This document shows positions 1 to 64,000 of a DNA stretch of 64,000 bases, one piece after another (within the stretch, counting starts at the first letter, position 1; each line of letters begins with the position of its first letter). The translations under genes and the position numbers were made by a program. The notes beneath the pieces were generated by a model, which had not been told where the DNA came from, did not search any database, and was given only the letters and a program-made list of their open reading frames with translations. Origin of the DNA: Rhodanobacter sp. 67-28 (lineage in GTDB: Bacteria; Pseudomonadota; Gammaproteobacteria; Xanthomonadales; Rhodanobacteraceae); NCBI GenBank assembly GCA_001898415.1, contig MKTU01000021.1, positions 1 to 64,000 on the forward strand. The letters are read 5' to 3'.

Positions 1-1169
1 CGCACCCAGTTCACGCCGATATAGGGCGCGAACTGCCGGCGAATCTCATAGCGCAGCCGCAAGCCGAACTGGACGTCGGACACGCCGCTACCGATCCGGC
101 GCTGCGGATCGTTCTTGCCGTAGAGGTTGATTTCCGCTTCCGGCTGCAGGATCAGGCGCTGGGTGAAGAGCATTTCGTAGTCGGCACGCAAGCGTGCCGC
201 CGTGCGACCGGAAGCCCCGACGTAGCCCGTCGCCTCCACCTCGAACCAGTACGGTGCCAGGCCCTGTACGCCGAAGGCCGCCCACGTGCGTTTGGGGCCT
301 TCACCCAGATCCTGCCTGGCACCCAGCTGGGTGCTCCAGTAGGTAGCGATGTTGTGGTTCCAGAACGCTTCAAGGTCGCCGTCTTCCAGCTTGCCGCGGC
401 TACGCTCGCCTTCGGTACGTACCCACAACTTATTCTCGTCGTTGCCATACCAGCCTTCGGCTTCCCAGCTCTGGCCATTGGCATCGCGACCGTGGAACGC
501 TTCGAGCTGATCGATCAACAGCATGCCCAACGACGCGTTGTCAGCCATGTCCATGCCCTTCATGGAACCGTAGCCGACGCCATCGGAGTAATCGGGGCTC
601 CGTGCGTTAGGCGGCGGACTGCCGCCCTGCATGGGGCCCATCGTCATGCCAGGCATCGCGGCCATGCCAGTCATGTCGCCTTGTCCCTTTGGGGGCGTCG
701 CGCTGTGATCCATCCCTTGCATCGCTCCCGGACTCATGCCGGGCATCGATGAATGATCCATCCCGGGCATGTCGCCGACGGGGGCTGCCGATGCGGCGGG
801 CTTGGCCGGCATCGGCATGTCCGACATCGTGCTGTGGTCCATGTTTGGCATGGTGCTGTGATCCATGCCCTTCATGCCGTCCATAGCGTGGGAAGCCGGT
901 GTCGGGGCAGCAGAGACGGGTTTCTTCTTGGCTTTCTTGGCGGGCGCTTTCGTGGCCGGTTTCGCGGCGCTACTGGCGGGAGCCGGCATCGTCATACCGG
1001 CCATGCTGCCGTGATCCATGCCCGGCATCGAACTCATGTCCATCGACGAGGTGCTGCTGGACGCGGGCGCGCTCTGCGCCGTAGCAGCCAGCGGCAACGC
1101 CAGCAGCACTGCAGCCAGCCATACCGAGCGGTGCGGAGCGGTTGAGGTGTTTCGACGATTCACTTTCAT
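1..1169 (-). CDS. copB: Copper resistance protein CopB (C-terminus beyond window)
   Basis: Outer-membrane copper resistance protein, partner of the periplasmic oxidase CopA. The reading frame is open from an ATG at 1169 to the window edge, giving 389 residues without the C-terminus. Residues 1-30 look like a signal peptide ending in ATAQS. A long Met/His-rich stretch follows with repeated MDHS and MPGM units (about residues 40-170), as expected for Cu(I)/Cu(II) binding. The rest resembles the CopB beta-barrel domain (GYGSMKGMDMADN, ENKLWVRTEGER, GVQGLAPYWFEVEATGYVG, ALIRYEIRRQFAP-like end). Its ATG overlaps the copA stop (ATGA), so the two are translationally coupled. The gene is intact as far as visible. 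Confidence 0.93.
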   Translation of the reverse strand, partial: MKVNRRNTSTAPHRSVWLAAVLLALPLAATAQSAPASSSTSSMDMSSMPGMDHGSMAGMTMPAPASSAAKPATKAPAKKAKKKPVSAAPTPASHAMDGMKGMDHSTMPNMDHSTMSDMPMPAKPAASAAPVGDMPGMDHSSMPGMSPGAMQGMDHSATPPKGQGDMTGMAAMPGMTMGPMQGGSPPPNARSPDYSDGVGYGSMKGMDMADNASLGMLLIDQLEAFHGRDANGQSWEAEGWYGNDENKLWVRTEGERSRGKLEDGDLEAFWNHNIATYWSTQLGARQDLGEGPKRTWAAFGVQGLAPYWFEVEATGYVGASGRTAARLRADYEMLFTQRLILQPEAEINLYGKNDPQRRIGSGVSDVQFGLRLRYEIRRQFAPYIGVNWV

Positions 1170-2944
1170 GACACCACCACCTCGCGGAACATGCCAGCTT
1201 CCATGTGGTACAGCAGGTGGCAGTGGTAGGCCCAGCGGCCGGGATTGTCCGCCGACACGGCATAGGTGATGCGCTGCGCCGGCTGCACGTTGATGGTGTG
1301 TTTGCGTACCTGGAACTGGCCTTGCGGATTTTCCATCTCGCTCCACATGCCATGGAGGTGTATCGGGTGGTTCATCATGGTGTCGTTGACCAGCACGATG
1401 CGCAGCCGCTCGCCGCTGTTGAAATGCACCGGCTTGGCATCGGAGAACTTCACGCCGTCGAACGACCAGATGAAGCGCTCCATGTTGCCGGTCAGGTGCA
1501 ACTCGATCTCGCGAGTGGGCTCGCGTGCATCGATCGGGCCGCCGATCGTGTGCAGGTCGGCGTAGGTCAGCACCCGGCGACCGTTATCGCGCAGGCCGAT
1601 GCCCGGATCGTCGAGGTTGGTCCGCGGCATATCCACGTGCATGTCGACACCGGGGCCGTATTCCGTGCGGGCGTGCCGCACCACGGGAGGCGCAGGGTCG
1701 GTCATGCCTGGCATCGCACCATGATCCATGCCGGCCATGCCCTGCATGCCACTCATGCCCGACATGCCTTGCATGCTGCCGTGACCGGAACCACCCATCG
1801 CCATCGCGCCCATCATGTCATCCATGGCGAGCCACTGAATGGGATCGGGCTTGGGCACCTCCGCTTCCATGCCAGCGCGTGGTGCCAGGGTGCCGCGGGC
1901 GTAGCCCGAGCGGTCGATTGACTGGGCGAACAGCGTATAGGCGCGTTCCTCCTGCGGCTCGACGATAACGTCATAGGTTTCGGCCACCGAGATGCGGAAT
2001 TCGTCGACCGACACCGGCTCGATGTCCTGGCCGTCGGCCGAGATCACCGTCATTTTCAGGCCCGGAATGCGCACGTCGAAGATCGTCTGCGCCGAGCCGT
2101 TGATGAAACGCAGCCGAAGCTTCTCGCCGGGTTTGAAGATACCGGTCCAGTTGCCGGCCGGTGCCGCACCGTTCATCAGATAGGTGTAGGTGTAGCCGGA
2201 AACGTCGCCAAAATCGGTCGGATTCATGCGCATCTCGTTCCACATCTTGCGCATGGCCAGGGCTTGACTCAGGCCTTTCTCGCGCACATCGCGGAAGAAA
2301 TCCGGCACGGTGGGCTGGGCGAAGTTGTAGTAGTCGCTCTGTTTCTTAAGCTTGGCGAAAATCCGTTCGGGATTTTCGTCGGTCCAGTCGTTGAGCATCA
2401 CCACATAATCGCGATCGGTGGGATGGCGATCGGGGCCGGCGGGTTCAATCACCAGCGGGCCGTACAGACCCGTCTGTTCCTGGAAACCCGAATGCGAGTG
2501 ATACCAGTAGGTGCCGGACTGACGCACCTTGAACTGATAGAGGAAGGTTTCGCCGGGCGCAATGCCATCGAAACTGATGCCGGGCACGCCATCTTCCTGA
2601 AACGGCAGGATGATGCCGTGCCAGTGGATCGAAGTCGGCACGCGCAGTCGGTTGGTCACGCGCAGGTTCACCGTGGTGCCTTCCTTCCAGCGCAGGATCG
2701 GGCCAGGGATGCCGCCATTGACCGTGGTGGCCAGACGCGTGGCACCGGTGTAGTTGACCGGTGTTTCGGCGATATCCAGCGCGAAGTCGGTGCCGCTCAG
2801 CACCGTGGGGTGACCGGGGTTGGTCAATGCCCAGACGTTCGAGGGACGCAGCAGGCCCAAACCGGCCACAGCGCCGCCGATGGCGACGCCCTGGACGAAA
2901 CGTCGCCGCGACAAATCTGCAGGGGGCGGGGAAAACAGGTTCAT
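1166..2944 (-). CDS. copA: Multicopper oxidase CopA, copper resistance
   Basis: Periplasmic multicopper oxidase of 592 aa, the usual CopA/PcoA length, which oxidises and sequesters copper. A twin-arginine signal (SRRRFVQGVAIGG) is at residues 12-24. Copper ligands are visible in order: SIHWHGIILP and YWYHSHSGFQEQ in the first cupredoxin domain, then HPIHLHGMW and the C-terminal AYHCHLLYHMEAGMFREV. A Met-rich segment (SMQGMSGMSGMQGMAGM and following, about residues 385-415) lies before the last domain, as in other CopA proteins. It is preceded by the copL-like gene (113 bp upstream) and overlaps copB by 4 bp. The order copL-copA-copB on one strand matches the xanthomonad copper operon. Confidence 0.96.
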   Translation of the reverse strand: MNLFSPPPADLSRRRFVQGVAIGGAVAGLGLLRPSNVWALTNPGHPTVLSGTDFALDIAETPVNYTGATRLATTVNGGIPGPILRWKEGTTVNLRVTNRLRVPTSIHWHGIILPFQEDGVPGISFDGIAPGETFLYQFKVRQSGTYWYHSHSGFQEQTGLYGPLVIEPAGPDRHPTDRDYVVMLNDWTDENPERIFAKLKKQSDYYNFAQPTVPDFFRDVREKGLSQALAMRKMWNEMRMNPTDFGDVSGYTYTYLMNGAAPAGNWTGIFKPGEKLRLRFINGSAQTIFDVRIPGLKMTVISADGQDIEPVSVDEFRISVAETYDVIVEPQEERAYTLFAQSIDRSGYARGTLAPRAGMEAEVPKPDPIQWLAMDDMMGAMAMGGSGHGSMQGMSGMSGMQGMAGMDHGAMPGMTDPAPPVVRHARTEYGPGVDMHVDMPRTNLDDPGIGLRDNGRRVLTYADLHTIGGPIDAREPTREIELHLTGNMERFIWSFDGVKFSDAKPVHFNSGERLRIVLVNDTMMNHPIHLHGMWSEMENPQGQFQVRKHTINVQPAQRITYAVSADNPGRWAYHCHLLYHMEAGMFREVVVS

Positions 2945-3057
2945 GGACTCTCTCCAGGGCAGGCGGTATCGATCATGCCGATACCGATCACAGCCGATTG
3001 CTTGCGATCATCGACACACGACGATCGCCAGCAAAGCTCTTCAGAAACGAGGGAGCG

Positions 3058-3465
3058 TCAGACCGCCGGTGGTCGCAACGGAGGGGCAGTATTCAACGAG
3101 GGCGCGCTACCGGGCAGCGGCATGGCGTAACGGGCGGTGATCGCGGCCGAGACCAAAGCCACAGCCGGCTCGGGTGGCATAGTGGTGCTGCACATCGCTG
3201 CACAATTACAAGTGTGACCGGTCATGCCGCCGCAGCAACCTGCCTGATCGTCGCAACAGGAGCGAGCGGCCTTGTTGGCGGCGACGTGGTGATGACAGTG
3301 TTCACTGACCGCCGCAACCGTTGTGTGCATGGCATGGGAATGAGGCACTCCCGTCATGCCCATCGGTGCAGCGGCCAATGAGTTGATGACCAACATCAGC
3401 CACGCCAACACGCCCATCGCCCGGAGGCGACGTGAACGAGCTAGCTGACGTAGCGAGAAGGTCAT
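3058..3465 (-). CDS. copL: CopL-like Cys/His-rich copper-responsive protein
   Basis: Protein of 135 aa with an N-terminal hydrophobic stretch (AMGVLAWLMLVINSLAAAP) that could be a signal or a membrane anchor. It is followed by a dense metal-binding region with HSHAMH, EHCHHH, SCCDDQAGCCGG and HTCNCAAMC. The C-terminal tail is Pro-rich. In Xanthomonas a Cys/His-rich protein of this size, CopL, lies directly upstream of copA and is needed for copper-induced expression. Position, size and composition all match here. I cannot tell from the sequence whether it acts as a sensor or as a metal buffer. The same strand and short gap to copA suggest co-transcription. Confidence 0.68.
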   Translation of the reverse strand: MTFSLRQLARSRRLRAMGVLAWLMLVINSLAAAPMGMTGVPHSHAMHTTVAAVSEHCHHHVAANKAARSCCDDQAGCCGGMTGHTCNCAAMCSTTMPPEPAVALVSAAITARYAMPLPGSAPSLNTAPPLRPPAV

Positions 3466-3523
3466 GAGGTGAGCTTACCCTTGCAATCAGGCCCCCTCAA
3501 CTCTGGAGTGGGGTGCAGATGAT

Positions 3524-3853
3524 TCACGGCTTGCTGAAGCCCATATGCAACGTAATCTTGTCACCCGCTTTCAAGCTGGCCATGGCGGATGGTGGGAAAT
3601 GCACCTTCAAAGCCATACCTTCGGTCGTCACGTCGACCACACCGGTTTTCGCATCCGCCGCCGTCACGGTCGCCGGCATCTTGTGCATACCCATCATGTT
3701 GCCGTGCATACCCTTCATGTCCGAGTGCATGGCACCCATTTTGTCCATGCCGCTTGCGGGCGTGCTGTCCTGGGCCACGGCGACGCCACTGATAGTCAGC
3801 GCGAGCGCCAGTGAACCGAGCATTGAAAATAGTGGTTTGCGAGAAATACTCAT
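3524..3853 (-). CDS. Small periplasmic Met-rich copper-binding protein (CusF-like fold?)
   Basis: Protein of 109 aa with a clear signal peptide (SMLGSLALALTISGVAVAQ). A Met/His-rich linker follows (MDKMGAMHSDMKGMHGNMM, ending at MHKMP). The C-terminal domain of about 50 residues (ATVTAADAKTGVVDVTTEG ... LKAGDKITLHMGF) resembles the small beta-barrel of CusF-type copper chaperones in its K-T-G and L-K-x-G-D-K pattern. A periplasmic copper carrier or buffer is therefore likely. It stands upstream of copL on the same strand with a GGAG ribosome site (GTTGGAGACGGTCCCATG). The CusF link is an inference from pattern only; the Met-rich linker and export signal are directly visible. Confidence 0.6.
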   Translation of the reverse strand: MSISRKPLFSMLGSLALALTISGVAVAQDSTPASGMDKMGAMHSDMKGMHGNMMGMHKMPATVTAADAKTGVVDVTTEGMALKVHFPPSAMASLKAGDKITLHMGFSKP

Positions 3854-3962
3854 GGGACCGTCTCCAACAGTGAATTGCCAAGCGCAACGGACGAACGCTG
3901 CGCCCTACCATGTGAAGGTGGTTTGAAATTTGGGCGCTCATCTTCAGTACGTGGAAAGCGGT

Positions 3963-5510
3963 CTATCCCGATAAGTGCCTCGCCAGATAGCGCTCCTGAA
4001 CGACTGTTTCGATCGCATTGGGTCGTGCTGTGCGTACGCGCTTGAGCACTTCATCGCATGGCAGTGACGGGTCGCGACAAGCCAACAACAGCGCGGCCAC
4101 GGTGCCGGCCCGCCCCAGACCGCCTTTGCAATGCACGACCACACTTTCGCCGCGATCGAGTGCTTCATGAAGTTGGGGCAGAATGACCGGCCACTTGCCC
4201 TCGAACCACTCCTCTGAGGTGAACCCCTTTGGGAGGATGTCGGGTGCATGACCATCCAGAATCGGGGCGTGATGCCAGATCAGTCCATGTGCCTCGGCCC
4301 GCTTGGGTAGCGCGATGACATTGAGGTCGACAAACTCCCAAGGTGCAATCAGCGTCACCAGATGCGTCGCACCCCAAGCCTTGATGGCGTCGAGATCGGT
4401 GTCAAGATTGCGATTCCACGCCCCCGTATCCGCAAACGGCTGCTTCTTGCCCGGGCAGAAGGTGATGCCGATCTTGCCGCCGTGCGCCAGATCGATGGTC
4501 CCGATACGCAAAGGGTCGGTGCGACTGCTGCGTGCCTTGCTGATCCAGGCGGTTTGGCGCGGTGTTGCATGAATCAGGAGAACAACGAGCCGGTCGTCTA
4601 TCTTCTCTTTGCCGCGTAGCTGTTCGCGCCACGCATCCGGAATGCCATACATGCCATATCGGAGCCCCGCGATGCCACCCGTCACGGCGGCGGTGAGATC
4701 CGTGTCGCCTCCGAAAGCAATCGCGCGACGCATGGCATCGGTATAGCTATCGGTTTCATTCATCGCCACCCGTGCTGACCACAGGCTATCTATGACATCG
4801 CTGCTACCAGACGCGTAGGTTCCATGCTCACGATCCAGCACTTGCTCGATATCTGCCGTAGCCAGCCCGGCCATCGGGCCCAGTTCGCGCAAACGTGCCT
4901 CGGCATAAGTCCATGGCGCAGGCTTGGCATCCAGTTCGGCGCGCGCCCACAAGGCGTACATCACGGATGCTGTCTTAGCGAAACGGTGCGCTGTCTTGAT
5001 TGAGGACAATCGAACCGCCTTGGCAACCAACTCCACCTCGCTGCCAAGGTGGCAGAGGACTAGCGGAAGCATACGGATCAGCGCACTTCGGTCATCGGCG
5101 CGAACGGTGTCCTGTGAAGCGTGGCCAGCAGGCACGTTCAGTAGCGACTGGACCATATCGGCCGTTTCAGGATCGTTCGCCGGCTTACAGGAGTCGACCG
5201 AGTAAAGGCCCATTTCCGCCCAGCCAAGCACGCGCTCTGTCAGATCATCCAGGCCAAACTGCTCGTGAAGCAGAAGCGCGTGCAGGAGACACAACGCCTG
5301 TGCTCCCTCCATGGTCCATGTCCGTGGGGGTACGTCCGCATAGGATCGGGAGAAGCCGGTGGGCGGTTCGAAGTCAATCATCGCGACGGCGGGCAATTCC
5401 TCTGCGACATGGTGCGCATAGGGTGCGCCCATGGCGCTACCGATCAAGAGACCCCAAAGGCCGCCAGCGAGACGATCGCGCGTTATGTACAGACTTCCAG
5501 GTTGAGCCAT
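3963..5510 (-). CDS. ADP-ribosylglycohydrolase-like domain fused to tyrosine/dual-specificity phosphatase
   Basis: Two-domain cytoplasmic protein of 515 aa. Residues 1-330 match the ADP-ribosylglycohydrolase (DraG) family: GGLWGLLIGSAMGAPY at the start and GGDTDLTAAVTGGIAG near residue 275, which carries the second metal-binding D-x-D-T. The first metal motif, normally T-D-D-T or T-D-D-G, reads TWTMEGAQALCLL, so two acidic ligands are changed. Residues 350-515 form a CDKN3-like phosphatase with a general-acid loop (APILDGHAPD) and the P-loop HCKGGLGRAG (H-C-x5-R). The protein could remove ADP-ribose and phosphate together, or use a degenerate first domain for binding. It is divergent from the 275-aa gene at 5585 and lies inside the recombinase-bearing island. 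Confidence 0.85.
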   Translation of the reverse strand: MAQPGSLYITRDRLAGGLWGLLIGSAMGAPYAHHVAEELPAVAMIDFEPPTGFSRSYADVPPRTWTMEGAQALCLLHALLLHEQFGLDDLTERVLGWAEMGLYSVDSCKPANDPETADMVQSLLNVPAGHASQDTVRADDRSALIRMLPLVLCHLGSEVELVAKAVRLSSIKTAHRFAKTASVMYALWARAELDAKPAPWTYAEARLRELGPMAGLATADIEQVLDREHGTYASGSSDVIDSLWSARVAMNETDSYTDAMRRAIAFGGDTDLTAAVTGGIAGLRYGMYGIPDAWREQLRGKEKIDDRLVVLLIHATPRQTAWISKARSSRTDPLRIGTIDLAHGGKIGITFCPGKKQPFADTGAWNRNLDTDLDAIKAWGATHLVTLIAPWEFVDLNVIALPKRAEAHGLIWHHAPILDGHAPDILPKGFTSEEWFEGKWPVILPQLHEALDRGESVVVHCKGGLGRAGTVAALLLACRDPSLPCDEVLKRVRTARPNAIETVVQERYLARHLSG

Positions 5511-5520
5511 GAAATGAAAT

Positions 5521-5549
5521 TTGCTCGACAGCTAAGATTTCCTTAGTAT
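5521..5549 (+). promoter_or_regulatory. Candidate sigma-70 promoter with operator-like palindrome
   Basis: TTGCTC (5521-5526) and TAGTAT (5544-5549) are separated by exactly 17 bp in the space between the divergent genes ending at 5510 and beginning at 5585. A small inverted repeat, CTAAG-N5-CTTAG (5532-5546), runs into the -10 box, as a repressor site would. This would drive the plus-strand gene. Identified by eye only. Confidence 0.4.
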
Positions 5550-5584
5550 CGCCGGTTTGCCGAAGCCATTGCACTTACGCAACG

Positions 5585-6412
5585 GTGCAAATCACGAGAC
5601 GACGAAGGCAACCCTTGAACCCGAGCGATCTGACCGCCAGCCTGTACTTCACCGCTGCCGTTCGCGTGGCGGCGGATGCCTCATTGACCCGTCTTCTGCC
5701 GCTGGATGCGCTCCAGAGACAGCTCGCCCCTCACGAGCACTTCTCTCATCGCATCCTTCTATCGCTGCAAGCCTTGGGAGTCATCGAGCCAGAACTTTCC
5801 TTGGCACACGCCGATGATTGGCTGCTGTCTCGCGATTGGATGAAGTACGGATTTGACAGTGTGGCTTGGCGCATCCGTTCGGCACCTGGTGATTGTCAGC
5901 GTCGATACGACATCGCCAACGAAATATGGAGCGAAGTCAATTTCGATGATGACGAGTCGCTATCAGCCCTTCTCGCGCTTTGGGAAGATCTTGCGCTCGC
6001 CGAGGTGGCTCAGTACACAAGTTGGCTGCTGTCAAAATCCGGTTACAACCCCGAATGGACTTACTGCGCCATCGACTCACTTCGACACTCGCTGGAAACG
6101 TTCAGCGTCAATCAGGTGATGTACTTGGTCTATCTCTCGGTTCGATCGGTCGCGACGACCCATCAACAGGGGAGCGTGGAATCGTCACGATTGGGCTTGG
6201 TATTAACCAGTTCGATCTCTAGTTTCTCGGGGCGCGCGAAAGTTGAGGGCTGGAACATACGTGGCATGACGCGCCCAGCGGAGCTCACCATGAGTACTAT
6301 CTCGCTGATTTTCGCGCATGAGGTGACGCGCCTCGACGATGAATATCTCACGAAGAGTCCATCGCTGGAACTACTTCGCAGTTCGATGATGCGGCATCGG
6401 ACCATCCATTGA
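5585..6412 (+). CDS. Hypothetical protein, divergent partner of the DraG-phosphatase gene
   Basis: Predicted protein of 275 aa, not recognised. No signal peptide, membrane segment or metal motif is visible. The sequence is rich in aromatic and acidic residues (DDWLLSRDWMKYGFDSVAW, DDDESLSALLALWEDLALAE) and looks like an all-helical soluble protein. The frame opens with GTG at 5585; a TTG ten codons later is an alternative start. It is transcribed away from the fusion protein gene at 5510, and a promoter-like pair of boxes lies in the 74-bp gap. A 10-bp-stem hairpin follows the stop after about 50 bp. As the only plus-strand gene in the island it may be the partner or regulator of the neighbouring enzyme; this is inference. 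Confidence 0.6.
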   Translation: MQITRRRRQPLNPSDLTASLYFTAAVRVAADASLTRLLPLDALQRQLAPHEHFSHRILLSLQALGVIEPELSLAHADDWLLSRDWMKYGFDSVAWRIRSAPGDCQRRYDIANEIWSEVNFDDDESLSALLALWEDLALAEVAQYTSWLLSKSGYNPEWTYCAIDSLRHSLETFSVNQVMYLVYLSVRSVATTHQQGSVESSRLGLVLTSSISSFSGRAKVEGWNIRGMTRPAELTMSTISLIFAHEVTRLDDEYLTKSPSLELLRSSMMRHRTIH

Positions 6413-6460
6413 TGGCAGATGGTGTGGACGACTGCGGATGAGGGTGACGCGCAAGCGAAC

Positions 6461-6488
6461 TGAAGCAAAGGCTGAACACTTTGCTTCA
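6461..6488 (+). terminator. Perfect 10-bp-stem hairpin after the 275-aa gene
   Basis: TGAAGCAAAG (6461-6470) and CTTTGCTTCA (6479-6488) are perfect inverted copies around an 8-nt loop. No strong T-run follows. A second smaller hairpin, CATCTT-TTAT-AAGATG, lies at 6510-6525. Between here and 6641 I see only a seven-codon ORF (ATG at 6560, preceded by GGGGAGG), possibly the stump of a gene. Confidence 0.4.
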
Positions 6489-6641
6489 GATTTCTGCGCC
6501 TACAGAACCATCTTTTATAAGATGAAACTGCATTTCGACACAATCAAGGGGAGGCTTACCATGGCCTTATGGCAACCAGGATAGTTCCGATTTCTACATG
6601 ATCGGGATATCCGTTGGGACCCGCACGGTGATCACGATCGG

Positions 6642-7073
6642 TTATCCTTTCATTCCTTGTGCTTTGGCCAGCAACGGCTGAACAATGGATTCACGTCCTC
6701 GTCCCACCTCTTTCAACAGATGAAGCAACTGGTCATCGGACGACACCAGCAAGGAGAGTGCAAGATCCCTCTGGGCAATGATCTCAGCCTGTCGCGCATG
6801 CAAGTCGCTTCGCTTTTTCCGCTGCGCTATCGCCAGTTGCCGACGAGACTGAGGTTTATCCCCACCGTGCTCCGCCACCCACATCTGAATATCGTGCACA
6901 AGGGCGGGATAGCGGGTCTTCTTCAAGGCCGTAGTATCTTTGCCTGCCTCCTTTGCCACGTTGTTTTGCGTGACGGGCGTGCCCAAGGGCAATCGCTGGG
7001 GCTTCCCGCGTTTTAGTCGATCAAACGCGGCGCGAAAATTTTGCTCAGCACTGAGCTCAGGACTGTAGGACAC
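6642..7073 (-). CDS. Small HTH/coiled-coil accessory protein of recombinase module (TnpC/GmtX-like)
   Basis: Protein of 143 aa, last gene of the recombinase operon. The N-terminal half contains a helix-turn-helix-like pattern (GTPVTQNNVAKEAGKDTTAL followed by KKTRYPALV). The C-terminal half (about residues 75-130) is charged and helical (RRQLAIAQRKKRSDLHARQ, then Leu heptads), suggesting a coiled coil. Small proteins of this build accompany Tn554-type recombinases (TnpC) and the recombinase trios (GmtX), where they help choose the target or orientation. It overlaps the preceding recombinase gene by 17 bp. Family membership is inferred from build and context rather than from a clear signature. 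Confidence 0.6.
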   Translation of the reverse strand: MSYSPELSAEQNFRAAFDRLKRGKPQRLPLGTPVTQNNVAKEAGKDTTALKKTRYPALVHDIQMWVAEHGGDKPQSRRQLAIAQRKKRSDLHARQAEIIAQRDLALSLLVSSDDQLLHLLKEVGRGRESIVQPLLAKAQGMKG

Positions 7074-9141
7074 GAATAAAGGTCTCCACGGAGGTCAATT
7101 GCAACTCCAATGATGCCCGATCAGGACTATCGGAAGGGGAGGCTTCAAGATGCCCCTTGATCATCTGCCTTACATCGCAGACGTGAGGTAGCTTCGCCTT
7201 GTCGCCCAAGGCTCGATCGCACTTCCCACAATGAATTAGGTTAAGCACGCCGCCCCATTCACATGGCTCTTGGCTCAGGCACAGACCCAAGAGCGTCGGC
7301 TTCGCGGCCAGCTCGCCGGTCGCCACTAATTTTTGGATTCGCCCAATGTCACGTTTTCCTAGGGGCTCGTCACTCGCAGTGGAATGAAGGCGCTTCAGGA
7401 GATTAATCTTATGCGCCTCACCAAGCGGCGAGACATATCGATCATCCGCAAGAAGCGTGATTTGCCGACGAAGCATTTCGTAAGCAGTTCGCAGGAAATC
7501 CTCGGCATACTTCCGATTTAAGGCGACTCGGGTGAACCCTCTTCCATAGTAAAGGGACTGCGCCCGGCGCATGTGTTTGAGCTGATACTGCAGCGTAGGC
7601 TCACTGATCAGGTTAGACGCACACATATTTACTGCCGTGGTACGTCGTAACTGGTGATCGTGGAAATGCCACAGCATTCCCATTGCATAACGCATCGGAT
7701 CAAGTGTCGGCGTCACCAAGCGAGCCAACCGGATATCGTCGGCCGCGATCATTAGTTCGCGCTTGTCGAAAAGCACGGGACATACACTTTCCCAATCTCC
7801 ATATCCGTAGTACTTGACGGATGCGCGTCCTGCTCCGTTGACCTTTCCAGAGGAGCACCACGGCTCCCTGGGCCGACTGAGCAACCATGGGTCCGCGACT
7901 TCGTCCTCGGGCAGATTGACGTAAGGGTTACTACGGGCACATTCCAAACGCAGGGTCGCCACGGCCGTCATCACATCTACGGCCAACTTTGCCGACGGCG
8001 AGGTGACCCACAACGCCTGGTCATCCTTCACTGTTTTGCTGGTCTCACCTCGCAACAGATAAAGGTCACCATAGGTCGGGTCTCGCTCGACTTCAAAGCA
8101 ATGGGATCGAAAATCAGCTCCCTCATTGGCGCGTACCCCAGATAAATTCAGCAGATATTTATGGCCCACAAGGACGGCGGCCCGAAAATAACCGGAAAGC
8201 ACGTGAAGCCGGCCGTATGCCGCCCAGGAAACATCCGCATCGGCACGATCCAAGGCCCATCGTTCTAGCAGTCCCCTCACACCGAATCGATCAGCCACCT
8301 CCCAGAAGGTACCGTGGTATCGACACCCCTTATGTTGGTCAGCCTCTCGGTTGAAGGGGCTTCGAGTCAGTAGCGGCCCCGAATAAAGGGCTTCGGCGGA
8401 CCCCATATTGTCAAGACAAGCCTCATGCACATACCGGAAGAACGCGAAGATCGCATCCCGATGCGCCCAGAAGTCCTCCAAAAATATGCGTAGCCGCTGC
8501 ATCTGATAGAGCCAGATACGCGGCGGAATATAGGGCGTCTGCTGCTCCTGATGTTCTGGCAACCCGGCCTCAAAGTGAGCCAAGCCTCGTTCATCGAGGA
8601 TCGTGAATCCAAGCACATCGCGTACCGTCCACAGTTCGCGCAACATCGTCAGGACTTCGTTGGCCGTGGAGGGCGCGACAGTGTTCGCCAACTGATCAAG
8701 CACTCGGGGAAAGCGGTAAAGATCCGATGCGTCTATCTGGTGTTTTGCACACAGTAAAAAAACTGGTTTAAGCCGTGCGGCATAACCCACGACGGTCCGT
8801 GCGTTAAGCCGCTGACGGTGCCCCCATAAGAACCAACACATGGTTTGCTGGAAAAGACGCCGATTGACAGAATCGATATCGACATGAACCTCCTGTCCTC
8901 TGTCTACCTTAAGCCGGCCCGAGGCGAAATTGATGCGCACGGACTCAGAGCTGCGACCGTAGACAGAAAAATTCCAGACGGAATCACTCACCCGGCAGAC
9001 GACCCGACCATCAGCATCGACCACCACCGGCCAATCATCCGGTGGTGGCCACGCAGGGATCCGATAGTGCGGGCTTTTCGGGGATACGGTGGGATGTCGG
9101 ATATTGAGACCATACTCCGAGCCAAGCTGGTGAGCCTTCAT
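7057..9141 (-). CDS. Large tyrosine recombinase (third recombinase of module) with C-terminal zinc finger
   Basis: Site-specific recombinase of 694 aa from the ATG at 9141, which overlaps the upstream stop (ATGA). An ATG 27 bp earlier exists but would overlap more. Catalytic residues of the tyrosine recombinase family can be placed: Arg in NLSGVRANEGADF, Lys in LLRGETSKTVKDD, HDHQLRRTTAVNM (H-x-x-R), and KHMRRAQSLYYGRG with the nucleophilic Tyr. A Cys cluster near the C-terminus (NLIHCGKCDRALG, LPHVCDVRQ) looks like a zinc finger, as in the large TnpB-like members. It is third of four overlapping genes transcribed leftward, and should act with the other two recombinases on the element ends. 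Confidence 0.8.
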   Translation of the reverse strand: MKAHQLGSEYGLNIRHPTVSPKSPHYRIPAWPPPDDWPVVVDADGRVVCRVSDSVWNFSVYGRSSESVRINFASGRLKVDRGQEVHVDIDSVNRRLFQQTMCWFLWGHRQRLNARTVVGYAARLKPVFLLCAKHQIDASDLYRFPRVLDQLANTVAPSTANEVLTMLRELWTVRDVLGFTILDERGLAHFEAGLPEHQEQQTPYIPPRIWLYQMQRLRIFLEDFWAHRDAIFAFFRYVHEACLDNMGSAEALYSGPLLTRSPFNREADQHKGCRYHGTFWEVADRFGVRGLLERWALDRADADVSWAAYGRLHVLSGYFRAAVLVGHKYLLNLSGVRANEGADFRSHCFEVERDPTYGDLYLLRGETSKTVKDDQALWVTSPSAKLAVDVMTAVATLRLECARSNPYVNLPEDEVADPWLLSRPREPWCSSGKVNGAGRASVKYYGYGDWESVCPVLFDKRELMIAADDIRLARLVTPTLDPMRYAMGMLWHFHDHQLRRTTAVNMCASNLISEPTLQYQLKHMRRAQSLYYGRGFTRVALNRKYAEDFLRTAYEMLRRQITLLADDRYVSPLGEAHKINLLKRLHSTASDEPLGKRDIGRIQKLVATGELAAKPTLLGLCLSQEPCEWGGVLNLIHCGKCDRALGDKAKLPHVCDVRQMIKGHLEASPSDSPDRASLELQLTSVETFIRVLQS

Positions 9142-10859
9142 ACCGTCAACTCCGCCATCGCAATCCATCCGGCCCAGCGCTTGTGATGGCGCCCTTCCGA
9201 CATCCGAAGGGCGACTTCTTCCACCCAGACTGCACGCTCTGAAGTGCTATGCGCGTAATACTCAAGTTTTTCGGAAATCCGCTCCATGACCCGGTGGGCG
9301 GGATGCTTGTCAGGCGTAGCCATCCACAAACCATCGCGCGCCATCTCCAGACTTTTCAAATGACGCAACGAGGCAAGAGACCAGACATGATCTAGCGTGT
9401 CCAGGTCACGCTGGTGCGCACAAAACAGACAACCATCGGGTGCCCGACAATCGGGCTTAGGCGCCTCTTCGGGCGACTCTGGAAGCATCATGGGTGTAGC
9501 CACGACACACACGCCAGGCCCAGGCGAGGCAATGGCAGGATCGGTTTCGTGCCAAAAACGCGTCGTCTCCGCGACAGCACGTTGGTGATGAGGTCGCTCG
9601 TACTCATCGTGCAGCACTTCCACACTGTGCCCGTGCATTTCGGCAGTCAGCGCAGGATCACCCGTACGCCGAAGCATCCAGTTGATACGCGTCTGCCGCA
9701 AGGACTGGGGCCGGACCAGCTTGACCTGTGCGGCCGCCAAGCGCATTTCGATCTCCTTGAAGGTTCGCTTGCCATGACTGGCCGGCTCACCCTTTTTGTT
9801 GATGTAGGGAAAGAGCAGGTCGCTATCGGTATCAGCGAACACCACAGCACGCCACTTGAGATAGCGATCGAAGTGTTCCCGATACTCGCTGTAGATATGA
9901 AATTCGACCTCCCCCAGTCGGCGATTCTTATAGCGTCTCACACCGTAACCATCGCGCAAGCTCTCGTACCGAAAGTCGCCCATTTGCATTTTCCAGGCCT
10001 GCGTCAAATTCATGCCGGTCTGCGCAATGAAGATCAGCAACTCGGCATCCAAGCGGGTATTGATCGCTGGAGAACGTTGGCGATTGCTTACATCGCTCTC
10101 CCATCGCCGCCGTTCCTCGACAAATCGAGCGCTGACTCGAAGGCGACCCGACACCTTGCCCTGAAGAAGCTCATCCACTGATCGTCGCCGATATCCGCAC
10201 CATTCCTCGTAGGTTTGACCGCTACGGAACGTCAGCAGGATCGGAAGCCGTCCTCGAATAACAGTTTCAGGGAGGGCTACGCAGATGTCGAGCAGCGCAT
10301 GCCCCATCGCAAACGTGTGTTCAAGGTTCTGCTTATCCGACGTTCGATAAATGGCCTTCTTTCGCCCCTTTCGCTCAAGTCGCGCGGCGCGAAAAAGGCT
10401 CGAGTCTGTCCTACCAATGGCGAGTGCGAGCGGAGCTCCCGCCGTGACCCCAGTGCGATACTGACTGGATGCTTTCAGGTCGTGGGTCGCCACACGCTGC
10501 GCACACCATTCCATCCACTCGATGTAAAGGCGGGCTGCGGTGGCGATCGTCGGTTCTTCCGGCCCAGCTTCGTCCACGTAGCGAAAATAGGCACGCAGCG
10601 CCGTCATGACATTTTCCAACGTCCTCTTGGAATGCCCCTTGGCGACACCAGTCGCCACCCGATCATGCAAGGAGACCACTAGTGGCAACCGTTCCGAGAT
10701 GGGGGAACCGAACGCTCCTGCATCGATCGCTGCTCGGACGGCATCTTTGCGCCATGCTGATGCCCCTCGATAGAGAAACATGCGCATATCCCAAGGCTCC
10801 TCCCCCTGGTTGAGCGGCACCTCGGCAAACGTCAACTCCGGAATCGATAATTTAGACAC
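9138..10859 (-). CDS. Tyrosine recombinase family protein, second recombinase, Arg I replaced
   Basis: Recombinase of 573 aa. The C-terminal catalytic region shows SLRQTRINWMLRRTG, MHGHSVEVLHDEYERP (H-x-H then Tyr) and a conserved box around LFPYINKKGEP. At the position of the first catalytic Arg the sequence reads FIAQTGMNLTQAWKM instead of TGMR, so Arg I is Asn. Related second recombinases in Tn554-like modules also have non-standard residues here, so this may be the family state rather than decay. After the catalytic core comes a Cys-containing tail (DGCLFCAHQRDLD). It overlaps the first recombinase by 8 bp and the third by 4 bp. Confidence 0.78.
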   Translation of the reverse strand: MSKLSIPELTFAEVPLNQGEEPWDMRMFLYRGASAWRKDAVRAAIDAGAFGSPISERLPLVVSLHDRVATGVAKGHSKRTLENVMTALRAYFRYVDEAGPEEPTIATAARLYIEWMEWCAQRVATHDLKASSQYRTGVTAGAPLALAIGRTDSSLFRAARLERKGRKKAIYRTSDKQNLEHTFAMGHALLDICVALPETVIRGRLPILLTFRSGQTYEEWCGYRRRSVDELLQGKVSGRLRVSARFVEERRRWESDVSNRQRSPAINTRLDAELLIFIAQTGMNLTQAWKMQMGDFRYESLRDGYGVRRYKNRRLGEVEFHIYSEYREHFDRYLKWRAVVFADTDSDLLFPYINKKGEPASHGKRTFKEIEMRLAAAQVKLVRPQSLRQTRINWMLRRTGDPALTAEMHGHSVEVLHDEYERPHHQRAVAETTRFWHETDPAIASPGPGVCVVATPMMLPESPEEAPKPDCRAPDGCLFCAHQRDLDTLDHVWSLASLRHLKSLEMARDGLWMATPDKHPAHRVMERISEKLEYYAHSTSERAVWVEEVALRMSEGRHHKRWAGWIAMAELTV

Positions 10860-12132
10860 GCTCGTGCTTTTCGGTGGGAAGTTTCATGCAACCGAGAAAC
10901 ACTTTCGTGAATTCATTGGCTACTTCGGCTTTGATTGGTTGCTTCTTGAGATAGTGCACGTAGGCTTCTGTCGTACGTCGACTCGTGTGGAACAACATTT
11001 CACCGACCACCGCCACCGGATCAATCCCCTCGATCTGCAGAGCCAGGCGCATGACGTCGCAAGCAAACGTTGCACGGGTCATGTGGAAGTGAAAGTGGGT
11101 CAGGTTCGCACCCGCTGCACGGGCTATCGATCTAAGCTTGTGCATTTCCACATTGACAGCGGAACTTTTGTTCGCCTGCCGCTTGACATACGGGTTCCCA
11201 AAGCGCGTCAAGAACAGTAGCGACTTGTCATCTTTCTGAGCGAGGGCCTGCCGCTCAAGGCGTCGAAGTGACGACGCGTATTGCGTGAGATCCTCGATCA
11301 ATTTACATGGGACCGTGATATGCCCATAAGTTCCGCCCTTGGTGTGCACGGGTGGCCGAGCGTTCGGGCCGATGGAAATCAGCCGGGCGTCGGGTACGCA
11401 GGGCTCTGGGATAGCTTGAAGAATGGTATCGACCTTGAGATCGCAGATCGATCCGAGGCGCATCCCCGTGTAAAAACCAAGCCGCAGCATCAACGCAAGT
11501 TCCAAACTACCATGCGCATCGACCAGTGTAAGGATCGCATCCCGCTCTTCAGGGCTCACCGGCATCACGCCATTTTCGAGTCCTGCGGAATTCCTTTTTC
11601 GATTGGGTATGGCCAAATCTGTCGTGGTCACGACGACTGTGCGCTCGAAATAATTCGTGCTGTCGAGCTTGATGACGACGTTACGCTCGTGCCACATCGG
11701 CCACTGTGGAGTAATCAAACGTTCGGCGTAGACCCAACGATAGAACCGTACCACTGCACGCATCCGAGCCGATGCTGTCGAAGGAGCTAGGTTGCTAGCC
11801 TCACGTTGCTTGATGAGGAACCCTCGGAAACGAACCAGGCAGCGGTCCTTTTCCTTGGCAGGGAAGTCCCACCAATGAATGGGCGGATCCGTCGACTCCA
11901 ACCACTGCGCATAAGCGTGCAAGGCCTTGGCGTTAGAGCGAACCGTCTCGATGTTCTGTCGATAAGCACGGCTGAGTAACCACAGATTTGCCTCGCGCCA
12001 TGGCTCGCCACTTTCCCAGCAAATCTGGGGCAAACCCTCCATGGCCCCGCTTTTTAGAGGGACCCAAGAGAGCTTGCCATCGACGACTTCCGGGGAATGC
12101 GGCGTGAAGGTAATGAGTTCACATCGCGCCAT
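10852..12132 (-). CDS. Tyrosine recombinase, first recombinase of the island
   Basis: Phage-integrase-family recombinase of 426 aa with the full catalytic set: GFYTGMRLGSICDL (Arg I), a GGTYGHITVPCKL strand pair, HFHMTRATFACDVM (H-x-x-R) and FHTSRRTTEAYVHYLKK (H and the Tyr nucleophile). The ATG at 12132 is preferred over the TTG at 12153 that opens the frame. It is the promoter-proximal gene of the four-gene module and is closest to the element end at about 12.37 kb, the arrangement seen in Tn554-like elements. It should catalyse strand exchange without leaving terminal inverted repeats. Confidence 0.82.
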   Translation of the reverse strand: MARCELITFTPHSPEVVDGKLSWVPLKSGAMEGLPQICWESGEPWREANLWLLSRAYRQNIETVRSNAKALHAYAQWLESTDPPIHWWDFPAKEKDRCLVRFRGFLIKQREASNLAPSTASARMRAVVRFYRWVYAERLITPQWPMWHERNVVIKLDSTNYFERTVVVTTTDLAIPNRKRNSAGLENGVMPVSPEERDAILTLVDAHGSLELALMLRLGFYTGMRLGSICDLKVDTILQAIPEPCVPDARLISIGPNARPPVHTKGGTYGHITVPCKLIEDLTQYASSLRRLERQALAQKDDKSLLFLTRFGNPYVKRQANKSSAVNVEMHKLRSIARAAGANLTHFHFHMTRATFACDVMRLALQIEGIDPVAVVGEMLFHTSRRTTEAYVHYLKKQPIKAEVANEFTKVFLGCMKLPTEKHERV

Positions 12133-12307
12133 GACAAACACGCCGGGACGCAATGGTCGTGACCGCTTTGAGGGAAACGACGTCTGCTGCGATCGGTTCT
12201 TGCACTTTCATAGCAACGATGCAGCCGGTGGGATGCAAGCCTTTGCCATTTCGCTTCGTCCAAACTGCTTGCTCCACACGACATTCAACGTTCACAGATC
12301 TAGCCCA

Positions 12308-12376
12308 GTGTTAGCGACAGTGTCCATACACTAACACCTAATCGTTACTTGTCCATACTAAATACCTAATCGGTAC
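12308..12376. repeat. Direct and inverted repeats at the right end of the recombinase island
   Basis: Two imperfect direct copies lie side by side: TGTCCATACACTAACACCTA... (12321-12348) and TGTCCATACTAAATACCTAA... (12350-12376). Both share TGTCCATAC and ACCTAATCG. An inverted pair, GTGTTAG (12308-12314) and CTAACAC (12331-12337), overlaps the first copy. They lie upstream of the first recombinase gene, exactly where the interrupted gene begins, so they are likely recombinase binding sites at the element end. The remaining bases 12133-12307 show nothing I can name beyond the presumed operon promoter. Confidence 0.6.
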
Positions 12377-12467
12377 CGCCGCTGACCCCCACCGCCACAA
12401 CCGCGTCAACCGCCAGGAGTGCGTCGATCTCAGGTGTCAGGGCTACATCCAGGCGCGTGCAGGCCAT
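12366..12467 (-). pseudogene. Truncated PP-loop ATPase gene (PAPS reductase / QueC-like superfamily), interrupted by the island
   Basis: An ATG at 12467, with GGAG eight bases upstream, opens a 33-residue frame ending ...DAVVAVGVSGGTD followed at once by TAG. AVGVSGGTD is the first part of the PP-loop signature SGGxDS of N-type ATP pyrophosphatases (PAPS reductase, adenine nucleotide alpha hydrolases, QueC, TilS). The coding sequence stops exactly at the Asp codon, where the recombinase-module end repeats begin. The rest of the gene should lie at the far end of the island, outside the window. It is the gene downstream of the dpdA-like gene, with a 59-bp gap, so the two may have formed one operon. 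Confidence 0.72.
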
Positions 12468-12526
12468 GCCGTTCTCCGTGGTGAAGGGATGCGACCAGTC
12501 TCACGCGTCACGGCCGGTGCCAAAGA

Positions 12527-13462
12527 TCAGCCGATTTCGGCGGTGAGTGGTGTGCGCCGCCGGCGCGGGCGCTGCTGGTCATACCAGTCGCGCATCGCAG
12601 CCGCGCGGTGTTCCATCGAGCTCGGCGCGCCAGCCTTCCGGGCCGCCACACGCGCGCCGAAGTCCCAAGCCATGGAGTCGAATGAGGCCACCTGTGGAAT
12701 GTCGGCCAGCTCAGCCATGGCCGCACCCTTCACGCCGAAGCAGTGGACGCGGGCGGTTGGCGGCAGGCGGGGCAGAAGGTGGTCGAGGACGGCGCGGATG
12801 CCGATGTCCGGATCGTTGAGCGGTCGCCGGCACATGCTGCCGAGTCCGATCAGGACGGGAGCATCAAAGTGGGTCGCGTGCTTCTGCCAAGCCTCCTGCA
12901 TCAGGTCGAGGCTGCGCACGTAATCGTCCGGAAGCCAACCCTGCAGCACCGGCACCGGTGGCGCGAGCCAGAAGGCGCCGAGATCCTGCCAGCGGGCTAC
13001 GAGTGTGAGGTGCGCTTCGAGCATCGCCGCGGTCGCCTCGATGCGGTGATGCCGCACGCCGGCGTCGTGGGCGATCTCCGGCTCAACGCACATGTCCGGC
13101 TGCGATGCCCATGCCGGGCGCAGGACACCGATAAGGTTGACGTAGTTCGCGAGTGACCATGGGAACACGCCGAGCATGCCAGGCTGGTGGCCGAGCCGCT
13201 TCCAATTCATCATCGCCGAGAAGCCGGCGGAGTCGAGCGCGAAGTCGCAGTCCTGCAGTACGCCGATGTCCGCATCGGTGCGAAATCGCAAATCCTGCCG
13301 ATCCCAGAAGGCCGAGGCCGACACCATGACCGGCATCCCTGCCCGGTAGGCCGTGAGGCACAAGGCCCCACCACGATGTGGGATGCCGATGCGCAGAACC
13401 GGCTCCTCGCCGAGGTAGGCGTTGACGCGTTCCGGTGGCGGCGAAAGCCAGTCGTTTCTCAT
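12527..13462 (-). CDS. DpdA-family 7-deazaguanine transglycosylase (TGT-like)
   Basis: Protein of 311 aa related to tRNA-guanine transglycosylase. It matches the DpdA-type proteins that insert 7-deazaguanine bases, in DNA in the characterised cases. Motifs visible: DFALDSAGFSAMM, the counterpart of the D-S-G-G-F/Y catalytic box; PVLQGWLPDDYVRSLDLM; VLIGLGSMCRRPLND; RVHCFGVKGAAM; and SFDSMAWDFGAR, which would hold the second active-site Asp. These boxes are shared with the short phage and plasmid members annotated as queuine tRNA-ribosyltransferase-like. No precursor genes (FolE, QueD, QueE, QueC) occur in the window, so host preQ0 would be needed. The truncated PP-loop gene follows it and a 145-aa unknown gene precedes it by 6 bp. 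Confidence 0.75.
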   Translation of the reverse strand: MRNDWLSPPPERVNAYLGEEPVLRIGIPHRGGALCLTAYRAGMPVMVSASAFWDRQDLRFRTDADIGVLQDCDFALDSAGFSAMMNWKRLGHQPGMLGVFPWSLANYVNLIGVLRPAWASQPDMCVEPEIAHDAGVRHHRIEATAAMLEAHLTLVARWQDLGAFWLAPPVPVLQGWLPDDYVRSLDLMQEAWQKHATHFDAPVLIGLGSMCRRPLNDPDIGIRAVLDHLLPRLPPTARVHCFGVKGAAMAELADIPQVASFDSMAWDFGARVAARKAGAPSSMEHRAAAMRDWYDQQRPRRRRTPLTAEIG

Positions 13463-13468
13463 GGGCGC

Positions 13469-13906
13469 TTACTGGCCTGCGCCTTCCCAGCGCTCGATCT
13501 CGACGTCGCCCTTGACGACGCCGAGCACGTGCAGATCGTCGCGATCCCAACCGCCCCACTCGGCCGCGGCTTCGGTCAGGGCCAGTTCGACCGCTGCATC
13601 CGCGTCGGCGCCTGCGTGCACCGAGATGTGCGTCGTGCCCGCACCGCTCGCCTCCCGGATGAACACCGTGAACTTCGGCAGCGTCCGGGGCGGCGGCTCG
13701 GCCATGGCTTCGAGCGCGTCGGTGGCCATCGCGTCGACCGATTGGATGGCACCCTTCAGGCCAGTCGCCAGGGCGGCGGCTCCGTCGTCCTGTGGCGTCT
13801 TGTGGATGTAGTCGAGGGCCTCGCTTGCACGGTTGACGAGTGCTGCCAGGGCAGAGCGGAAGCGGCCGTCGGCCAACATGGGGATTGGAGTGGACAGGTC
13901 AGACAT
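13469..13906 (-). CDS. Hypothetical protein upstream of the DpdA-like gene
   Basis: Soluble protein of 145 aa, not recognised. The N-terminal half is helical and Ala-rich (FRSALAALVNRASEALDYI). The C-terminal half (TVFIREASGAGTTHISVHA ... DRDDLHVLGVVKGDVEIERW) looks like a compact alpha/beta domain, which also occurs as a stand-alone pattern in small plasmid proteins. It ends 6 bp before the DpdA-like gene and is very likely co-transcribed with it. No catalytic residues can be proposed. The 127 bp upstream (13907-14033) hold no gene. Confidence 0.65.
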   Translation of the reverse strand: MSDLSTPIPMLADGRFRSALAALVNRASEALDYIHKTPQDDGAAALATGLKGAIQSVDAMATDALEAMAEPPPRTLPKFTVFIREASGAGTTHISVHAGADADAAVELALTEAAAEWGGWDRDDLHVLGVVKGDVEIERWEGAGQ

Positions 13907-14033
13907 GGTGCGTTCCTAGGGTGGCGGCGTTGTTACCCTCGGAGACTCGCACGCCGCGCCAGCGCGCCAAGATCGGCATGTTTCGGTCTGGTGTACGAGG
14001 GGCGGCTAGTTCGAGGATGCGACCTTCGGCAGG

Positions 14034-14672
14034 TCAGGCGGCGTCGGCCACGGTCGGCCGCACCGCCTTGTCGCCGATGAGCGCCAGGATGTTCTCGTGG
14101 GTCGCCGGACAGGCTGTGCCAGTCAACGGGTCGAAGACCAGGTGATCGGTCTCGCAGTAGCGGAGGCGCTGGTAGATGTCTCGCCGCGCGACGTCCGCGC
14201 GGTCGGCCGCCGCGTACTCGCGTTGGGCCACGCCGTAGCGAGTGCGTGAGTTGAATACCGTCAGGCACGCGATAAGCAGCGCGGCGATCACGCCGATCGG
14301 GGCGACGACGGACAGCAGCTGGTCGGCCGCACCGCCGATGGTGCCAGGCGCTGCCGACTGGCCGTCGGCCAAAGAGTGCATGAAATCGGGAACGATCTCG
14401 GCTCCGGCGAACGCGAAGATCGCAAGGAGGATCGGTCCGATCACGAGCGCCCAGTTGAAGGACGGCCGTTCCGGAGGCCGCAACGCTTGGGCGCGTGCCG
14501 TTGCCTGGTGCGTCGTACCGCTGACGCCCCCAACGAACAGGCCGATGCCGCCGGTGCCGAGACCAACGCCCGTTCCGCTGCCGCTGAATGTGCCGTCGAC
14601 GGTCTCGCGGCCGACGATTGAACCCAGTGCGACGCCGTGGTTCCCGCACTGCGGGCAACATGCGTTGTTCAT
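14034..14672 (-). CDS. Zinc-ribbon membrane protein, unknown function
   Basis: Protein of 212 aa. It begins with a CCPQCGNHG zinc-ribbon half, then a Gly-rich low-complexity stretch (SGSGTGVGLGTGGIGLFVGG), then two hydrophobic segments (WALVIGPILLAIFAFAG at about residues 94-110 and VVAPIGVIAALLIACLTVF at about 147-165). The C-terminal part is charged, with CETDHLVFDPLTGTACPA, which may supply the second Cys pair. A membrane protein with a cytosolic metal-binding region is likely. It overlaps the preceding gene by ATGA (14669-14672) and belongs to a run of small membrane proteins around the SPFH protein. Function unknown. Confidence 0.65.
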   Translation of the reverse strand: MNNACCPQCGNHGVALGSIVGRETVDGTFSGSGTGVGLGTGGIGLFVGGVSGTTHQATARAQALRPPERPSFNWALVIGPILLAIFAFAGAEIVPDFMHSLADGQSAAPGTIGGAADQLLSVVAPIGVIAALLIACLTVFNSRTRYGVAQREYAAADRADVARRDIYQRLRYCETDHLVFDPLTGTACPATHENILALIGDKAVRPTVADAA

Positions 14673-15052
14673 GACGTTTCTCCGTGATCAGGTGGTGTGG
14701 CTATCCGTGCGCCTGTCGGTGACACGGCCATCGTGGCGCCGGGGGTTGGTGGAGGGAGGCCAAGTCCTGTTCGGGCGATGCGTTCGACTTCCGATCGGTA
14801 CCGGCCGGGCTGCATGTTCGACGCGACCGGTTCGATGAGGAGGAGATCCTCGAGCGCCCGGCGCGCCCGGCGCTCAAGCTGGACGAATTCCTCGACATGA
14901 CGGATGGACGACGTGACCTCACGTTCGATGGCAGGCAGGTTGTCCGCCGCCGTCTTCCGTAGCAGCAAGAGCAGCAGCAGGCGGTGCCGGTTCAGTGTGG
15001 CTACAAGGTCGTCGGCCGCGCCCCCCGTCCGGAGGAGCATCGTGGCGTCCAT
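14669..15052 (-). CDS. Hypothetical protein with helical, coiled-coil-like middle
   Basis: Protein of 127 aa, not recognised. A run of Leu (RHRLLLLLLLRKT) near residue 25 is short for a membrane span and may be part of an amphipathic helix. Residues 40-85 are charged and helical (AIEREVTSSIRHVEEFVQLE). The tail is Pro-rich. It is coupled to the zinc-ribbon membrane protein by a 4-bp overlap and sits 8 bp after the next membrane protein gene, so all three should be made together. Confidence 0.55.
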   Translation of the reverse strand: MDATMLLRTGGAADDLVATLNRHRLLLLLLLRKTAADNLPAIEREVTSSIRHVEEFVQLERRARRALEDLLLIEPVASNMQPGRYRSEVERIARTGLGLPPPTPGATMAVSPTGARIATPPDHGETS

Positions 15053-15060
15053 CCGGCGGA

Positions 15061-15399
15061 CTACTCAGCGTCCGCCCGCTTGTTGGCGGCGAACGTAAGG
15101 CTTGCCGCGGGCATCATGAGCCCGAGCAACGTCAGCAGTGCGATGAGGAGCGTCAGGGCCGCGACGAGAGCGGTGTGGATGGGCTCGCCCTGCGCGGGGA
15201 GCGAGTCGTCAAGCGACCGCATCAGCAGGCGCCCTGCAACCGGATAGAGGGCGACGACGGCCCCCAATGCGGCGATGAGGCTGAGCACGATGGTTGCGAT
15301 CTCGCGCCCTGTCGATTGGTCGCCTCGGCTCGCGCGGAGGAAGGCAAGGTTCGCGGCGATCGCGAAGATGAAGGCGAGGACGAGATACCCGTTGATCAT
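15061..15399 (-). CDS. Small integral membrane protein
   Basis: Protein of 112 aa with three likely membrane spans: INGYLVLAFIFAIAANLAFL, IATIVLSLIAALGAVVALYP and TALVAALTLLIALLTLLGLM. The ATG at 15399 is chosen because AAGGAT lies at the right distance upstream; an in-frame start at 15447 would add 16 unlikely residues. It lies between the SPFH protein gene and the coiled-coil gene, all on one strand with short gaps. No family is recognised; it is presumably a partner of the SPFH protein in the membrane. Confidence 0.62.
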   Translation of the reverse strand: MINGYLVLAFIFAIAANLAFLRASRGDQSTGREIATIVLSLIAALGAVVALYPVAGRLLMRSLDDSLPAQGEPIHTALVAALTLLIALLTLLGLMMPAASLTFAANKRADAE

Positions 15400-15474
15400 G
15401 ACCGTATCCTTGGCGTGAGTGCCTATGGGTTCGAGGGTCGGCCGCACATCCAGCGTGCGCTACCGTCCCGTGAG

Positions 15475-16323
15475 TTACTTCGTGACGTCGCCGAGGCCGA
15501 GCAGCGACTTGTCGCCGCCCGTGACGACACGCGGATAGGCGCCGTCCCACCTCTCGATGCGTCGGAGCTCGAGGTACATGGGGTTCGCCCGGAGCGCCTC
15601 GCCCTGGACGTCGATCGCCTGCGCATTCGCCTTGGCGATCGCGAGGTTGGAGTCGGCTTGGCCCTGGGCCTTCGCGACGGCCTGCTGGGCGATGACCTGA
15701 ACCTTGGCTAGGTTGTTCTTCTCCGTCAGCGCCTGCTGCTCGGCCACCTGTTTGTCTTCGATGGCCTTGGTGAAGGACGGGTCGAACTTGAAGTCGGTAA
15801 TCTGGATGTCTTCCAGGATCAGGTCGTAGGCGGCGAGCTTGCCGCGCAAGAGCTCCACGATCTTCTCGCGCACCAACTCACGCCGTTTGAGCAGTTCTTC
15901 GGCGTTGTACTGGGCGACGACGGCCTTGACCGTTTCTTGGATGCGAGGCTCGACGATGTTGGCTGCCACGTCCAAGCCGGTGCGCTTGTAGATGTCCGGC
16001 AGCTTAGTGCTGTCAAAATGGAAGTTCACCGACACGTTGGTGTCGACGGCCTGCAGGTCGTACGTGCCGGCGGGCGCAGGCGAGTCCGCATGCTGGGTGC
16101 GGATGTCGACCTTGGTCACCGACTGGAAGAAGGGCGTCTTGAAGTGCAGCCCAGCATCCTCGACGCCGACGATTCGCCCATTCGTGAAGAGTAGCGCACG
16201 CTGATCCGAGCCGACGGTGTACCAGCTGCCGAAGAACGTGCTGAGCACGAGAAGTGCGAGGACGACCAGGCCGATGCCCAGGCCACGGTGCTTGAGGATC
16301 GGTGAAGACGGAAACGTGGACAT
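15475..16323 (-). CDS. SPFH/prohibitin-domain membrane protein
   Basis: Protein of 282 aa of the SPFH (stomatin, prohibitin, flotillin, HflK/C) family. One N-terminal membrane anchor (GIGLVVLALLVLSTFFGSWY) is followed by the SPFH domain (SDQRALLFTNGRIVGVEDAG, LHFKTPFFQSVTKVDIRTQ) and a long C-terminal helix rich in Ala, Gln and charged residues (IEDKQVAEQQALTEKNNLA onward). Such proteins form ring or cage assemblies in the membrane and often control AAA proteases. An AAA ATPase gene lies about 0.8 kb upstream in the same cluster, which supports a joint membrane-quality or scaffold role, though this is inference. Confidence 0.88.
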   Translation of the reverse strand: MSTFPSSPILKHRGLGIGLVVLALLVLSTFFGSWYTVGSDQRALLFTNGRIVGVEDAGLHFKTPFFQSVTKVDIRTQHADSPAPAGTYDLQAVDTNVSVNFHFDSTKLPDIYKRTGLDVAANIVEPRIQETVKAVVAQYNAEELLKRRELVREKIVELLRGKLAAYDLILEDIQITDFKFDPSFTKAIEDKQVAEQQALTEKNNLAKVQVIAQQAVAKAQGQADSNLAIAKANAQAIDVQGEALRANPMYLELRRIERWDGAYPRVVTGGDKSLLGLGDVTK

Positions 16324-16425
16324 CGGTGGCTTCCCTGTAGTGGATGGTGTGCAAGATTGCGACGTGACGCTACCGGTTCGGTGTTCGTCGCAAAGATGAC
16401 GGCCGTTTTGCTTTCGTGCGGCGAA

Positions 16426-16707
16426 TCATGGCGACGATGCGTCGTCCAGATCGGGTGAGTCAGGCTGGTCATGCAGTGGCGGCAGAGCTGTGCAGGACTG
16501 GATCGCATCGCGCTGGCGTTGCGAGTGCTGGGCGATCGACAGGCGCACGATGAGTATGCTGATGCAGGCCATCTCAACGAGCGGGAACAACCGAAGGCCC
16601 GGCGCCGACCACAGCGCTGCAACCGCAAGGGCAAACCACACGGACGCGAGCACGAGCAGGCCGGTCCGGTGCGATCGATACTTGTTGGAGCACTCTGGTG
16701 TATCCAT
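16426..16707 (-). CDS. Small membrane protein, unknown
   Basis: Protein of 93 aa with two hydrophobic stretches (GLLVLASVWFALAVAALWS and LFPLVEMACISILIVRLSI) and a polar, acidic C-terminus (DQPDSPDLDDASSP). The ATG at 16707 is preferred over the frame opening at 16764, since the extra residues would overlap the upstream gene. Not recognised. It stands between the SPFH gene and the 108-aa gene and may be part of the same membrane set. Confidence 0.5.
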   Translation of the reverse strand: MDTPECSNKYRSHRTGLLVLASVWFALAVAALWSAPGLRLFPLVEMACISILIVRLSIAQHSQRQRDAIQSCTALPPLHDQPDSPDLDDASSP

Positions 16708-16760
16708 ACGGTCAGCATAGGCGCGCGGAGACGCCCGCCTGGACGTGAAACTGCCCGGTT

Positions 16761-17087
16761 TCAAGCCTCTTTTCTGGCTGTTTTGGCAGGCGTCGCCACC
16801 TCAGAGATTTCGGCCGCTGCCTCGACCCGCGCGAACACGTCGTCCTTGAGGTCAATGTGCACCGGCCCGTGGCGACCATCGCCTGTCAGGACGCCGTCGA
16901 GCTGGGCGATTTCCTGCTTGGTCAGGTTGTGCCACTTGGCGATGCAATAGTTGCCGAGGAGGATGCCGCGTTGACCGAAGCGGTCAGACGGGCCGAGCGA
17001 GAGCCCGCGCGCCGCACACCAGGCCTCAGCCTTTCGAGAAGCCTCGAACGTACCGGTTTCCGTAAAGGTCACGCGCGCCACGGTCAT
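16761..17087 (-). CDS. Hypothetical soluble protein
   Basis: Protein of 108 aa from the ATG at 17087, which has CCTGGAGC upstream; the frame opens earlier at 17234 but would overlap the AAA gene. The sequence MTVARVTFTETGTFEASRKA followed by GQRGILLGNYCIAKWHNLTK suggests a small mixed fold with one conserved Trp/His patch. Not recognised. It lies 17 bp after the AAA ATPase gene, so probably forms an operon with it. Confidence 0.55.
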   Translation of the reverse strand: MTVARVTFTETGTFEASRKAEAWCAARGLSLGPSDRFGQRGILLGNYCIAKWHNLTKQEIAQLDGVLTGDGRHGPVHIDLKDDVFARVEAAAEISEVATPAKTARKEA

Positions 17088-17104
17088 TGCTCCAGGGGGG
17101 CGGC

Positions 17105-18154
17105 TTATAGGGCGACGTGGGGCAAGGGCGGCCCGAACGGCAGTTGGTGGGTTGCCTGTCCGGACGCGACGGTCTCGCCCGACTGCGCGGCAGCCAGGCT
17201 TTCCAGCGCGTGCCTGCGTCGTATAGCCATGCACGCCTTGGACGTCGCGTCGAGGTTGACGCCGGCTTGCGGGTCTGCCGCGATGGCTGATGCGTAACCG
17301 CGGAGATCGGTACCGTTGCAGCGATTCGGCGCCAGTTCCTTCATTGCCAAGCGCATGCGAAGCTCGGGGCTTGGGTCACCCAGCTCGATGCGAGTGTCGA
17401 AGCGCCGGCGTAGGGCGTCGTCCACCAGTTGAGGCTGGTTGGTGGCGCACACCAGCACGACGTGGGGTGGCATCCGGTCGACCATCAGCAGCAATTGGTT
17501 CGTGATCCGACGCAACTCGCCGACGTCGCCGGCCTTCGCGCGGTTGACGCCAATGCTGTCGAACTCGTCAAGGAAAAGAACGCAGGGGCCGCTCGCGGCG
17601 AACTCGAAGATCTTGTCGAGGTTCTTGCCCGTGTTGCCGAGGTAGCTGTCAACGAGCCCGCCGTACCTTGCGACGAGAAACGGAATGTCCAGCGCGTTGG
17701 CGAGGGCGCCGGCGAGCATCGTCTTGCCGTTCCCAGGTGGCCCGGACAGCAGGATTTTGTGGCAAGGAGGGACGTTCCAGGCGGCGAGCGCTTCGCGGTT
17801 CTGCTGTTCCTCGATCAGTGCGGCGCAGGAATCGCGCGCCACCTCTGGCAGGACGACATCGTCCAATCCGATCGCAGGTTGGAGGACGTCCAGCAGATCC
17901 GTCGGTGGCGGAATGATCCTGGTGCCGTTCAAGGGTCTGGATGCGCGCAGCTTCCTGGCGAGTGACGGCGATGAGCCTTCGATCAGCGACGCCACTTCGT
18001 CGGTGAGTTGGGTCAGCCGTTGGGCCTGACCCCACCGCGCGGCGTCGACCAGCGGAGGCAGACGCTGCAAGAGCTGGACGACGTAGGAAGGTGTGCGCTT
18101 GCGGCTACCTGTGGAGGGCTGGGTTTCGGCTTCGGTGGACATTCCAAGGCTCAT
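17105..18154 (-). CDS. AAA+ ATPase (FtsH/Vps4-like core)
   Basis: ATPase of about 349 aa. Walker A is LLSGPPGNGKTMLAGALANA, Walker B is CVLFLDEFDSIGVNRA, followed by the second region of homology VLVCATNQPQLVDDALRRRF with sensor 1 Asn and Arg fingers. The N-terminal 120 residues are helical and probably bind partners; no protease domain follows, so it is a stand-alone remodelling ATPase. The start is uncertain: ATG at 18154 or 18142; the much longer frame from 18505 overlaps another gene and is rejected. Context with the SPFH protein and several small membrane proteins suggests a membrane-bound complex. Confidence 0.85.
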   Translation of the reverse strand: MSLGMSTEAETQPSTGSRKRTPSYVVQLLQRLPPLVDAARWGQAQRLTQLTDEVASLIEGSSPSLARKLRASRPLNGTRIIPPPTDLLDVLQPAIGLDDVVLPEVARDSCAALIEEQQNREALAAWNVPPCHKILLSGPPGNGKTMLAGALANALDIPFLVARYGGLVDSYLGNTGKNLDKIFEFAASGPCVLFLDEFDSIGVNRAKAGDVGELRRITNQLLLMVDRMPPHVVLVCATNQPQLVDDALRRRFDTRIELGDPSPELRMRLAMKELAPNRCNGTDLRGYASAIAADPQAGVNLDATSKACMAIRRRHALESLAAAQSGETVASGQATHQLPFGPPLPHVAL

Positions 18155-18191
18155 GGAGGCGAATAGACGGCAGGCGGTGGGATTCCGCCCG

Positions 18192-18713
18192 TCAGCGAAC
18201 AGTGGGCGACGAGTGCGTCGGTGGAGCGGCCTGTGCGACGAGAGCTGTATGCCAGGTCGCTTCGGTCCGCAACTGTGCGAGGTGTGTCGCGCGCGCGTCG
18301 GCGATACCGGCGAGGGACACGGCGATGAGCTGCCGGATGGCTTGCATGGCCGATGCCTTCGAGACCACCCCGTGGTCGGCGTCGGTACGGACTTCGACGC
18401 GCGTCGTGCCGCCGGGCGACGGATATGCTGAGATTTTGAAGGTTGGCTTCTTGTCAATAACGCCATCCTGATATAGGTGGGCGTCGTCGACGTCGAACTC
18501 GGCATCGCACGACCGGAAGCAGGTGTCGTTCGAGACCTCCATCGTGATGGCGCCGAGCGGGTGCAACAGCGCGCCGTATTCGGCCGTCGTCTCGGCGGTC
18601 AGGCCGGCGTCGATGGGGCCGTAAGTCAGGTACACCATCGACATCCAGAGACCGTAAAGGAGGAGGCCAAGACAGAGCGGCCGCAGCGCCAGGGAAATGA
18701 GCTGTTTCTTCAT
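18192..18713 (-). CDS. Membrane-anchored or secreted hypothetical protein
   Basis: Protein of 173 aa from the ATG at 18713, which has GGAG six bases upstream. An N-terminal hydrophobic segment (RPLCLGLLLYGLWMSMVYL) is a membrane anchor or uncleaved signal. Two Cys (NDTCFRSCDAEFDVDDAHLY) could form a disulfide outside the cytoplasm. A following stretch (VVSKASAMQAIRQLIAVSLA) is helical. Not recognised. It precedes the AAA ATPase gene by about 40 bp. Confidence 0.55.
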   Translation of the reverse strand: MKKQLISLALRPLCLGLLLYGLWMSMVYLTYGPIDAGLTAETTAEYGALLHPLGAITMEVSNDTCFRSCDAEFDVDDAHLYQDGVIDKKPTFKISAYPSPGGTTRVEVRTDADHGVVSKASAMQAIRQLIAVSLAGIADARATHLAQLRTEATWHTALVAQAAPPTHSSPTVR

Positions 18714-18765
18714 GCGTTTCTCCATCCTTGAGTCTGTCCGTGCTGACCGTGCGAGTGCGGGCCGC

Positions 18766-19317
18766 TCAGTGCGGGATCGGGCCGTATTCGACCCCGCGCG
18801 CCGCGTTGATGAGGAAGGCCTTCAGCGTCTCCCGATCGGGTGGTCCGCAGAGCGCCCCGTCAATTCCGTAAGCGTTGGTGTACCAGGTGACTCCAAGCGC
18901 CGGCTCCCACGTCAGCAGCGTGTTCTGCACCGAGGCCGAGCCATGCGCCAGGAGTTCGGCGAGCAGCGCGCCTGGCGTGGGTAGGCCACGGTATTCAAGG
19001 GACGCCTCGATACGGGCGTCCTCTCGCGTGCGTGCCTGGCCCTCCGCGAACGCGCACACCAGGGGTTCGGCGTCACTGAAAAGCGCAGGGCAGTCCGCGT
19101 TCGGATGGTCGGCGCCAGCACAGCAGGCGAGGGCGACTGCGCGGTGAAATGCGGCCGTGCCGGCGCAGGCGTGGCCGTAGGCCCTCCCGGTTGCCTCGGC
19201 GACGACGTGGTCCGCCCAGACCGCCCGCGCTTCGATGGCCCTTAGGATGAGCTGCCATCGGTGCGCGTCGGCCGCCGTAGCGCTGCCTCGGTCGCCGTGT
19301 GCCGGCAGGGTGATCAT
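18766..19317 (-). CDS. Hypothetical protein, last gene of the HerA/HTH operon
   Basis: Protein of 183 aa. The ATG at 19317 overlaps the stop of the multi-HTH gene (ATGA), which fixes the start. Mostly helical, with three Cys (ALACCAGADHPNADCPALF) that might bind metal, and a C-terminal part with TWEPALGVTWYTNAYGIDG. Not recognised. Its coupling to a DNA-binding protein and a HerA-like ATPase suggests a role in the same complex. Confidence 0.58.
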   Translation of the reverse strand: MITLPAHGDRGSATAADAHRWQLILRAIEARAVWADHVVAEATGRAYGHACAGTAAFHRAVALACCAGADHPNADCPALFSDAEPLVCAFAEGQARTREDARIEASLEYRGLPTPGALLAELLAHGSASVQNTLLTWEPALGVTWYTNAYGIDGALCGPPDRETLKAFLINAARGVEYGPIPH

Positions 19318-21263
19318 GCGGACGCCCTCGACTCGCGCTTCGGCGCTGATACGCAACCACGCGGCTGGTAGTGGGGCACCTCCGCCTTGAGCCAGTCGGG
19401 ACGGGTGTCGCGGCGGAACCGGGCGGTTGCCCAATAGATCCTCGCCTGGCGTTTGACCGACTCAGGGTCGTAGACCGGTCCGCGTGGCGTGGGGCCTGAC
19501 GTGAGGTAACCCTCCCGTCCCCACCGGACAAGGGTCATCTTGCAGACACCGGCCAGCGTTGCGGCTTGGGGAGCCGTTAGCCAGTCGGCGGGCGTCCCGG
19601 CGGGCGCGGTGCCGGTAGCGGACGCCTCACGGAGAGCTTCCAAGCCGATGTCGGTAATGTGGGTGCGGTCCGTCCAGCGTGGCTTGTAGAGTCGCGCGAC
19701 ACCGTCGACGATCCTTGCCTCGACCCACGAGACGCTCTCGCCCAGGATGGCAGCGGCTTCCTCGACCGTATGGCCGTGCTTCGATTGGCGCCGCTTCACC
19801 AGCGCCTGCACGGTGAACAGCGGAATCCCGTCCCCCTGCCGCCGCCACTGGACGCCCTCGAGCAAGATTCGCAGCTCTCCGATGGACACGCCGACCTTCG
19901 CCGCTGCCTGCTCCTCGCTGAAGCCAATATCCTCTCGCAGCTTCGCGACCTGGCGCCACGCAACCTGCAATGCTCCCCGGTTCGGCCCAACGGGTTCGAT
20001 CCGGGTCTGCAGCCGCTCGGCGGCGATGAATCCCCGGAGCTCCTCCTCAGTGAAGTCGTAGCGCTGCGTGGCCGTTGCCAGCGCGCACCAGTCGTTAGCG
20101 CGATCACCGGACGGACAACCCCTGGCGATCCAGATGGTCGCATCCGCCTGTCCAACATAATGGTGTCCGTTCTCGAGCCTGGACTTGAGCTGGCCCGTGC
20201 TGATCGCGCGGCTGACGTTGCCGAGGCTCCGGCCAGCCTGCTTGGCGACCTCCTTCGACGTGAGGCCAGGCGACCATGGCCGGGTGAGATGGCGCTTCGC
20301 GCCCAGCTCGAGCGGTGGGTAGCGGGCGACGAAATCGTCGAACGTCGTGGGCGCGCCCGCATCATCCCAAATCGCCGAACAGGTTTCGCACGTCGCCGGG
20401 TGCTTGCGTGGCTGCCACTTCTTCCAGGTCGATTTGAGGTTGTCCATGAGCGGCATGCCCTGCCACGGCATCGGGCGACCCGCGCGACGGTCAGCAAGCA
20501 TCTGGGCGGCGACCTCCTGCGGGATGTACCACGCGCCGCGACTGCTGCTGGCCTTGCCGATAGGGGCGTCGCACAGGATTGCGCCGGGCACGTAGCCCAT
20601 GCGCGCGAACTCCGGCAGCTTGTCCGACTTGATGGCCAATGGCTCTTTCAAGGTTGCGAGGCGCACGTAGCCTTCGGGCGCCTGGCGTCGGGACGTCCGC
20701 CACGCGTCCCACGCGGCGTGAGGGATCAGCAGCAGCCGGCCCACCTTCTTGGCCTTCAGGTCGCCGCGACGAATCGCGTCGCGGATGGGTTCTTCGCTCC
20801 CGAAGACCTTGCCGGCCTGCGGCACGGTGAGGCCGCCGACGACGTCGGTCGTCTGCAGGCCGCAGCGGTTGAGCGCGAGTTTCACCGACGTCGCCGTGCG
20901 GACGGCGCCCCGGTCACCTGTCAGCGCCTGCAGGCGCTTCGTCAGGATGTCGGCAATAGCCGCCGGGGACGTGGTGCCGACCAGTGACGCGAGCAGGGCC
21001 AGCTCCGGAGCGTGCCAATCGTAGCCGCGCTGGGTTTTACGTGGGATCGGCCACTCGGCTTCCGTTGGAGGTCGACCGTGCCAGCGCGCGAACAGCACGG
21101 CGAAATCGACCGATGCCGTCGGTGCCGGGGACGCGCCAGTCATCCTGCGCAGGTCACGCACGCGCTCGACGTGCTGGCCCACGATAGCCGCGAGGTCGCT
21201 GGCGCGTGTGCCACGCGGAGCCTCCGCGACAAAAGCCATCCACGGGGCGGAGGCGTGCGTCAC
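19314..21263 (-). CDS. Large multi-HTH DNA-binding protein
   Basis: Protein of 649 aa beginning at a GTG (21263) that overlaps the stop of the HerA-like gene (GTGA). At least four helix-turn-helix-like or MerR-excisionase-like units can be read: LTVPQAGKVFGSEEPIRDAI (near 165), LTSKEVAKQAGRSLGNVSRA (near 365), FSEEQAAAKVGVSIGELRIL (near 475), and LTAPQAATLAGVCKMTLVRW (near 590). One CxxC pair occurs (HPATCETCSAIW). The repeated units suggest a protein that lies along a series of DNA sites. With the neighbouring P-loop ATPase it could position DNA for translocation or maintenance. The family is not recognised. Confidence 0.7.
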   Translation of the reverse strand: MTHASAPWMAFVAEAPRGTRASDLAAIVGQHVERVRDLRRMTGASPAPTASVDFAVLFARWHGRPPTEAEWPIPRKTQRGYDWHAPELALLASLVGTTSPAAIADILTKRLQALTGDRGAVRTATSVKLALNRCGLQTTDVVGGLTVPQAGKVFGSEEPIRDAIRRGDLKAKKVGRLLLIPHAAWDAWRTSRRQAPEGYVRLATLKEPLAIKSDKLPEFARMGYVPGAILCDAPIGKASSSRGAWYIPQEVAAQMLADRRAGRPMPWQGMPLMDNLKSTWKKWQPRKHPATCETCSAIWDDAGAPTTFDDFVARYPPLELGAKRHLTRPWSPGLTSKEVAKQAGRSLGNVSRAISTGQLKSRLENGHHYVGQADATIWIARGCPSGDRANDWCALATATQRYDFTEEELRGFIAAERLQTRIEPVGPNRGALQVAWRQVAKLREDIGFSEEQAAAKVGVSIGELRILLEGVQWRRQGDGIPLFTVQALVKRRQSKHGHTVEEAAAILGESVSWVEARIVDGVARLYKPRWTDRTHITDIGLEALREASATGTAPAGTPADWLTAPQAATLAGVCKMTLVRWGREGYLTSGPTPRGPVYDPESVKRQARIYWATARFRRDTRPDWLKAEVPHYQPRGCVSAPKRESRASA

Positions 21264-22204
21264 CGGGCGCCCTTCTCGTCGGTCAGGGCGGTGCGGCCCG
21301 AGGCCATCTGCGCCGGCGTTAGGCCGGCAATGGCACACAGGAAGTCGATCACCTCATCCGTGATCGCCGCGAGGCGCTCGGTGCTGATGCTGGCCATCGC
21401 CCGATCCCATTGGGCGAAGTTGGTCGGAAAGACTGGGCGCGACGGGCGCGCGGCGATGGCGACCCCTTCCATGGCCTTCGCCAGCGGAAGCCGGAATCGG
21501 TCGAGTCCTCGCGGACTGAGGCAGAAGAACTCGCCCGGCGCCAGCATGGCGAGGTCACCGTAGGCGACCCGATGCGAACGGAACAGCGGCGACAGGTGCG
21601 TCCAGGCGGTCGAGTCCTTCTGTTGGCCAATCAGAGTCAGATTGGTGCTGCCGAACAGGGTGCGACTGATCGAGCCGGTGAAGCGGTGCGCCGTCAGGCA
21701 GATGTCCAGGGCGCGCTTACGACCACGTTCCGCCAGATCGTTGAGGATATCCGTCGTCTCGCTCGCGCCATTGCGCCGACGGCCAGCGCGCGGTGCCGAA
21801 AAGAGCTGGCCTTCGTCCATCATCAGGATGATGGGCTTGCGGTGGGTTTCCGCCGCCTCCGCGATCACCTCCCCGTAGGGGATGAAGGCGTTCGCGTCCG
21901 GAGCGTCCACGACAACGATGGGCTGATCACGTAGGGCCAGCCGTTCCACGAGAGCGTCCGGCGAGGCGACCGGCTCTCCATACAACGCACGGATCTCGTG
22001 CTCGGGATCGACCAGAACGGCTACCCAGCCCTGGTTCGCCAACTGCTCACATACCACGAGGCCGGCGTTGGTCTTGCCCGACCCGCTCGGCCCGATGGCG
22101 ACCATGCGTAGACCCGTCGTCGCGAAGTCCGTGAGGTCGATGGGCGCGCCGCCGAGGTTGAGGGAGGCGCCCACGAGTTCCTTACGCTGGATCACGCCGC
22201 TCAT
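21260..22204 (-). CDS. HerA/DUF87-type P-loop ATPase
   Basis: ATPase of 314 aa. Walker A is VAIGPSGSGKTNAGLVV, Walker B is IILMMDEGQLFSAP. The opening strands (LVGASLNLGGAPIDLTDFAT) and a later DLAERGRKRALDICLTAHRF, like the sensor region of HerA/VirB4/FtsK-family motors, support a hexameric DNA or protein pump. It is much shorter than full TraD or VirB4 and lacks visible membrane segments. It is coupled by 4-bp overlaps to both the upstream zinc-finger protein (22201-22204) and the downstream multi-HTH protein. Confidence 0.8.
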   Translation of the reverse strand: MSGVIQRKELVGASLNLGGAPIDLTDFATTGLRMVAIGPSGSGKTNAGLVVCEQLANQGWVAVLVDPEHEIRALYGEPVASPDALVERLALRDQPIVVVDAPDANAFIPYGEVIAEAAETHRKPIILMMDEGQLFSAPRAGRRRNGASETTDILNDLAERGRKRALDICLTAHRFTGSISRTLFGSTNLTLIGQQKDSTAWTHLSPLFRSHRVAYGDLAMLAPGEFFCLSPRGLDRFRLPLAKAMEGVAIAARPSRPVFPTNFAQWDRAMASISTERLAAITDEVIDFLCAIAGLTPAQMASGRTALTDEKGAR

Positions 22205-22761
22205 CGCGCATACCCTCCGGTAGTGGTGTCCTGGGCCGACAGAATCGTTTCGCGCAGGCGCAGCGCCTGTGCCGGCGAAAGCGAGAAGACGACCGCGAAG
22301 TCTTCCACGATCTCCGTGGTCAGGCGCTGCAGCAGGCCGTCCCCGCGCGCCTTGGCCAGCACCCGCCGGAGGCTCGCCCAGTCGCTACCGCCGGCGCCGG
22401 CCGTTCCGCCACTGCTTTCGCGCAAGGCGTCGCTGAGCATCGCCTCGGTGTACCGCGGCGCATCTGGCCCGAGATCCGCCACGAGACGGTCGTTGAGCAA
22501 CTCGAGGAGCAAATGCGCCGGCAACATGTTGCCCATGCGGCGGATCAATGCCCTGTCGGCCATCGTGAACGGGCGGGGCTCGGCCGGCGGCGCGAACGTG
22601 CCCACGTTGACCATGCGGCAACCGCAGAGGCGGCATCGTGCCGGTGCGGCGGCGCCCGGCGCGAGCGGGCCAAGCCTACGAACCTCCGCGCGTTCGGCGC
22701 AGTCGTCGCAGACGCCGTAGCGCTGCGTTGGACGTAAGGGCGTGATCGCGACGGCATTCAT
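22201..22761 (-). CDS. Zinc-finger protein, first gene of the HerA operon
   Basis: Protein of 186 aa from the ATG at 22761. The N-terminal region has two Cys pairs, YGVCDDCAERAE and ARCRLCGCRMVN, forming a likely zinc ribbon. The remaining residues are helical (MGNMLPAHLLLELLNDRLVA). It overlaps the ATPase gene by ATGA. The earlier in-frame ATG at 22872 is less likely since the added residues have atypical composition. The 284 bp upstream (22762-23045) carry no gene and should hold the operon promoter. Confidence 0.62.
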   Translation of the reverse strand: MNAVAITPLRPTQRYGVCDDCAERAEVRRLGPLAPGAAAPARCRLCGCRMVNVGTFAPPAEPRPFTMADRALIRRMGNMLPAHLLLELLNDRLVADLGPDAPRYTEAMLSDALRESSGGTAGAGGSDWASLRRVLAKARGDGLLQRLTTEIVEDFAVVFSLSPAQALRLRETILSAQDTTTGGYAR

Positions 22762-23045
22762 ACGGACGTCCCCCTGGCTTCGATTGGCATGGCAGATCCT
22801 CACTTCGGTGTCGAACGTCCCGATGCTGATGGATCCTCGTGGGGCGCAAAGATCCCCGTGGTTTCGACCCACGCGTCTTCGCTCGCGTAAATGCTACCGA
22901 CGCACGGTGGTGGCCCGGCGGACGAAAACCCTCGAAAATTCGGCTCTTTTCTCTGACTGCTCTGGACGCTGAACTCAGCGTTCCGGCTGTGCGGCGGACA
23001 TGCGCATGCGCGGGGCGGCCGGCGCGCTGCTTCGGAGGAACGGGG

Positions 23046-23771
23046 TCAGCGTCCGACGCCAGATCGCCGGTGTATCGCCCCTACCGGGGCATGCACGCGT
23101 TCGCGCAGGATGCGTTCCCAACTCGCGAGCACGGCCCGGGCGCGGCTGAGGTCGAACCAGTCCTCGCAACGCAGGCTCTCCTCCATGTCGATCCACCAGT
23201 CGCCCTCGGCCACCGGCAGGATGCGTTCGATCTGCTCGACCAGATTGTGAGGCCCCAGCCCGCCGGCGAAGCCGACGCGTTTCGGAGTGTCCGGTCGCCG
23301 CCACTGGTTCGGCCCAATGCCGCGCCCACCGGAGGCATCCACCAGGAGCTGGTGGTGACCCGACCCGGTGGCGAGCGACAGGTCGGTGATGCGCGAGTTG
23401 TACTGCGTGATCAGGGCATGAACCCGCGAGGCCAGGGCTGGGAGTTCGTCACGCCCCACGTCGCCGTTGACCTGGACGCGGTTGGCATGGCGCACCAAGT
23501 CGTTCAGTTCGCCGGCCTTGAGCTGGGCACGCGCAAGCAGGCCACAGACGTGGATGGCGCAACGGCCTGCCAATGCCCTCGCGGTGGCGTGCAGCCAGTC
23601 GAGGGACGGGTAGCGGTTCCGGTTCTCCGGCGTAGCGCTGTAGAGAAGGCCGATCTCGAGCGTCGGGTGGGCCGCGAGCAGCTCGAGCAGGACTGCGACA
23701 TCCGTTCGTTCGTCGGCACCGGTCAGCGTGATGCCGACGTTCGGTGAAGTAGTCATCGCCTGCGGTTGCAT
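23046..23771 (-). CDS. TIM-barrel protein resembling phosphoribosylanthranilate isomerase
   Basis: Protein of 241 aa that reads like a (beta/alpha)8 barrel of the TrpF type: NVGITLTGADERTDVAVLLE at the start, VHVCGLLARAQL, RVQVNGDVG, LLVDASGGRGIGPNQW and RVGFAGGLGPHNLVEQI, the last two resembling the phosphate-binding loops of PRAI. It is probably not a tryptophan-pathway enzyme, since no trp gene is near and the first catalytic Cys box is not typical. Start at 23771 is supported by GAGAGGGA upstream. A nucleotide-sugar or phosphoribosyl substrate is a guess from the fold. Confidence 0.6.
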   Translation of the reverse strand: MQPQAMTTSPNVGITLTGADERTDVAVLLELLAAHPTLEIGLLYSATPENRNRYPSLDWLHATARALAGRCAIHVCGLLARAQLKAGELNDLVRHANRVQVNGDVGRDELPALASRVHALITQYNSRITDLSLATGSGHHQLLVDASGGRGIGPNQWRRPDTPKRVGFAGGLGPHNLVEQIERILPVAEGDWWIDMEESLRCEDWFDLSRARAVLASWERILRERVHAPVGAIHRRSGVGR

Positions 23772-23852
23772 GGGAAGTCCCTCTCTGTGATGGGCGCCGA
23801 CATCCTGTCGTCTGACCGCCGTGGGAAAAGATCGCCGCGAATGGGATTCGCG

Positions 23853-24116
23853 TCAGCGCGGTGGCGCGGCGACGACAGCTTCCATCGCCGCAGTCCGAAT
23901 CAGCCCCTGAGCGATGCCCAGACTGTGGATGGCATCCACCTCGCGGATCCGCCTAGCCAGTGCTCGCACGCGGCCGTTGCGTAGCACGCCCGTCGTGCGG
24001 AACTCGAGCATTTCCTCGCAGCATTCCCGCAGGTGCTCGCCGGCGTATCGCTCGGCATCCGCCATCACGACGAGATTGCGGGCAACGATGGGTGAAACGA
24101 AACGGTCGGCATCCAT
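23853..24116 (-). CDS. Small hypothetical protein
   Basis: Protein of 87 aa, charged and helical (AERYAGEHLRECCEEMLEF, VRALARRIREVDAIHSLGI). Not recognised; no metal or membrane motif beyond one CC pair. It follows the 74-aa gene by 7 bp and precedes the TIM-barrel gene on the same strand. Confidence 0.55.
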   Translation of the reverse strand: MDADRFVSPIVARNLVVMADAERYAGEHLRECCEEMLEFRTTGVLRNGRVRALARRIREVDAIHSLGIAQGLIRTAAMEAVVAAPPR

Positions 24117-24123
24117 GGCTACG

Positions 24124-24348
24124 TCACTCCACCTGGTTCGCCGTGCTGTCGAGAATCGAGCATCCCTTCGGCGACACGCCCGGATCCAGGAGCATGACGG
24201 CGCACTCCCCGACCGTGGTCAGATCCGCGTTGAGGTAGGTCTCGGCCTCCTCCTGACCCAGATCGTCGGCGATGGCGCGGTCGTGGGCCGCGCGGCGGAA
24301 GCCGGCTTCGTCGTCCACGATGATGGCGATGGTGACTTCGACCTGCAT
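24124..24348 (-). CDS. Small hypothetical protein
   Basis: Protein of 74 aa from the ATG at 24348 (the frame opens earlier but would overlap the upstream membrane protein gene). It starts MQVEVTIAIIVDDEAGFRRA and has an acidic helical middle with GQEEAETYLNADLTTVGEC. It looks like a compact alpha/beta protein. Not recognised. Confidence 0.55.
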   Translation of the reverse strand: MQVEVTIAIIVDDEAGFRRAAHDRAIADDLGQEEAETYLNADLTTVGECAVMLLDPGVSPKGCSILDSTANQVE

Positions 24349-24409
24349 GGTGGGATCCTTGATCGGCGTGGTGTGGCGGTAGTCTCGCGCGATCGTTCGG
24401 CCGGCAAAG

Positions 24410-24784
24410 TTACCGCTGCTCCTGCGTCCCACGGCGCGATCGCATCGCTTCGATCTCGCTCACCGGTAGGCCCAACTCGCGGGAAAGCATCGCATTCTGC
24501 TCGCCGCGTGGCGCAGCATCGAAACGGATCTGCTCGACTTGCCGGGCGACCATCCTGTAGAGGAACCACAAGCCCACCACGACGCCGAGGAGGCCGCCCA
24601 CGATGAGAAATCCCGGCCCGATGAGCGGCTCGACCCCCGGGAGCTGCGCGACGGGGGCGAGCGCTGATGAAGCGCCGATTACCACTCCGTAAGTGCCGAA
24701 GACCACGTAACCCACAGTGACGATGAGCGCGAGCCGGTTGAACTTCCAGAGCGTGCGGATGGCGGTGGTGATCAGTGTGGACAT
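24410..24784 (-). CDS. Small membrane protein
   Basis: Protein of 124 aa with two membrane spans (LALIVTVGYVVFGTYGVVIG and FLIVGGLLGVVVGLWFLYRM) and a positively charged, Arg-rich C-terminus facing the cytoplasm. Not recognised. A GGAGGTTCACC sequence precedes the ATG at 24784. Confidence 0.6.
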   Translation of the reverse strand: MSTLITTAIRTLWKFNRLALIVTVGYVVFGTYGVVIGASSALAPVAQLPGVEPLIGPGFLIVGGLLGVVVGLWFLYRMVARQVEQIRFDAAPRGEQNAMLSRELGLPVSEIEAMRSRRGTQEQR

Positions 24785-24893
24785 GGTGAACCTCCTTGGT
24801 AGTCGATCTCAGCTGGACGGTAGTGACCGCCGATCTCGCAAATTGAGACGCGTCACGGGGACTGCGGGGGACGCGGGTCCGGAGCCCGCGCGC

Positions 24894-25043
24894 TCAATGA
24901 TGAACGGCCCGGATTCCGCAGAGGATTGCCACAACGGCATTCGTCGCCGGCAGTGCGATCCACCAGCCCGTTGGATGGGACGACACGGAGACGACGACCG
25001 CGGCGAGATTGAACAGCGAGGCGAACGTGTAGTAGTTGAACAC
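24894..25043 (-). CDS. 49-residue membrane protein, GTG start, coupled to DUF2786 gene
   Basis: A 49-codon frame starts with GTG at 25043, only 2 bp after the stop of the upstream gene, with AGGAGT placed eight bases before it inside the end of that gene. The product has two hydrophobic stretches (YTFASLFNLAAVVVSVS and WIALPATNAVVAILCGI) split by a short polar turn. The tight spacing and ribosome site make it likely real in spite of its size. Function unknown. Confidence 0.55.
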   Translation of the reverse strand: MFNYYTFASLFNLAAVVVSVSSHPTGWWIALPATNAVVAILCGIRAVHH

Positions 25044-25045
25044 TC

Positions 25046-25615
25046 TCAGGACTCCTTTCCGTGGCCGGCGGTTTCGGCGATGGCGCGCCGGATCGGTGTG
25101 GGATTGATCGTGCCCATGCGCTTGGCGAGTCGCACCCGTTCCTCGATATCCTCGGGCCCAAGTGCCGCGACGGGGTCGGGTGGCAACTCGGCAGGAAAAA
25201 GACCGTTGACCTGTACGAATGCACTGAACGTGCAGTCGAGCTCCCTGGCCAACGCTTCGCGAGTTACCGCATATGCGAACGTCACCTGCGCCTTCTGGCA
25301 TGGCGTCAAGCGCACAGCGAGGCAGTTTCGGCGCCGTGCGACCGAGTACGTCGTCACAACGGTGACGCCCGTCACCATGGAGACGACTTGTCGGAGCAGG
25401 CGGTTCTCGAACCGGTTCACGACCCCGAACTCAACGAACTTCGCCTCTGCGCCGTCGATTTCGGCCAGGTCTTTGATCGACAAGCCGTGACGGCGCAGAA
25501 GCGTGGCGAGGTGTGCTTGTGCGGTTTCGCGCTCGCCGTCGCATCCGCTTTCGGCGAGGGCGAGGATTTTCTTCAGTCGCCTGATGATGGCGTCCTCTAC
25601 GGTCGCTTCAGACAT
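25046..25615 (-). CDS. DUF2786-domain protein
   Basis: Protein of 189 aa with an N-terminal DUF2786 pattern (IIRRLKKILALAESGCDGER, then ETAQAHLATLLRRHGLSIKD), a short helical domain found in many plasmid and phage proteins. The middle (VVTTYSVARRRNCLAVRLTP, ALARELDCTFSAFVQVNG) resembles the usual C-terminal partner region in which the protein is compared with DNA-binding or protease-like folds, but no catalytic set is clear. It precedes the 49-residue membrane protein gene. Confidence 0.68.
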   Translation of the reverse strand: MSEATVEDAIIRRLKKILALAESGCDGERETAQAHLATLLRRHGLSIKDLAEIDGAEAKFVEFGVVNRFENRLLRQVVSMVTGVTVVTTYSVARRRNCLAVRLTPCQKAQVTFAYAVTREALARELDCTFSAFVQVNGLFPAELPPDPVAALGPEDIEERVRLAKRMGTINPTPIRRAIAETAGHGKES

Positions 25616-25618
25616 GGC

Positions 25619-25795
25619 TCACCGTGGCACGCGGACGCTGGAATGGCGAAGCGCTTGCTCTCGGGCTAGCGACTCGGCTTCCTCGACCACTCCACCTGCA
25701 ATCGCCGATAGAGCAGGGCGGCACATGTGGGAGTTGCCTGGGGCCGGCGCGGCCATCGCAAGCTGGTCAGTGGCGAGGGGTAGCGGGGAAGTCAT
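25619..25795 (-). CDS. Possible 58-residue protein
   Basis: An ATG at 25795 (CAGGATGTCACGATG context) opens 58 codons that stop 3 bp before the DUF2786 gene start. The sequence (TSPLPLATDQLAMAAPAPG, IAGGVVEEAESLAREQALR) has no recognised family. Support is only the coding-like position and spacing. Confidence 0.35.
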   Translation of the reverse strand: MTSPLPLATDQLAMAAPAPGNSHMCRPALSAIAGGVVEEAESLAREQALRHSSVRVPR

Positions 25796-25975
25796 CGTGA
25801 CATCCTGTCTGGAAACGGGCGGAACGCGGTTCGGCATCAACGATACTGGTCGCTGCCGTCGCCGGACAGACGAAATCGCCCAGTTTCCGGGCTAGTTTCG
25901 CCGCAATAGTGTTAGCCATAACGCTGGCCTTCAGATGGTCTTCGGCCTGTGCCTGATCGCCTTACCGTAGCCCGT

Positions 25976-26158
25976 CTAGACGATCTTGCCGGCGCGTGTC
26001 AGTGCCTGGAGGCGGCGATCGCACAAGCGTTCCGGGCAGATGCGCCTCCGCGCGGCGCGCACCGACTCAAGGATCACCGCGAATTTCGGTACGTCGCCGC
26101 GATTGAGTCGGTCGAGGATGGCGGTGTCGTTGCTCTCGTTGCTGTGGGGTGGTGGCAA
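25976..26158 (-). CDS. Weak small ORF in an otherwise empty stretch
   Basis: Between 25796 and 26184 the only coding-like frame is this one, with a TTG start at 26158 and no clear ribosome site. Its end (RGDVPKFAVILESVRAARRR and ICPERLCDRRLQAL) reads like protein. It may be real with an unseen start or the remnant of a longer gene. Confidence 0.25.
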   Translation of the reverse strand: MPPPHSNESNDTAILDRLNRGDVPKFAVILESVRAARRRICPERLCDRRLQALTRAGKIV

Positions 26159-26184
26159 GGCGGGGGGCCGGTGTGCTGGCCGAA

Positions 26185-26553
26185 CTACGGGGCACCGTCC
26201 GCGGCCGCTTCTTCGTTCAGCGCGTCGATGGCATCCTGCGGCACGCGGTAGCCCAGCGCACGGAGATTGCAGAGGCGCTTGGCGCAAGCCGTCGCGTCAG
26301 GGTCGTCGAAGGTCTCGCCGGCGTGCGGCAGGTCGATCGGCTCGCGGGGAGCCTGGTCGACGCGCGACTGGACTTCGGCCGAGCGCCGGACGAACGCGTC
26401 GATGTTGCCCTCATCGAACGCGACGGGCGGGGGAAGGGGCGGCTCGAACACGAAACGCTGGCGCGCGACGTGCGTGACGAATCCGCCACCGATGCCCGCG
26501 TACACATAGACGTCGCAGGCGTATTGGTTACTGGAGAAGCGGCAGTAGGACAT
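26185..26553 (-). CDS. Conserved plasmid/phage-type hypothetical protein (MSYCRFSS family)
   Basis: Protein of 122 aa that begins MSYCRFSSNQYACDVYVYAG, a start typical of a small family common in phages and plasmids (MSYCRFSSxxxxCDVYVY). The rest has FEPPLPPPVAFDEGNIDAF and a C-terminal part with two Cys (ACAKRLCNLRALGY). Function unknown in the family. It lies 14 bp after the papain-fold protein gene. Confidence 0.72.
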   Translation of the reverse strand: MSYCRFSSNQYACDVYVYAGIGGGFVTHVARQRFVFEPPLPPPVAFDEGNIDAFVRRSAEVQSRVDQAPREPIDLPHAGETFDDPDATACAKRLCNLRALGYRVPQDAIDALNEEAAADGAP

Positions 26554-26567
26554 GGTCGAGGTGTCCC

Positions 26568-27314
26568 TTAGGCGGGGCTGGCTTCGGTGGCCAGGTCTAC
26601 GACGGCGCGATCCACGGCTTCGATCTCCTCCGCGCCGCAGTCGTTGCAAGTCACACCGCCGTCGTAGAGGGTCGCCATCACCCATTTTTGAGATGCAACG
26701 TCCCACGCGGCCGGGCCATCGGCCGTGATGTTCGAGCTGCCGCAGCGCGGGCAGCACTTCTGGACGGGCGTGGCAATCGTGGCTTCGCGGAGGTTCATGG
26801 GACGACTCTCGCTGACGGGTAGATGCGTTGAGTTTGAATCGCCGGCGAAGGAGGAAAAGTCTGCCGAACTTCCGTGCAGGCCATCGCTCGTGGCGAGCAG
26901 GGAGTCGACGTCTTGAGCGGACGCGTCGACCGTTGCCTGGTGGCCCGGTCGGTACTCGGCGGCCGCCCGCGGGAAGGGCACCCATCGGATTGGCGGATGG
27001 CCGAACTGATCGGCGGTGATGTCGGCGACGCCCCGCTCGCCGCCGGGCAGCTCGATCTCGACCCAGTAGTGGCCGCGCAAGGTGCCGTCCACGTCGAGGC
27101 ATCCGCCGTCCTGATGGCCGTCGCCGCCGCGGATGGTGGCCCTGGCGTCGACGATCCATCGGGTCACCATCGCGCGAACCAGCCAGGAAGCGAAAAGGCA
27201 GGTCCCTTGGGTGTCGTTGTTTCCGAAAGCGCCGCGCAGGGCGAGCGTGAAGGTGCGGCGGGCCAGCAACAGTACCTCGGGGACGGTTGGAGACTGCGGA
27301 TCGTCAGTGGACAC
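26568..27314 (-). CDS. Papain/transglutaminase-fold protein with C-terminal zinc ribbon
   Basis: Protein of 248 aa. The N-terminal half shows a Cys-His-Asp arrangement typical of papain- or transglutaminase-fold proteins: Cys in DTQGTCLFASWLVRAMV, His in RGHYWVEIELPGGERG, and Asp in VADITADQFGHPPIRW. The C-terminal 75 residues carry a zinc ribbon (KCCPRCGSSNITADG ... GVTCNDCGAEE). An internal ATG at 26798 starts the ribbon part, so the frame might be a fusion of two small genes or allow a second product. Peptidase or amidase activity is possible but unproven. Confidence 0.6.
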   Translation of the reverse strand: MSTDDPQSPTVPEVLLLARRTFTLALRGAFGNNDTQGTCLFASWLVRAMVTRWIVDARATIRGGDGHQDGGCLDVDGTLRGHYWVEIELPGGERGVADITADQFGHPPIRWVPFPRAAAEYRPGHQATVDASAQDVDSLLATSDGLHGSSADFSSFAGDSNSTHLPVSESRPMNLREATIATPVQKCCPRCGSSNITADGPAAWDVASQKWVMATLYDGGVTCNDCGAEEIEAVDRAVVDLATEASPA

Positions 27315-27324
27315 TGGCGCTTGC

Positions 27325-27789
27325 TCAACCGTCCGCGCCCTGGCGCTTGGCCAGGGCGGCGGCGGCGCCGGTCAACGCGGCGTCGCTCTTCTCGGCGCGG
27401 CGCCAGCCCTGTGGCGACCCGCCATACACCTCGCCGTTTTCCAGGTCGACCGCCACCCATTTTTCGGGAACACGCGTGGTAATTGCCAGCTTCGTCGTCC
27501 GGTCGTGCTGGGGGAGCTGCCGGCCATCGAGCAGCGTGCGCACGTCGGTGGCCACCTTCCAATGGAGATGCCCCTCCCGGACGATCTTGCCATCCCGCGC
27601 GAACGTCCTGAGCGCGACGGCGGCCAGGGACGTGGCACGGAGCGGATTGCGCGGGGAGATCGTCCGGTGAAGCACCTCGGCCACGTCGGCACGACGGAAG
27701 CGCGCAAGCCGCTGGTCGAGGAAGGTGGCGACGAGGCGTTGCTGCTTGCCGGTCAGGTTCACGGACGTCTCCTGTGTCGATGGCTCCAT
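27325..27789 (-). CDS. Hypothetical protein, wHTH-like
   Basis: Protein of 154 aa from the ATG at 27789. The first half (LTGKQQRLVATFLDQRLARF, RRADVAEVLHRTISPRNPLR) suggests a winged-helix-like fold; the second half has VPEKWVAVDLENGEVYGGSP followed by an Ala-rich tail. Not recognised. It lies 10 bp before the papain-fold gene and just downstream of the 22-bp inverted repeat at 27850-27912. Confidence 0.5.
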   Translation of the reverse strand: MEPSTQETSVNLTGKQQRLVATFLDQRLARFRRADVAEVLHRTISPRNPLRATSLAAVALRTFARDGKIVREGHLHWKVATDVRTLLDGRQLPQHDRTTKLAITTRVPEKWVAVDLENGEVYGGSPQGWRRAEKSDAALTGAAAALAKRQGADG

Positions 27790-27849
27790 CGTAGCGGTCG
27801 GACCTCGCCGGGGGACGGGCGAAACTGGCCCTTTGCTAACGTCGTTTCT

Positions 27850-27912
27850 CGGCGTAGTGCTGCGCGGCGGCAGCATGCCTGATGGACACCGCCGCCGCGC
27901 AGCACTACGCCG
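27850..27912. repeat. Perfect 22-bp inverted repeat with 19-nt loop
   Basis: Bases 27850-27871 and 27891-27912 are exact reverse complements (left arm begins CGGCGTAGTGCTGCGC). The right arm covers the stop codon of the 209-aa gene at 27905, so the hairpin forms at the 3' end of its mRNA. There is no T-run on either side. It may be a terminator, an mRNA-stabilising hairpin or a folded single-strand DNA site. Confidence 0.7.
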
Positions 27913-28534
27913 CCAGCTTTCGCACGTCACCCACGAGGTTGGTCAGGGTACCGACGAGGCACACAGCTTGCGGGCCTGGCATGTTGGCGAGGTTCTCCCG
28001 AACGATGGCCACGACTTCGGCGTTGATCCGCCCCACAGCTACCTCATCTGCCGAGACGCGCGCTTCGGCGGTGCCGAACTGGAACGTCAGGGTGATGTTC
28101 GCGTCGGACTCGTCGTCGCACCAGTCCGGTGTCGACGCGTCGAAGGTCACGCTGAGGCAGTCCCCGGTCGCGTAGGCATGCAGGTTTCCGTTGCTCTGCT
28201 CGTTGAACGCACTGAAGCGGGCGAGAACCGTGAGCCCAAGAGCGGCGGCTATCGGCCCGAACAGGTCAACGCTATCGCGGTCGACCTGATCCAGGCTCAG
28301 CGTCAGGCCGCAGACGTCCGGGTGGCGATGGAACAACGCGGCGATATAGCACTCTGGCGCGAAGTCGTCGTCCCGAAGGAACTCGGGCAGCTCGCCGGGC
28401 GCGAGTGCGTCGAAGGCATCGGCCGCGGCGGTCGTTCCTTGCACCACGAAATGCACGGCGGCCCAGATATGGGCCCATTGGGCGGAGGTTAGGCCGTAGG
28501 TCTCAACGGCCTCGATGGTATTGGGTTCGGACAT
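27905..28534 (-). CDS. Hypothetical protein, paralogue of the 49022 gene
   Basis: Protein of 209 aa. The start (TYGLTSAQWAHIWAAVHFVV) and the later ITLTFQFGTAEARVSADEVA with INAEVVAIVRENLANMPGP correspond part by part to the protein at 49022 (LTPARWNAVLTAVFHVLTGG; VRLRFQFGSLESRQRLEATE). The middle has a probable beta domain (GDCLSVTFDASTPDWCDDES). The family is not named. The gene ends in the 22-bp inverted repeat. Confidence 0.62.
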   Translation of the reverse strand: MSEPNTIEAVETYGLTSAQWAHIWAAVHFVVQGTTAAADAFDALAPGELPEFLRDDDFAPECYIAALFHRHPDVCGLTLSLDQVDRDSVDLFGPIAAALGLTVLARFSAFNEQSNGNLHAYATGDCLSVTFDASTPDWCDDESDANITLTFQFGTAEARVSADEVAVGRINAEVVAIVRENLANMPGPQAVCLVGTLTNLVGDVRKLAA

Positions 28535-28592
28535 GGAAGGTCTCAGGTCGGGAGTGGAAGGCGAAGGCGAGGGGGTTCTTCTGGCTACCGCG

Positions 28593-29105
28593 TCATTGCG
28601 GCGTCGGTACCGGCGGCTCGTCGTTGGAGCGCCAGCGGAGCGTGCCGTAGCCGTGGTTCGAGTAGGCGTAGACCAGCACTGACTCGGTAATCTGATCGAG
28701 CAGGTCGGCGTCGATGCCCGCGCGCCGGGCGAGCCACGCCACGTAACCTTCGTGATCCTCGATGGCTTCCAGCACGGCTGTCGTGCCCGGGTCGGACGCG
28801 AAATGGCGGCACTGGTTGTCGATGGCCATATCCCATTCCCCGGTCTCCGTCGGGGGGTACAGGACGGTCCCGTCCAGCAGCGTGATGGCGAGGCCGTCGA
28901 TGCTGGTGACATAGCCACCCTCGTCGTCGTAGTGGGCCTCCGAGTCCCACGAGGCGCTTGCGGCCGTCGGAAAGGCGGCGTCGACCAGCGCCTGGATGGC
29001 GATGGCCAGCTCGTCGGTGATTTGCCCGTGGAGGCCGACCACGGCGGCCAGCCGCGCGCGTGGCTCCAGCGTGTTGAAGGCTTGCGTGAGAGTGGGATCG
29101 AGCAT
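28593..29105 (-). CDS. Hypothetical protein
   Basis: Protein of 170 aa from the ATG at 29105, which lies within the expected distance of GGAGACTGCC. Acidic and soluble (EAHYDDEGGYVTSIDGLAIT, YPPTETGEWDMAIDNQCRHF, EDHEGYVAWLARRAGIDADL). No motif is recognised. It lies 22 bp downstream of the TIM-barrel gene and 58 bp upstream of the 209-aa paralogue gene. Confidence 0.58.
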   Translation of the reverse strand: MLDPTLTQAFNTLEPRARLAAVVGLHGQITDELAIAIQALVDAAFPTAASASWDSEAHYDDEGGYVTSIDGLAITLLDGTVLYPPTETGEWDMAIDNQCRHFASDPGTTAVLEAIEDHEGYVAWLARRAGIDADLLDQITESVLVYAYSNHGYGTLRWRSNDEPPVPTPQ

Positions 29106-29127
29106 GGCAGTCTCCTTCGTTGGTGGG

Positions 29128-29871
29128 TCAGTGGTGGCGCAACTGATTGCCTTCGCTGAACACGACGGCATCCGGGTTGATGGCGTCCCGCAGCGACCAC
29201 CACCAGGGTTCATCGCTCAGGAGATCGTGGGAGTCGCGTCGTCCGTCATTCGCCGAGACGTGGACTTCGAGGGTCGTCGGGGAAGCGAGCAGGGCTCGCA
29301 CCAGGTCATCGCAGCGGCCCTCATGGCGCGCAACGATGTGCAGATGCGAGAGGTCGATGGCCAGCGGCACGCCGGCGAGAAGCACACGCTCGTAGTCGGC
29401 CCAGCAGTCCATGAGCTGGCCACGTCCGGTATCGGGGTACAGCCCCTCCACCCCGACAGGACAGGGGAAAACGTCCTGCAGGCGGCGGATGTTGTCGATC
29501 ATCTGCGTCAGCGTCGCGTTGGCGCGATAGCCGGCGTGGAGCGTGTAGGTTGGCGAACCAAGGCGCGCACACACGTCGGCGACGAGCTTGAACAGTGGCG
29601 CTGCGGCAGTGGGGTCGGACGACGCATCGAACACACGCAGGCGCGGCAGCACCCGGAGGTTTGCATGGGGCCGAAAGCGCGTGTCCGGCCAGCGCTCGCG
29701 CAGCGAGTCGCACTGGGCAGCATCGACCTGCCCGCGACTCTGCGGGCACAACTGCACATGCGCGTGATCGAGGCGTCCGAACAATGGCTCCTCGATGCCA
29801 GCGACAATGCGCTCAATGGCTTCGGTCAGAGGAAGACCGGGTAGCGTCGCCGTGGCCGCGCAGATGTGCAT
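29128..29871 (-). CDS. TIM-barrel protein, sugar isomerase/AP endonuclease-like
   Basis: Protein of 247 aa with a pattern typical of xylose-isomerase-like TIM barrels: PTYTLHAGYRANATLTQMID, VEGLYPDTGRGQLMDCW, VPLAIDLSHLHIVAR and TLEVHVSANDGRRDSHDLL, where His, Glu, Asp and His could be metal ligands (HAG, VEG, DLSHLH, HVSAND). A metal-dependent endonuclease- or isomerase-like activity is plausible. No close family can be named. The ATG at 29871 is preceded by GGGATCACCT; the frame opening 36 bp earlier is less likely. The gap 29872-30145 holds no gene. Confidence 0.58.
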   Translation of the reverse strand: MHICAATATLPGLPLTEAIERIVAGIEEPLFGRLDHAHVQLCPQSRGQVDAAQCDSLRERWPDTRFRPHANLRVLPRLRVFDASSDPTAAAPLFKLVADVCARLGSPTYTLHAGYRANATLTQMIDNIRRLQDVFPCPVGVEGLYPDTGRGQLMDCWADYERVLLAGVPLAIDLSHLHIVARHEGRCDDLVRALLASPTTLEVHVSANDGRRDSHDLLSDEPWWWSLRDAINPDAVVFSEGNQLRHH

Positions 29872-30122
29872 AGGTGATCCCGTCGAGTGATGCTCGGAGC
29901 ATCTCAAGCGTGCGTGAGACGAAAAAAAGAGGGAGGTTTTGCGCGATCGTTCGCATCATCATCTTCGATAGCGGCCTCAGCGCACCGACTCAATGTTTGC
30001 GGTCGTGATCGGACGCAGTTTCGTCTTTGGCCTTGGTGATCTCACGGCCAGCGGTGGACGAGAAGGGCCCGCCGAGACGGGCCTGTGCTGGTTAGACGGC
30101 GGCTTTGCGCCCCGGGTACTAC

Positions 30123-30143
30123 GCCGGCGACATTGTCGCCGGC
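30123..30143 (-). terminator. 9-bp-stem hairpin after the 87-aa gene
   Basis: GCCGGCGAC (30123-30131) and GTCGCCGGC (30135-30143) are perfect inverted copies with a 3-nt loop, beginning 2 bp after the stop codon of the minus-strand gene at 30146. No T-run follows, so termination efficiency is uncertain. Confidence 0.4.
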
Positions 30144-30145
30144 AA

Positions 30146-30409
30146 CTATCGCAATGCGATGAGTTCGCCCCCGTCGATTGCGAACTTAGCGATCGTGCGA
30201 CGACCGCCTACGATTGCCCAGACTTCTGCGTCGGGTCGCAGGCTGAGTGTCGATAGCGGACACATCACACCGGTGTAACTGGCACGTGCCGACGTGAAGG
30301 TGGCCACCGCCAGGTCAGCATCCGAGGAGAGTCCGCAGAACGTCAGCCGCCTACCGCCCACGGTGAGATGCGGGCCATGTTTGTCCACGTACGCCTGTAG
30401 CTGGTTCAT
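30146..30409 (-). CDS. Small hypothetical protein
   Basis: Protein of 87 aa from the ATG at 30409, which overlaps the stop of the previous gene (ATGA). Sequence begins MNQLQAYVDKHGPHLTVGGR and ends AKFAIDGGELIALR; probably a small beta-rich fold. Not recognised. A hairpin follows the stop. Confidence 0.55.
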   Translation of the reverse strand: MNQLQAYVDKHGPHLTVGGRRLTFCGLSSDADLAVATFTSARASYTGVMCPLSTLSLRPDAEVWAIVGGRRTIAKFAIDGGELIALR

Positions 30410-30780
30410 GCAGCGGGGTTCCAGTTCGTGGCACGTGCTGCGCTCCACAGTTGACGGACGATATCGGTGACGTCCCGGCTCGCGGCCGCCGCGTCCTCAA
30501 AGGCGACCGCGTGGTGCGTCGCTGCCAGCGTGAAGCGGTGGCAACCTGCATCCGAAGCCGTGCTCACGCTGGCGCCTTCGAGCAGCGCGGCAAGGCCGCG
30601 GCGGGTTCCGTCCCATTTTTGCCAGTTGGGGTCACTGAGCTGGGTGGGGGTGTTGAGCGCGCCGAGGACGCGTCGTACGCAGATGCGCAGCACTACACCG
30701 CGCTTTCGCGGCAAGGCCGCGCGGCAGGTGGCGACGGTGGTGATCAGCTGAGCGAAGGGAGTCGTGGAGTGTTGGATCAT
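30406..30780 (-). CDS. Hypothetical protein
   Basis: Protein of 124 aa from the ATG at 30780. It has an early Arg/Lys-rich helix (AALPRKRGVVLRICVRRVLG) and a later helix (AAASRDVTDIVRQLWSAARA). No known domain. It is coupled to the 87-aa gene by a 4-bp overlap. Upstream, 30781-31008 contains a strong hairpin at 30955-30976 and no convincing gene. Confidence 0.52.
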   Translation of the reverse strand: MIQHSTTPFAQLITTVATCRAALPRKRGVVLRICVRRVLGALNTPTQLSDPNWQKWDGTRRGLAALLEGASVSTASDAGCHRFTLAATHHAVAFEDAAAASRDVTDIVRQLWSAARATNWNPAA

Positions 30781-30954
30781 AAATGGGCGATGCCGTTGGA
30801 AGGACGTCTCCACTCTCGCCCGGGCGGCGAGCCGGCAAAGATGGCGGCGATTCTGCGGAATCACGCCACAGGGTCACTGCCGTCGTCGTCTGCGGACCGG
30901 CGCATGATGTTTGACACGGTGGGCACCCAAGATTGAGGTCGCCTGGCGCAAGAA

Positions 30955-30976
30955 GGCCCGCTGTTGCCAGCGGGCC
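30955..30976 (-). terminator. Strong GC hairpin, terminator candidate for the 91-aa gene
   Basis: GGCCCGCT (30955-30962) pairs with AGCGGGCC (30969-30976) around a short loop. Read on the minus strand the stem is followed by TTCTTG. It lies 32 bp beyond the stop of the minus-strand gene at 31009. Confidence 0.55.
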
Positions 30977-31008
30977 CTCCGTTCGAGTGCCGTTGGTAGG
31001 CCGCGGAC

Positions 31009-31284
31009 TTATCTGGAACAACCTCCGCAACTGCACCAGTTTTGCGGGGTGATCGGGTCGCACGGATTGCTGCTGCCCTGATTTTTGGTGTTGTCGTTGA
31101 CCTCGGCGAAGGCACGGCTGATGAACGGCTGGTACGCCGCCGGCATGGTGATGGTGGTGCTGGTCGTGGTGGTTGCAGGCATCACGGTGGCGTGGCGGGT
31201 CGTAGCGACGCTCGGCATGGCGGCGGCGGCGCCGAGAGCAACGGCGAAGGCGATGGAGGTGGCGCGCAGGAAGCTCTTCTTCAT
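31009..31284 (-). CDS. Small exported Thr-rich, Cys-ended protein
   Basis: Protein of 91 aa with a signal peptide (MKKSFLRATSIAFAVALGAA, cleavage near SVATT), a Thr-rich stretch (MPATTTTSTTITMP), then a short mature part ending with NWCSCGGCSR. Together with an earlier Cys (NPCDP) there are four Cys near the C-terminus, suggesting a disulfide knot or a metal site. It has its own upstream space with the palindrome TTTCGCTCGCGAAA (31339-31352) and its own terminator-like hairpin, so it is probably a single-gene unit. Function unknown. Confidence 0.6.
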   Translation of the reverse strand: MKKSFLRATSIAFAVALGAAAAMPSVATTRHATVMPATTTTSTTITMPAAYQPFISRAFAEVNDNTKNQGSSNPCDPITPQNWCSCGGCSR

Positions 31285-31383
31285 TGGGCATGCTCTGGTT
31301 GACGTCGCGACGTTGCGACGTGATGAGTAAACCTGAGGTTTCGCTCGCGAAAAGTTCTCAAAATATCTGCTTCACCGTTCGGC

Positions 31384-32553
31384 CTAAGCGGCGCCGGCCG
31401 TGTCGAAGAGATCCGCGCACTGCGCCGCTTCCGCACCCTTGGCGAGGGGTGCGGATCGGTGGTCAACGCGGCGGGCTTCAGCTTGCCAGACGGCAAGGCT
31501 CTCGTCGGTCACACCATCGAGCGGAGAGACACGATCGGGCGTAGCGGCCGACAGCCGTGCGGCGCGCAGATCTTCGTAGAACAAATCCGCGCCCGTGAAC
31601 GACCGTCCCGCTTCGATCGCCGCAACGGCCGTGGAGCCTGACCCGACGAAGACGTCGCAGATGAGATCCCCAGGTAGGGAGTAGAGAAGGATGACACGCT
31701 TGGCCAGGCGAACCGGGAACTGGGCGGGATGATCCCCATGAACTCGGTCCCGATGGTTTGCTCGAACCGTCGGGATGTCGCTCCAGACGTCCGTCGGCCA
31801 CGCCCCCAGCGGGTGGCCGGAGAGCTCGCCCTTGTTTGGCCCCTTGTAGGCGCGTTTGCCGGGTTGCTTCTGCGGCTGTCGCGCAGCGTTGGGGTTGAAC
31901 GTCGGCACAGGCCCCTTGCTGAATACCAGGATAGTCTCGTAGCGGTCGGCGAGGCGCCGCGCCGGCGTGAGGCCGTGGGGCTGAACCCAGACGACACGGC
32001 TCTGGAACGTGAGGCCGGCCCGGCGCAGATCGTCGAAGAGCATCACGTCCAAGGGATAGAGCCCACCGTGATCGTCCGACGTCTTGCCTACATTGAGGCA
32101 CACCACGCCGCCAGGCCGCGTCGTGCGCGCCAGCTCGCTGATTACTTGCATGAGCCAGCCGTGGAAGTAGGTCATGGCCAGCGCATCCGCGCCAGCGGCG
32201 TTGCCGTACCGCTTCCCCAGGTTGTAGGGCGGCGAGGTCATGTGGACCTGGACGCTGTCGTCTGGGATGGCGGCGAGGAAGTCGAGCACGTCGGCCTTGG
32301 CGGTGGAGTCCACTATCGACCTCAGGAAGTCGAGCTGCTGCTGGCGCCGCTCGGCCGCGCGCTGCGCGATGCGGCTCTCTGTCTTCCGGGCGCCCGTCCG
32401 AAGCGCGGCGCGGTAGATCGCACCCTTGGACAGCCCTGTGATGTCCTGCACTTCGGCGTAGGTGCGCGTTGCCAGGAGCCCGGCGAGTGCGGCGTCATCC
32501 GGCACGGCGGTGTTGGCGGCTGATGGCCGCGCTTTCACGAGATCTGTGTTCAT
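31384..32553 (-). CDS. DNA methyltransferase (N4-cytosine/N6-adenine, beta class) with N-terminal HTH
   Basis: Protein of 389 aa. The catalytic motif IV VHMTSPPYNLGKRYG comes first and the SAM-binding motif I ICDVFVGSGSTAVAAIEAG comes near the C-terminus, the order of beta-class methyltransferases; TSPPY is common in N4-cytosine and in some N6-adenine enzymes. An N-terminal segment (TYAEVQDITGLSKGAIYRAA) looks like a helix-turn-helix. No restriction enzyme gene lies next to it, so it appears to be an orphan that may protect the plasmid from host restriction or act in regulation. The ATG at 32553 is preferred over starts at 32577 and 32655. Confidence 0.85.
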   Translation of the reverse strand: MNTDLVKARPSAANTAVPDDAALAGLLATRTYAEVQDITGLSKGAIYRAALRTGARKTESRIAQRAAERRQQQLDFLRSIVDSTAKADVLDFLAAIPDDSVQVHMTSPPYNLGKRYGNAAGADALAMTYFHGWLMQVISELARTTRPGGVVCLNVGKTSDDHGGLYPLDVMLFDDLRRAGLTFQSRVVWVQPHGLTPARRLADRYETILVFSKGPVPTFNPNAARQPQKQPGKRAYKGPNKGELSGHPLGAWPTDVWSDIPTVRANHRDRVHGDHPAQFPVRLAKRVILLYSLPGDLICDVFVGSGSTAVAAIEAGRSFTGADLFYEDLRAARLSAATPDRVSPLDGVTDESLAVWQAEARRVDHRSAPLAKGAEAAQCADLFDTAGAA

Positions 32554-32614
32554 GGACGTGTTCCCTGTGCCTGGCATCGCGCGACGCCAGCGGACGGAGT
32601 AAGCGCGGCGCGGA

Positions 32615-33328
32615 TCACGCCAAAGTTGCGGCAGCCCCGAAAAGGGTGGCGTCACCGCGGGTGGAGTCGGGCGCGTCTGGCGCGCGAAAGCGAAGATTGG
32701 TCGCGCTAATCGTCGCGCTGAAGCGGTGACGGGAGCCGCGCTTCGTCATGTAAATGCGCACGGTGCCGGCTGCAGGGTGCACGGCCTCGACGATCCCGGT
32801 GGAGTACACCGTCTGGTTGATCTCCACGTCGCGCAGCCGCGTACCGGGCGAAAGTCGAAGTTCGGCCAGCCGCGCCGTTGCCGCTGCGGTTGCTCGCTCC
32901 GTCTCGACGGCCTTGCGGGCGACGAAGATCTCCATCGCGACCATGCGATCGGTGATGTCGGCGAACGTCGGCGTACCGCGCCACCCGTCGCCACGCTCGT
33001 GGATCTCCCCAGCACCGTCGAAGATCCAGGCTTCGCAGAACTTCCGTCCGTCGGCATGGTGCCGGTACACCAGGGCCCAGGTACCGCGCCGACCGGCCTT
33101 CAGCGCGACGCGCAACGTTTGGAGGCACTGCTGGGCGTCGGCCCAATCCTTGTGCGCGTGGACGTGCAGATCGTCAAGCCTGTCTTCCAACACCGGGTAG
33201 CCGCTATCCCAGGCGAAGCGGCAGGCGTCGTCGAACATGTCTTGGTAGAAGACCTTACCGTCAAGTGCGGCCTCGACCGCTGCGCGCAGCGCGTGAATCG
33301 CAAGGAGGTGCCTGGCTTCGTGGTGCAT
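32615..33328 (-). CDS. Hypothetical protein, paralogue of the 49987 gene
   Basis: Protein of 237 aa. Its opening (HLLAIHALRAAVEAALDGKV) and middle (FVARKAVETERATAAATARL) match the protein at 49987 (HLIAIPGLRAAVEAALDAGI; RRVVETERKTAAALAKLAGT), and both close with a short beta-rich domain (VYSTGIVEAVHPAAGTVRIY; YTWSSGIVTSVDPATGDIVL) that might bind nucleic acid. The family is not named. It lies 61 bp upstream of the methyltransferase gene. Confidence 0.6.
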   Translation of the reverse strand: MHHEARHLLAIHALRAAVEAALDGKVFYQDMFDDACRFAWDSGYPVLEDRLDDLHVHAHKDWADAQQCLQTLRVALKAGRRGTWALVYRHHADGRKFCEAWIFDGAGEIHERGDGWRGTPTFADITDRMVAMEIFVARKAVETERATAAATARLAELRLSPGTRLRDVEINQTVYSTGIVEAVHPAAGTVRIYMTKRGSRHRFSATISATNLRFRAPDAPDSTRGDATLFGAAATLA

Positions 33329-33407
33329 GGACTGGCTCCGCCAATGATGGTCAGAGCCAGTCTCACTGAGTCATGCAAACGCAAAAGATAGCGAGGAGTC
33401 TGATTCG

Positions 33408-34520
33408 CTAGTGGGACCGGCAAACCCTAGGATTACGCCGCGCAAGCCCTTCAAACCATGCCGCGACGGGTTCATCCTTCAATGCTGCCAGTGCGAATGC
33501 GGTTGCCACGTCTGTGTCGATAACTGAGGTTATCACCCGGGTAGGCACCGAGATCGGTTCTTTCGTATCGCGCAGTGAAAATGCATCCTTGAGTTGTGGC
33601 TTACCTCGCATTCGTTCGACGACGTCGTGGACAAAGCCGTCGGCCAATAGAGCTTCTTCAACCAGGACAGTTCCAGGGCCACCTTTTGCGACGGCGTACA
33701 TATCCTCAAGGACTTCCGTGATCTCGATCTGTTGCTGATTGAACCGCAAGGAATAGTCGGTCACTCCAGCATCGATGGCCTTGTCGTACGCGCCTAACGC
33801 GAGCCATGCCATGACGGCTGCTTGTTCCATCTGAAAATCATCCAAGGGGAGGTAGTCGACGGCGGTGTCCAGATACTTGGCCATCTCGTCGAAACGACCA
33901 AGCTCAAGCGAGCTTAGGGCTAACGCGTAGGAGGCGCCGCACATTGCCTCGTCTAGGCCAAGCGCGTCGCGTAGTTCCATGGCACGGCCCCGGTCAGCGC
34001 CGCGCGTCCCCTCCAACGTAGCGATGATCTCCGACGACCGAGTAACGATGCGCGTGAACCACCCTGCTTTTCCCGTGTAGCGGGTATCACAGTCATCCGA
34101 TGGCGGCACGAACCTCACGGCATCCAACATGGCGAGAGATAGCAGGGGACACAGTGTGAGAACTGCATAGAGCAGAGTTGCATCGTGCGCTGGATCAATT
34201 AAGTTTCCTGGTGTCGCACAGTCGTTCAGGAACTCATTCATCACGTCCATTCCAGTGCCGATTCGTTCGTCCTCGCCAAGCTGGACGGCAACATTTGGAT
34301 CGAGCACGCGATCAAGCAACACAGTTAGACACGCGGACGTAGTCTCGCCCGGCGTCTTGTGAGCCGAACCCTTCAGTGTGTTGTAGTTGGGAAACCCGTG
34401 CATCTTCGCGACAGCCTCAAGCGCATGCGTTTGCTTGATTGTCGTTCCACCGTCTGCGAGAAAGGCGCGCAAACGCGTGGCCTGTTGCTTGAAGCGAGAA
34501 ATCTCCGTCTTCTCTTTCAT
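33408..34520 (-). CDS. Protein with N-terminal glyoxalase-related (Glyoxalase_8-like) helical domain
   Basis: Protein of 370 aa. The N-terminal 60 residues (FLADGGTTIKQTHALEAVAK followed by MHGFPNYNTLKGS) match the short domain seen in plasmid proteins annotated as glyoxalase superfamily, typically S-x-A-L-E-x-x-A-x-x-x-G-F-x-x-W/Y-x-T. The rest is helical with TPR-like content (ASYALALSSLELGRFDEMAK, AAVMAWLALGAYDKAID) and is not recognised. Codon use looks less G+C-biased than in neighbours, suggesting more recent arrival. The stretch 34521-34816 upstream has no convincing gene. Confidence 0.55.
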   Translation of the reverse strand: MKEKTEISRFKQQATRLRAFLADGGTTIKQTHALEAVAKMHGFPNYNTLKGSAHKTPGETTSACLTVLLDRVLDPNVAVQLGEDERIGTGMDVMNEFLNDCATPGNLIDPAHDATLLYAVLTLCPLLSLAMLDAVRFVPPSDDCDTRYTGKAGWFTRIVTRSSEIIATLEGTRGADRGRAMELRDALGLDEAMCGASYALALSSLELGRFDEMAKYLDTAVDYLPLDDFQMEQAAVMAWLALGAYDKAIDAGVTDYSLRFNQQQIEITEVLEDMYAVAKGGPGTVLVEEALLADGFVHDVVERMRGKPQLKDAFSLRDTKEPISVPTRVITSVIDTDVATAFALAALKDEPVAAWFEGLARRNPRVCRSH

Positions 34521-34816
34521 ATGTCACCTCTGTCCCGGAGGTTGTGTGTGTGGTGCCCGCGTTGCCACTCGACCTCCAGCATGGAAGTGAGTGAGTGAAA
34601 TCGGATGGGTTTCGGCGCCGTTTGCCGTGCGCCGTAGCGCTGCGGGCGGACAGGTGGCAGGACCGTGGGTGATTCTGGCACCGCCTCGGACGGATTACCA
34701 CGGTTGGTTGGGATTCGCTAACCAGCCCATTAGCCAGTCATAGTGGCGTGGGTGAGCGGACCAAGACCGTTGCAATATCGCAGCATGCAGTAGTTGCTCG
34801 CCGATCCCTCCATGAG

Positions 34817-35209
34817 CTACCCGACGATGCGGCGGGAGCGGCCCAGGGCGACGGCCGCCGCCTCCGCGTCCCGGAGCACGGTTTCGGACCAGTCGACGCG
34901 GCCGGTCACTTGGATGCGGCCAATCTCGGCGATGCAGCCGCACACTCCACTTCCCGCGACGTGCGTGGCCTCTTCGCGGAGGCAGTACCGGAAGCGCACG
35001 CCCTCGCGCTGGAAGGCCGTTTCGAACAGAAGTGCGTCGATCGCCGCGGACCAGCTTGGGTCTGGCTTGGGCTGCTCTGCCGGGCACAGCCAGGCGTTGC
35101 AACGGTAGGAGCCTCCCCGGTACTCGAACAGGTCGCCGATGGATGGCGCGAGACTCCGCTCCCTTGCGGCGCCGGGAATCTGGTGTGGATTCTGGTGATT
35201 TGGAATCAT
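34817..35209 (-). CDS. Hypothetical protein with scattered Cys
   Basis: Protein of 130 aa from the ATG at 35209. Has Cys at SYRCNAWLCPAEQP, FRYCLREEA and GSGVCGCIAEIG, enough for a zinc site. No recognised family. It ends at 34817 and is followed by the 296-bp gap before the 370-aa gene. Confidence 0.5.
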   Translation of the reverse strand: MIPNHQNPHQIPGAARERSLAPSIGDLFEYRGGSYRCNAWLCPAEQPKPDPSWSAAIDALLFETAFQREGVRFRYCLREEATHVAGSGVCGCIAEIGRIQVTGRVDWSETVLRDAEAAAVALGRSRRIVG

Positions 35210-35288
35210 GGCGTCCTCGGGAACCCGGGGGTTGTCTGCTCCGTGCCGCGCGGTCACCGCGCGAATCGATGGTGGCCGTTCCGTAGAG

Positions 35289-35795
35289 CTACGCCGCCGT
35301 CGCGTGGGTCTCGAACAGGGCCCGGCCTTCCGCCTGCGGTAACTCGTTCAGGATTCGAATGTCCTGGCCGTGTTTCGCACGCAACGCCACACCGATCCCG
35401 GCGCTGTAGGGTCGCGGCAAGGTGAACAGGCCATCCCCGGTCAGGAAGAGGCAGTGCGCCTTCATGTGGCGCTTGAACTGGCGATCGACGTCGCGCCGCG
35501 TGAGTTCGTCGGCCACCAACCCGTCGAGATAGCTGTCGAGCGAGTCGTGGTGGTGGGTCTCTGTGCCGAAGGTCCACGTCTGGGTGAGCGCATGGTCGTG
35601 CGCGCGGCGAAGCAGGTCACGAACTTTCTCGTCGTTACTGGCCGGTGTCACGTTGGTTGAACCGCCGTTGCCGCGGTTCTCGAGGTGAGCGGCACGGACG
35701 CCGTCGAGGTAGAGCGTGGCGGTGAAACAGATCGTCTCCTCGGACAGCGGTTTGAACTCACGCAAGTTTTTGAACGTGATGTTGGGTGCGGACAT
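35289..35795 (-). CDS. Conserved plasmid-type hypothetical protein
   Basis: Protein of 168 aa. The N-terminal region (SEETICFTATLYLDGVRAAH followed by LENRGNGGSTNVTPA) is typical of a small family seen on large plasmids and phages, with an F-T-A-x-L-Y-x-D-G strand and an N-x-G-x-G-G loop. The C-terminal half has a helical region rich in His and charged residues. Function unknown. Confidence 0.6.
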   Translation of the reverse strand: MSAPNITFKNLREFKPLSEETICFTATLYLDGVRAAHLENRGNGGSTNVTPASNDEKVRDLLRRAHDHALTQTWTFGTETHHHDSLDSYLDGLVADELTRRDVDRQFKRHMKAHCLFLTGDGLFTLPRPYSAGIGVALRAKHGQDIRILNELPQAEGRALFETHATAA

Positions 35796-35904
35796 CGGGT
35801 TCTCCGTCGGCTGGTACTCAACACCAGGGTGTCAGAGCCGTTCTGATGGAAAAGATCATTTCCATTCCGGAGGTTGGAACCATTGCGGCGCAGGCCGCCA
35901 CGGC

Positions 35905-38900
35905 TCACGCACCGAACAGGTGATTGATGTCCTCGGCCGACCAGCTGAAAGAGGCCTCGCCCTCGCCGTTCAAGATCGCATCGGCCAGAGCGGCCTTTCG
36001 CGCTTTCAGGAGCTCTATCCGCTCTTCGACCGTGTCCTTGGCAATCAGGCGGTACACGTTCACGGCCTTGTCCTGGCCGATACGGTGCGCGCGATCAGTG
36101 GCCTGGTCTTCGGCTGCCGGGTTCCACCAGGGGTCGTAGTGGATCACCGTGTCCGCGGCGGTAAGGTTGAGGCCAACGCCGCCGGCCTTGAGCGAGAGCA
36201 GGAACACGGGCGCGTCGCCCGACTGGAACGCATCGACGACCGCCCCGCGGTGGGTGGTCTGGCCGGTGAGCATGGCGTAGCCGATGCCGAGTTCCTGCAG
36301 GCGCGCGGCGATACGGTCGAGCATCGTGGTGAAGCTGGAAAACACAAGCATGCGGTGACCACCATCTATCGCTTCGCTCACCAGCTCCATGAGCGCGTCC
36401 ATCTTGGCGCTGGCCTTCACTTTCTTGGCGGACGCCATCGGGGCCAGTGCCGGGTCGCAACACACCTGCCGGAGTTTCAGCAGCGCATCGAGCACTTCGA
36501 CACCGCACCGGTTCAAGCCGTGCTCGGCGATCGCCGCGAGGACGGCGGCGTGTTGGGTCGCCCGAAGGGTTTCGTAGAGGGCGCGCTGGGCCGGCCCCAA
36601 CTCCACGGCGACGGTGCTCACCGTTTTTGGCGGCAGCTCGCTCGCCACTTGTTCCTTCGTGCGTCGTAGAAGGAACGGTGCGATGCGGCGCGTCAGCGCC
36701 TGGCGGTGGAGCTCGGAGCCCCGTTTCTCGATCGGCGCCGCGATTGCACGGGTGAATGCCTTCTCGCCGCCCAGCAGGCCAGGGGCGGCCATGTCGAGCT
36801 GGGACCAGAGATCAAGCAGGCGATTTTCGAGAGGGGTACCGGTCAGGTTGATGTGCCGCGTCGCCTTGAGCCGACGCAGGGCCTTCGCGGTGGTGGTGCG
36901 GGGGTTCTTGGCGTTCTGGGACTCGTCGGCGACTACCAGGGCGAAGTGCTGGGACTCCAGGCGTTCGATGTCCTTGACCGCCGTACCGTACGTGGTGATC
37001 AGGACGTCGGCCTCCCGGGCCCGCTGGTGAACGCGGTCGCGCCCGCTGCCGTGCAGGACCTCGACCTTCAGGCTCGGGGCAAAGCTCGCGCAGGCCTGCG
37101 CCCACGTCGGGGCGACGGAGGTCGGCACGATGACTAGCGCCGGTTCGTCGAGGCGCCCAGTGTCCTTCAGGTGGAGCACGTGGGCGATCAGCTGCAACGT
37201 CTTGCCGAGACCCATGTCGTCGCCGAGAACGCCGCCGATACCGGCGTCCGCGAGCGCGTTCAGCCAGCGCAGCCCTTCCCGCTGGTAGTGGCGCAGTTCG
37301 CCGACGAAGGCCGAAGAGGTTTCAGGCAGGGGTTCCTGGCTGATCGCGACCAGGCGCTTCAGGGCCTTGCGCACGTCGCGGAGCACAGGTGGCGCGTTCG
37401 CACCGACCTCGTTTGCCGCAAGCGCCGCCTGGATGCGGGTCAGCCGGATCTTGCCGCCGGCCCGGCGGTCACCGGCATCAAGCCACTCGGCGACCGGGGC
37501 GAGCATCGTCCGCAGATCCGCCAGTGGGATACGCACCAACGCGCCACTGGAAAGACGCACCGTCCAGCGTGCGGCCGGTTCCTCGCCTTGGGTGGGCTTC
37601 ATCGGGAAACGCTGATCGGCCAGGGTTGCCGCCATGACCTCCGCCAGCGAGTACGGCACCCCATCGACCGTAATGCCCACGTCGAGATCGAACGCGTCGT
37701 CGCTGGACACAGTGATCGTGTGGTAGGCCTGCGTGTCGATGTCCCGGGCCTGCAAGTCGTCGCTGCGGATGACGCGCATGTCGGCTGCCTCGCAGAGATC
37801 GAGAGCCTGCGCGAAGTGTTGTACATCGTCGATATCCACGCCGCCGGCATTGATGCACTGGGCGGCGTCGCCGCGCCGTCCGGTACCGCCGAGCAGGCGG
37901 CGATCCCGAAACTGGAGCCCGGCGTCGATGATGGCCTCGATGGTGGCGCCGTGCAGGACGCTGTCCCGGTGGATGCGGGTCACCGCGGTTGTCGTGCGGA
38001 TCTCGACGCGACCTTCGCCGGAGAACGCCGCTGGCGACACCTCCGTGCCGTCATAGTCAAAGGTGAGTATGGCTGTAGGGCAGGCAGTCCCTTCGGGATC
38101 CTTGACGATGTGGCCACGGAGCACAGCTGTGGCGGGGCCGTGCACGTCCCTGGCTGGTGACACAGCTGCCGGCAACGGAATGACGGGGGCCACGCCCGTG
38201 CGGGTCATGTACGCGCGAATGGGCGCAACCTGGGTAGACAGCGCAACGAGACGCTTGCGATTTACCTTCTCGATGAGCGCTTCGTCGCCGAGAACGCGGC
38301 GCATGACCCGTGTGGTGCGGTTGAAGGCCCATAAGCTCCGGAGACGGATGAGTTCGTCGACGACCGTCCCATGCGCATCGGCGAGCACCAGCTGCTGGAT
38401 GCCATCGTCAACTTCGTCGCGCACCCATTGTGGCTTGGGAAGGATGGGTTCAGCGTAGATCAGGGGGTGGCTGCCGAACTGCTTCATGAAGACCCGCTTG
38501 GCGGACAGCAGATCCTCGAAAATGGCTTCCTTCGCGTAGCTGTCGATCAGCCCGTGATCCTTGGGCAGGGCCGAACCGTGTCCCCTCTCGTTGCTCGCCC
38601 GTCGGCCGTACGTTTGCCGCAGCAGGGCCACCTTGCTTGCGTCGCCTAACGACAGGGCGTCTGGCCGCAGGTCGGTGTCCTCCGCCTCCTTCGTGGGGCG
38701 GTAACCCTTTGGCTCCAGGCCCGTGAGTGGCTCGAAGAAGACCAGATTCACCGGCACGGAGTATTTGGTCGCGGCCGACGCCTTCTGCGGCTTGAGCACG
38801 AGTCCAAAGGTCATCGTTGGCTGTGGTGGCCGCTTTCCAACGTCAAATGCCGGATCGCCCCAGCCCCTGGCCAGGTTGTCCAACGTGGCGATCAAACTCG

Positions 38901-39273
38901 CCGGCGCCTGATCCGCGGAGAACTCGGTTCGGGCAGCCTCCCACAGCACCATGGCGTGAACGCACCGGTGCGAGCCGCATGGGCACTCAAAGGATACGTC
39001 TGGCTCACTGGGAGTACCGGTCACACGCGCCCGGAGGTGGTAGTCCGCATCCTGCCCCCGGTAGCCCACTTTCGCCGACACCACGACTTCATGGTCGCCA
39101 TGCGCGCCAAGCGAGAGGCTCACCGCATCGAAGTTGGCGGGGTTCTTGTAGTAATCCGACCCATAGCCAAACATCGGCCGCGTCGATTGCATGCGCAGTC
39201 GCTCGGCCTGAGCCTGGAGCTCCTTGGTAATCGTCCAGTTCGCGATACCTTCCGAGAATTCGCGGATCTTCAC
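35905..39273 (-). CDS. SNF2-family helicase with SWIM zinc finger
   Basis: Protein of 1122 aa. The GTG at 39273 begins the coherent N-terminus (VKIREFSEGIANWTITKELQ); the open frame runs upstream to 39693 but there it is a shadow of the next gene. A SWIM zinc finger (FECPCGSHRCVHAMVLWEA) is near residue 90. The SNF2 motor starts near 640: GDDMGLGKTLQLIAHVL (motif I), VVADESQNAKNP (II), LTGTPLENRLLDLWSQLD (III), VFSSFTTMLDRIAARL (IV), SLKAGGVGLNLTAADTV (V) and QATDRAHRIGQDKAVNVYR (VI). It belongs to the HepA/RapA-like bacterial branch and should move on or remodel nucleic acid-protein complexes, for example freeing RNA polymerase or acting in anti-phage defence. Confidence 0.93.
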   Translation of the reverse strand: MKIREFSEGIANWTITKELQAQAERLRMQSTRPMFGYGSDYYKNPANFDAVSLSLGAHGDHEVVVSAKVGYRGQDADYHLRARVTGTPSEPDVSFECPCGSHRCVHAMVLWEAARTEFSADQAPASLIATLDNLARGWGDPAFDVGKRPPQPTMTFGLVLKPQKASAATKYSVPVNLVFFEPLTGLEPKGYRPTKEAEDTDLRPDALSLGDASKVALLRQTYGRRASNERGHGSALPKDHGLIDSYAKEAIFEDLLSAKRVFMKQFGSHPLIYAEPILPKPQWVRDEVDDGIQQLVLADAHGTVVDELIRLRSLWAFNRTTRVMRRVLGDEALIEKVNRKRLVALSTQVAPIRAYMTRTGVAPVIPLPAAVSPARDVHGPATAVLRGHIVKDPEGTACPTAILTFDYDGTEVSPAAFSGEGRVEIRTTTAVTRIHRDSVLHGATIEAIIDAGLQFRDRRLLGGTGRRGDAAQCINAGGVDIDDVQHFAQALDLCEAADMRVIRSDDLQARDIDTQAYHTITVSSDDAFDLDVGITVDGVPYSLAEVMAATLADQRFPMKPTQGEEPAARWTVRLSSGALVRIPLADLRTMLAPVAEWLDAGDRRAGGKIRLTRIQAALAANEVGANAPPVLRDVRKALKRLVAISQEPLPETSSAFVGELRHYQREGLRWLNALADAGIGGVLGDDMGLGKTLQLIAHVLHLKDTGRLDEPALVIVPTSVAPTWAQACASFAPSLKVEVLHGSGRDRVHQRAREADVLITTYGTAVKDIERLESQHFALVVADESQNAKNPRTTTAKALRRLKATRHINLTGTPLENRLLDLWSQLDMAAPGLLGGEKAFTRAIAAPIEKRGSELHRQALTRRIAPFLLRRTKEQVASELPPKTVSTVAVELGPAQRALYETLRATQHAAVLAAIAEHGLNRCGVEVLDALLKLRQVCCDPALAPMASAKKVKASAKMDALMELVSEAIDGGHRMLVFSSFTTMLDRIAARLQELGIGYAMLTGQTTHRGAVVDAFQSGDAPVFLLSLKAGGVGLNLTAADTVIHYDPWWNPAAEDQATDRAHRIGQDKAVNVYRLIAKDTVEERIELLKARKAALADAILNGEGEASFSWSAEDINHLFGA

Positions 39274-39331
39274 AGGACGGGCTCCGGTGTGGTGCAGTCG
39301 GTGGTCGCGGGCTGTCGTGGGCGGTTGGCTC

Positions 39332-40084
39332 TCATGCCGCCGCTGGCATGCGTGGCTTGCGGATTTCGGCGAACCGCTTGTCCGTGCAGTATTCGACGAA
39401 GACGTTCGCGCATTGGTTGCAGTGCCAGCTGATGAAGGTGAAACCCCGATCGTACCCTCCCCCCCAGTCGAAGAGAGTACCGCCGCAGGCGCACGGCTGG
39501 TGCGCGCGCGAATCGACTGGGTCGTTTGCTTTCGCTTCGAGCGAGTAATTGATCGGGCCGCCGCTAGCGTGCGCGAGCTTGAGCGTGTCCATCTCCGGGT
39601 CGGGGATCTTGCCGGCCAGTGCCGCCTCGACGATAGCGATCGCGCGGTGCGGGTACCCCGAGATCCACCAGTCCCAGACATCGTATGCGGCACGCTGGCT
39701 CAGGCCGTGCTGCTTGAGCACGTCTTTTGCCCACCAACCGGCGTACTGCCATGTGCTGCCGGCGCGACTGCGCCCCAGGCGGCGGTTTTCGCCGAAGACG
39801 GTAAGTACGTTGTCCTTGAACTGGGGAATGTAGGGCGCGAGGGCATGGGCTGCGCAGAGCGCTTCGCTGGCCGCGTGGCGCGCTGCGGCCACCGCTGCGT
39901 AGCCACGACCACGGTATCGGTGCGGCCGGCGAGGCGCCTGGATAGCCTGCTCAAGTTCCTCGATCGTCCCCGCGGCCTGAAGACCAGCAATGTAAGCGGC
40001 GGTTGTGAGGCGGTTCAGCGTGGCGCCGACGGCCGCCGGCGTTGCCGTAGAGGAGTTGCTGGCAGAAGTGTGGCTTTGGATCAT
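39332..40084 (-). CDS. Hypothetical protein with C-terminal zinc finger
   Basis: Protein of 250 aa. The N-terminal part is helical (LTTAAYIAGLQAAGTIEELE), the middle Trp-rich (STWQYAGWWAKDVLKQHGL, YDVWDWWISGYPHRAIAIVE), and the C-terminal part has two Cys pairs (QPCACGGTLFDWGGG and ISWHCNQCANVFVEYC). Not recognised. It lies 58 bp upstream of the helicase gene, so the two may be co-transcribed. Confidence 0.58.
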   Translation of the reverse strand: MIQSHTSASNSSTATPAAVGATLNRLTTAAYIAGLQAAGTIEELEQAIQAPRRPHRYRGRGYAAVAAARHAASEALCAAHALAPYIPQFKDNVLTVFGENRRLGRSRAGSTWQYAGWWAKDVLKQHGLSQRAAYDVWDWWISGYPHRAIAIVEAALAGKIPDPEMDTLKLAHASGGPINYSLEAKANDPVDSRAHQPCACGGTLFDWGGGYDRGFTFISWHCNQCANVFVEYCTDKRFAEIRKPRMPAAA

Positions 40085-40223
40085 GGCGCACCTCGGTCTG
40101 GATGCTCCATCCTCTCAGATGCGCGCACCCTGCAAAATTGCAGGGGATTGTTTGATATGGCGCTCGGCGCCCGCCGCGATGTCGGCAAGGCGGCATCGGT
40201 TAGACGGCTGGCGACAGGCATCG

Positions 40224-43136
40224 TCACTTCTTGCCTTCAGACCCCATGTTCGGGTCGTGGGACTGGTTGATGACCCTGGTAGGGGCCTCGCACAGTGACG
40301 CTAGCCATGGCACAAGGCGAGCTCCAGCAGGGGACAGTGTCGTCAATCGGAGGCTGCGGTGGCCGCGCGCACCCTTTTCCCAGCCGTCGCTATCCGATCG
40401 GCTCCTGAAGGGTGCGTTGAACCATGACATGGCAGGCCGGGAAGGTACCTGGTCGAGGTCGACGAGTCCGAGGGTCGGAGCAAATGGTGAGTCGAGCCTG
40501 GACATGGCGTGGGACGGGTTCGCATAGGTCCGCTCGAACCAATGGCGCACCTGATCCTTTTGCGCTTCGTCACCCCAGTGATAGGCGGCATGCCAGGCGT
40601 CGACATAAAGCCCCACTACGTAGGTCTTGCCGCGTTCGAGTGCTGTGCCGATGGCGAAAATGCATGGCTCGTGCGTCACATAGCGCTTGGAGTGATTGCG
40701 GTTGTACTTCGTGGCTGATTCGATCAACGCCTCGACCAGGGTGTGCATGTCGCCGAAGGCAAGCGAGGCCAGGGCCGGCGAGTCCAAGGCGGACTGTACA
40801 CGCGCATACGAGAGACCGGATGGCGTGGCCGCCTTCGACCAGTGGTCAGCCGCCGGCCACGCAAAGACCACCTGCTCTCCAGACCGGCGCTGGTACAGCT
40901 CAACGTCACCGCGGCCGGCGTGCGGCGTGCCGTCGGCGGCGAAGGTGAGGACGCAGCGCACGCACCACGGGAACTCGCCGACACGCGGGTCGCGCTCGGC
41001 CTCGGTCGCTTCGCGGTAGAAGTGCCACCGGTCGCGCCCGTTGTGGGTCAAGGCCACCGGGACCCATTCCTGTGCCGCGCACCAGGTCTCGACGGCTCTC
41101 ACTCGGGATGCGTGGTCGGCCAGCGCCGCGTAGGCGGCATTGAGTGCTGCCGCACGAAGGGACGCCGGTGCGTTGGTCGGCCCTGCCGGCAACCTGCCAT
41201 CCTTTTGGCTCGCACGGATCACGGCGCGAGCGAGGCTGGCGGCGCGGCCTGCTTCGATTGGATCGGCTGCCAAACCGCCGTCCCGTAGCGACTCTACGAT
41301 CCAGGCCTGCCACGGAGCCTCGAGGGCATCGCGCTCGATCACGTAGGCGAGCGCCTGGCGGAACACTTCGACATAGGCGGCATAGTCGCGACGGCTCCGC
41401 CGGCTCCCAAGGTAGTAGCGGAGCTGGTCGGCCTCGGCGCGGTCGAGCACCAGGTAGGCCTGGGGCTGGTCGAGCACCACCTTGACGTTCCTGGAGCGGC
41501 TGCGATCGTAGCGCTCGTGCGTTGCGACGGTGATGGTGGGTCGCCCCTGGACGTACGCCACCCGTGCCACCACGGTGGCGTCGTCTGGGCACCAGATCTG
41601 GAAGCTTCTATCACCCGAGTTCCGATACGCGCCTGGCGCGGCTGACTCGGTCATCGCCGCGTTGAGGTTGACCGCGACCATGACGCCGGCACCGAGGAAG
41701 CCATTGCACTCGGCCCGGTAGGACGCGAATGACGGGCGATCCTCAGCGACCAGCGTGTCGATGCTCACCAGGCGCAGGTAGGTCTGCTGGAAGCCCGGGT
41801 CAAGCCAGTTCGAGAACCGGGGAATACCGCTGGCCTCAAGCAACTCGGTGCGATCGTGCAGTCCCCACAGGATCACGAGCACGCGCGCGAAGTCGGTGAG
41901 GCGCCCGATCTGGGAGCGCTGGGCCTTCGCGTAGTCGATGTCTTCGCGCGTGATCGGTGTGTCGTCGTAGCCTCGCCGCTCCCAGTTGTAGCTGCGGCGG
42001 GTGAAGTGTTCCGCCTGCTCGGCGGTACTCGGCAGGAGCTGCTCGATGTTGGGCAGCACCTCATCGCAGGAGATCAGGGTCAGCGAGGCGCCATCGCGGT
42101 ACAGCATGTGGTGGCGCATCGACTCCTTGGTCATCGCCTCGTTGTAGCGTCCGATGGCGACCGATCGCTCCGTGCTGTCCCCGTCCCGCTCCCTGATGAA
42201 TTCCTTGTATCCGCCGCGGAAGCGCACGAGCACGATGCCACGTGGCGACGGGATCATTTGGCGCACGAGCGCAGGGTCCTCCAGCGCCTTCGCGACCTGG
42301 TCGACCATGGTGTGGTCGAGGCCACCCTGGTCAAGGCAAAGAAGCAGCTCTTCGTCGAAGCTCAGCAGATCCTGGTAGATCACGATCGGTTCGTCGCGTG
42401 AGGCGGGCTCACCGGTGGCCAGCGGCAGCACCTCCACACCGCGTCCGGTGTAGATCTCCAGGTTCGTGACCATCCCGCGAATGCGGTCGAGATCGGACAA
42501 CTGGTTCTTGGCCTTGGCCAGCAGCGAACTTGCCCTCTCCTGGTGGAACCGCGCCAGCGCGCCCGCCTGGTTCCCCAGTTCATCGCTGTGCTCCTTGATC
42601 CACGCGAGCTGCGCGTCGGCAGAGGCCTTGAGCGCGTTGGCGTGCTCCGTCATCGCCTTCAACCCGCCCTCGGTGGCCAGCTCACGTCCGGTCGCGCCGC
42701 CGGCGTTGGGCCGGGGCTCGTGTGCGAGGCGCGGCGTGTCGGCATCCACCGGCGGGGGCTGGCTCATCGCTTCCTGGGTGAGGCGCATCGCCTCCACCAG
42801 CGCCGCCATTTCCCGTGCGCGCACCGCCTCGCCGTCCTGAGCGAGTTCCCAGTCCTTCTCGAAGTCGTCGGCATGGATCCGCAGCGGAATCTGGTAGCAG
42901 CGCTCCCAGCTTGGATGCGGCGCGAGCACGATCACGTGATCGTCGCCATCGGCCCTTTCGATTTCCTGCAGCAGCAGCACGTCGCCGGCGTCCACGCCGT
43001 TGTAGCTGCCGCGCGCGTCGTGCCGGCCCTCGATGTCGTGGCGGGCGCGCCAGTACTGGCCTGGACTCGGCCCAGCCAACCTTTCCACCGTCACGCCAGC
43101 AGCCGAGGTCGGCTGGGATACCACCAGCCCGGTCAC
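40224..43136 (-). CDS. Very large hypothetical protein, coupled to a DUF262 protein
   Basis: Protein of 970 aa from a GTG at 43136 that overlaps the stop of the DUF262 gene (GTGA); GGAGG lies eight bases upstream. Residues about 130-240 are Ala/Glu-rich and probably form a coiled coil (EMAALVEAMRLTQEAMSQ, LAWIKEHSDELGNQAGALAR). Later parts contain compact aromatic-rich domains (ALAYVIERDALEAPWQAWIV, YVTHEPCIFAIGTALERGKT). No nuclease, ATPase or protease signature was found. The coupling suggests a two-part system with the DUF262 protein. The gap 40085-40223 downstream of the zinc-finger gene start shows nothing. Confidence 0.6.
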   Translation of the reverse strand: MTGLVVSQPTSAAGVTVERLAGPSPGQYWRARHDIEGRHDARGSYNGVDAGDVLLLQEIERADGDDHVIVLAPHPSWERCYQIPLRIHADDFEKDWELAQDGEAVRAREMAALVEAMRLTQEAMSQPPPVDADTPRLAHEPRPNAGGATGRELATEGGLKAMTEHANALKASADAQLAWIKEHSDELGNQAGALARFHQERASSLLAKAKNQLSDLDRIRGMVTNLEIYTGRGVEVLPLATGEPASRDEPIVIYQDLLSFDEELLLCLDQGGLDHTMVDQVAKALEDPALVRQMIPSPRGIVLVRFRGGYKEFIRERDGDSTERSVAIGRYNEAMTKESMRHHMLYRDGASLTLISCDEVLPNIEQLLPSTAEQAEHFTRRSYNWERRGYDDTPITREDIDYAKAQRSQIGRLTDFARVLVILWGLHDRTELLEASGIPRFSNWLDPGFQQTYLRLVSIDTLVAEDRPSFASYRAECNGFLGAGVMVAVNLNAAMTESAAPGAYRNSGDRSFQIWCPDDATVVARVAYVQGRPTITVATHERYDRSRSRNVKVVLDQPQAYLVLDRAEADQLRYYLGSRRSRRDYAAYVEVFRQALAYVIERDALEAPWQAWIVESLRDGGLAADPIEAGRAASLARAVIRASQKDGRLPAGPTNAPASLRAAALNAAYAALADHASRVRAVETWCAAQEWVPVALTHNGRDRWHFYREATEAERDPRVGEFPWCVRCVLTFAADGTPHAGRGDVELYQRRSGEQVVFAWPAADHWSKAATPSGLSYARVQSALDSPALASLAFGDMHTLVEALIESATKYNRNHSKRYVTHEPCIFAIGTALERGKTYVVGLYVDAWHAAYHWGDEAQKDQVRHWFERTYANPSHAMSRLDSPFAPTLGLVDLDQVPSRPAMSWFNAPFRSRSDSDGWEKGARGHRSLRLTTLSPAGARLVPWLASLCEAPTRVINQSHDPNMGSEGKK

Positions 43137-43696
43137 GAGAGGGCCTCCGGCGACGGGTTTGCCCGTTGCTCGCCGGGGTGCGGCGTGCCACCAAAATTCA
43201 ACCGGTCGTAGACCTCCCGCAAGGTCGCTTCGTCCGTCGCTCCCATCTCGATCGACGGGAACGTGACTCGGTAGAAGCGGCGCCGCCGGTCGGCGAGCGA
43301 TAGATCCGCGAAGCGGGTGGTGCCGAACACCGGGAAGTCGCCGGCGGCGAAATCGCGCAGCGCGCCCAGGCGTTGCTGACCGTCGAGGAGAAGCCCAGCG
43401 CAGGGCCGTCGCACGGCACCCTGATCCCAATCCCACTCGGTCGTGACGTAGTACCCCGTGCCTAGGCCAAGGAAGATGCCCTCGACGAACCGCACCTGCT
43501 GCCGGCGCGTCCAGACAGCGGGGCGCTGCCACACCGGGAGGACGAGGCCCAGCAGGCTGCGCTCCCCCTCACGCAGGTGCGTCGCCGGCGCCATCCCGAG
43601 CAGGTGTTCGATGTTCAGGGCGCGGTCGCATCCGAAAAGGATGGGGGAAGGCAGGGAAGCGGCCGAAGACTCGGCTGGAGGTAGGGCGGTGGACAT
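43133..43696 (-). CDS. DUF262 (GmrS/ParB-like) domain protein
   Basis: Protein of 187 aa from the ATG at 43696. It has the DUF262 hallmarks AGLLLDGQQRLGALRDF (D-G-Q-Q-R) and EVYDRLNFGGTPHPGEQR (F/Y-x-R-x-N-x-x-G-x-x-x-x-x-E), plus VQFVEGIFLG-type helices before them. DUF262 belongs to the ParB/Srx fold and is the N-terminal half of GmrSD and Brig-like restriction proteins, where it binds or cleaves NTP to control a nuclease. Here the nuclease half is absent, and the protein is coupled instead to a 970-aa protein of unknown fold. Confidence 0.75.
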   Translation of the reverse strand: MSTALPPAESSAASLPSPILFGCDRALNIEHLLGMAPATHLREGERSLLGLVLPVWQRPAVWTRRQQVRFVEGIFLGLGTGYYVTTEWDWDQGAVRRPCAGLLLDGQQRLGALRDFAAGDFPVFGTTRFADLSLADRRRRFYRVTFPSIEMGATDEATLREVYDRLNFGGTPHPGEQRANPSPEALS

Positions 43697-43853
43697 GGCG
43701 GATACCGTCAGTGGCGGGTACCGATCACAGTAGGCCGGTGAAGACGCGGCCAAAGATCAGGCCAATTCCGCCGGAGCCCGGGTCCTGGTGGCTTGCGGTT
43801 TCACACGGGACGCGGCTGTCGGTCTGTCGACGGCGCGCGTCATGTCCGGTGTG

Positions 43854-44423
43854 TCAACGGCCGATTCGCTCTGCTGCGCCCGACAGGTGCCCCAGGGCGG
43901 CGATTACGCGCTCCACATTTCCGTGGCCAAGCCCTTCGGCGCGCGGGACGTGACATAGCCACGGGCATTCCGGCAGGAAGAGGCCAGCATCATCGTCTAC
44001 CGCGATCCAGTATCGGATACCGTTGGCTGCGGCATACGCTTCGATCTCGGCTTGCCGAGGTCCGCGCCCGTTACGCTCCGGGCCCGTGATGTCCCTGATG
44101 CGGTCGCGGTAGGGCGCATCGAAAAGCCGCAACAGGTAGTCGTGAGACGCTGAGTGGCGCCAGTCGCTGGAAATCACCACGTCGGTGCCCGGGAAGGCGT
44201 CGAGGATGCGATACAGCTCCGGGAGGTACTCGAACGTCTCCGATTGGTTCGGGTGGAGCACGCCATCGAAGTCGAGGAAGAGCACCACCGCGTCCTTGCG
44301 TGGCCCTGGCCACCGGGCCACCGAGTTAAGCTCGGAGGAGGAAAGCGGTTCGGTCATGACGCCAAAGCCAAGGGCGGCGGCCAGGCGGCTGATGCCGGAT
44401 GCGATTGCGGCAATGGTGCTCAC
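43854..44423 (-). CDS. HAD-like hydrolase (HAD domain of RNA-repair type)
   Basis: Protein of 189 aa with motif I VVLFLDFDGVLHPNQSE (D-x-D), motif II TDVVISSDWRHS, and motif IV WIAVDDDAGLF. The L-F-L-D-F-D-G-V-L-H-P and S-S-D-W-R boxes match the small phosphatase-like HAD domains often found on plasmids (HAD_SAK type). An N-terminal 40-residue extension is helical. It is coupled to the following 68-aa membrane protein gene upstream by a 4-bp overlap. Substrate unknown. Confidence 0.72.
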   Translation of the reverse strand: MSTIAAIASGISRLAAALGFGVMTEPLSSSELNSVARWPGPRKDAVVLFLDFDGVLHPNQSETFEYLPELYRILDAFPGTDVVISSDWRHSASHDYLLRLFDAPYRDRIRDITGPERNGRGPRQAEIEAYAAANGIRYWIAVDDDAGLFLPECPWLCHVPRAEGLGHGNVERVIAALGHLSGAAERIGR

Positions 44424-44626
44424 TCGGCGGGTTCTCCGTGCATGGCGACGACGCGGGTGGTTCCGTGCGTCGGGTACATCACGATGGTCGCGATCACGAG
44501 GGCGAGCGCCGTGGCCACGATCCGCGTAGCCAGCCGTTCACGGCTCGAGAGGAGGGCTGCCAGGGCGGCGAAGCTTGCGAGGCAGACGAGGGCGACAAGC
44601 AGCCCGAGGAGGGTCATGGATGGCAT
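44420..44626 (-). CDS. Small membrane protein
   Basis: Protein of 68 aa with two membrane spans (TLLGLLVALVCLASFAALAA and IVATALALVIATIVMYP). GGGAG stands seven bases before the ATG at 44626. It overlaps the HAD gene by ATGA. Not recognised. Confidence 0.55.
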   Translation of the reverse strand: MPSMTLLGLLVALVCLASFAALAALLSSRERLATRIVATALALVIATIVMYPTHGTTRVVAMHGEPAE

Positions 44627-44718
44627 GGTGCGCTCCCGAGGTTGAGGGTGGCCGATCTACGGACTGGCGTCCGTCGATGCTTCGATCAGCACGTCGATCA
44701 CGTGCTGTGGCTGGCATC

Positions 44719-45051
44719 CTAGCGGCGGCTAGCTCGCCCGACCGTCCGAAACTGACCGGTTACGGCGCCCATTTCGGGGTTCCGATGGGCTGCGGGCGGG
44801 AAGGTGAGCGCGGCCAGCAGTTCGTCGTCCGTGCACTCACGGGTGTCCGGTGTTTCGGTGAGGCCAAGGAACGCGCGCTCGCCGCGAACCTCACGCTCGG
44901 CCTGCTCCACCCAGACGCGGCGCAGGGCGCGCTCGCCGTCCGTTGTCGCCTCCCTCAACGCGGCGCGCTTGCGCGCGAGGCCGGCCTCGAGCTCAACGAG
45001 ATGTGAAGTATCGACGGCGGTGCCGGCGTCGGGGTGCGGGGCGGCCTGCAT
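44719..45051 (-). CDS. Hypothetical helical protein
   Basis: Protein of 110 aa, charged and helical in the middle (AGLARKRAALREATTDGERA, VWVEQAEREVRGERAFLGL), likely a coiled coil, with a short tail around TGQFRTVGRASRR. Not recognised. It lies 29 bp after the 73-aa gene. Confidence 0.5.
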   Translation of the reverse strand: MQAAPHPDAGTAVDTSHLVELEAGLARKRAALREATTDGERALRRVWVEQAEREVRGERAFLGLTETPDTRECTDDELLAALTFPPAAHRNPEMGAVTGQFRTVGRASRR

Positions 45052-45080
45052 GCGGACTCGTTCCTTCCTTCATCGGTGGA

Positions 45081-45302
45081 TCAGAACAAGCCGCGCGGCG
45101 GCTGGCAGCGATACTCGCGGAAGTCCTCCGGCGTGGCCTCGCGTAGAACGTCGTGCTCGCCCGGCAGGAAGCAGCCATCACGCCAGTTGCGGCCTCCCCG
45201 GATGACCGACCCGTGCAGTATGCCCAGCATCCGGTCGCCCTCGGCCTGGTAGCACAGGGTGTTCTCGTTGACGACGAAGTAGCGGCTGGTCGTGGTGATC
45301 AT
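45081..45302 (-). CDS. Small hypothetical protein or frameshifted C-terminus of the 45178 gene
   Basis: From the ATG at 45302, 73 aa (MITTTSRYFVVNENTLCYQA, FLPGEHDVLREATPEDFREY). The frame stays open upstream beyond the ATG at 45332 to a TGA near 45470, and that part also reads like protein (RIGPPHIAGRQVGAQAYSP). It could therefore be either a separate small gene or the true end of the neighbouring protein after a frameshift. Confidence 0.5.
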   Translation of the reverse strand: MITTTSRYFVVNENTLCYQAEGDRMLGILHGSVIRGGRNWRDGCFLPGEHDVLREATPEDFREYRCQPPRGLF

Positions 45303-46353
45303 CGGTCGCATCCGGCAGGGATGTCCCATCATCGCCGCGCCGCGCCGCGCGCGAAGTTGCAGTGGGTTCTGGCGGGGCGAGTAGGCTTGCGCGCCGACCT
45401 GTCGCCCGGCTATGTGTGGCGGTCCGATCCGGACTGGCCGTGCCCCCGCTTCCAGGCCGAGTCACCACCGACCCGACGGTGAACAGCGCTACGCCTAGCA
45501 CGCCAAGGTGCCCGCCGCTCAGCGCGGTGAGCACGCCGCCGGCGACGCCGCAGACTAGCGCGCTCCACGCCAGGCGACGTGCCCCGGGCCAGTGGATGGA
45601 GCTGTCGAGGATGTCCAACGGCTCGCCCACCAGCCGGTCGTGCTGGGCGAGCCGCCGGCGTTGCCACTCGCCCACGTCGAGAGCGGACGGCGTCCCGTGG
45701 GCGTATCGCTCCCAGGCACCCGAGCCCAGCAACTCATCGATCGGCGGCAGTCGGTTCGGCCACGGCGCGGGATGAATCCCGTAGGCGCGCAGCAGCGGCA
45801 GGGAGAGGGCAGGGTGCGCCAGCACGGTCAGCCAGCGACCGTCGAGCAGCAGGGTGTAGAACTTCCCCGCGCCGGCGTCGGCCTCCAGGCACTGGAGCCG
45901 GTCGGCGCTGGGGAAGTGAAGCATGGTCACCGACGCAGGCATGAGTTCGGCGCCACAGGACTCGCGCAGGTAGCGGACGCGGTTCTTCCCTTCGTGCATC
46001 GCACCGATGCCGATCTCCTGCACCCACCAGCCGGACGCTCCGTCGGGATCCCCGCGCTCGCCACGCGCCGGCGCCAGCAGGTAGGCCGGTAGGTCTTCCC
46101 GGCCCGCGCGCGGCTGCGGCGTGCGCCACCGCCAGGACATGCCGATGGTGCACGGCAAGGGGAGCGACATCGGCCGATCGTCACCCGGGTCGGCCTGTAG
46201 GAAGGGTAGGATCTTGCTGAGCAGGTAGAACGGCCCGCCTGTGAGGTCGAGGCTCTCGCTGTCGATGGCGGCAACGACACGCTCCACACTGGCGCGCAGG
46301 TGCGGTGGAAGCGCGCCCTCAGCTCCGCGTGGAAGGGGGGTGGTCGTCTCCAT
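45178..46353 (-). CDS. Hypothetical protein, C-terminal frame doubtful
   Basis: Open frame of 391 aa from the ATG at 46353. Residues 1-300 look real (SVERVVAAIDSESLDLTGGP, GWWVQEIGIGAMHEGKNRVR, MLHFPSADRLQCLEADAGAG) and end in a membrane hairpin (RLAWSALVCGVAGGVLTALS, HLGVLGVALFTVGSVVT). After that the sequence becomes Arg/Pro/Ser-rich and overlaps the 73-aa frame by 125 bp. A single-base shift around 45450-45480 would join it to the other frame. Function unknown. Confidence 0.55.
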   Translation of the reverse strand: METTTPLPRGAEGALPPHLRASVERVVAAIDSESLDLTGGPFYLLSKILPFLQADPGDDRPMSLPLPCTIGMSWRWRTPQPRAGREDLPAYLLAPARGERGDPDGASGWWVQEIGIGAMHEGKNRVRYLRESCGAELMPASVTMLHFPSADRLQCLEADAGAGKFYTLLLDGRWLTVLAHPALSLPLLRAYGIHPAPWPNRLPPIDELLGSGAWERYAHGTPSALDVGEWQRRRLAQHDRLVGEPLDILDSSIHWPGARRLAWSALVCGVAGGVLTALSGGHLGVLGVALFTVGSVVTRPGSGGTASPDRTATHSRATGRRASLLAPPEPTATSRAARRGDDGTSLPDATDDHHDQPLLRRQREHPVLPGRGRPDAGHTARVGHPGRPQLA

Positions 46354-46418
46354 GGCGCTGGACATCCTCGGTTTTTGGGGTATCTGGAGTTGGGTGTGGG
46401 GAGCCACAGTTGAGTTCA

Positions 46419-46730
46419 TTACGAGTTGGACACGATCAGGCGCAGGTGCGGGCCTTCTTCAGCTCTTGGGCACAGCTTCCCTACTACCTCGCCTTTGGCG
46501 TTCGTGATGATGTGCCCAGTGAATGCGAAGGCATCCAGCGCAGCGCGCAGTTCGGCGTCGTCCTCACCAATAGTGGCAAGGAAAAGCTGGGGCGTCAGCC
46601 CGTGGGTCTTGAGAACCTGCGTTGCTTTCGCTCGCCTCTGCCTATCGTCACCTTGACGCCAGAATCGAATGAGCCACTGCGCCGCCTCTGCAAGCAGCAC
46701 TCCACACACAAGCCATAACAGTCCATTCAT
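46419..46730 (-). CDS. Small hypothetical membrane-anchored protein
   Basis: Protein of 103 aa. N-terminal hydrophobic segment (MNGLLWLVCGVLLAEAAQWL) followed by a basic stretch and a soluble part with THGLTPQLFLATIGEDDAEL and GHIITNAKGEVVGKLCPRA. Not recognised. Confidence 0.5.
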   Translation of the reverse strand: MNGLLWLVCGVLLAEAAQWLIRFWRQGDDRQRRAKATQVLKTHGLTPQLFLATIGEDDAELRAALDAFAFTGHIITNAKGEVVGKLCPRAEEGPHLRLIVSNS

Positions 46731-46863
46731 TCATCCAGCTCCTAAAGCGGATTTCAATGGGCAAACACACCCAAATCCGGAAACCCGGTTTTTGCAACGC
46801 CGCTGGTTGGAGTGGGTTTCGACCGACACCGGAGGAACGCTCCAGGCGCTGTGCCGGCGGCGC

Positions 46864-47388
46864 CTACGCCCCGGGTAAGGCCAGTGCCTGGCGTATGTCG
46901 GCGAGATGGTCGCTGACGAACTCGTGGATCTGGTCACGCACCTCGGTATCGCTCAGGCCCCACTGGATCACACCACCGATGATTCCGTCCGGCAGCATCA
47001 TGAACACGACCCGCTGTTGTTCATGGGTCGGATCGACCAACTCCGGGATCTGGCTCGTCAGCACGTCGCAGAGCGAATAAAGCTCGGTGTCGTCGGCGGG
47101 CGTCGCGTCCCACCAGGCGCGACGAACCGCATCCAATCGCTCGGTGTCCATCGTGTTCCGCTCCTCGCGGCGCTCCCTGGCGCGATCCACCTGTTCCTCG
47201 GTCGGTTGAACGTCCCGGAGCAGTTGCTCAAGCGGGACGCCGCGGCGAAGGGCCAGCTCCTGCAGGAAGACGCTCTTGCCCGACCCCGAAGCCCCGATGA
47301 TCATGGTGTGGTGACTCACCCCGTCCTGGCTGAACACTGGCAGGGAGGCGCCGTCTGGCGCGCGAAAGGTCAAGCCGTGCTTGGTCAT
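46864..47388 (-). CDS. Short P-loop protein (N-terminal part of a transfer/packaging-type ATPase?)
   Basis: Protein of 174 aa from the ATG at 47388. It starts MTKHGLTFRAPDGASLPVFS, then HTMIIGASGSGKSVFLQELA (Walker A). No Walker B is visible: the rest is acidic and helical (QPTEEQVDRARERREERN, CDVLTSQIPELVDPTHEQQR). The beginning resembles the ATP-binding start of TraD/VirD4- or Zot-like proteins, so it may be a shortened relative or a nucleotide-binding switch. It lies 39 bp downstream of the exported 467-aa protein gene. Confidence 0.5.
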   Translation of the reverse strand: MTKHGLTFRAPDGASLPVFSQDGVSHHTMIIGASGSGKSVFLQELALRRGVPLEQLLRDVQPTEEQVDRARERREERNTMDTERLDAVRRAWWDATPADDTELYSLCDVLTSQIPELVDPTHEQQRVVFMMLPDGIIGGVIQWGLSDTEVRDQIHEFVSDHLADIRQALALPGA

Positions 47389-47426
47389 GCGAATGATCTC
47401 CAGGCGACGCCCTTGTCGTTGCCGAG

Positions 47427-48830
47427 TCAGCGCGATCCCGTGGTTGCCGTGGTGTCCGCACCCGACTTGGGCCTGACGGCCTCCTCGTTCGCGAACAGCG
47501 TGTTGATGTCGACCGCTTCGTCCTGCATCGTCGTGCCCAGTTTGGTGCCGCTGTCGCTGATGCCGAAGCTGCCGTTGGCGAGGGGATACACGTTGAAGCG
47601 CTCGATGCCCATGGCGCGGTGGCACACGTTGATGCGCTCGTCGCTGTCCAGGCGAATGGCGTTTAGGTCGCGGAACTGGTTCTCCAGTACCACGGCTGTC
47701 GCACCCTTCGGGTTGGGCATCCAGTCGATCTGCCAGAAGTAGTGCTGGTAGTTCGCCCGGCCATCGAGGTTCCAGATGCTGCCGCCGGTACCGGGCGTGT
47801 CGATTGCCAGGAAGACCGCGTGGCCCGTCTTGATGTTGAACAGCGCGAAGTCGTTGCTGGTCACCTTGCCCCGAACAATCTTGAACAGCCCCTTCACACC
47901 CTCGATCGGGTCATGGCGCTCGGCCTGGCTGATGAAGCGCTTCAGCAGCACGTAGTTCGTCGTCCCCACCGGGCCGCGCTGGAAGCTCGCGACCATGTAC
48001 TGGGGCGGCAGCGCCTGCGACACCACCGGCTTGCCGAACTCGTAGTCGAAGATGGCCGTGTCGCGCGCCATCACGATGCCCTTGCTGGTCGGGATCAGGA
48101 TGTGCCCGCTCACCGTCTGGCCGTCGACCGACGTGAAGTGCTGGCCGGCCGGGTCGACGTACAGCGTTCCCACCGTGATCGGCGGCAGGGAGGAGTGCGT
48201 GTTGGTGAAGCGCACGTCGAATTGCCCGGCGGCGACCTGCACCAGGTACGTCACATCGCCCGACAGGCCGTCGCCATCCCACTGCACGATCCGCCCCTCG
48301 GGATCCACGACCGACTTGCCGTCAGCCACGAAGCCGTCCGGGCGCCACTCAAAATCGGTCGGCGCCACCTGGGCGTGGCGCGCGTTCACCGCGGCGAGCA
48401 GCTGGTCGGCCGGGTTGCCTGGTGCGCCGGCGCCGGGAGCCTCGGCTTCGGACGCCTGGGTGATCGCCTCACCTGTCGTGGCCACGGCCCCGGCAGGTGC
48501 CGGCGTGGTCGCCGCCGATTGTTCCGCGGGAAGGCCCATGGCCAGTTTCACGCGCTGGGCCGGCGTCAGATCGCCGCTGACCTCGGACATGGCCTGCGCA
48601 TCCGCCGCGCGGGCCTGCATCTGGCGGTACTGCTGCAGCAAGGCCTCCTCGCGCTCCGGCGTGAGCGTGAGCCCACGCTGGCGGTACGCGGACTGCATGT
48701 GCTCGACCAACTGCTGCTCTTTCGCGTTCTGCGGACCAGTCGCCGCCGGGGTGGTGCTATCCGCAAAGGCGGCCGCCGCGCAGGCGAGGCCAGCCACCAG
48801 AACGAGTCCCTTCAAGATTCCCTTGCTCAT
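47427..48830 (-). CDS. Large exported protein, unknown
   Basis: Protein of 467 aa from the ATG at 48830. Signal peptide GLVLVAGLACAAAAFADS at the start. Residues 30-90 are Gln/Glu-rich and helical (EQQLVEHMQSAYRQRGLTLT). Residues 100-140 are Ala/Pro-rich, then a long beta-rich domain follows (DVTYLVQVAAGQFDVRFTN, ITVGTLYVDPAGQHFTSVD, SGHILIPTSKGIVMARDTAI). It is probably periplasmic or surface-exposed. On a conjugative element it could serve in cell-cell contact or exclusion, but no family is recognised. The 191 bp upstream hold its promoter region. Confidence 0.6.
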   Translation of the reverse strand: MSKGILKGLVLVAGLACAAAAFADSTTPAATGPQNAKEQQLVEHMQSAYRQRGLTLTPEREEALLQQYRQMQARAADAQAMSEVSGDLTPAQRVKLAMGLPAEQSAATTPAPAGAVATTGEAITQASEAEAPGAGAPGNPADQLLAAVNARHAQVAPTDFEWRPDGFVADGKSVVDPEGRIVQWDGDGLSGDVTYLVQVAAGQFDVRFTNTHSSLPPITVGTLYVDPAGQHFTSVDGQTVSGHILIPTSKGIVMARDTAIFDYEFGKPVVSQALPPQYMVASFQRGPVGTTNYVLLKRFISQAERHDPIEGVKGLFKIVRGKVTSNDFALFNIKTGHAVFLAIDTPGTGGSIWNLDGRANYQHYFWQIDWMPNPKGATAVVLENQFRDLNAIRLDSDERINVCHRAMGIERFNVYPLANGSFGISDSGTKLGTTMQDEAVDINTLFANEEAVRPKSGADTTATTGSR

Positions 48831-49021
48831 CGCATTTTCCTTGTCCGAAGTGGATCGACGATTTTCCAACGTGTGGCAGACGCCACGGTCAGAAGCGGCA
48901 ACAGCACTTGGCGGTGGCCGTCGCTTCGGGGTGAAGCATAGCCGACGGATTGGCCGGCAAAAGGTGCGCCATTTCCTGCCAGCCCAGAGCGGCCACGCGG
49001 CGCGCCAGCCGGCACCGGTAC

Positions 49022-49666
49022 TCAGCGCTCGCCGAGGCGACGGCGAAGCTGCTCGGCCAGGCCGTGCACGTCATCGAGAAGGGCGCGGAGCTGTTCAGCG
49101 GGCATGCCGGCAGTCTCCCGCATCAACGGGGACAGCAGCTCGGCGTTGATCGCCGTCAACTCGGTCGCCTCAAGACGCTGGCGAGACTCCAGCGACCCGA
49201 ACTGGAAGCGCAGGCGCACGTGGGCGTCGAAGGATTCGCCAATGCGCAGACCGCCCAGCGGCCGGAACCCGGTGAAGGCACAGGCGAGGTCGGGGCCGGT
49301 CGCCAGCCCCATCACCATACTGGTTTCCTGCGGGCCAGCGCCGTGTCCCAGTCGGGCAACCAGGGACAGGCCAAGGTGCTCGGTCGCCGGAACGCACCGG
49401 TCGACGGCGGCGAAGGGCGCACACGCCAGCTCCACCACCCAGCCGCTGGCGGCCGGGTCGTCCACCTCAACGGAGGTCACGCGGATCTCGGTCAACCGCC
49501 CGGCGGTGGCCACGTCGGCTGGCACCACGCCAGGCGCGGCCAGGTCCTCATCGCTCGTCTCGCGCCATCCTCCCGTGAGGACGTGGAACACCGCCGTCAG
49601 CACGGCGTTCCAGCGCGCTGGCGTGAGGTCTACTGGCGTCGGAGTCGGGCTGTCCGCAGGTGACAT
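49022..49666 (-). CDS. Hypothetical protein, paralogue of the 27905 gene
   Basis: Protein of 214 aa from the ATG at 49666. LTPARWNAVLTAVFHVLTGG and VRLRFQFGSLESRQRLEATE correspond to the protein at 27905. A beta-rich middle domain (GWVVELACAPFAAVDRCVPA) and a helical end (MPAEQLRALLDDVHGLAEQL) complete it. The function is unknown. Its partner paralogue at 49987 lies close upstream, as if a two-gene set had been duplicated. Confidence 0.58.
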   Translation of the reverse strand: MSPADSPTPTPVDLTPARWNAVLTAVFHVLTGGWRETSDEDLAAPGVVPADVATAGRLTEIRVTSVEVDDPAASGWVVELACAPFAAVDRCVPATEHLGLSLVARLGHGAGPQETSMVMGLATGPDLACAFTGFRPLGGLRIGESFDAHVRLRFQFGSLESRQRLEATELTAINAELLSPLMRETAGMPAEQLRALLDDVHGLAEQLRRRLGER

Positions 49667-49923
49667 GCTGGTCTCGGCGGGGATTGGGCTGTCGGCTCTG
49701 GACGAACTTTCGCACAACCTGCCAGCCTCTGCCGGGCCGCCGCGCTCCCGCATGGACAGGGCGAATGGGTATCCAGGGCAGGTGCAAGGTCATGGCCGCG
49801 CGAGGCGAGGCGCTGCGCGAACAGCGCAAGCCCCCGCTCGATGGACAGGCGATCGCGCTCGAGGCGGCATCGACGTGAGAGCACGGCGGATAACTGTGTC
49901 TCTTCCTCGCCGGAGCCAGGCAT
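49630..49923 (-). CDS. Possible small gene between the two paralogues
   Basis: Frame of 97 aa from an ATG at 49923. Residues 5-60 (EEETQLSAVLSRRCRLERDR, LSIERGLALFAQRLASRGHD) have the G/C third-base pattern of the neighbours and look helical. It overlaps the start of the 49022 gene by 37 bp and has no strong ribosome site. Confidence 0.35.
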   Translation of the reverse strand: MPGSGEEETQLSAVLSRRCRLERDRLSIERGLALFAQRLASRGHDLAPALDTHSPCPCGSAAARQRLAGCAKVRPEPTAQSPPRPACHLRTARLRRQ

Positions 49924-49986
49924 TGACGAGTGCACTTCGTTTAGCGAGGACGACGAAGGTTACGTTCTATCGGACGGGCGGGGCCG

Positions 49987-50649
49987 TCACGCAGCCGTGC
50001 GTGCCGGCTCGGCAAACGACAGGTCGGCGGCAGACACCGCAAATTCCGAGCGGCGCGCCGAGCCACGGCGGGTCAGCGCCAAGACGATATCGCCGGTCGC
50101 TGGGTCGACCGACGTCACGATGCCGCTCGACCACGTGTAGCCGTTGAACTCGATCGCCCGGAGCTTCATGCCGACTGCCAGGTTCGTACCGGCCAGCTTC
50201 GCGAGTGCCGCCGCGGTCTTGCGCTCCGTCTCGACCACCCGGCGAATCTCCCAGATCTCCAACGAGATCATCCGGCTGGCCATGGCGTCGAAGGTCGCCT
50301 CCTTGAGCCAACCGTTCGACTCGTTGCGCACCCGGCCGTGGCCGTCATGCATGAGGGCGCAGAAGACCATCCCATGCGGCCCGCGGTGCTCGACCACCAT
50401 CCAGTTGCCGCGGCCGCCGGCCAGAAGCTTCGACTTCTCTGCCTTGCACGCTTGCCAGAGGCCATCCCAGTCTTCCTTGCCCGGAACGAGCAGGTTCGAT
50501 TGGCGCACCTCATGCACCGGAAGGGCGCGCAACCAAGCCGGGCGGCAGCAGGCGTCGAACGCGTCGGTGTTCCGAATGCCAGCGTCGAGGGCCGCCTCGA
50601 CGGCGGCGCGCAGGCCAGGAATGGCGATCAGGTGCGAGGAAGGCTGCAT
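49987..50649 (-). CDS. Hypothetical protein, paralogue of the 32615 gene
   Basis: Protein of 220 aa from the ATG at 50649. Shares the start HLIAIPGLRAAVEAALDAGI, the middle RRVVETERKTAAALAKLAGT, and the beta-rich C-terminal domain (WSSGIVTSVDPATGDIVLAL) with the protein at 32615. It contains CVL-free helices and a WMVVEHRGPHGMVFCALMHD strand pair. Function unknown. Confidence 0.58.
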   Translation of the reverse strand: MQPSSHLIAIPGLRAAVEAALDAGIRNTDAFDACCRPAWLRALPVHEVRQSNLLVPGKEDWDGLWQACKAEKSKLLAGGRGNWMVVEHRGPHGMVFCALMHDGHGRVRNESNGWLKEATFDAMASRMISLEIWEIRRVVETERKTAAALAKLAGTNLAVGMKLRAIEFNGYTWSSGIVTSVDPATGDIVLALTRRGSARRSEFAVSAADLSFAEPARTAA

Positions 50650-50782
50650 GGATGGCTCCGGCGTGGGTGTCGCAGCCAAGGTGACACCTGCGCGCGCCAC
50701 GCAAAGATGCCCGGTAAACGTGTGCCTGCACACGGACACGGACACGCACCTCGGACATCGTCCCCACCCGACTGCTCCCGGT

Positions 50783-51937
50783 CTACGGCTTTCCTGCTGC
50801 GCGCTGCTCGACGAGCGGCCCTGCCAACTCGCCGAGGATGATTTGCAGCCCCTGATCGGCCAGCTCGTAGGAGCCTTTCACACCCACCGGATCCACGATA
50901 CCCGACTGCACCAGGCGCCTGATGGCTGACTGGATGCGAGGTGTGGCCGGAATGTCTGGCGTGCACATAAAGCCCGCCATCGTACCTCGCGCTTCCGCGG
51001 TGTAGACGGAACTCTCGCCGCTGGTGGCGAGCCACAGGACCACGGCCAGATCCTCGTCCACCAGGCCGTCAACCAGGTCGGCGTACTCCCCCGTCCGTTT
51101 GCCATCCAGCCAGCGGCGGTAGGCTTCGTCCACACCGGCGTTCCCAGCGACGAGCATCCCGCGAACCACCTCGTTGAGGAACTGGGGGGTGTAGCGAAGA
51201 CGGGGGAAGATCAGTTTCAGGGCGTCACGGTCGACCTGGAGGTTCGCGACGTCAGCCAGATAGTCAGCGCGGGAGTCGACGAACTCGTCGGACAGGTTGG
51301 GCAGTGTCACGGACTCTGCTGAGCGGAACAACGGCGCCTTGGCGCGCTGGAACAGGCGGTTCAGGCCGTCGCGAGAGGAACCGGTGAAGATCACGCTCAG
51401 GCGATCCTCCAGATCCTGCAGCACCGTGCGGAAGGCGGCGATGAAGTTCTCGTTGCCCGGTTCAGCGAGAGCCTGAAATTCATCCAGTGCCAGCAAGGCG
51501 TGCTTGCCGTGGCCGGCGATACGGTTCAAGGCGTTTGCTAGTCGGTTCTCCAACGTGGAATCTGGAGCTGGGGCTGCGTTCGCTGCCGGTACCCACTCAC
51601 CCTCGATGTCCACGCCAGGGGTATGGAACTTGGTGCGTACTGACTTCAGATCCAGCTTGGTGCGTAGCAAGCCAGCCTTTTTCTCCGCGTAGGCGATCGC
51701 CTCAAGACCTTCCACCAAGCCCTTGGCGGGATGACTGCGGTTGCGCCACAGGTCGACGCGGGCGGCAAACCAGCCTGATTCGTGCACACTGGGGAGCAGT
51801 TCGTTGCGCACGAACTGGGTCTTGCCGTGCCGGCGCGGTGCAAATAAGGCGACATTCGCCCCCGACAGCAACTGCCGCAGGATTGACTGGAGCAATTCCG
51901 GGCGAGGGAAGTACGGTAGGCGGTCGGGCAGGGCCAT
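50783..51937 (-). CDS. STAND-like/archaeal-type ATPase
   Basis: Protein of 384 aa. Walker A is VALFAPRRHGKTQFVRNEL, Walker B is HALLALDEFQALAEPG, and LSVIFTGSSRDGLNRLFQ is the sensor 1 region. This pattern (short spacing, R-R-x-G-K-T, D-E-x-Q) fits the archaeal ATPase/MNS branch near the STAND group. A C-terminal winged-helix-like part follows (PRIQSAIRRLVQSGIVDPVG). It stands alone with its own upstream region: a small hairpin TAGCT-GAAGCC-AGCTA (51986-52001) and two GCTAATT repeats. STAND-like single genes often act in defence or regulation; that role is inference. Confidence 0.75.
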   Translation of the reverse strand: MALPDRLPYFPRPELLQSILRQLLSGANVALFAPRRHGKTQFVRNELLPSVHESGWFAARVDLWRNRSHPAKGLVEGLEAIAYAEKKAGLLRTKLDLKSVRTKFHTPGVDIEGEWVPAANAAPAPDSTLENRLANALNRIAGHGKHALLALDEFQALAEPGNENFIAAFRTVLQDLEDRLSVIFTGSSRDGLNRLFQRAKAPLFRSAESVTLPNLSDEFVDSRADYLADVANLQVDRDALKLIFPRLRYTPQFLNEVVRGMLVAGNAGVDEAYRRWLDGKRTGEYADLVDGLVDEDLAVVLWLATSGESSVYTAEARGTMAGFMCTPDIPATPRIQSAIRRLVQSGIVDPVGVKGSYELADQGLQIILGELAGPLVEQRAAGKP

Positions 51938-51985
51938 GGCGGCGAACCTCTCGGATTAGCAGGGTTTCCGTGATTGTCATATCTC

Positions 51986-52034
51986 TAGCTGAAGCCAGCT
52001 AATTTTAGCCCGCTTCCTATTTTTGTGCTAATTG
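51986..52034 (-). promoter_or_regulatory. AT-rich upstream region of the ATPase gene with repeats
   Basis: In an otherwise G+C-rich segment, this stretch is A/T-rich. It has the inverted repeat TAGCT-N6-AGCTA (51986-52001) and two GCTAATT copies on the plus strand (51998 and 52027). It lies 50-100 bp before the ATG at 51937 and is the likely promoter/operator of that gene. The bases 52035-52113 show nothing more. Confidence 0.35.
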
Positions 52035-52113
52035 ACCCTATGACGGAGCGCCAGGCGCAGTGACGCCAGCGATCCGGAGAAGATCCCGATGAGCCGGCCG
52101 TTGGTGTCAGGAC

Positions 52114-52410
52114 TCAGTTCCTGACCGCGCCGTCCATCAGGGCGATGATCCGTACCGGTCGCTGTACGAGCTCAACCACTAGCGAGCCATCGCGCCGAGA
52201 TTCAGCGAGGCAGTCGTCGCGGTCGTCGCTCACGAAGTGGACGCCCGTGCTGGACAGGCAGCCGTACCCGCTAGCGGGAGCTTTCGCCGCCGCCAGCAGG
52301 TCCGCCACCGCGGCATAGACCTCGTACGGGAGCGCGTCGCTGTCGCAGGCGCGGCGAATCTGCTCCAAGACTGCAACGCACGACAACGAAGGCGATGATG
52401 CGTTGGGCAT
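52114..52410 (-). CDS. Small hypothetical protein
   Basis: Protein of 98 aa from the ATG at 52410. Helical start (LSCVAVLEQIRRACDSDALP), then a part with GYGCLSSTGVHFVSDDRDDC and a strand pair (GSLVVELVQRPVRIIALM). Not recognised. Confidence 0.5.
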   Translation of the reverse strand: MPNASSPSLSCVAVLEQIRRACDSDALPYEVYAAVADLLAAAKAPASGYGCLSSTGVHFVSDDRDDCLAESRRDGSLVVELVQRPVRIIALMDGAVRN

Positions 52411-52557
52411 GTGGGACTCCAGTGGACGGGATACGAAAGCGGTACGGATCGGCTGCATGCAAGGGTATAAGGCTGCTGCTGTGGTCCGGTGGCGACCAGC
52501 GTTGGCCTCGGGTGACTAGTGCGGTTGGTGGTTGTCCGCTGTGGACTCGTTGGAGCA

Positions 52558-53403
52558 TCAGGCTGCCGCCACGTACCCGTCGCCCGCCAAGTAGGCGGCG
52601 GCGTGCTCGGAGACGAACAGGTTCAGCGCCTCCGCCAGCTGCAGGGGGACGTGGTACTTCACGCTGGTCTGGTACACCCGCACGCCGATCCCCCCGACCT
52701 GCAGGCGGACGTCCGTGGCCGGTACCCAGTTGCACTCCTCCAACTCGGCCAGCGCCACCCTGATCTCTTCCTGCAATGCGGCCTTGTCAATGGTCGCGTC
52801 GATGAGGGGGAGGCATTCCGCCAGCGCGGCAAAACGGTCACGGATGCTATCGCGCGTGGTTTGGCTGTAGCGCGGCGCACCCCAGAACCGATCGACGCTT
52901 GCACCGCATTGCAGGACAATGCAGTTGCCGACGCTGGCGCCCGTCTGGTTGCGGCGCAGCCAGAAGGCCTTCGCGAATCGCTGCGCGGCCTGCGAGAGGC
53001 TGATCCCCCTCGCACGGTGCGCAAACTCCGCCCAGACGCGCTCCACCACGTCGACGCACGAGTAGGCCACGCTGCCACGGCGGTGGCCCTCACCGAAGTA
53101 CAACGTCCGATACGGTTCCAGCCGGATACCCACCGGCGTGCCAGTCGCCGACAAGGCCGCGCCGACCAGGGTGACCATCTCCAGCAGGAGGGCCTCCGGC
53201 ACGCCGCGCAGGTTGCCGTCGAGCTCCGGGGAGGAATAGCGAAGGTGCATACCGCAGGGGTTGTCAGCCACTGCGGCATTGAAGCCCGCGACGATCCCGA
53301 CGAGCTGGGTTGAGGCGTCATCCATGGTGGAGGCATACGCCCGCAGCAGGTCGTAGCGCTCCTGGAATGACTGGTTGGCGTGGAACGAGGGCTTGGACGT
53401 CAT
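52558..53403 (-). CDS. Hypothetical protein
   Basis: Protein of 281 aa from the ATG at 53403. N-terminal helices (FQERYDLLRAYASTMDDAST) are followed by an alpha/beta region with VDVVERVWAEFAHRARGISL, GNCIVLQCGASVDRFWGAPR and a C-terminal DVRLQVGGIGVRVYQTSVKY. No recognised domain. It is preceded by a short gap after the nuclease-like gene. Confidence 0.55.
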   Translation of the reverse strand: MTSKPSFHANQSFQERYDLLRAYASTMDDASTQLVGIVAGFNAAVADNPCGMHLRYSSPELDGNLRGVPEALLLEMVTLVGAALSATGTPVGIRLEPYRTLYFGEGHRRGSVAYSCVDVVERVWAEFAHRARGISLSQAAQRFAKAFWLRRNQTGASVGNCIVLQCGASVDRFWGAPRYSQTTRDSIRDRFAALAECLPLIDATIDKAALQEEIRVALAELEECNWVPATDVRLQVGGIGVRVYQTSVKYHVPLQLAEALNLFVSEHAAAYLAGDGYVAAA

Positions 53404-53545
53404 AGGGGCTCCGCCTGAGTGATCGACGGCGAGAGCGTAGGCGGCTTGCCAGGGAGGAAAAGTCAGGCCCAAAGCGGAACGACCCAGCGGATGGCCGGAT
53501 CGTTCGTTTACTTCGTCCTGTGCTGACCGGTACCTGCCTCGACGG

Positions 53546-54127
53546 TCAGCGAACGTGGGCGATGCGGGCGACGTCCGTCGGGCAGTCCGCACGGTACGCG
53601 CATTTGCGGCACATGGCCGGGCTTCGTGCGACGCGCGGCTCGACCTCACCGGACTGAATCCCGTGGTACCGGTCGACGAGCGACTCGAGTTCGCCGTCGG
53701 TCAGCAGGTCGAATCGCAGGTACACCGTCGGCAAGTCCTCGCGAACTACTCGGAGGTAGCCGTAGTGCGCCACCTCATACCGGCGCAGTGGGCCCGGCCG
53801 GCCATGACGCAGCACCGCGCCCTGTACCGACACCTCAATCTGGTCGTAGTACGTGACGTTCGTCCGCCGGCGCCGCTTGGTGTCCACTGGAACGAGCCTG
53901 CCGTCGGGCGTGAGGAACACCTGGTCGAACCGCGCGCCCAGCTTGCGCGGGACGTCGGTTCGCCAGTACGTCTCGGAGATCACCAGTCGGCCACGGGCGA
54001 GTTCGTCCGGCATCCGGGCGCGCTCGCTGTTCTCGTAGTCGCGTGTGGACGGATCGCCGCCTCGGAACAGCCACCATCCCGCAACCAGGATGAGGGTGAG
54101 CACCAGTAACGTGAGGATGCCTTCCAT
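53546..54127 (-). CDS. Membrane-anchored PD-(D/E)XK (Cas4/RecB-like) nuclease domain protein
   Basis: Protein of 193 aa. An N-terminal membrane anchor (ILTLLVLTLILVAGWWLF) is followed by a RecB/Cas4-like nuclease core: ARFDQVFLTPDGRLVPVDTK (Asp ... D-x-K), YYDQIEVSVQGAVLRHGRPG (Q motif helix) and YEVAHYGYLRVVREDLPTVY. Three closely placed Cys (PAMCRKCAYRADCPTDV) at the C-terminus correspond to three of the four Fe-S ligands of Cas4/AddB-type proteins. The usual N-terminal Cys and the G-x-x-x-H box are missing; similar elements occur in the nearby 54762 protein. It may process DNA at the membrane, for example during transfer. Confidence 0.68.
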   Translation of the reverse strand: MEGILTLLVLTLILVAGWWLFRGGDPSTRDYENSERARMPDELARGRLVISETYWRTDVPRKLGARFDQVFLTPDGRLVPVDTKRRRRTNVTYYDQIEVSVQGAVLRHGRPGPLRRYEVAHYGYLRVVREDLPTVYLRFDLLTDGELESLVDRYHGIQSGEVEPRVARSPAMCRKCAYRADCPTDVARIAHVR

Positions 54128-54139
54128 GGTCGGTTCCCG

Positions 54140-54778
54140 TCAGACCTCGGGTTGGTCATCCCACGCGGCGTAGACGACACGCCACGACGAGACACGCGGC
54201 GCTCGGCGCACCAGTTCCAGCGTGACCTTATGGTCGGCCAGCCAGGGGTAGCGGTCGAGAACGATCGCCCGAGCACGCTCCGTCCACACCAGACACGTCT
54301 TCGTCTTGTGCTCAAACAGCCACGACAAAGTCCGATCGAACTGGGCAAGCTCTGTCGCGCTCAGCACCCGACTCACCGCCTGGGCGGCACCGAGTGCTTG
54401 GTCGGCGAGCGCGCGGCCCACGGCCACCAAGTGGTCGTGCTGATCCCACAGGCTTGGCGCCGTATGGCGCACCTGGTCGAAGTCGAGGGGCAGGGACATG
54501 AGCGCCGGGTTGCGACCTGGAAACTTGCGCTGGGCTTCGGTCGCCAAGCGACTGGACTGCTCAGCGCCACGCAGCTCGGCGGTCTTGATGTAGAGCATCG
54601 CCCGCGCCAGCGCGACACGCTCCCGCCCGGCCGGACGGGAGCGTACCGCCATGTCGAAGAAAGCCAGAAGGTCGGTGTAGTGCCGCTCCGTCTGCTCCGC
54701 CTCACCGAACAGCAGCAGGTCGGCCGGATCCACGGCAGGGACAGACAGCGTGCCGGTCTCGTTAGCTATCGTGCTCAT
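54140..54778 (-). CDS. Hypothetical helical protein
   Basis: Protein of 212 aa. Helical throughout (ALARAMLYIKTAELRGAEQS, HLVAVGRALADQALGAAQAV, ELAQFDRTLSWLFEHKTKTC). No known domain. It overlaps the CFI-box gene by 17 bp and precedes the nuclease-like gene by 12 bp, so the three are co-transcribed. Confidence 0.58.
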   Translation of the reverse strand: MSTIANETGTLSVPAVDPADLLLFGEAEQTERHYTDLLAFFDMAVRSRPAGRERVALARAMLYIKTAELRGAEQSSRLATEAQRKFPGRNPALMSLPLDFDQVRHTAPSLWDQHDHLVAVGRALADQALGAAQAVSRVLSATELAQFDRTLSWLFEHKTKTCLVWTERARAIVLDRYPWLADHKVTLELVRRAPRVSSWRVVYAAWDDQPEV

Positions 54779-55241
54779 GTGGGTCTCCTTGGGTATTCCA
54801 GTCCGTCAATCCGTGACGGAAGTGATCAAGCGCCGTCCGCACCGGGCCTTGCAGCGGCGGGAGCCGGACGAGCAGTCGGGCGATCCAGGGGCTGAGGGCG
54901 TAGTACGTCCGGATGACCAGGCGGCCGGGCACCGAGTGGCTCAGTACCGCGTCGCGCCAGTCGCGCAGTTGCTGCGTGCGTTGGTCGTCCGCTCCGTACA
55001 CGGCTGTCGCGATGAAGCAACGCCGGTCTTGTGTGGACGCATAGTTGTGGGCCGATCTGACTTGTCGATCGAACCGTTCGTGCTCAGCCTGCCCGGCGCG
55101 GCGCGCCTTGCGCTGCTCCTGGGTTGCGCGTGGGCCGATCCTTCGCGCCAGCACCATGCGCGTCTCGCAATACCCCAGTTCCGCCAGCTTGGTGGCGGCG
55201 AGGTAAGAGGGATCGAATTTGCGGTGCTGGCGCGGTTTCAT
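54762..55241 (-). CDS. CFI-box protein with Cas4-like N-terminal motifs
   Basis: Protein of 159 aa from the ATG at 55241. The C-terminal half has the CFI-box, RRCFIATAVYG, followed by QLRDWRDAVLSHSVPGRLVI and RTYYALSPWIARLL, a pattern found at the end of many otherwise unrelated proteins. The N-terminal half has FDPSYLAATKLAELGYCETR and then RAGQAEHERFDRQ, which resembles the start of Cas4-like nucleases (Fe-S Cys, then G-x-x-x-H). It lies 5 bp after the S49 peptidase gene. A joint function with the nuclease-like protein at 53546 is inference. Confidence 0.62.
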   Translation of the reverse strand: MKPRQHRKFDPSYLAATKLAELGYCETRMVLARRIGPRATQEQRKARRAGQAEHERFDRQVRSAHNYASTQDRRCFIATAVYGADDQRTQQLRDWRDAVLSHSVPGRLVIRTYYALSPWIARLLVRLPPLQGPVRTALDHFRHGLTDWNTQGDPHEHDS

Positions 55242-55246
55242 GGTCT

Positions 55247-56236
55247 TCAGCGGATCTGCGGGGTGGTGAGTGCCGACATCACGGAGTGGATCAGGACTTC
55301 GGAGTTGAACAGCTTCTGGGCCGGCGAGCGGTTGTCGTACGTCACGAACTTCAGCCCCTTCATCGGCCCCTGTTTCAGATCCTCGATGACGCCCTGCTGG
55401 TCGATCAGGCCCATCGCGAGCGCCTGATCCGACGTCCAGATGCGACCGGAGAACAGGGTGGTACGGTCGATCTTCAGTTTCGCACCCCTGGACTTGATGA
55501 CGTCGTTGAGGAAGGCCGTACCCATCGCCTTCACCATCTCGTCGTTGATGGCGGCGTCCTCGGGCGACGTCTTCGTCCACATCGACGGGCCACCCTTCAG
55601 CGGCATCGACCGGAAGATCTCCTGGCTCACGCCCAGCCGGTGTGCGAGGTCAGAGGCGTCGAAGTAGGTAATCAGCGCACCGATGGAGCCGACAACGGCG
55701 TAGCGGTTGGCGTAGATCCGGTCGGTGTGCATAGCGACCATGTACGCCGCCGACGCCGCCATGGACTCGACCATCGAGTCGATGGCCTTGTCCTTGTGCG
55801 CCGCCTTGCAGAGGTGGATCTCGCTGACGATGCGCTCGGCCTCGGTCGGCGAGCCGCCTGGGGAGTTGATGTCGAGCAGGATCGTTTTGACGTTCGGATC
55901 GTTGCAGGCCTTCTCGATCAGCGGGTTCACGTGATCGGCGTCGTTCAGGGCGCCGGTCTCCATCTCGCCGTGGAGATTGATGACCGCAACCGACGGCACG
56001 GGCTGGTTGCCCATCTTGCCGGTCGCCGTGAACTTGTAGAGGCTCGCCCAGTAGCCGATCAGGCAGGTCGCGAAGAACGCGACAATGACCGTGCGCTTGA
56101 CCTTCGTCCAGACGGCATCGCGCTTGGTCTTCTTCTGGAACTCCTCCGCCGCGCCCTTCAGGGCGAGCGCCGCCTGCGCGATGGCCGTGGTGCTGTCGGT
56201 CGGGGGCGGGCTGGGGGGCAAATGTGGTTCAGTCAT
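55247..56236 (-). CDS. S49 family peptidase (SppA/SohB-like)
   Basis: Membrane serine peptidase of 329 aa. One N-terminal membrane segment (VIVAFFATCLIGYWASLYKF) is followed by the S49 core: VAVINLHGEMETGA, TILLDINSPGGSPTEAERIV, the nucleophile region SMVESMAASAAYMVAMHTD, YAVVGSIGALITYFD, and SQEIFRSMPLKGGPSMW with the likely catalytic Lys. The Ser/Lys dyad is therefore present. Members of this family on conjugative plasmids are thought to clear pilin or signal peptides. It is coupled to the small upstream gene by a short overlap (56229-56236). Confidence 0.88.
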   Translation of the reverse strand: MTEPHLPPSPPPTDSTTAIAQAALALKGAAEEFQKKTKRDAVWTKVKRTVIVAFFATCLIGYWASLYKFTATGKMGNQPVPSVAVINLHGEMETGALNDADHVNPLIEKACNDPNVKTILLDINSPGGSPTEAERIVSEIHLCKAAHKDKAIDSMVESMAASAAYMVAMHTDRIYANRYAVVGSIGALITYFDASDLAHRLGVSQEIFRSMPLKGGPSMWTKTSPEDAAINDEMVKAMGTAFLNDVIKSRGAKLKIDRTTLFSGRIWTSDQALAMGLIDQQGVIEDLKQGPMKGLKFVTYDNRSPAQKLFNSEVLIHSVMSALTTPQIR

Positions 56237-56489
56237 GATTGGTCTCCTGGGTGAGTGGCGGGGTTGGGGTGGTGTGGCGCCGGAACGGCAGCACGGTGGC
56301 GCCGCCGGTGGTCGTGTCGGCGGAACCGGGCAGGGGGTGGCGCAAATGCACCCACGGGCGGCGAAGTAGCGCTGCGAGCGGGATGGGGTTTCCGAGGTAG
56401 TTGTGCACCTTGGCCCAGAGGGTGGGCGGTGCTGGCGCGCGCTCAGCAGGGAGCGGGCCTCGGGCGATCGTACGCACGGCTGTGTCCAT
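56229..56489 (-). CDS. Small basic Pro-rich protein before the S49 peptidase
   Basis: Protein of 86 aa, rich in Pro, Arg and Thr (IARGPLPAERAPAPPTLWAK, VLPFRRHTTPTPPLTQETN). One short helical part (KVHNYLGNPIPLAALLRRPW). Overlaps the S49 gene by 8 bp. Not recognised; possibly only a leader frame. Confidence 0.42.
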   Translation of the reverse strand: MDTAVRTIARGPLPAERAPAPPTLWAKVHNYLGNPIPLAALLRRPWVHLRHPLPGSADTTTGGATVLPFRRHTTPTPPLTQETNHD

Positions 56490-56579
56490 GTGCTTTCCTT
56501 GCTCGCTGTCCTTGCGAGGCTTGAGTTTCAGTTGTTGGTGCGATTGCGATGTAACTCTATCGCGGGGTGGTGACTAGTC

Positions 56580-57233
56580 CTAATCGTCATTCTCACCCTG
56601 TGAGACGTCCAGCACCTCGCGAGCGTGTGGTGCCGGGGCGACCAACGGGTGTTCCTCCGCCTGCGCTGCCGCTTCCGAAGCGACCGGCGCTACCGCGTCG
56701 ACGGCGACTTGGAAATCACGATCGAGGATGCGACGGTAGACCGACCAGCGTCCCCGAATGTCCAACAGCCCTGTGCGCGCCTCGCGAAGCGTCGCTGCGT
56801 GTATCTCGACCCTTTTCACCAGGTCGACCTCCCACTTCTTGGCATGCCGAAGAAGCGCGGGCAGGTAGTAACCCGACTGATCCTTGCTCCGCCCAGATCC
56901 CCAAGGCACGCGTCGCTTGATGACGTGTCCGGTGCCGCTGGCGCCCTTCGCCTTCTTGGCCATGTGCCGCGTCCACCACGAAATCTCGAGTCGGTCGTCC
57001 TCTATCCGCACCATCAGGTTGAGCGGAGCGTATGCACGCCCTCGGGCCTTGTCGTGATCGTTGAGTTCGCCCGTCAGCCGGTCTACTTCCTTCTGGTAGA
57101 GGTGCTCCTTCTCGGCGTAGTACTGCTCCCTAAGCGCTTTCGCTTCTTCGTCTATCTCCATTTGGAGCTTCTCGATGATCCTCAACTCCGTGTCTATGAG
57201 GGTTGCCGAGTTCGACCTGATGTTCGTGATCAT
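56580..57233 (-). CDS. mobI: MobI-like relaxosome accessory protein
   Basis: Protein of 217 aa resembling MobI of SXT/IncA-C-type elements, an accessory protein that acts at oriT to start conjugative transfer. Residues 15-65 form a charged coiled coil (IIEKLQMEIDEEAKALREQY). The core follows with YAPLNLMVRIEDDRLEISWW, a Lys-rich loop, KRRVPWGSGRSKDQSGYYLP and LRHAKKWEVDLVKRVEIHAA, the pattern of the MobI family. In SXT and IncA/C the oriT lies next to mobI. Here a 780-bp non-coding, repeat-rich region begins right upstream of its start. The gene is transcribed away from the ParM/tra side. Confidence 0.62.
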   Translation of the reverse strand: MITNIRSNSATLIDTELRIIEKLQMEIDEEAKALREQYYAEKEHLYQKEVDRLTGELNDHDKARGRAYAPLNLMVRIEDDRLEISWWTRHMAKKAKGASGTGHVIKRRVPWGSGRSKDQSGYYLPALLRHAKKWEVDLVKRVEIHAATLREARTGLLDIRGRWSVYRRILDRDFQVAVDAVAPVASEAAAQAEEHPLVAPAPHAREVLDVSQGENDD

Positions 57234-58017
57234 CCATTGCCTCCTTCCGATGGGGCCTTTGTCCCGATGTGTGTGTTGCGTGTCCCGCGATAACTACTAT
57301 CTATCCTAGCGAGCGACATGGCTCGCTAAAAGGGGAAAACTGCACCTTCCCGCGTCTTTGCTTGACGATTGGGGCTCTACCGTGGGCCCGGGATGACGGG
57401 CCGCCCGAGAAAAATGGCGCGTAGTTACCTTTCAGCGAACAACATCGAAAGATGCCATAAATCGTTGTTTTGCGTGCGTCGCTGACAGCGCCTGCATGCG
57501 TCGAAATCCGAAAGGTGCAGATTCCATCGGTCGTCAGCGCATGCCGTCACGCTGCGCGTAGCGCGAGTAGCGAATCCAAGGGTGCAGATTCGGCAACGAA
57601 CCCGTAGCGGAGGTTAGCGGGCCACATGAATCTGCACCTTTGAAATCGCGCGAGTCTACGCGGTACTCGCCGTTACTCCGCCTCGCGGCCGTCCGAATCT
57701 GCACCCACTAACGCGCGAACGGCACGCAATGCACCGCGACGATTGCTAATGCCTCCCCGCATTGCGAATGCGCGGGCAGCGTGAGCGCCGTCCGGTACTC
57801 ATTCACGCCGAATTCGGGGTGCCTCGCCAAAAGAGGGGAGGGTGTTCGCCCGCGGCGCGCTGGCGCTGCGGGCGGGCCTCGGCCACGGCGGTACGGCGCA
57901 GCTGCAAAAGACGCGGTTTGATCGGCCATCGACCTTGTGGCAGAGTCTCACGCGAAAGACTGATCCGTAGGACACGGGTCGAATTACGGAAAGCAACCAA
58001 CGCCATGGAGACTAGGC
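57234..58017. other. Non-coding, repeat-rich control region (candidate oriT and parC)
   Basis: No credible gene lies between the mobI-like gene and the ParM-like gene. The region contains hairpins TAGCGAGC-N6-GCTCGCTA (57307-57328), GGCCCG-N6-CGGGCC (near 57385-57402), AACAAC...GTTGTT (57438-57469, with CATC-GAAA-GATG inside), and CCCGCATT-GCG-AATGCGCGGG (57757-57777), and the four 11-bp repeats described separately. Its place between a relaxosome gene and a partition gene makes it the best site for oriT and/or a centromere. Confidence 0.6.
57511..57706. repeat. Four 11-bp repeats (GGTGCAGATTC) in two opposed pairs, 67 bp apart
   Basis: GGTGCAGATTC occurs at 57514-57524 and 57581-57591 on the plus strand, and as its reverse complement at 57628-57638 and 57695-57705. 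Starts are 67 bp apart in each pair. The first and third copies extend to AAAGGTGCAGATTC, the second and fourth to GGGTGCAGATTCGG. A partial copy, CTGCACCTT, is at 57340-57348. Ordered DNA-binding sites of this size upstream of a parM-type gene fit a parC centromere, as in plasmid R1 (11-bp repeats), but iterons or oriT sites are also possible. Confidence 0.7.
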
Positions 58018-59082
58018 ATGAACACCAAGCTGCTGTCTGCAGCCGCGATCGACGTCGGCTACGGCAATTTGAAGGTCATGGCCGCCCAGCTGGGTGGTGA
58101 CGTCGATACCGCCGATTCGCTGCTCTTGCCGATCGGCGCCGCTCCCATCGAACAAGCTCCTCGCCTCGCGAATGGTGCGCCCCAACTCCACGGCGGCGAA
58201 GAGGTGCTCCTGCCCGACGGCCGTCGCTGGGTCGGCGGGATCGATCCGACGTTCCTGTCGGGTTTTGCCCGCCAGACCCACGATGACTATCCGTCCACGG
58301 ATGAGTACCTGGCTCTTTATCTCGCTGGCCTGGCAAAACTTGAAGCCCTCGGCCACCGCACGATCGACGTGCTGGTCACCGGCGTTCCGTGCTCGCAGTT
58401 CGTTGGCCCGCGTCGCCAGGAATTGAAGGACACCATCAGCCGCCGCTTCAGGGGTGTGCACCAGCTCGGCGGCAATCGCACGGTCGAGGTGCGCAACGCG
58501 TTCGTTGTTGCACAACCTATGGGTTGCTATACGGGCTTCCTGCGCGAGCATCCGATTCAACTGAAGCCCGGCGAGCGCGACACCCGGACGGTGCTGGTGA
58601 TAGACCCCGGGTTCTACTCGGTGGACTGGGTGCTGATGCAGAGCGGGGCGATGCGCGAGGGCAGCGCTGGCTCCAGCCACATGGCGACTTCCACAATCCT
58701 CGAAGCCGCCGCCCAGGCAATCTCCTCCGCCCACGGTGGCGTACCGCTTTCGGTGGCCAAGCTCGATGGTTCGTTCCGAAACGGCGACGAGATCCTGCGG
58801 CTGGGGGCCCTGACGGTTCAGTTCCGCGGCTTCATTGAGGCGGCCGCGGCGGAGAAGGCCCGCGTCGCCATGTCGAAGATCGCGTCCGCAATGCGACTCT
58901 CCGAAGACGTCGTGGATTACGTGCTCCTCTGTGGCGGCGCGGCTCTGCTGTTCCAGTCGGCTGCCAAAAAGGCCTTCCCAGCATCCGAGGTTCTGATCAG
59001 TCCGAACCCGGTCATGGCCAACGTGCGAGGCTACTTGGGCATGGCGCTCCGGTATCCCCAGGTACAGCGGAAGGCCGGCTGA
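58018..59082 (+). CDS. parM: ParM/StbA-like actin-family segregation ATPase
   Basis: Protein of 354 aa of the actin/Hsp70 superfamily. Phosphate 1 loop is AAAIDVGYGNLKVMAAQ, phosphate 2 is TVLVIDPGFYSVDWVLM (D-P-G), and the adenosine loop is DYVLLCGGAALLFQSAAKKA. These match the plasmid segregation proteins of the ParM/StbA/Alp type, which form filaments to push plasmid copies apart. GGAG lies before the ATG at 58018. The 108-aa gene follows 1 bp after its stop, as parR follows parM. The repeats upstream would be the centromere. Confidence 0.82.
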   Translation: MNTKLLSAAAIDVGYGNLKVMAAQLGGDVDTADSLLLPIGAAPIEQAPRLANGAPQLHGGEEVLLPDGRRWVGGIDPTFLSGFARQTHDDYPSTDEYLALYLAGLAKLEALGHRTIDVLVTGVPCSQFVGPRRQELKDTISRRFRGVHQLGGNRTVEVRNAFVVAQPMGCYTGFLREHPIQLKPGERDTRTVLVIDPGFYSVDWVLMQSGAMREGSAGSSHMATSTILEAAAQAISSAHGGVPLSVAKLDGSFRNGDEILRLGALTVQFRGFIEAAAAEKARVAMSKIASAMRLSEDVVDYVLLCGGAALLFQSAAKKAFPASEVLISPNPVMANVRGYLGMALRYPQVQRKAG

Positions 59083-59083
59083 C

Positions 59084-59410
59084 ATGCCTTCCCCGCTCCG
59101 GTTGATCCTGAAGTGGAAGCTGCCTCAGGACAATCCCTTGCTCGAAGATCTGAAGCGCTTTCGCGCGAGGTCGCGGGGCAGGCGTATGCGCTACCTCGCA
59201 CGTCTCGGCCAGCACGCTGAATCGATGGGCATGTCGCTGGAGGGACAGTCGGCGAACGGAGAACTGCGATTGCCGACTGCCTTCGCCGGTCAACTCTTCG
59301 CCGCCTCGCCGGTCGCGCTACCGTTGGCGGTATCCGATGAATCACCGGCATTGGCGCCTTATGACTCCGCGAGTGTGGACGCTCTGGTTGCCGAATTTTT
59401 GACGCCGTAG
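59084..59410 (+). CDS. Small basic protein, likely ParR/StbB-type partner
   Basis: Protein of 108 aa placed directly after the parM-like stop. The first 50 residues are basic and helical (LEDLKRFRARSRGRRMRYLA followed by RLGQHAESMG), fit for DNA binding; the end is acidic and Ala/Pro-rich (DSASVDALVAEFLTP) and could contact the filament. This is the build and position of ParR-like adaptors, which bind the centromere repeats and the actin-like filament. No sequence signature beyond that is recognised. Confidence 0.58.
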   Translation: MPSPLRLILKWKLPQDNPLLEDLKRFRARSRGRRMRYLARLGQHAESMGMSLEGQSANGELRLPTAFAGQLFAASPVALPLAVSDESPALAPYDSASVDALVAEFLTP

Positions 59411-59457
59411 CCGGTCGTGATCGTTGACCGGCGGCGGAGCCGTGACTTACGCTCCGC
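59411..59457 (+). terminator. Two consecutive hairpins after the par genes
   Basis: CCGGTC-N9-GACCGG (59411-59431) is followed by GCGGAGC-N10-GCTCCGC (59434-59457). They begin one base after the stop of the ParR-like gene. No T-run follows, so they may be a terminator, an attenuator or a binding site before the regulator genes. Confidence 0.4.
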
Positions 59458-59521
59458 AGTTGTCAAGTGACGCGAATTAACGCCTCAGTGGCACCGAGGC
59501 AGGGGTGGAGGGATACACCGC

Positions 59522-60100
59522 ATGCACCTGAAGGCAGACCTCAACGAGCTTGGCGCGCGATACCTCAATCTGGTGGTACGCGTGATCCAGGAGTGCCCTA
59601 CTGTCTCATTGGACGTGTTCGGTATCCGCAATCAGCAGATGGTCTACCTATTCGGACGCCTCTCCGACATTCAACGCGAACGCGTACTTGAGCATACCCA
59701 CGCTATCTTCGGCGACGGGTGCGAGACGGCACTGCGTGATGCGCTCGCGCAACCGCTGGATGAGGCCACAGTCGGAAACTGCGGATTGCCCCAAGCGTTC
59801 CTTGCGGAGGCCAGCGAGCTGCAGTTCGACATGCTGGCATGCCTGCGCGAAGAAGCCCGCCGTGACTCCGCCAATGCAGGTGTGGTCTTCGGCATCCGGG
59901 ACATGCAGATCATCGAAGCCGTGCGCGACTGTACGACGTCGCGTTTGCACCGAATGTCCGCATCCAACCTCTTCCTGCGGATGACCCCGGCACCATCGTT
60001 CTATCTGCTTGTGCAGATGGTCGTTGCTGATACCAACAACCCCTCACGCCTCGGCATAGCTGGATTGGGGGTTCTCGCCTATGCAGGTGCGACGCCATGA
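59522..60100 (+). CDS. FlhD-like regulator with two FlhD-like halves
   Basis: Protein of 192 aa. The first half (LNELGARYLNLVVRVIQECP, then VFGIRNQQMVYLFGRLSDIQ) follows the FlhD pattern (INLSYLLLAQRLI ... LGINEEMATTLAALTLPQM). The second half repeats the pattern (ELQFDMLACLREEARRDSAN, VFGIRDMQIIEAVRDCTTSR), so the protein looks like an internal duplication of FlhD. FlhD-like proteins pair with FlhC-like proteins as transcription activators; SetC/SetD of SXT and AcaC/AcaD of IncA/C switch on conjugation genes. It overlaps the FlhC-like gene by 4 bp and stands just before traF. Confidence 0.65.
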   Translation: MHLKADLNELGARYLNLVVRVIQECPTVSLDVFGIRNQQMVYLFGRLSDIQRERVLEHTHAIFGDGCETALRDALAQPLDEATVGNCGLPQAFLAEASELQFDMLACLREEARRDSANAGVVFGIRDMQIIEAVRDCTTSRLHRMSASNLFLRMTPAPSFYLLVQMVVADTNNPSRLGIAGLGVLAYAGATP

Positions 60101-60798
60101 CACATCGCTTGGTTGGAAAGGCCTTTGATGGATCCCTGCAGCTGCAGGTGCTGTTCACCAAGGCGATGATTGGAAAAGAGCACGACTCAGTCATGGCGCA
60201 GGCCCAGGGCCTGGTCTCTATCGACTTGTCTCCCATGCAGATCACGTACCTGACCGGGATCCCCAGCGGCAACGTCCACAAGCTATTCAAGGCCAACGGC
60301 CGGAGTTGCCGCGTCGGTCGGCGGAAAACGTCGCTCGAGGGGCTCTTCAACAGCATCGAGCTTCACCTAGTCAGCTCCGTGTTCGCCGTTACGATCGAGC
60401 GCCTCATGCGGCTCGTCCCCGCGCCTCAGCTAATGTCGCACCACATTCTCTCCGCTGTTCGCACGATACGTGCGCATGCGCCAAAGCAGGCCGACAAAGT
60501 GGATTGGGAGCGGTTGGTCGAAGCGGTCATGGCTGTGCAGACCGGCGCTTTGCGTCTCACCACCTGTAGCGTCTGCAATACGCGACACCTCGAATCGACG
60601 GGCGAGCGCGCTGAACGCCGGTGCCCAGTGTGTCGGCTCACGGAATGCGTGACGGACGTGGTTAAGCCGAGCGCCCGCACGAGCGTTCTTGGCCAACCCT
60701 GCTTCACTCCTGAGTCGAGTTCGCCTGTCCCCCGCCGCGTAGGTGGTATGCACGAAAGGCGCATGCGTCTTCGTGCCGCTGTAGGCCCGACCGACTGA
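60097..60798 (+). CDS. FlhC-like transcriptional activator of transfer genes
   Basis: Protein of 233 aa. The N-terminal helical region (MAQAQGLVSIDLSPMQITYL followed by TGIPSGNVHKLFKANG) parallels the HTH-like part of FlhC ([21 protein letters not shown]). The zinc-binding site follows as TTCSVCNTRHL ... RRCPVCRLTE, the C-x-x-C pair of FlhC. About 35 extra residues lie at the C-terminus. With the FlhD-like protein it should form an activator of the nearby tra genes, in the manner of SetCD/AcaCD. Its start overlaps the stop of the FlhD-like gene (ATGA). Confidence 0.72.
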   Translation: MTHRLVGKAFDGSLQLQVLFTKAMIGKEHDSVMAQAQGLVSIDLSPMQITYLTGIPSGNVHKLFKANGRSCRVGRRKTSLEGLFNSIELHLVSSVFAVTIERLMRLVPAPQLMSHHILSAVRTIRAHAPKQADKVDWERLVEAVMAVQTGALRLTTCSVCNTRHLESTGERAERRCPVCRLTECVTDVVKPSARTSVLGQPCFTPESSSPVPRRVGGMHERRMRLRAAVGPTD

Positions 60799-60904
60799 GT
60801 CTGCGCCGCCCGGGTCGCGCCGCGAATTAGCTGCACGCCCCCCCCCGAAACTCCCTCAGAAACAGCCTTGTTTCGTTGTTCAGCCGCCGGCCGGCTTCCG
60901 TAGC

Positions 60905-61963
60905 ATGCCCAGCATGCTCACTAAACTCGCCCTCGCCATCTCTCTTGCGACCGCGTGTTTCTGTGTTTCCGCTCAATCGGTGACGCAGGATGCGCCCGCC
61001 CCGACGGCCAACGCCGTTCCCACCAAAGCATCGACCGCGAAGGGCCAGCATGGCTGGTTCTGGTACGACGATCCCGCTGAGCACGAGACCACACCGCCAC
61101 CACCACCGCCGCCGCCGGTGGGCAGCGCGTCGGCAGAGCCCACCGCCAATCAGCCTGAAATAGGCTCGGTCGCATGGATTGCCGCGAACATCGACAAGAT
61201 CCGGGACCGGGCGATCGACAATCCGACGAAGGACAACATCGAGCTGTTTGCCTATGTCCAGAAACTGATGATGGACAAGTCCGAAGTGTTCGCGAATGCG
61301 TACATCACGGATGTGGCCGCCAACCCGGCGCTGGATGAGACGTCTCGCCATCCAGTGTCAGGCTACGCCAACTTCACGGTCAACGAAGCGATCAACAGGA
61401 ATCGCGACGCGGCGCTCTCGAAGATATCGAAGGGCACGGCCATCTGGTACTTCTTCAAGAGCGACTGCCCGTACTGCCAGCGCCAGTCCGGCCTTCTCCA
61501 GAAGATGGCCGCGAAGTACGGCTTCGACGTCCTCCCGATCTCCCTTGACGATCTCCCGCAGATCAACGGCGACTTTCCCGACTGGGTACCCGACCAGGGG
61601 CAGGGTCGAGCTCTCGGTGTGACAGCAACCCCGACGATGTACCTGGTTCACCCGGAGACGAAGCAGGTCGTCTTCCTGGAGTCCGGGCTGCGCGCGTTGC
61701 CCGAGCTAGAGACGCGGGTCATGGAGGTCGCCAAGGCGAACACATGGCTGACCGACCAAGAGTACGAGAAGGCCATGTTAGGCCTCCCGCAGAAATTTCT
61801 GACCACGACCTTCAAGCCAGCGACTGTGAAGGATCCCAACAACAGTGCCGAGGTTCTCGCTGCCTTGCGGGCGGCTGGCATGCACAGCGTTCAGAACGCT
61901 GACATGGGCACGCTCGATGACTCGGCGAAGGCACCGTCGACGCCATGGATGGGCAAACCCTGA
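60905..61963 (+). CDS. traF: Conjugal pilus assembly protein TraF (thioredoxin-like)
   Basis: Periplasmic protein of 352 aa with a signal peptide (KLALAISLATACFCVSAQS), a Pro-rich linker (TTPPPPPPPPVG) and a thioredoxin-like domain with the active-site motif YFFKSDCPYCQRQSGLL and cis-Pro region GVTATPTMYLVHPE. TraF works with TraH and other F-type proteins to assemble the pilus and form disulfides. Start at 60905 or three codons later at 60914. A run of nine C (60838-60846) and GAAA lie 60-70 bp upstream, possibly part of the promoter region controlled by the FlhDC-like proteins. Confidence 0.92.
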   Translation: MPSMLTKLALAISLATACFCVSAQSVTQDAPAPTANAVPTKASTAKGQHGWFWYDDPAEHETTPPPPPPPPVGSASAEPTANQPEIGSVAWIAANIDKIRDRAIDNPTKDNIELFAYVQKLMMDKSEVFANAYITDVAANPALDETSRHPVSGYANFTVNEAINRNRDAALSKISKGTAIWYFFKSDCPYCQRQSGLLQKMAAKYGFDVLPISLDDLPQINGDFPDWVPDQGQGRALGVTATPTMYLVHPETKQVVFLESGLRALPELETRVMEVAKANTWLTDQEYEKAMLGLPQKFLTTTFKPATVKDPNNSAEVLAALRAAGMHSVQNADMGTLDDSAKAPSTPWMGKP

Positions 61964-61971
61964 GGACAGCC

Positions 61972-63477
61972 ATGAAGACTCTACGACTACTCCTTCTTCT
62001 GATCCTCTTGACGTTCGCCGGTGGCGCGTTCGGTCAGAGTAGCGGCGTTTCGGCCCAGTCGCGCGGCCTGTTCAAGGACGTCATGACGAACACGACGAAC
62101 CCTTCGATCACGAACGGGGCACGCCGCGGCGTGATTTACGGCGGCGACTTCCAGATGCGCAACAAGCTCATGAACGTGAACCTGGTCGCGTTCGAGCCAC
62201 CACACATCTCGGCCGGTTGCGGCGGCATCGACGCCTTCATGGGCTCTTTCAGCTTCATCAGCAAGGCGCAGTTGGTCGCCGCTCTCCGATCCATCGTGTC
62301 CGCGGCTGTCGCCTATGCCTTCAAGCTGGCTCTTACGAGCATGTGCCCGCAGTGCGAGAAGATCATGGCCGAAATGCAGGCGAAGATGGACTCCCTCAAC
62401 GCCGGCAACATCAATTCCTGCCAGATCGCGCAGTCGCTGATGAATATGGGTGGCGACGACAGCATCGCATCAAACATCAGCCAGGGTTCGCACATCGTTG
62501 GATCTGAGCTTGGATTGGTCGACGACTCCGAAGCCGGTCAGCAGCAAGGCGGCTCGCAGACCCCCGATTCGGCATTGAAGTCAGGCGATCCCGCCGTCGC
62601 CAAGTTATTGCAGGGCGGCAACATCGTCTGGCGGGCACTCGTGGCGCAGAACACGTCGACATGGGCCACCAACTCGGCGAACTCGAGTCTCCTCGATGGC
62701 AACTCCCTGATGGAGGACATCCAGTCGCTGACTGGAACGATCATCATCTGTACGTCCGACGACACCACCTGCGGAGCCGGTGCCCCGACGGGCGGAGCGG
62801 TCGGTGCGACCGGCGAACTGGTGACCCACGTCTGGCAGCCGTCGATGGACATTACGGATCTCGTCGAGGGCTCGACCAGCGGCAAAAGCGTGGCCCGGCT
62901 GACTTGCACAGGCACTGATCCTCACGGCGATCAGGGGTGTACGACGATCACCCGCGCGGTGGATGCGAACTTTATTGGTCTCAAGGAGGAGATCGTGACG
63001 GTCATGCTCGGAACCTCGGACGCACACGCCGCCGGGATGCCTACCGATCCCGGCCTCGGTTCCCAGAACGGCATGATCAATGACATCTCCGCTGGTAATG
63101 CACCGACGACGAGCGAACTGGCGCTGCTGCAGTACGGCGGCGCGGATATCCAGATGGCGGTGAAGCTCGCGATCCATTCGCCGGAAGCGGCGGAAGACTT
63201 CGTCATGCAGTTCGCGGATCAGATGGCGGCGGACATGGCGTTCCACATTATCCGAGCGGATCTCGACACCGGCCTGACTGCCGTGAACCAGCAATTGAAG
63301 GACAACATCGACAAGACGCCCATCCGAAAGATGATCAATCAGGCGATGGAGCGCAACCTCGCACTTGCGGCGAAGTACCAGCGCGACGGGTCGTCGAAGA
63401 ACGGAGCGCTGCAGTATTACAAGCAGATCAGTGAAGAAATCAACCAGCCGTTCCGGCCCCAGACGCCGACGAACTGA
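61972..63477 (+). CDS. traH: Conjugal pilus assembly protein TraH
   Basis: Protein of 501 aa from the ATG at 61972 (AGGA upstream). Signal peptide LRLLLLLILLTFAGGAFGQ. The TraH signature is very clear: GVIYGGDFQMRNKLMNVNL, PPHISAGCGGIDAFMGSFSF, KLALTSMCPQCEKIMAEMQA and NINSCQIAQSLMNMGG, with the conserved Cys. The C-terminal third is helical (NQAMERNLALAAKYQRDGS). TraH is periplasmic and needed for F-pilus assembly and mating-pair formation. It follows traF by 8 bp. Confidence 0.95.
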   Translation: MKTLRLLLLLILLTFAGGAFGQSSGVSAQSRGLFKDVMTNTTNPSITNGARRGVIYGGDFQMRNKLMNVNLVAFEPPHISAGCGGIDAFMGSFSFISKAQLVAALRSIVSAAVAYAFKLALTSMCPQCEKIMAEMQAKMDSLNAGNINSCQIAQSLMNMGGDDSIASNISQGSHIVGSELGLVDDSEAGQQQGGSQTPDSALKSGDPAVAKLLQGGNIVWRALVAQNTSTWATNSANSSLLDGNSLMEDIQSLTGTIIICTSDDTTCGAGAPTGGAVGATGELVTHVWQPSMDITDLVEGSTSGKSVARLTCTGTDPHGDQGCTTITRAVDANFIGLKEEIVTVMLGTSDAHAAGMPTDPGLGSQNGMINDISAGNAPTTSELALLQYGGADIQMAVKLAIHSPEAAEDFVMQFADQMAADMAFHIIRADLDTGLTAVNQQLKDNIDKTPIRKMINQAMERNLALAAKYQRDGSSKNGALQYYKQISEEINQPFRPQTPTN

Positions 63478-63508
63478 GCCTTGATCCCACCTGTCAGGAA
63501 GACGCCTC

Positions 63509-64000
63509 GTGCCAACTAACCTCTTTGCCAATACCGGGCAGACGTTCGAGATCTACTCGATCGGCGACGGACTGTACATGAAGCACGTCCTCGACGGCGT
63601 AGCCATGCTCAGCAATGCGGGCGTGCTCTTGCAGCTTGGTTGCTTGGGTCTGGTGCTTGGCTTACTACTGATCGGGTTCAAGGCAGTCGCTTCGGGCCTC
63701 GAACGAATGGAATTCAGTTGGTTGTTCCTGTCGTTCATCGTTTTCGTGATCATGTTCGGGATGCGTTGCAATGTCGTCATCTACGACATGGGGGGCGCAC
63801 CTGGCACTGTGCTCAATGGCGCCTACAAGGTGAACAATGTTCCCTTTGGCATGGCCTTCGCGGGGCATGTGATAAGTTCGCTTGGCCTTGATCTCACCGA
63901 GGACATGGAGCAGGCGTACGGGCTGCCCTCGGTCAGCAGCGCGGATGGAACCGGTGGTTTTGGTCGAACGCTCGAGTGGATCAACGAAGTTCGCTCGTGG
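63509..64000 (+). CDS. traG: Mating-pair stabilisation protein TraG, N-terminus only
   Basis: A GTG at 63509, preceded by AGGAAG, opens a frame to the window end (164 residues). The start (GQTFEIYSIGDGLYMKHVLD) matches the beginning of F-type TraG. Membrane segments follow (LQLGCLGLVLGLLLIGFKAV and WLFLSFIVFVIMFGM), as expected for its N-terminal membrane domain. The order traF-traH-traG is that of the SXT/IncA-C type transfer region. TraG stabilises mating pairs and takes part in entry exclusion. Confidence 0.88.
   Translation, partial: MPTNLFANTGQTFEIYSIGDGLYMKHVLDGVAMLSNAGVLLQLGCLGLVLGLLLIGFKAVASGLERMEFSWLFLSFIVFVIMFGMRCNVVIYDMGGAPGTVLNGAYKVNNVPFGMAFAGHVISSLGLDLTEDMEQAYGLPSVSSADGTGGFGRTLEWINEVRSW

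Follow-up and report, generated by a model that had tools for sequence, protein, structure and literature searches.

The window analysed here, the first 64 kb of a 122-kb contig (C21) in a draft genome of 4.08 Mb and 82 contigs, holds the left end of an element that has broken a PP-loop gene within its ATP-binding motif; the missing part of the gene starts at SGG|KDS and lies outside the window, on contig C50 (C50:10472-11470), next to the right end of the element. Judged by its sequence, the intruder is no new kind of island: it belongs to the SEs, as a new deep branch whose target is also new.

In the explanation that we consider highly probable, IntA and IntB, aided by Tfp and Srap, would have joined a circular copy of this SE to a plasmid-type PP-loop gene at the codons (AG)C-GGC-GG of SGGKDS, with a crossover of about 6 bp (CGGCGG) that broke the gene without visible loss; separate SE lineages would use short DNA sites coding for conserved motifs in different genes, and these sites would tolerate changes at third codon positions. 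Since such short sites code for conserved motifs, the target would be present in many hosts. What the sequences show directly is the split gene, the two element ends, the homology of the operon and the sites occupied by relatives; that the element moved as SEs do, which site served as donor, and that targeting a motif brings an advantage are the parts of this account that we infer.

Table 1. Features of the left part of the element and its flank, in window coordinates
Feature	Position	Strand	Details or basis
Multicopper oxidase (cargo)	1166..2944	-	CopA-like by inference
ADP-ribosylglycohydrolase joined to a tyrosine-phosphatase-like domain (cargo)	3963..5510	-	
Cargo ORF, 275 aa	5585..6412	+	
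Srap homologue, 143 aa	6642..7073	-	49% identity to WP_023443007.1
IntB homologue, 703 aa	7057..9168	-	R346, K378, H505, R508, H532, Y540/541
Tfp homologue, 573 aa	9138..10859	-	Weak tyrosine-recombinase match; N284 at the position of the first catalytic Arg
IntA homologue, 433 aa, tyrosine recombinase	10852..12153	-	R232, K272, H357, R360, H389, Y398
Internal copy of the end repeat	12333-12348	.	Direct repeat with 12361-12376, 16 bp each, spacing 28
Left terminal motif C, TACCGATTAGGTATTTAGTATGGAC	12351..12375	-	Sequence read
6-bp crossover/spacer CGGCGG at attL	12376..12381	-	Register by comparison with related element ends
N-terminal piece of the split PP-loop gene, ATG to ...VGVSGG	12376..12467	-	Homology to P0001 residues 17-50 and neighbour order
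DpdA-like neighbour outside the element	12527-13462	-	PF23859

Two halves of one PP-loop gene

The first-pass annotation of this DNA had described a short ATG frame that stops at a TAG where the repeats of a recombinase module begin, and had read this as a PP-loop gene interrupted by an island within SGGxDS. That frame is real: from the ATG at 12467, the minus strand (12467-12366) reads MACTRLDVALTPEIDALLAVDAVVAVGVSGGTD and then TAG, and the repeats are two 16-bp direct repeats. Its 33 residues are encoded by native DNA up to GGC GG (12376), after which the element end supplies the last codons and the stop. As a query we used P0001, the product of an intact 378-residue PAPS-reductase-family gene of the Azospira plasmid pAZI09. 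In the search of the element's own genome, P0001 residues 17-50 match C21:12461-12360 (50% identity, E 0.008), the match crossing the TAG, and residues 44-375 match C50:10472-11470 (53% identity, E 3e-110). A DpdA-like homologue lies directly upstream of the intact gene on pAZI09, matching the order of neighbours in the window. At the level of sequence, the short frame is thereby confirmed as the N-terminus of a PP-loop (PAPS-reductase-family) gene and not a chance frame.

The C-terminal half on C50 also matches PF01507 above the cut-off (27.8 vs 22.5 bits), and a methyltransferase gene lies 3' of it. Another PF01507 match, at C9:336-509, had been considered as the missing half and was dropped, P0001 having pointed to C50. 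No compensating PP-loop copy of the same type was found in the genome, where P0001 matched only the two halves. Eleven intact relatives, which read S[GA]G[KR]D at the motif, run uninterrupted through it (10 plasmid-borne, including P0001, and one from another genome); the closest, at 69.8% identity, is carried by a 218-kb plasmid of Rhodanobacter thiooxydans that has a methyltransferase gene about 3 kb from its PP-loop gene. The annotation had suggested looking for the continuing frame beyond the far end of the island and for the same short frame in relatives without it; since the frame resumes at the other end and is complete in all 11 relatives that lack the element, neither of the two outcomes that it had named as counting against its reading was found.

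On the gene strand, the left junction reads ...GTGGGGGTCAG CGGCGG TACCGATTAGGTATTTAGTATGGACAAG, and the right junction on C50 reads ...CATGTCCATAGATCATCATCTAACCGGTG CGGCGG CAAGGACAGCCAGG, with the same hexamer at C50:10471-10476. Terminal inverted repeats (TACCGATTAG/CACCGGTTAG) stand at both ends, each with CGGCGG alongside, the inverted partner C' on C50 (CACCGGTTAG...TATGGAC) adjoining attR. Compared as TACCGATTAG...TATGGACAAG and CACCGGTTAG...TATGGACATG, the repeats are imperfect, with 8/10 outer bases alike, in agreement with the imperfect terminal inverted repeats C/C' of 13-19 bp by which SEs are recognised. Similar ends are found in the relatives L035, L048, L057 and L076 (L035 end, CACGGATTAG; L048 ends, CACGGATTAG / CACGGGTTAG; L076 end, TACGGGTTAG), and because these relatives with other targets have such ends, the register of the junction is known to about +/-1 bp. 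In the reading frame of the gene, the left side gives V-S-G-G and the right side G-G-K-D-S; the halves overlap by 7 bp only, and so, by comparison with the relatives, nothing of the gene has been lost. A hairpin at the left end was unsupported (z -0.92), and searches for a promoter or terminator gave no match.

Insertion sites and end hexamers of related elements

Targets of related elements were read from translations of the DNA upstream of intA, and among the matches listed 42 of 55 loci could be assigned. A Pfam check of 15 of the 42 gave a family for 14 and none for L095, which, together with L096 (outside the Pfam scan), is a tentative ComM assignment. UmuC/RulB, entered at YS[ILV]D|E, accounts for 20 of the 42, ComM/YifB for eight (six at or next to DLPKDGG|RFDL and the two tentative ones), an MmeI-like methylase for four (at DP..G|SG) and YchF for three, all at the last codons of the gene. 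Single targets are an integron-type integrase (near the C-terminal IYT), a threonine-aldolase-like gene (Beta_elim_lyase), a GFA enzyme, a sulfatase, an S58 peptidase, a tRNA-editing domain and SRAP. In L046, from a genome of the same order and included in no count, the target is presumably MazG; its fragment had no Pfam match. Of 14 plasmid records fetched with the element, six have it in umuC (L036, L037, L038, L040, L102 and L103) and one in an integrase gene (L035), while the remaining seven (L039 and L104-L109) have no assigned target. Apart from the 55 loci, the element on a Stenotrophomonas rhizophila plasmid has a piece of integrase beyond its operon (PF00589 positions 109-169), and the coding piece at its left end is taken for the front of the same integrase gene.

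Many insertion points of elements with related recombinases, which the annotation had advised inspecting, lie in conserved motifs, but its suggestion of entry into PP-loop genes in many hosts found no support: there is no second PP-loop insertion among the 42 assigned targets of the 55 operons, and among 45 genomes of the genus only the element's own carries it.

For four target families, the six-residue window at the junction was ranked by Jensen-Shannon conservation among all kept alignment columns, with homologue sets of 21/30 fetched loci for ComM, 10/11 for UmuC, 11/16 for the methylase and 11 for the PP-loop gene; the seven single-case targets were left aside. The junction ranks 8/425 in UmuC (n=10), 28/508 in ComM (n=21), 22/372 in the PP-loop gene (n=11) and 4/802 in the MmeI-like methylase (n=11). 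All four junctions lie within the top 6% (94.4-99.6th percentile), which is suggestive and not a clean test because the targets were partly recognised by their motifs.

Two members of the umuC-targeting clade stand in other genes, L065 in a GFA-family gene (ELYTIN) and L067 in a sulfatase gene (ALYIED), at DNA similar to that of the YSID site, which suggests that recognition by the recombinases depends on the DNA sequence and not on the identity of the gene. In four umuC-targeting SEs, umuC-like frames of 436-479 residues lie a few kb downstream of the operon (L049:14588, L053:14773, L054:8588 and L060:14950); these are perhaps replacements for the broken gene, as was suggested for bcp in SE-6283 (PMC9345347).

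Published descriptions of SEs derive the hexamer adjoining the left end from the target and the one adjoining the right end from the donor (PMC9345347, PMC10214605). TAAGARTA is present at 26 left ends of the umuC group, of which 24 stand at YS[ILV]D and two in other genes with similar sequence; hexamers at the 24 sites include CATCGA, GATCGA, AATCGA, AATTGA, AATAGA and TATAGA. Where both ends of a umuC-SE were read, the left/right hexamers are TATCGA/AATAGA (L072), CGTTGA/CATTGA (L103), AGTTGA/AGTTGA (L102 with L185) and CATCGA/TATCGA (G685, L043 with L181). In all four, both hexamers encode the third base of Ser followed by Ile/Val-Asp, and the donor would therefore be another such site, whichever side holds the donor bases. 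In the two ComM elements for which both ends are available, the right hexamers (TGCCGT and AGCCGC) do not match GGCGGG on the left, which counts against the general account; the sister element L035 has a site, TGCCGA, that TGCCGT resembles. Left and right hexamers differ in L048, L076, L072, L103 and G685 and are equal in L102/L185 and in the window element. Under the published rule, CGGCGG at both ends of the latter would mean that its previous site had the same six bases, and a donor of SGG type would fit; this hexamer should, however, be common in GC-rich DNA, and equal bases at the two ends would also arise from an ordinary direct repeat.

The tendency of SEs to insert at conserved motifs is real, and individual cases (rulB/umuC, bcp) are already published, but it is not universal, since 13 of the 55 insertion points fall outside the assignment and some of them may be intergenic (L051, L063, L071, L074, L078, L079, L080, L082, L087, L092, L097, L099 and L101). 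The three YchF insertions are a counter-case, as is SE-6945 with its T-rich, partly intergenic sites (PMC9345347). Only tentatively, and with somewhat less than even confidence, do we go further and propose that SEs home to the codons of invariant motifs, one motif per lineage, with third-position tolerance (YSID of UmuC, DPACG of DNA methylases, DGG|RFDL of ComM and SGG|KDS of PP-loop ATPases), and that the gene broken before leaves its trace, codon by codon, in the 6-bp footprint.

A competing account treats the PP-loop insertion as a one-off, in which the lineage accepts many GC-rich sites and the match with a conserved motif is coincidence. It would suit the single known PP-loop insertion, the lone position of the element in the tree and the hexamer CGGCGG, which should be common in GC-rich DNA and hence frequent in GC-rich genomes; moreover, the same genome has open umuC (442 aa, C21:91883) and comM (633 aa, C55:16134) frames, both of them targets of related elements that this one left unused. 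The near-maximal conservation of the junctions in all four measured families and the equality of the right-end and left-end hexamers speak against coincidence, and we regard this account as rather doubtful, while granting it appreciable weight.

The annotation's description of a novel insertion strategy was too strong for one element: the gene set belongs to a known system, and insertion into conserved genes is already in print, with integron-like elements in rulB (PMC4542609), tmexCD elements in umuC (PMC8547460) and SE-6283 in bcp (PMC9345347). The available parts of these three accounts give no single SE rule and name no protein motif, and at the level of titles and abstract openings no report of motif targeting by SEs was found in the literature searched. 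If conserved-motif codons are a usual address, this would explain how SEs find sites in very different hosts and plasmids, and the end hexamers would be a readable record of past jumps. Among the elements concerned, the window element carries metal-related genes and some of the umuC group carry drug-resistance genes; the pattern would link rulB integron-like elements, tmexCD-in-umuC elements and SEs, which are separate lines in the literature examined. We consider the family-level pattern of conserved-motif addresses, third-position tolerance and motif-coding end hexamers worth following.

Operon, relatives and cargo

The four-gene operon intA-tfp-intB-srap, whose frames overlap, starts 222 bp inside the left end, the arrangement of core genes expected of an SE. 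Family libraries name only IntA (Phage_integrase), plus Tfp below the cut-off. All four proteins are homologous over about their full length to those of a Klebsiella plasmid element (45, 39, 39 and 49% identity, tblastn), whose second and fourth proteins, WP_034039553.1 and WP_023443007.1, are the Tfp-Srap pair identifying SE-PaeBT2436 (Idola et al., PMC10214605); the window Tfp has 39% identity to this published Tfp. The three tyrosine recombinases of the first-pass annotation are indeed three proteins of that fold, but the catalytic set of Tfp is incomplete. Across alignments of 70-72 relatives, IntA and IntB keep R, K, H-R, H and Y, and Tfp has Asn at the first Arg; RHRY is present in IntA and IntB and not in Tfp, as in SEs. 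The element forms a lone deep branch in a tree of 68 of 73 loci (L045 and L095 in the tree are the same locus).

The order of catalytic, non-catalytic and catalytic proteins is that of SEs, and the proteins align over about their full length with a published SE; we therefore think it very unlikely that we are dealing with a GInt (ginABCD) or some other island with three integrases, even though GInts have the same four-gene layout and a similar tripartite structure and are reported in Beta- and Gammaproteobacteria (PMC5385486, PMC10214605).

Plasmid searches returned 104 records with Tfp and 120 with IntB. Matches were found in five of 398 genomes of the order and two of 369 genomes of the class, the element's own included in both. 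A search of genome_contigs with a single protein gave no relatives, and one scan with the Tfp alignment gave the 55 loci, of which 52 have all four genes in place by tblastn (exceptions L080, L085 and L101). In viral_contigs, one search gave two loci and another none. SE operons also occur in records titled Betaproteobacteria (L058, L065, L071, L074, L075, L079, L087 with the intA start missing, L092, L098, L099 and L104), with hosts including Herbaspirillum, Chromobacterium, Paraburkholderia, a Zoogloea MAG, Pandoraea and a Burkholderia dolosa plasmid, whereas the part of PMC10214605 available reports no Tfp/Srap homologues in Beta- or Alphaproteobacteria.

To judge from their sequences, the cargo genes look like metal-resistance genes: besides the oxidase in the window, C50 carries an efflux set with OEP, AcrB-type and CusB-type domains, a metal-sensitive repressor and a P-type ATPase. 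The 275-aa cargo ORF had no match in Pfam, NCBIfam or PADLOC. C21 and C50 both end inside the element, which measures 12.4 + 10.5 kb or more and whose middle is unassembled. Copies of the first 400 bases of C21 occur elsewhere in the genome (84% and 76%) and may have caused the assembly to break there. The assembly is a draft and places the halves on separate contigs; even so, an artefact, in which two unrelated contigs chance to end in PP-loop parts, is extremely improbable, as both junctions lie inside contigs (12.4 kb and 10.5 kb from the nearer contig end) with matching inverted repeats, the halves share only 7 bp and both sides continue into metal-related genes.

Comparison with known systems

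Inteins and homing introns also insert at the codons of conserved motifs and tolerate synonymous changes, but, unlike SEs, which break the host gene, they spare it by splicing themselves out. The Tn554 family has its target inside the gene radC. Like the window set, it combines tyrosine recombinases with a small protein (TnpC), but it has no counterpart of Tfp and lives in different hosts; its members carry 6 bp from the donor site (PMC10214605). A RIT element is described as having three recombinases of 315-410 aa, all with the catalytic Tyr, and no small fourth protein (PMC10214605), whereas the window proteins have 433, 573 and 703 aa and are accompanied by a 143-aa protein.

GInts (ginABCD) share with the window element a four-gene operon, three proteins of recombinase fold, cargo and a short right end. 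They differ in that the protein without the first catalytic Arg is the third (GinC); in the window operon it is the second, and the third has R346. GInts form separate sequence clusters in PMC10214605.

ILE-FH1, ILE-FH4 and ILE-FH5 in rulB of Pseudomonas have three recombinases, a fixed position within the gene and an end adjoining the broken gene, as the window element does, and tmexCD-toprJ elements, with two int genes as described, likewise occupy a fixed site within umuC. Their target is the UmuC/RulB polymerase and not a PP-loop gene, and their accounts, in the parts available, name neither SEs nor a protein motif.

The closest likeness is with SEs themselves: the window element has their left-end operon, ends in imperfect inverted repeats each adjoined by a 6-bp site, and shares site preference and cargo with them; SE-6283 also breaks a gene (bcp). 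SEs in general are further marked by circles that form with strand bias and leave no empty site. The window element differs in having only 39-49% protein identity to SE-PaeBT2436, a separate deep branch, a host of the order Lysobacterales, the ATP-binding motif of a PP-loop protein as its target and a large metal-related cargo.
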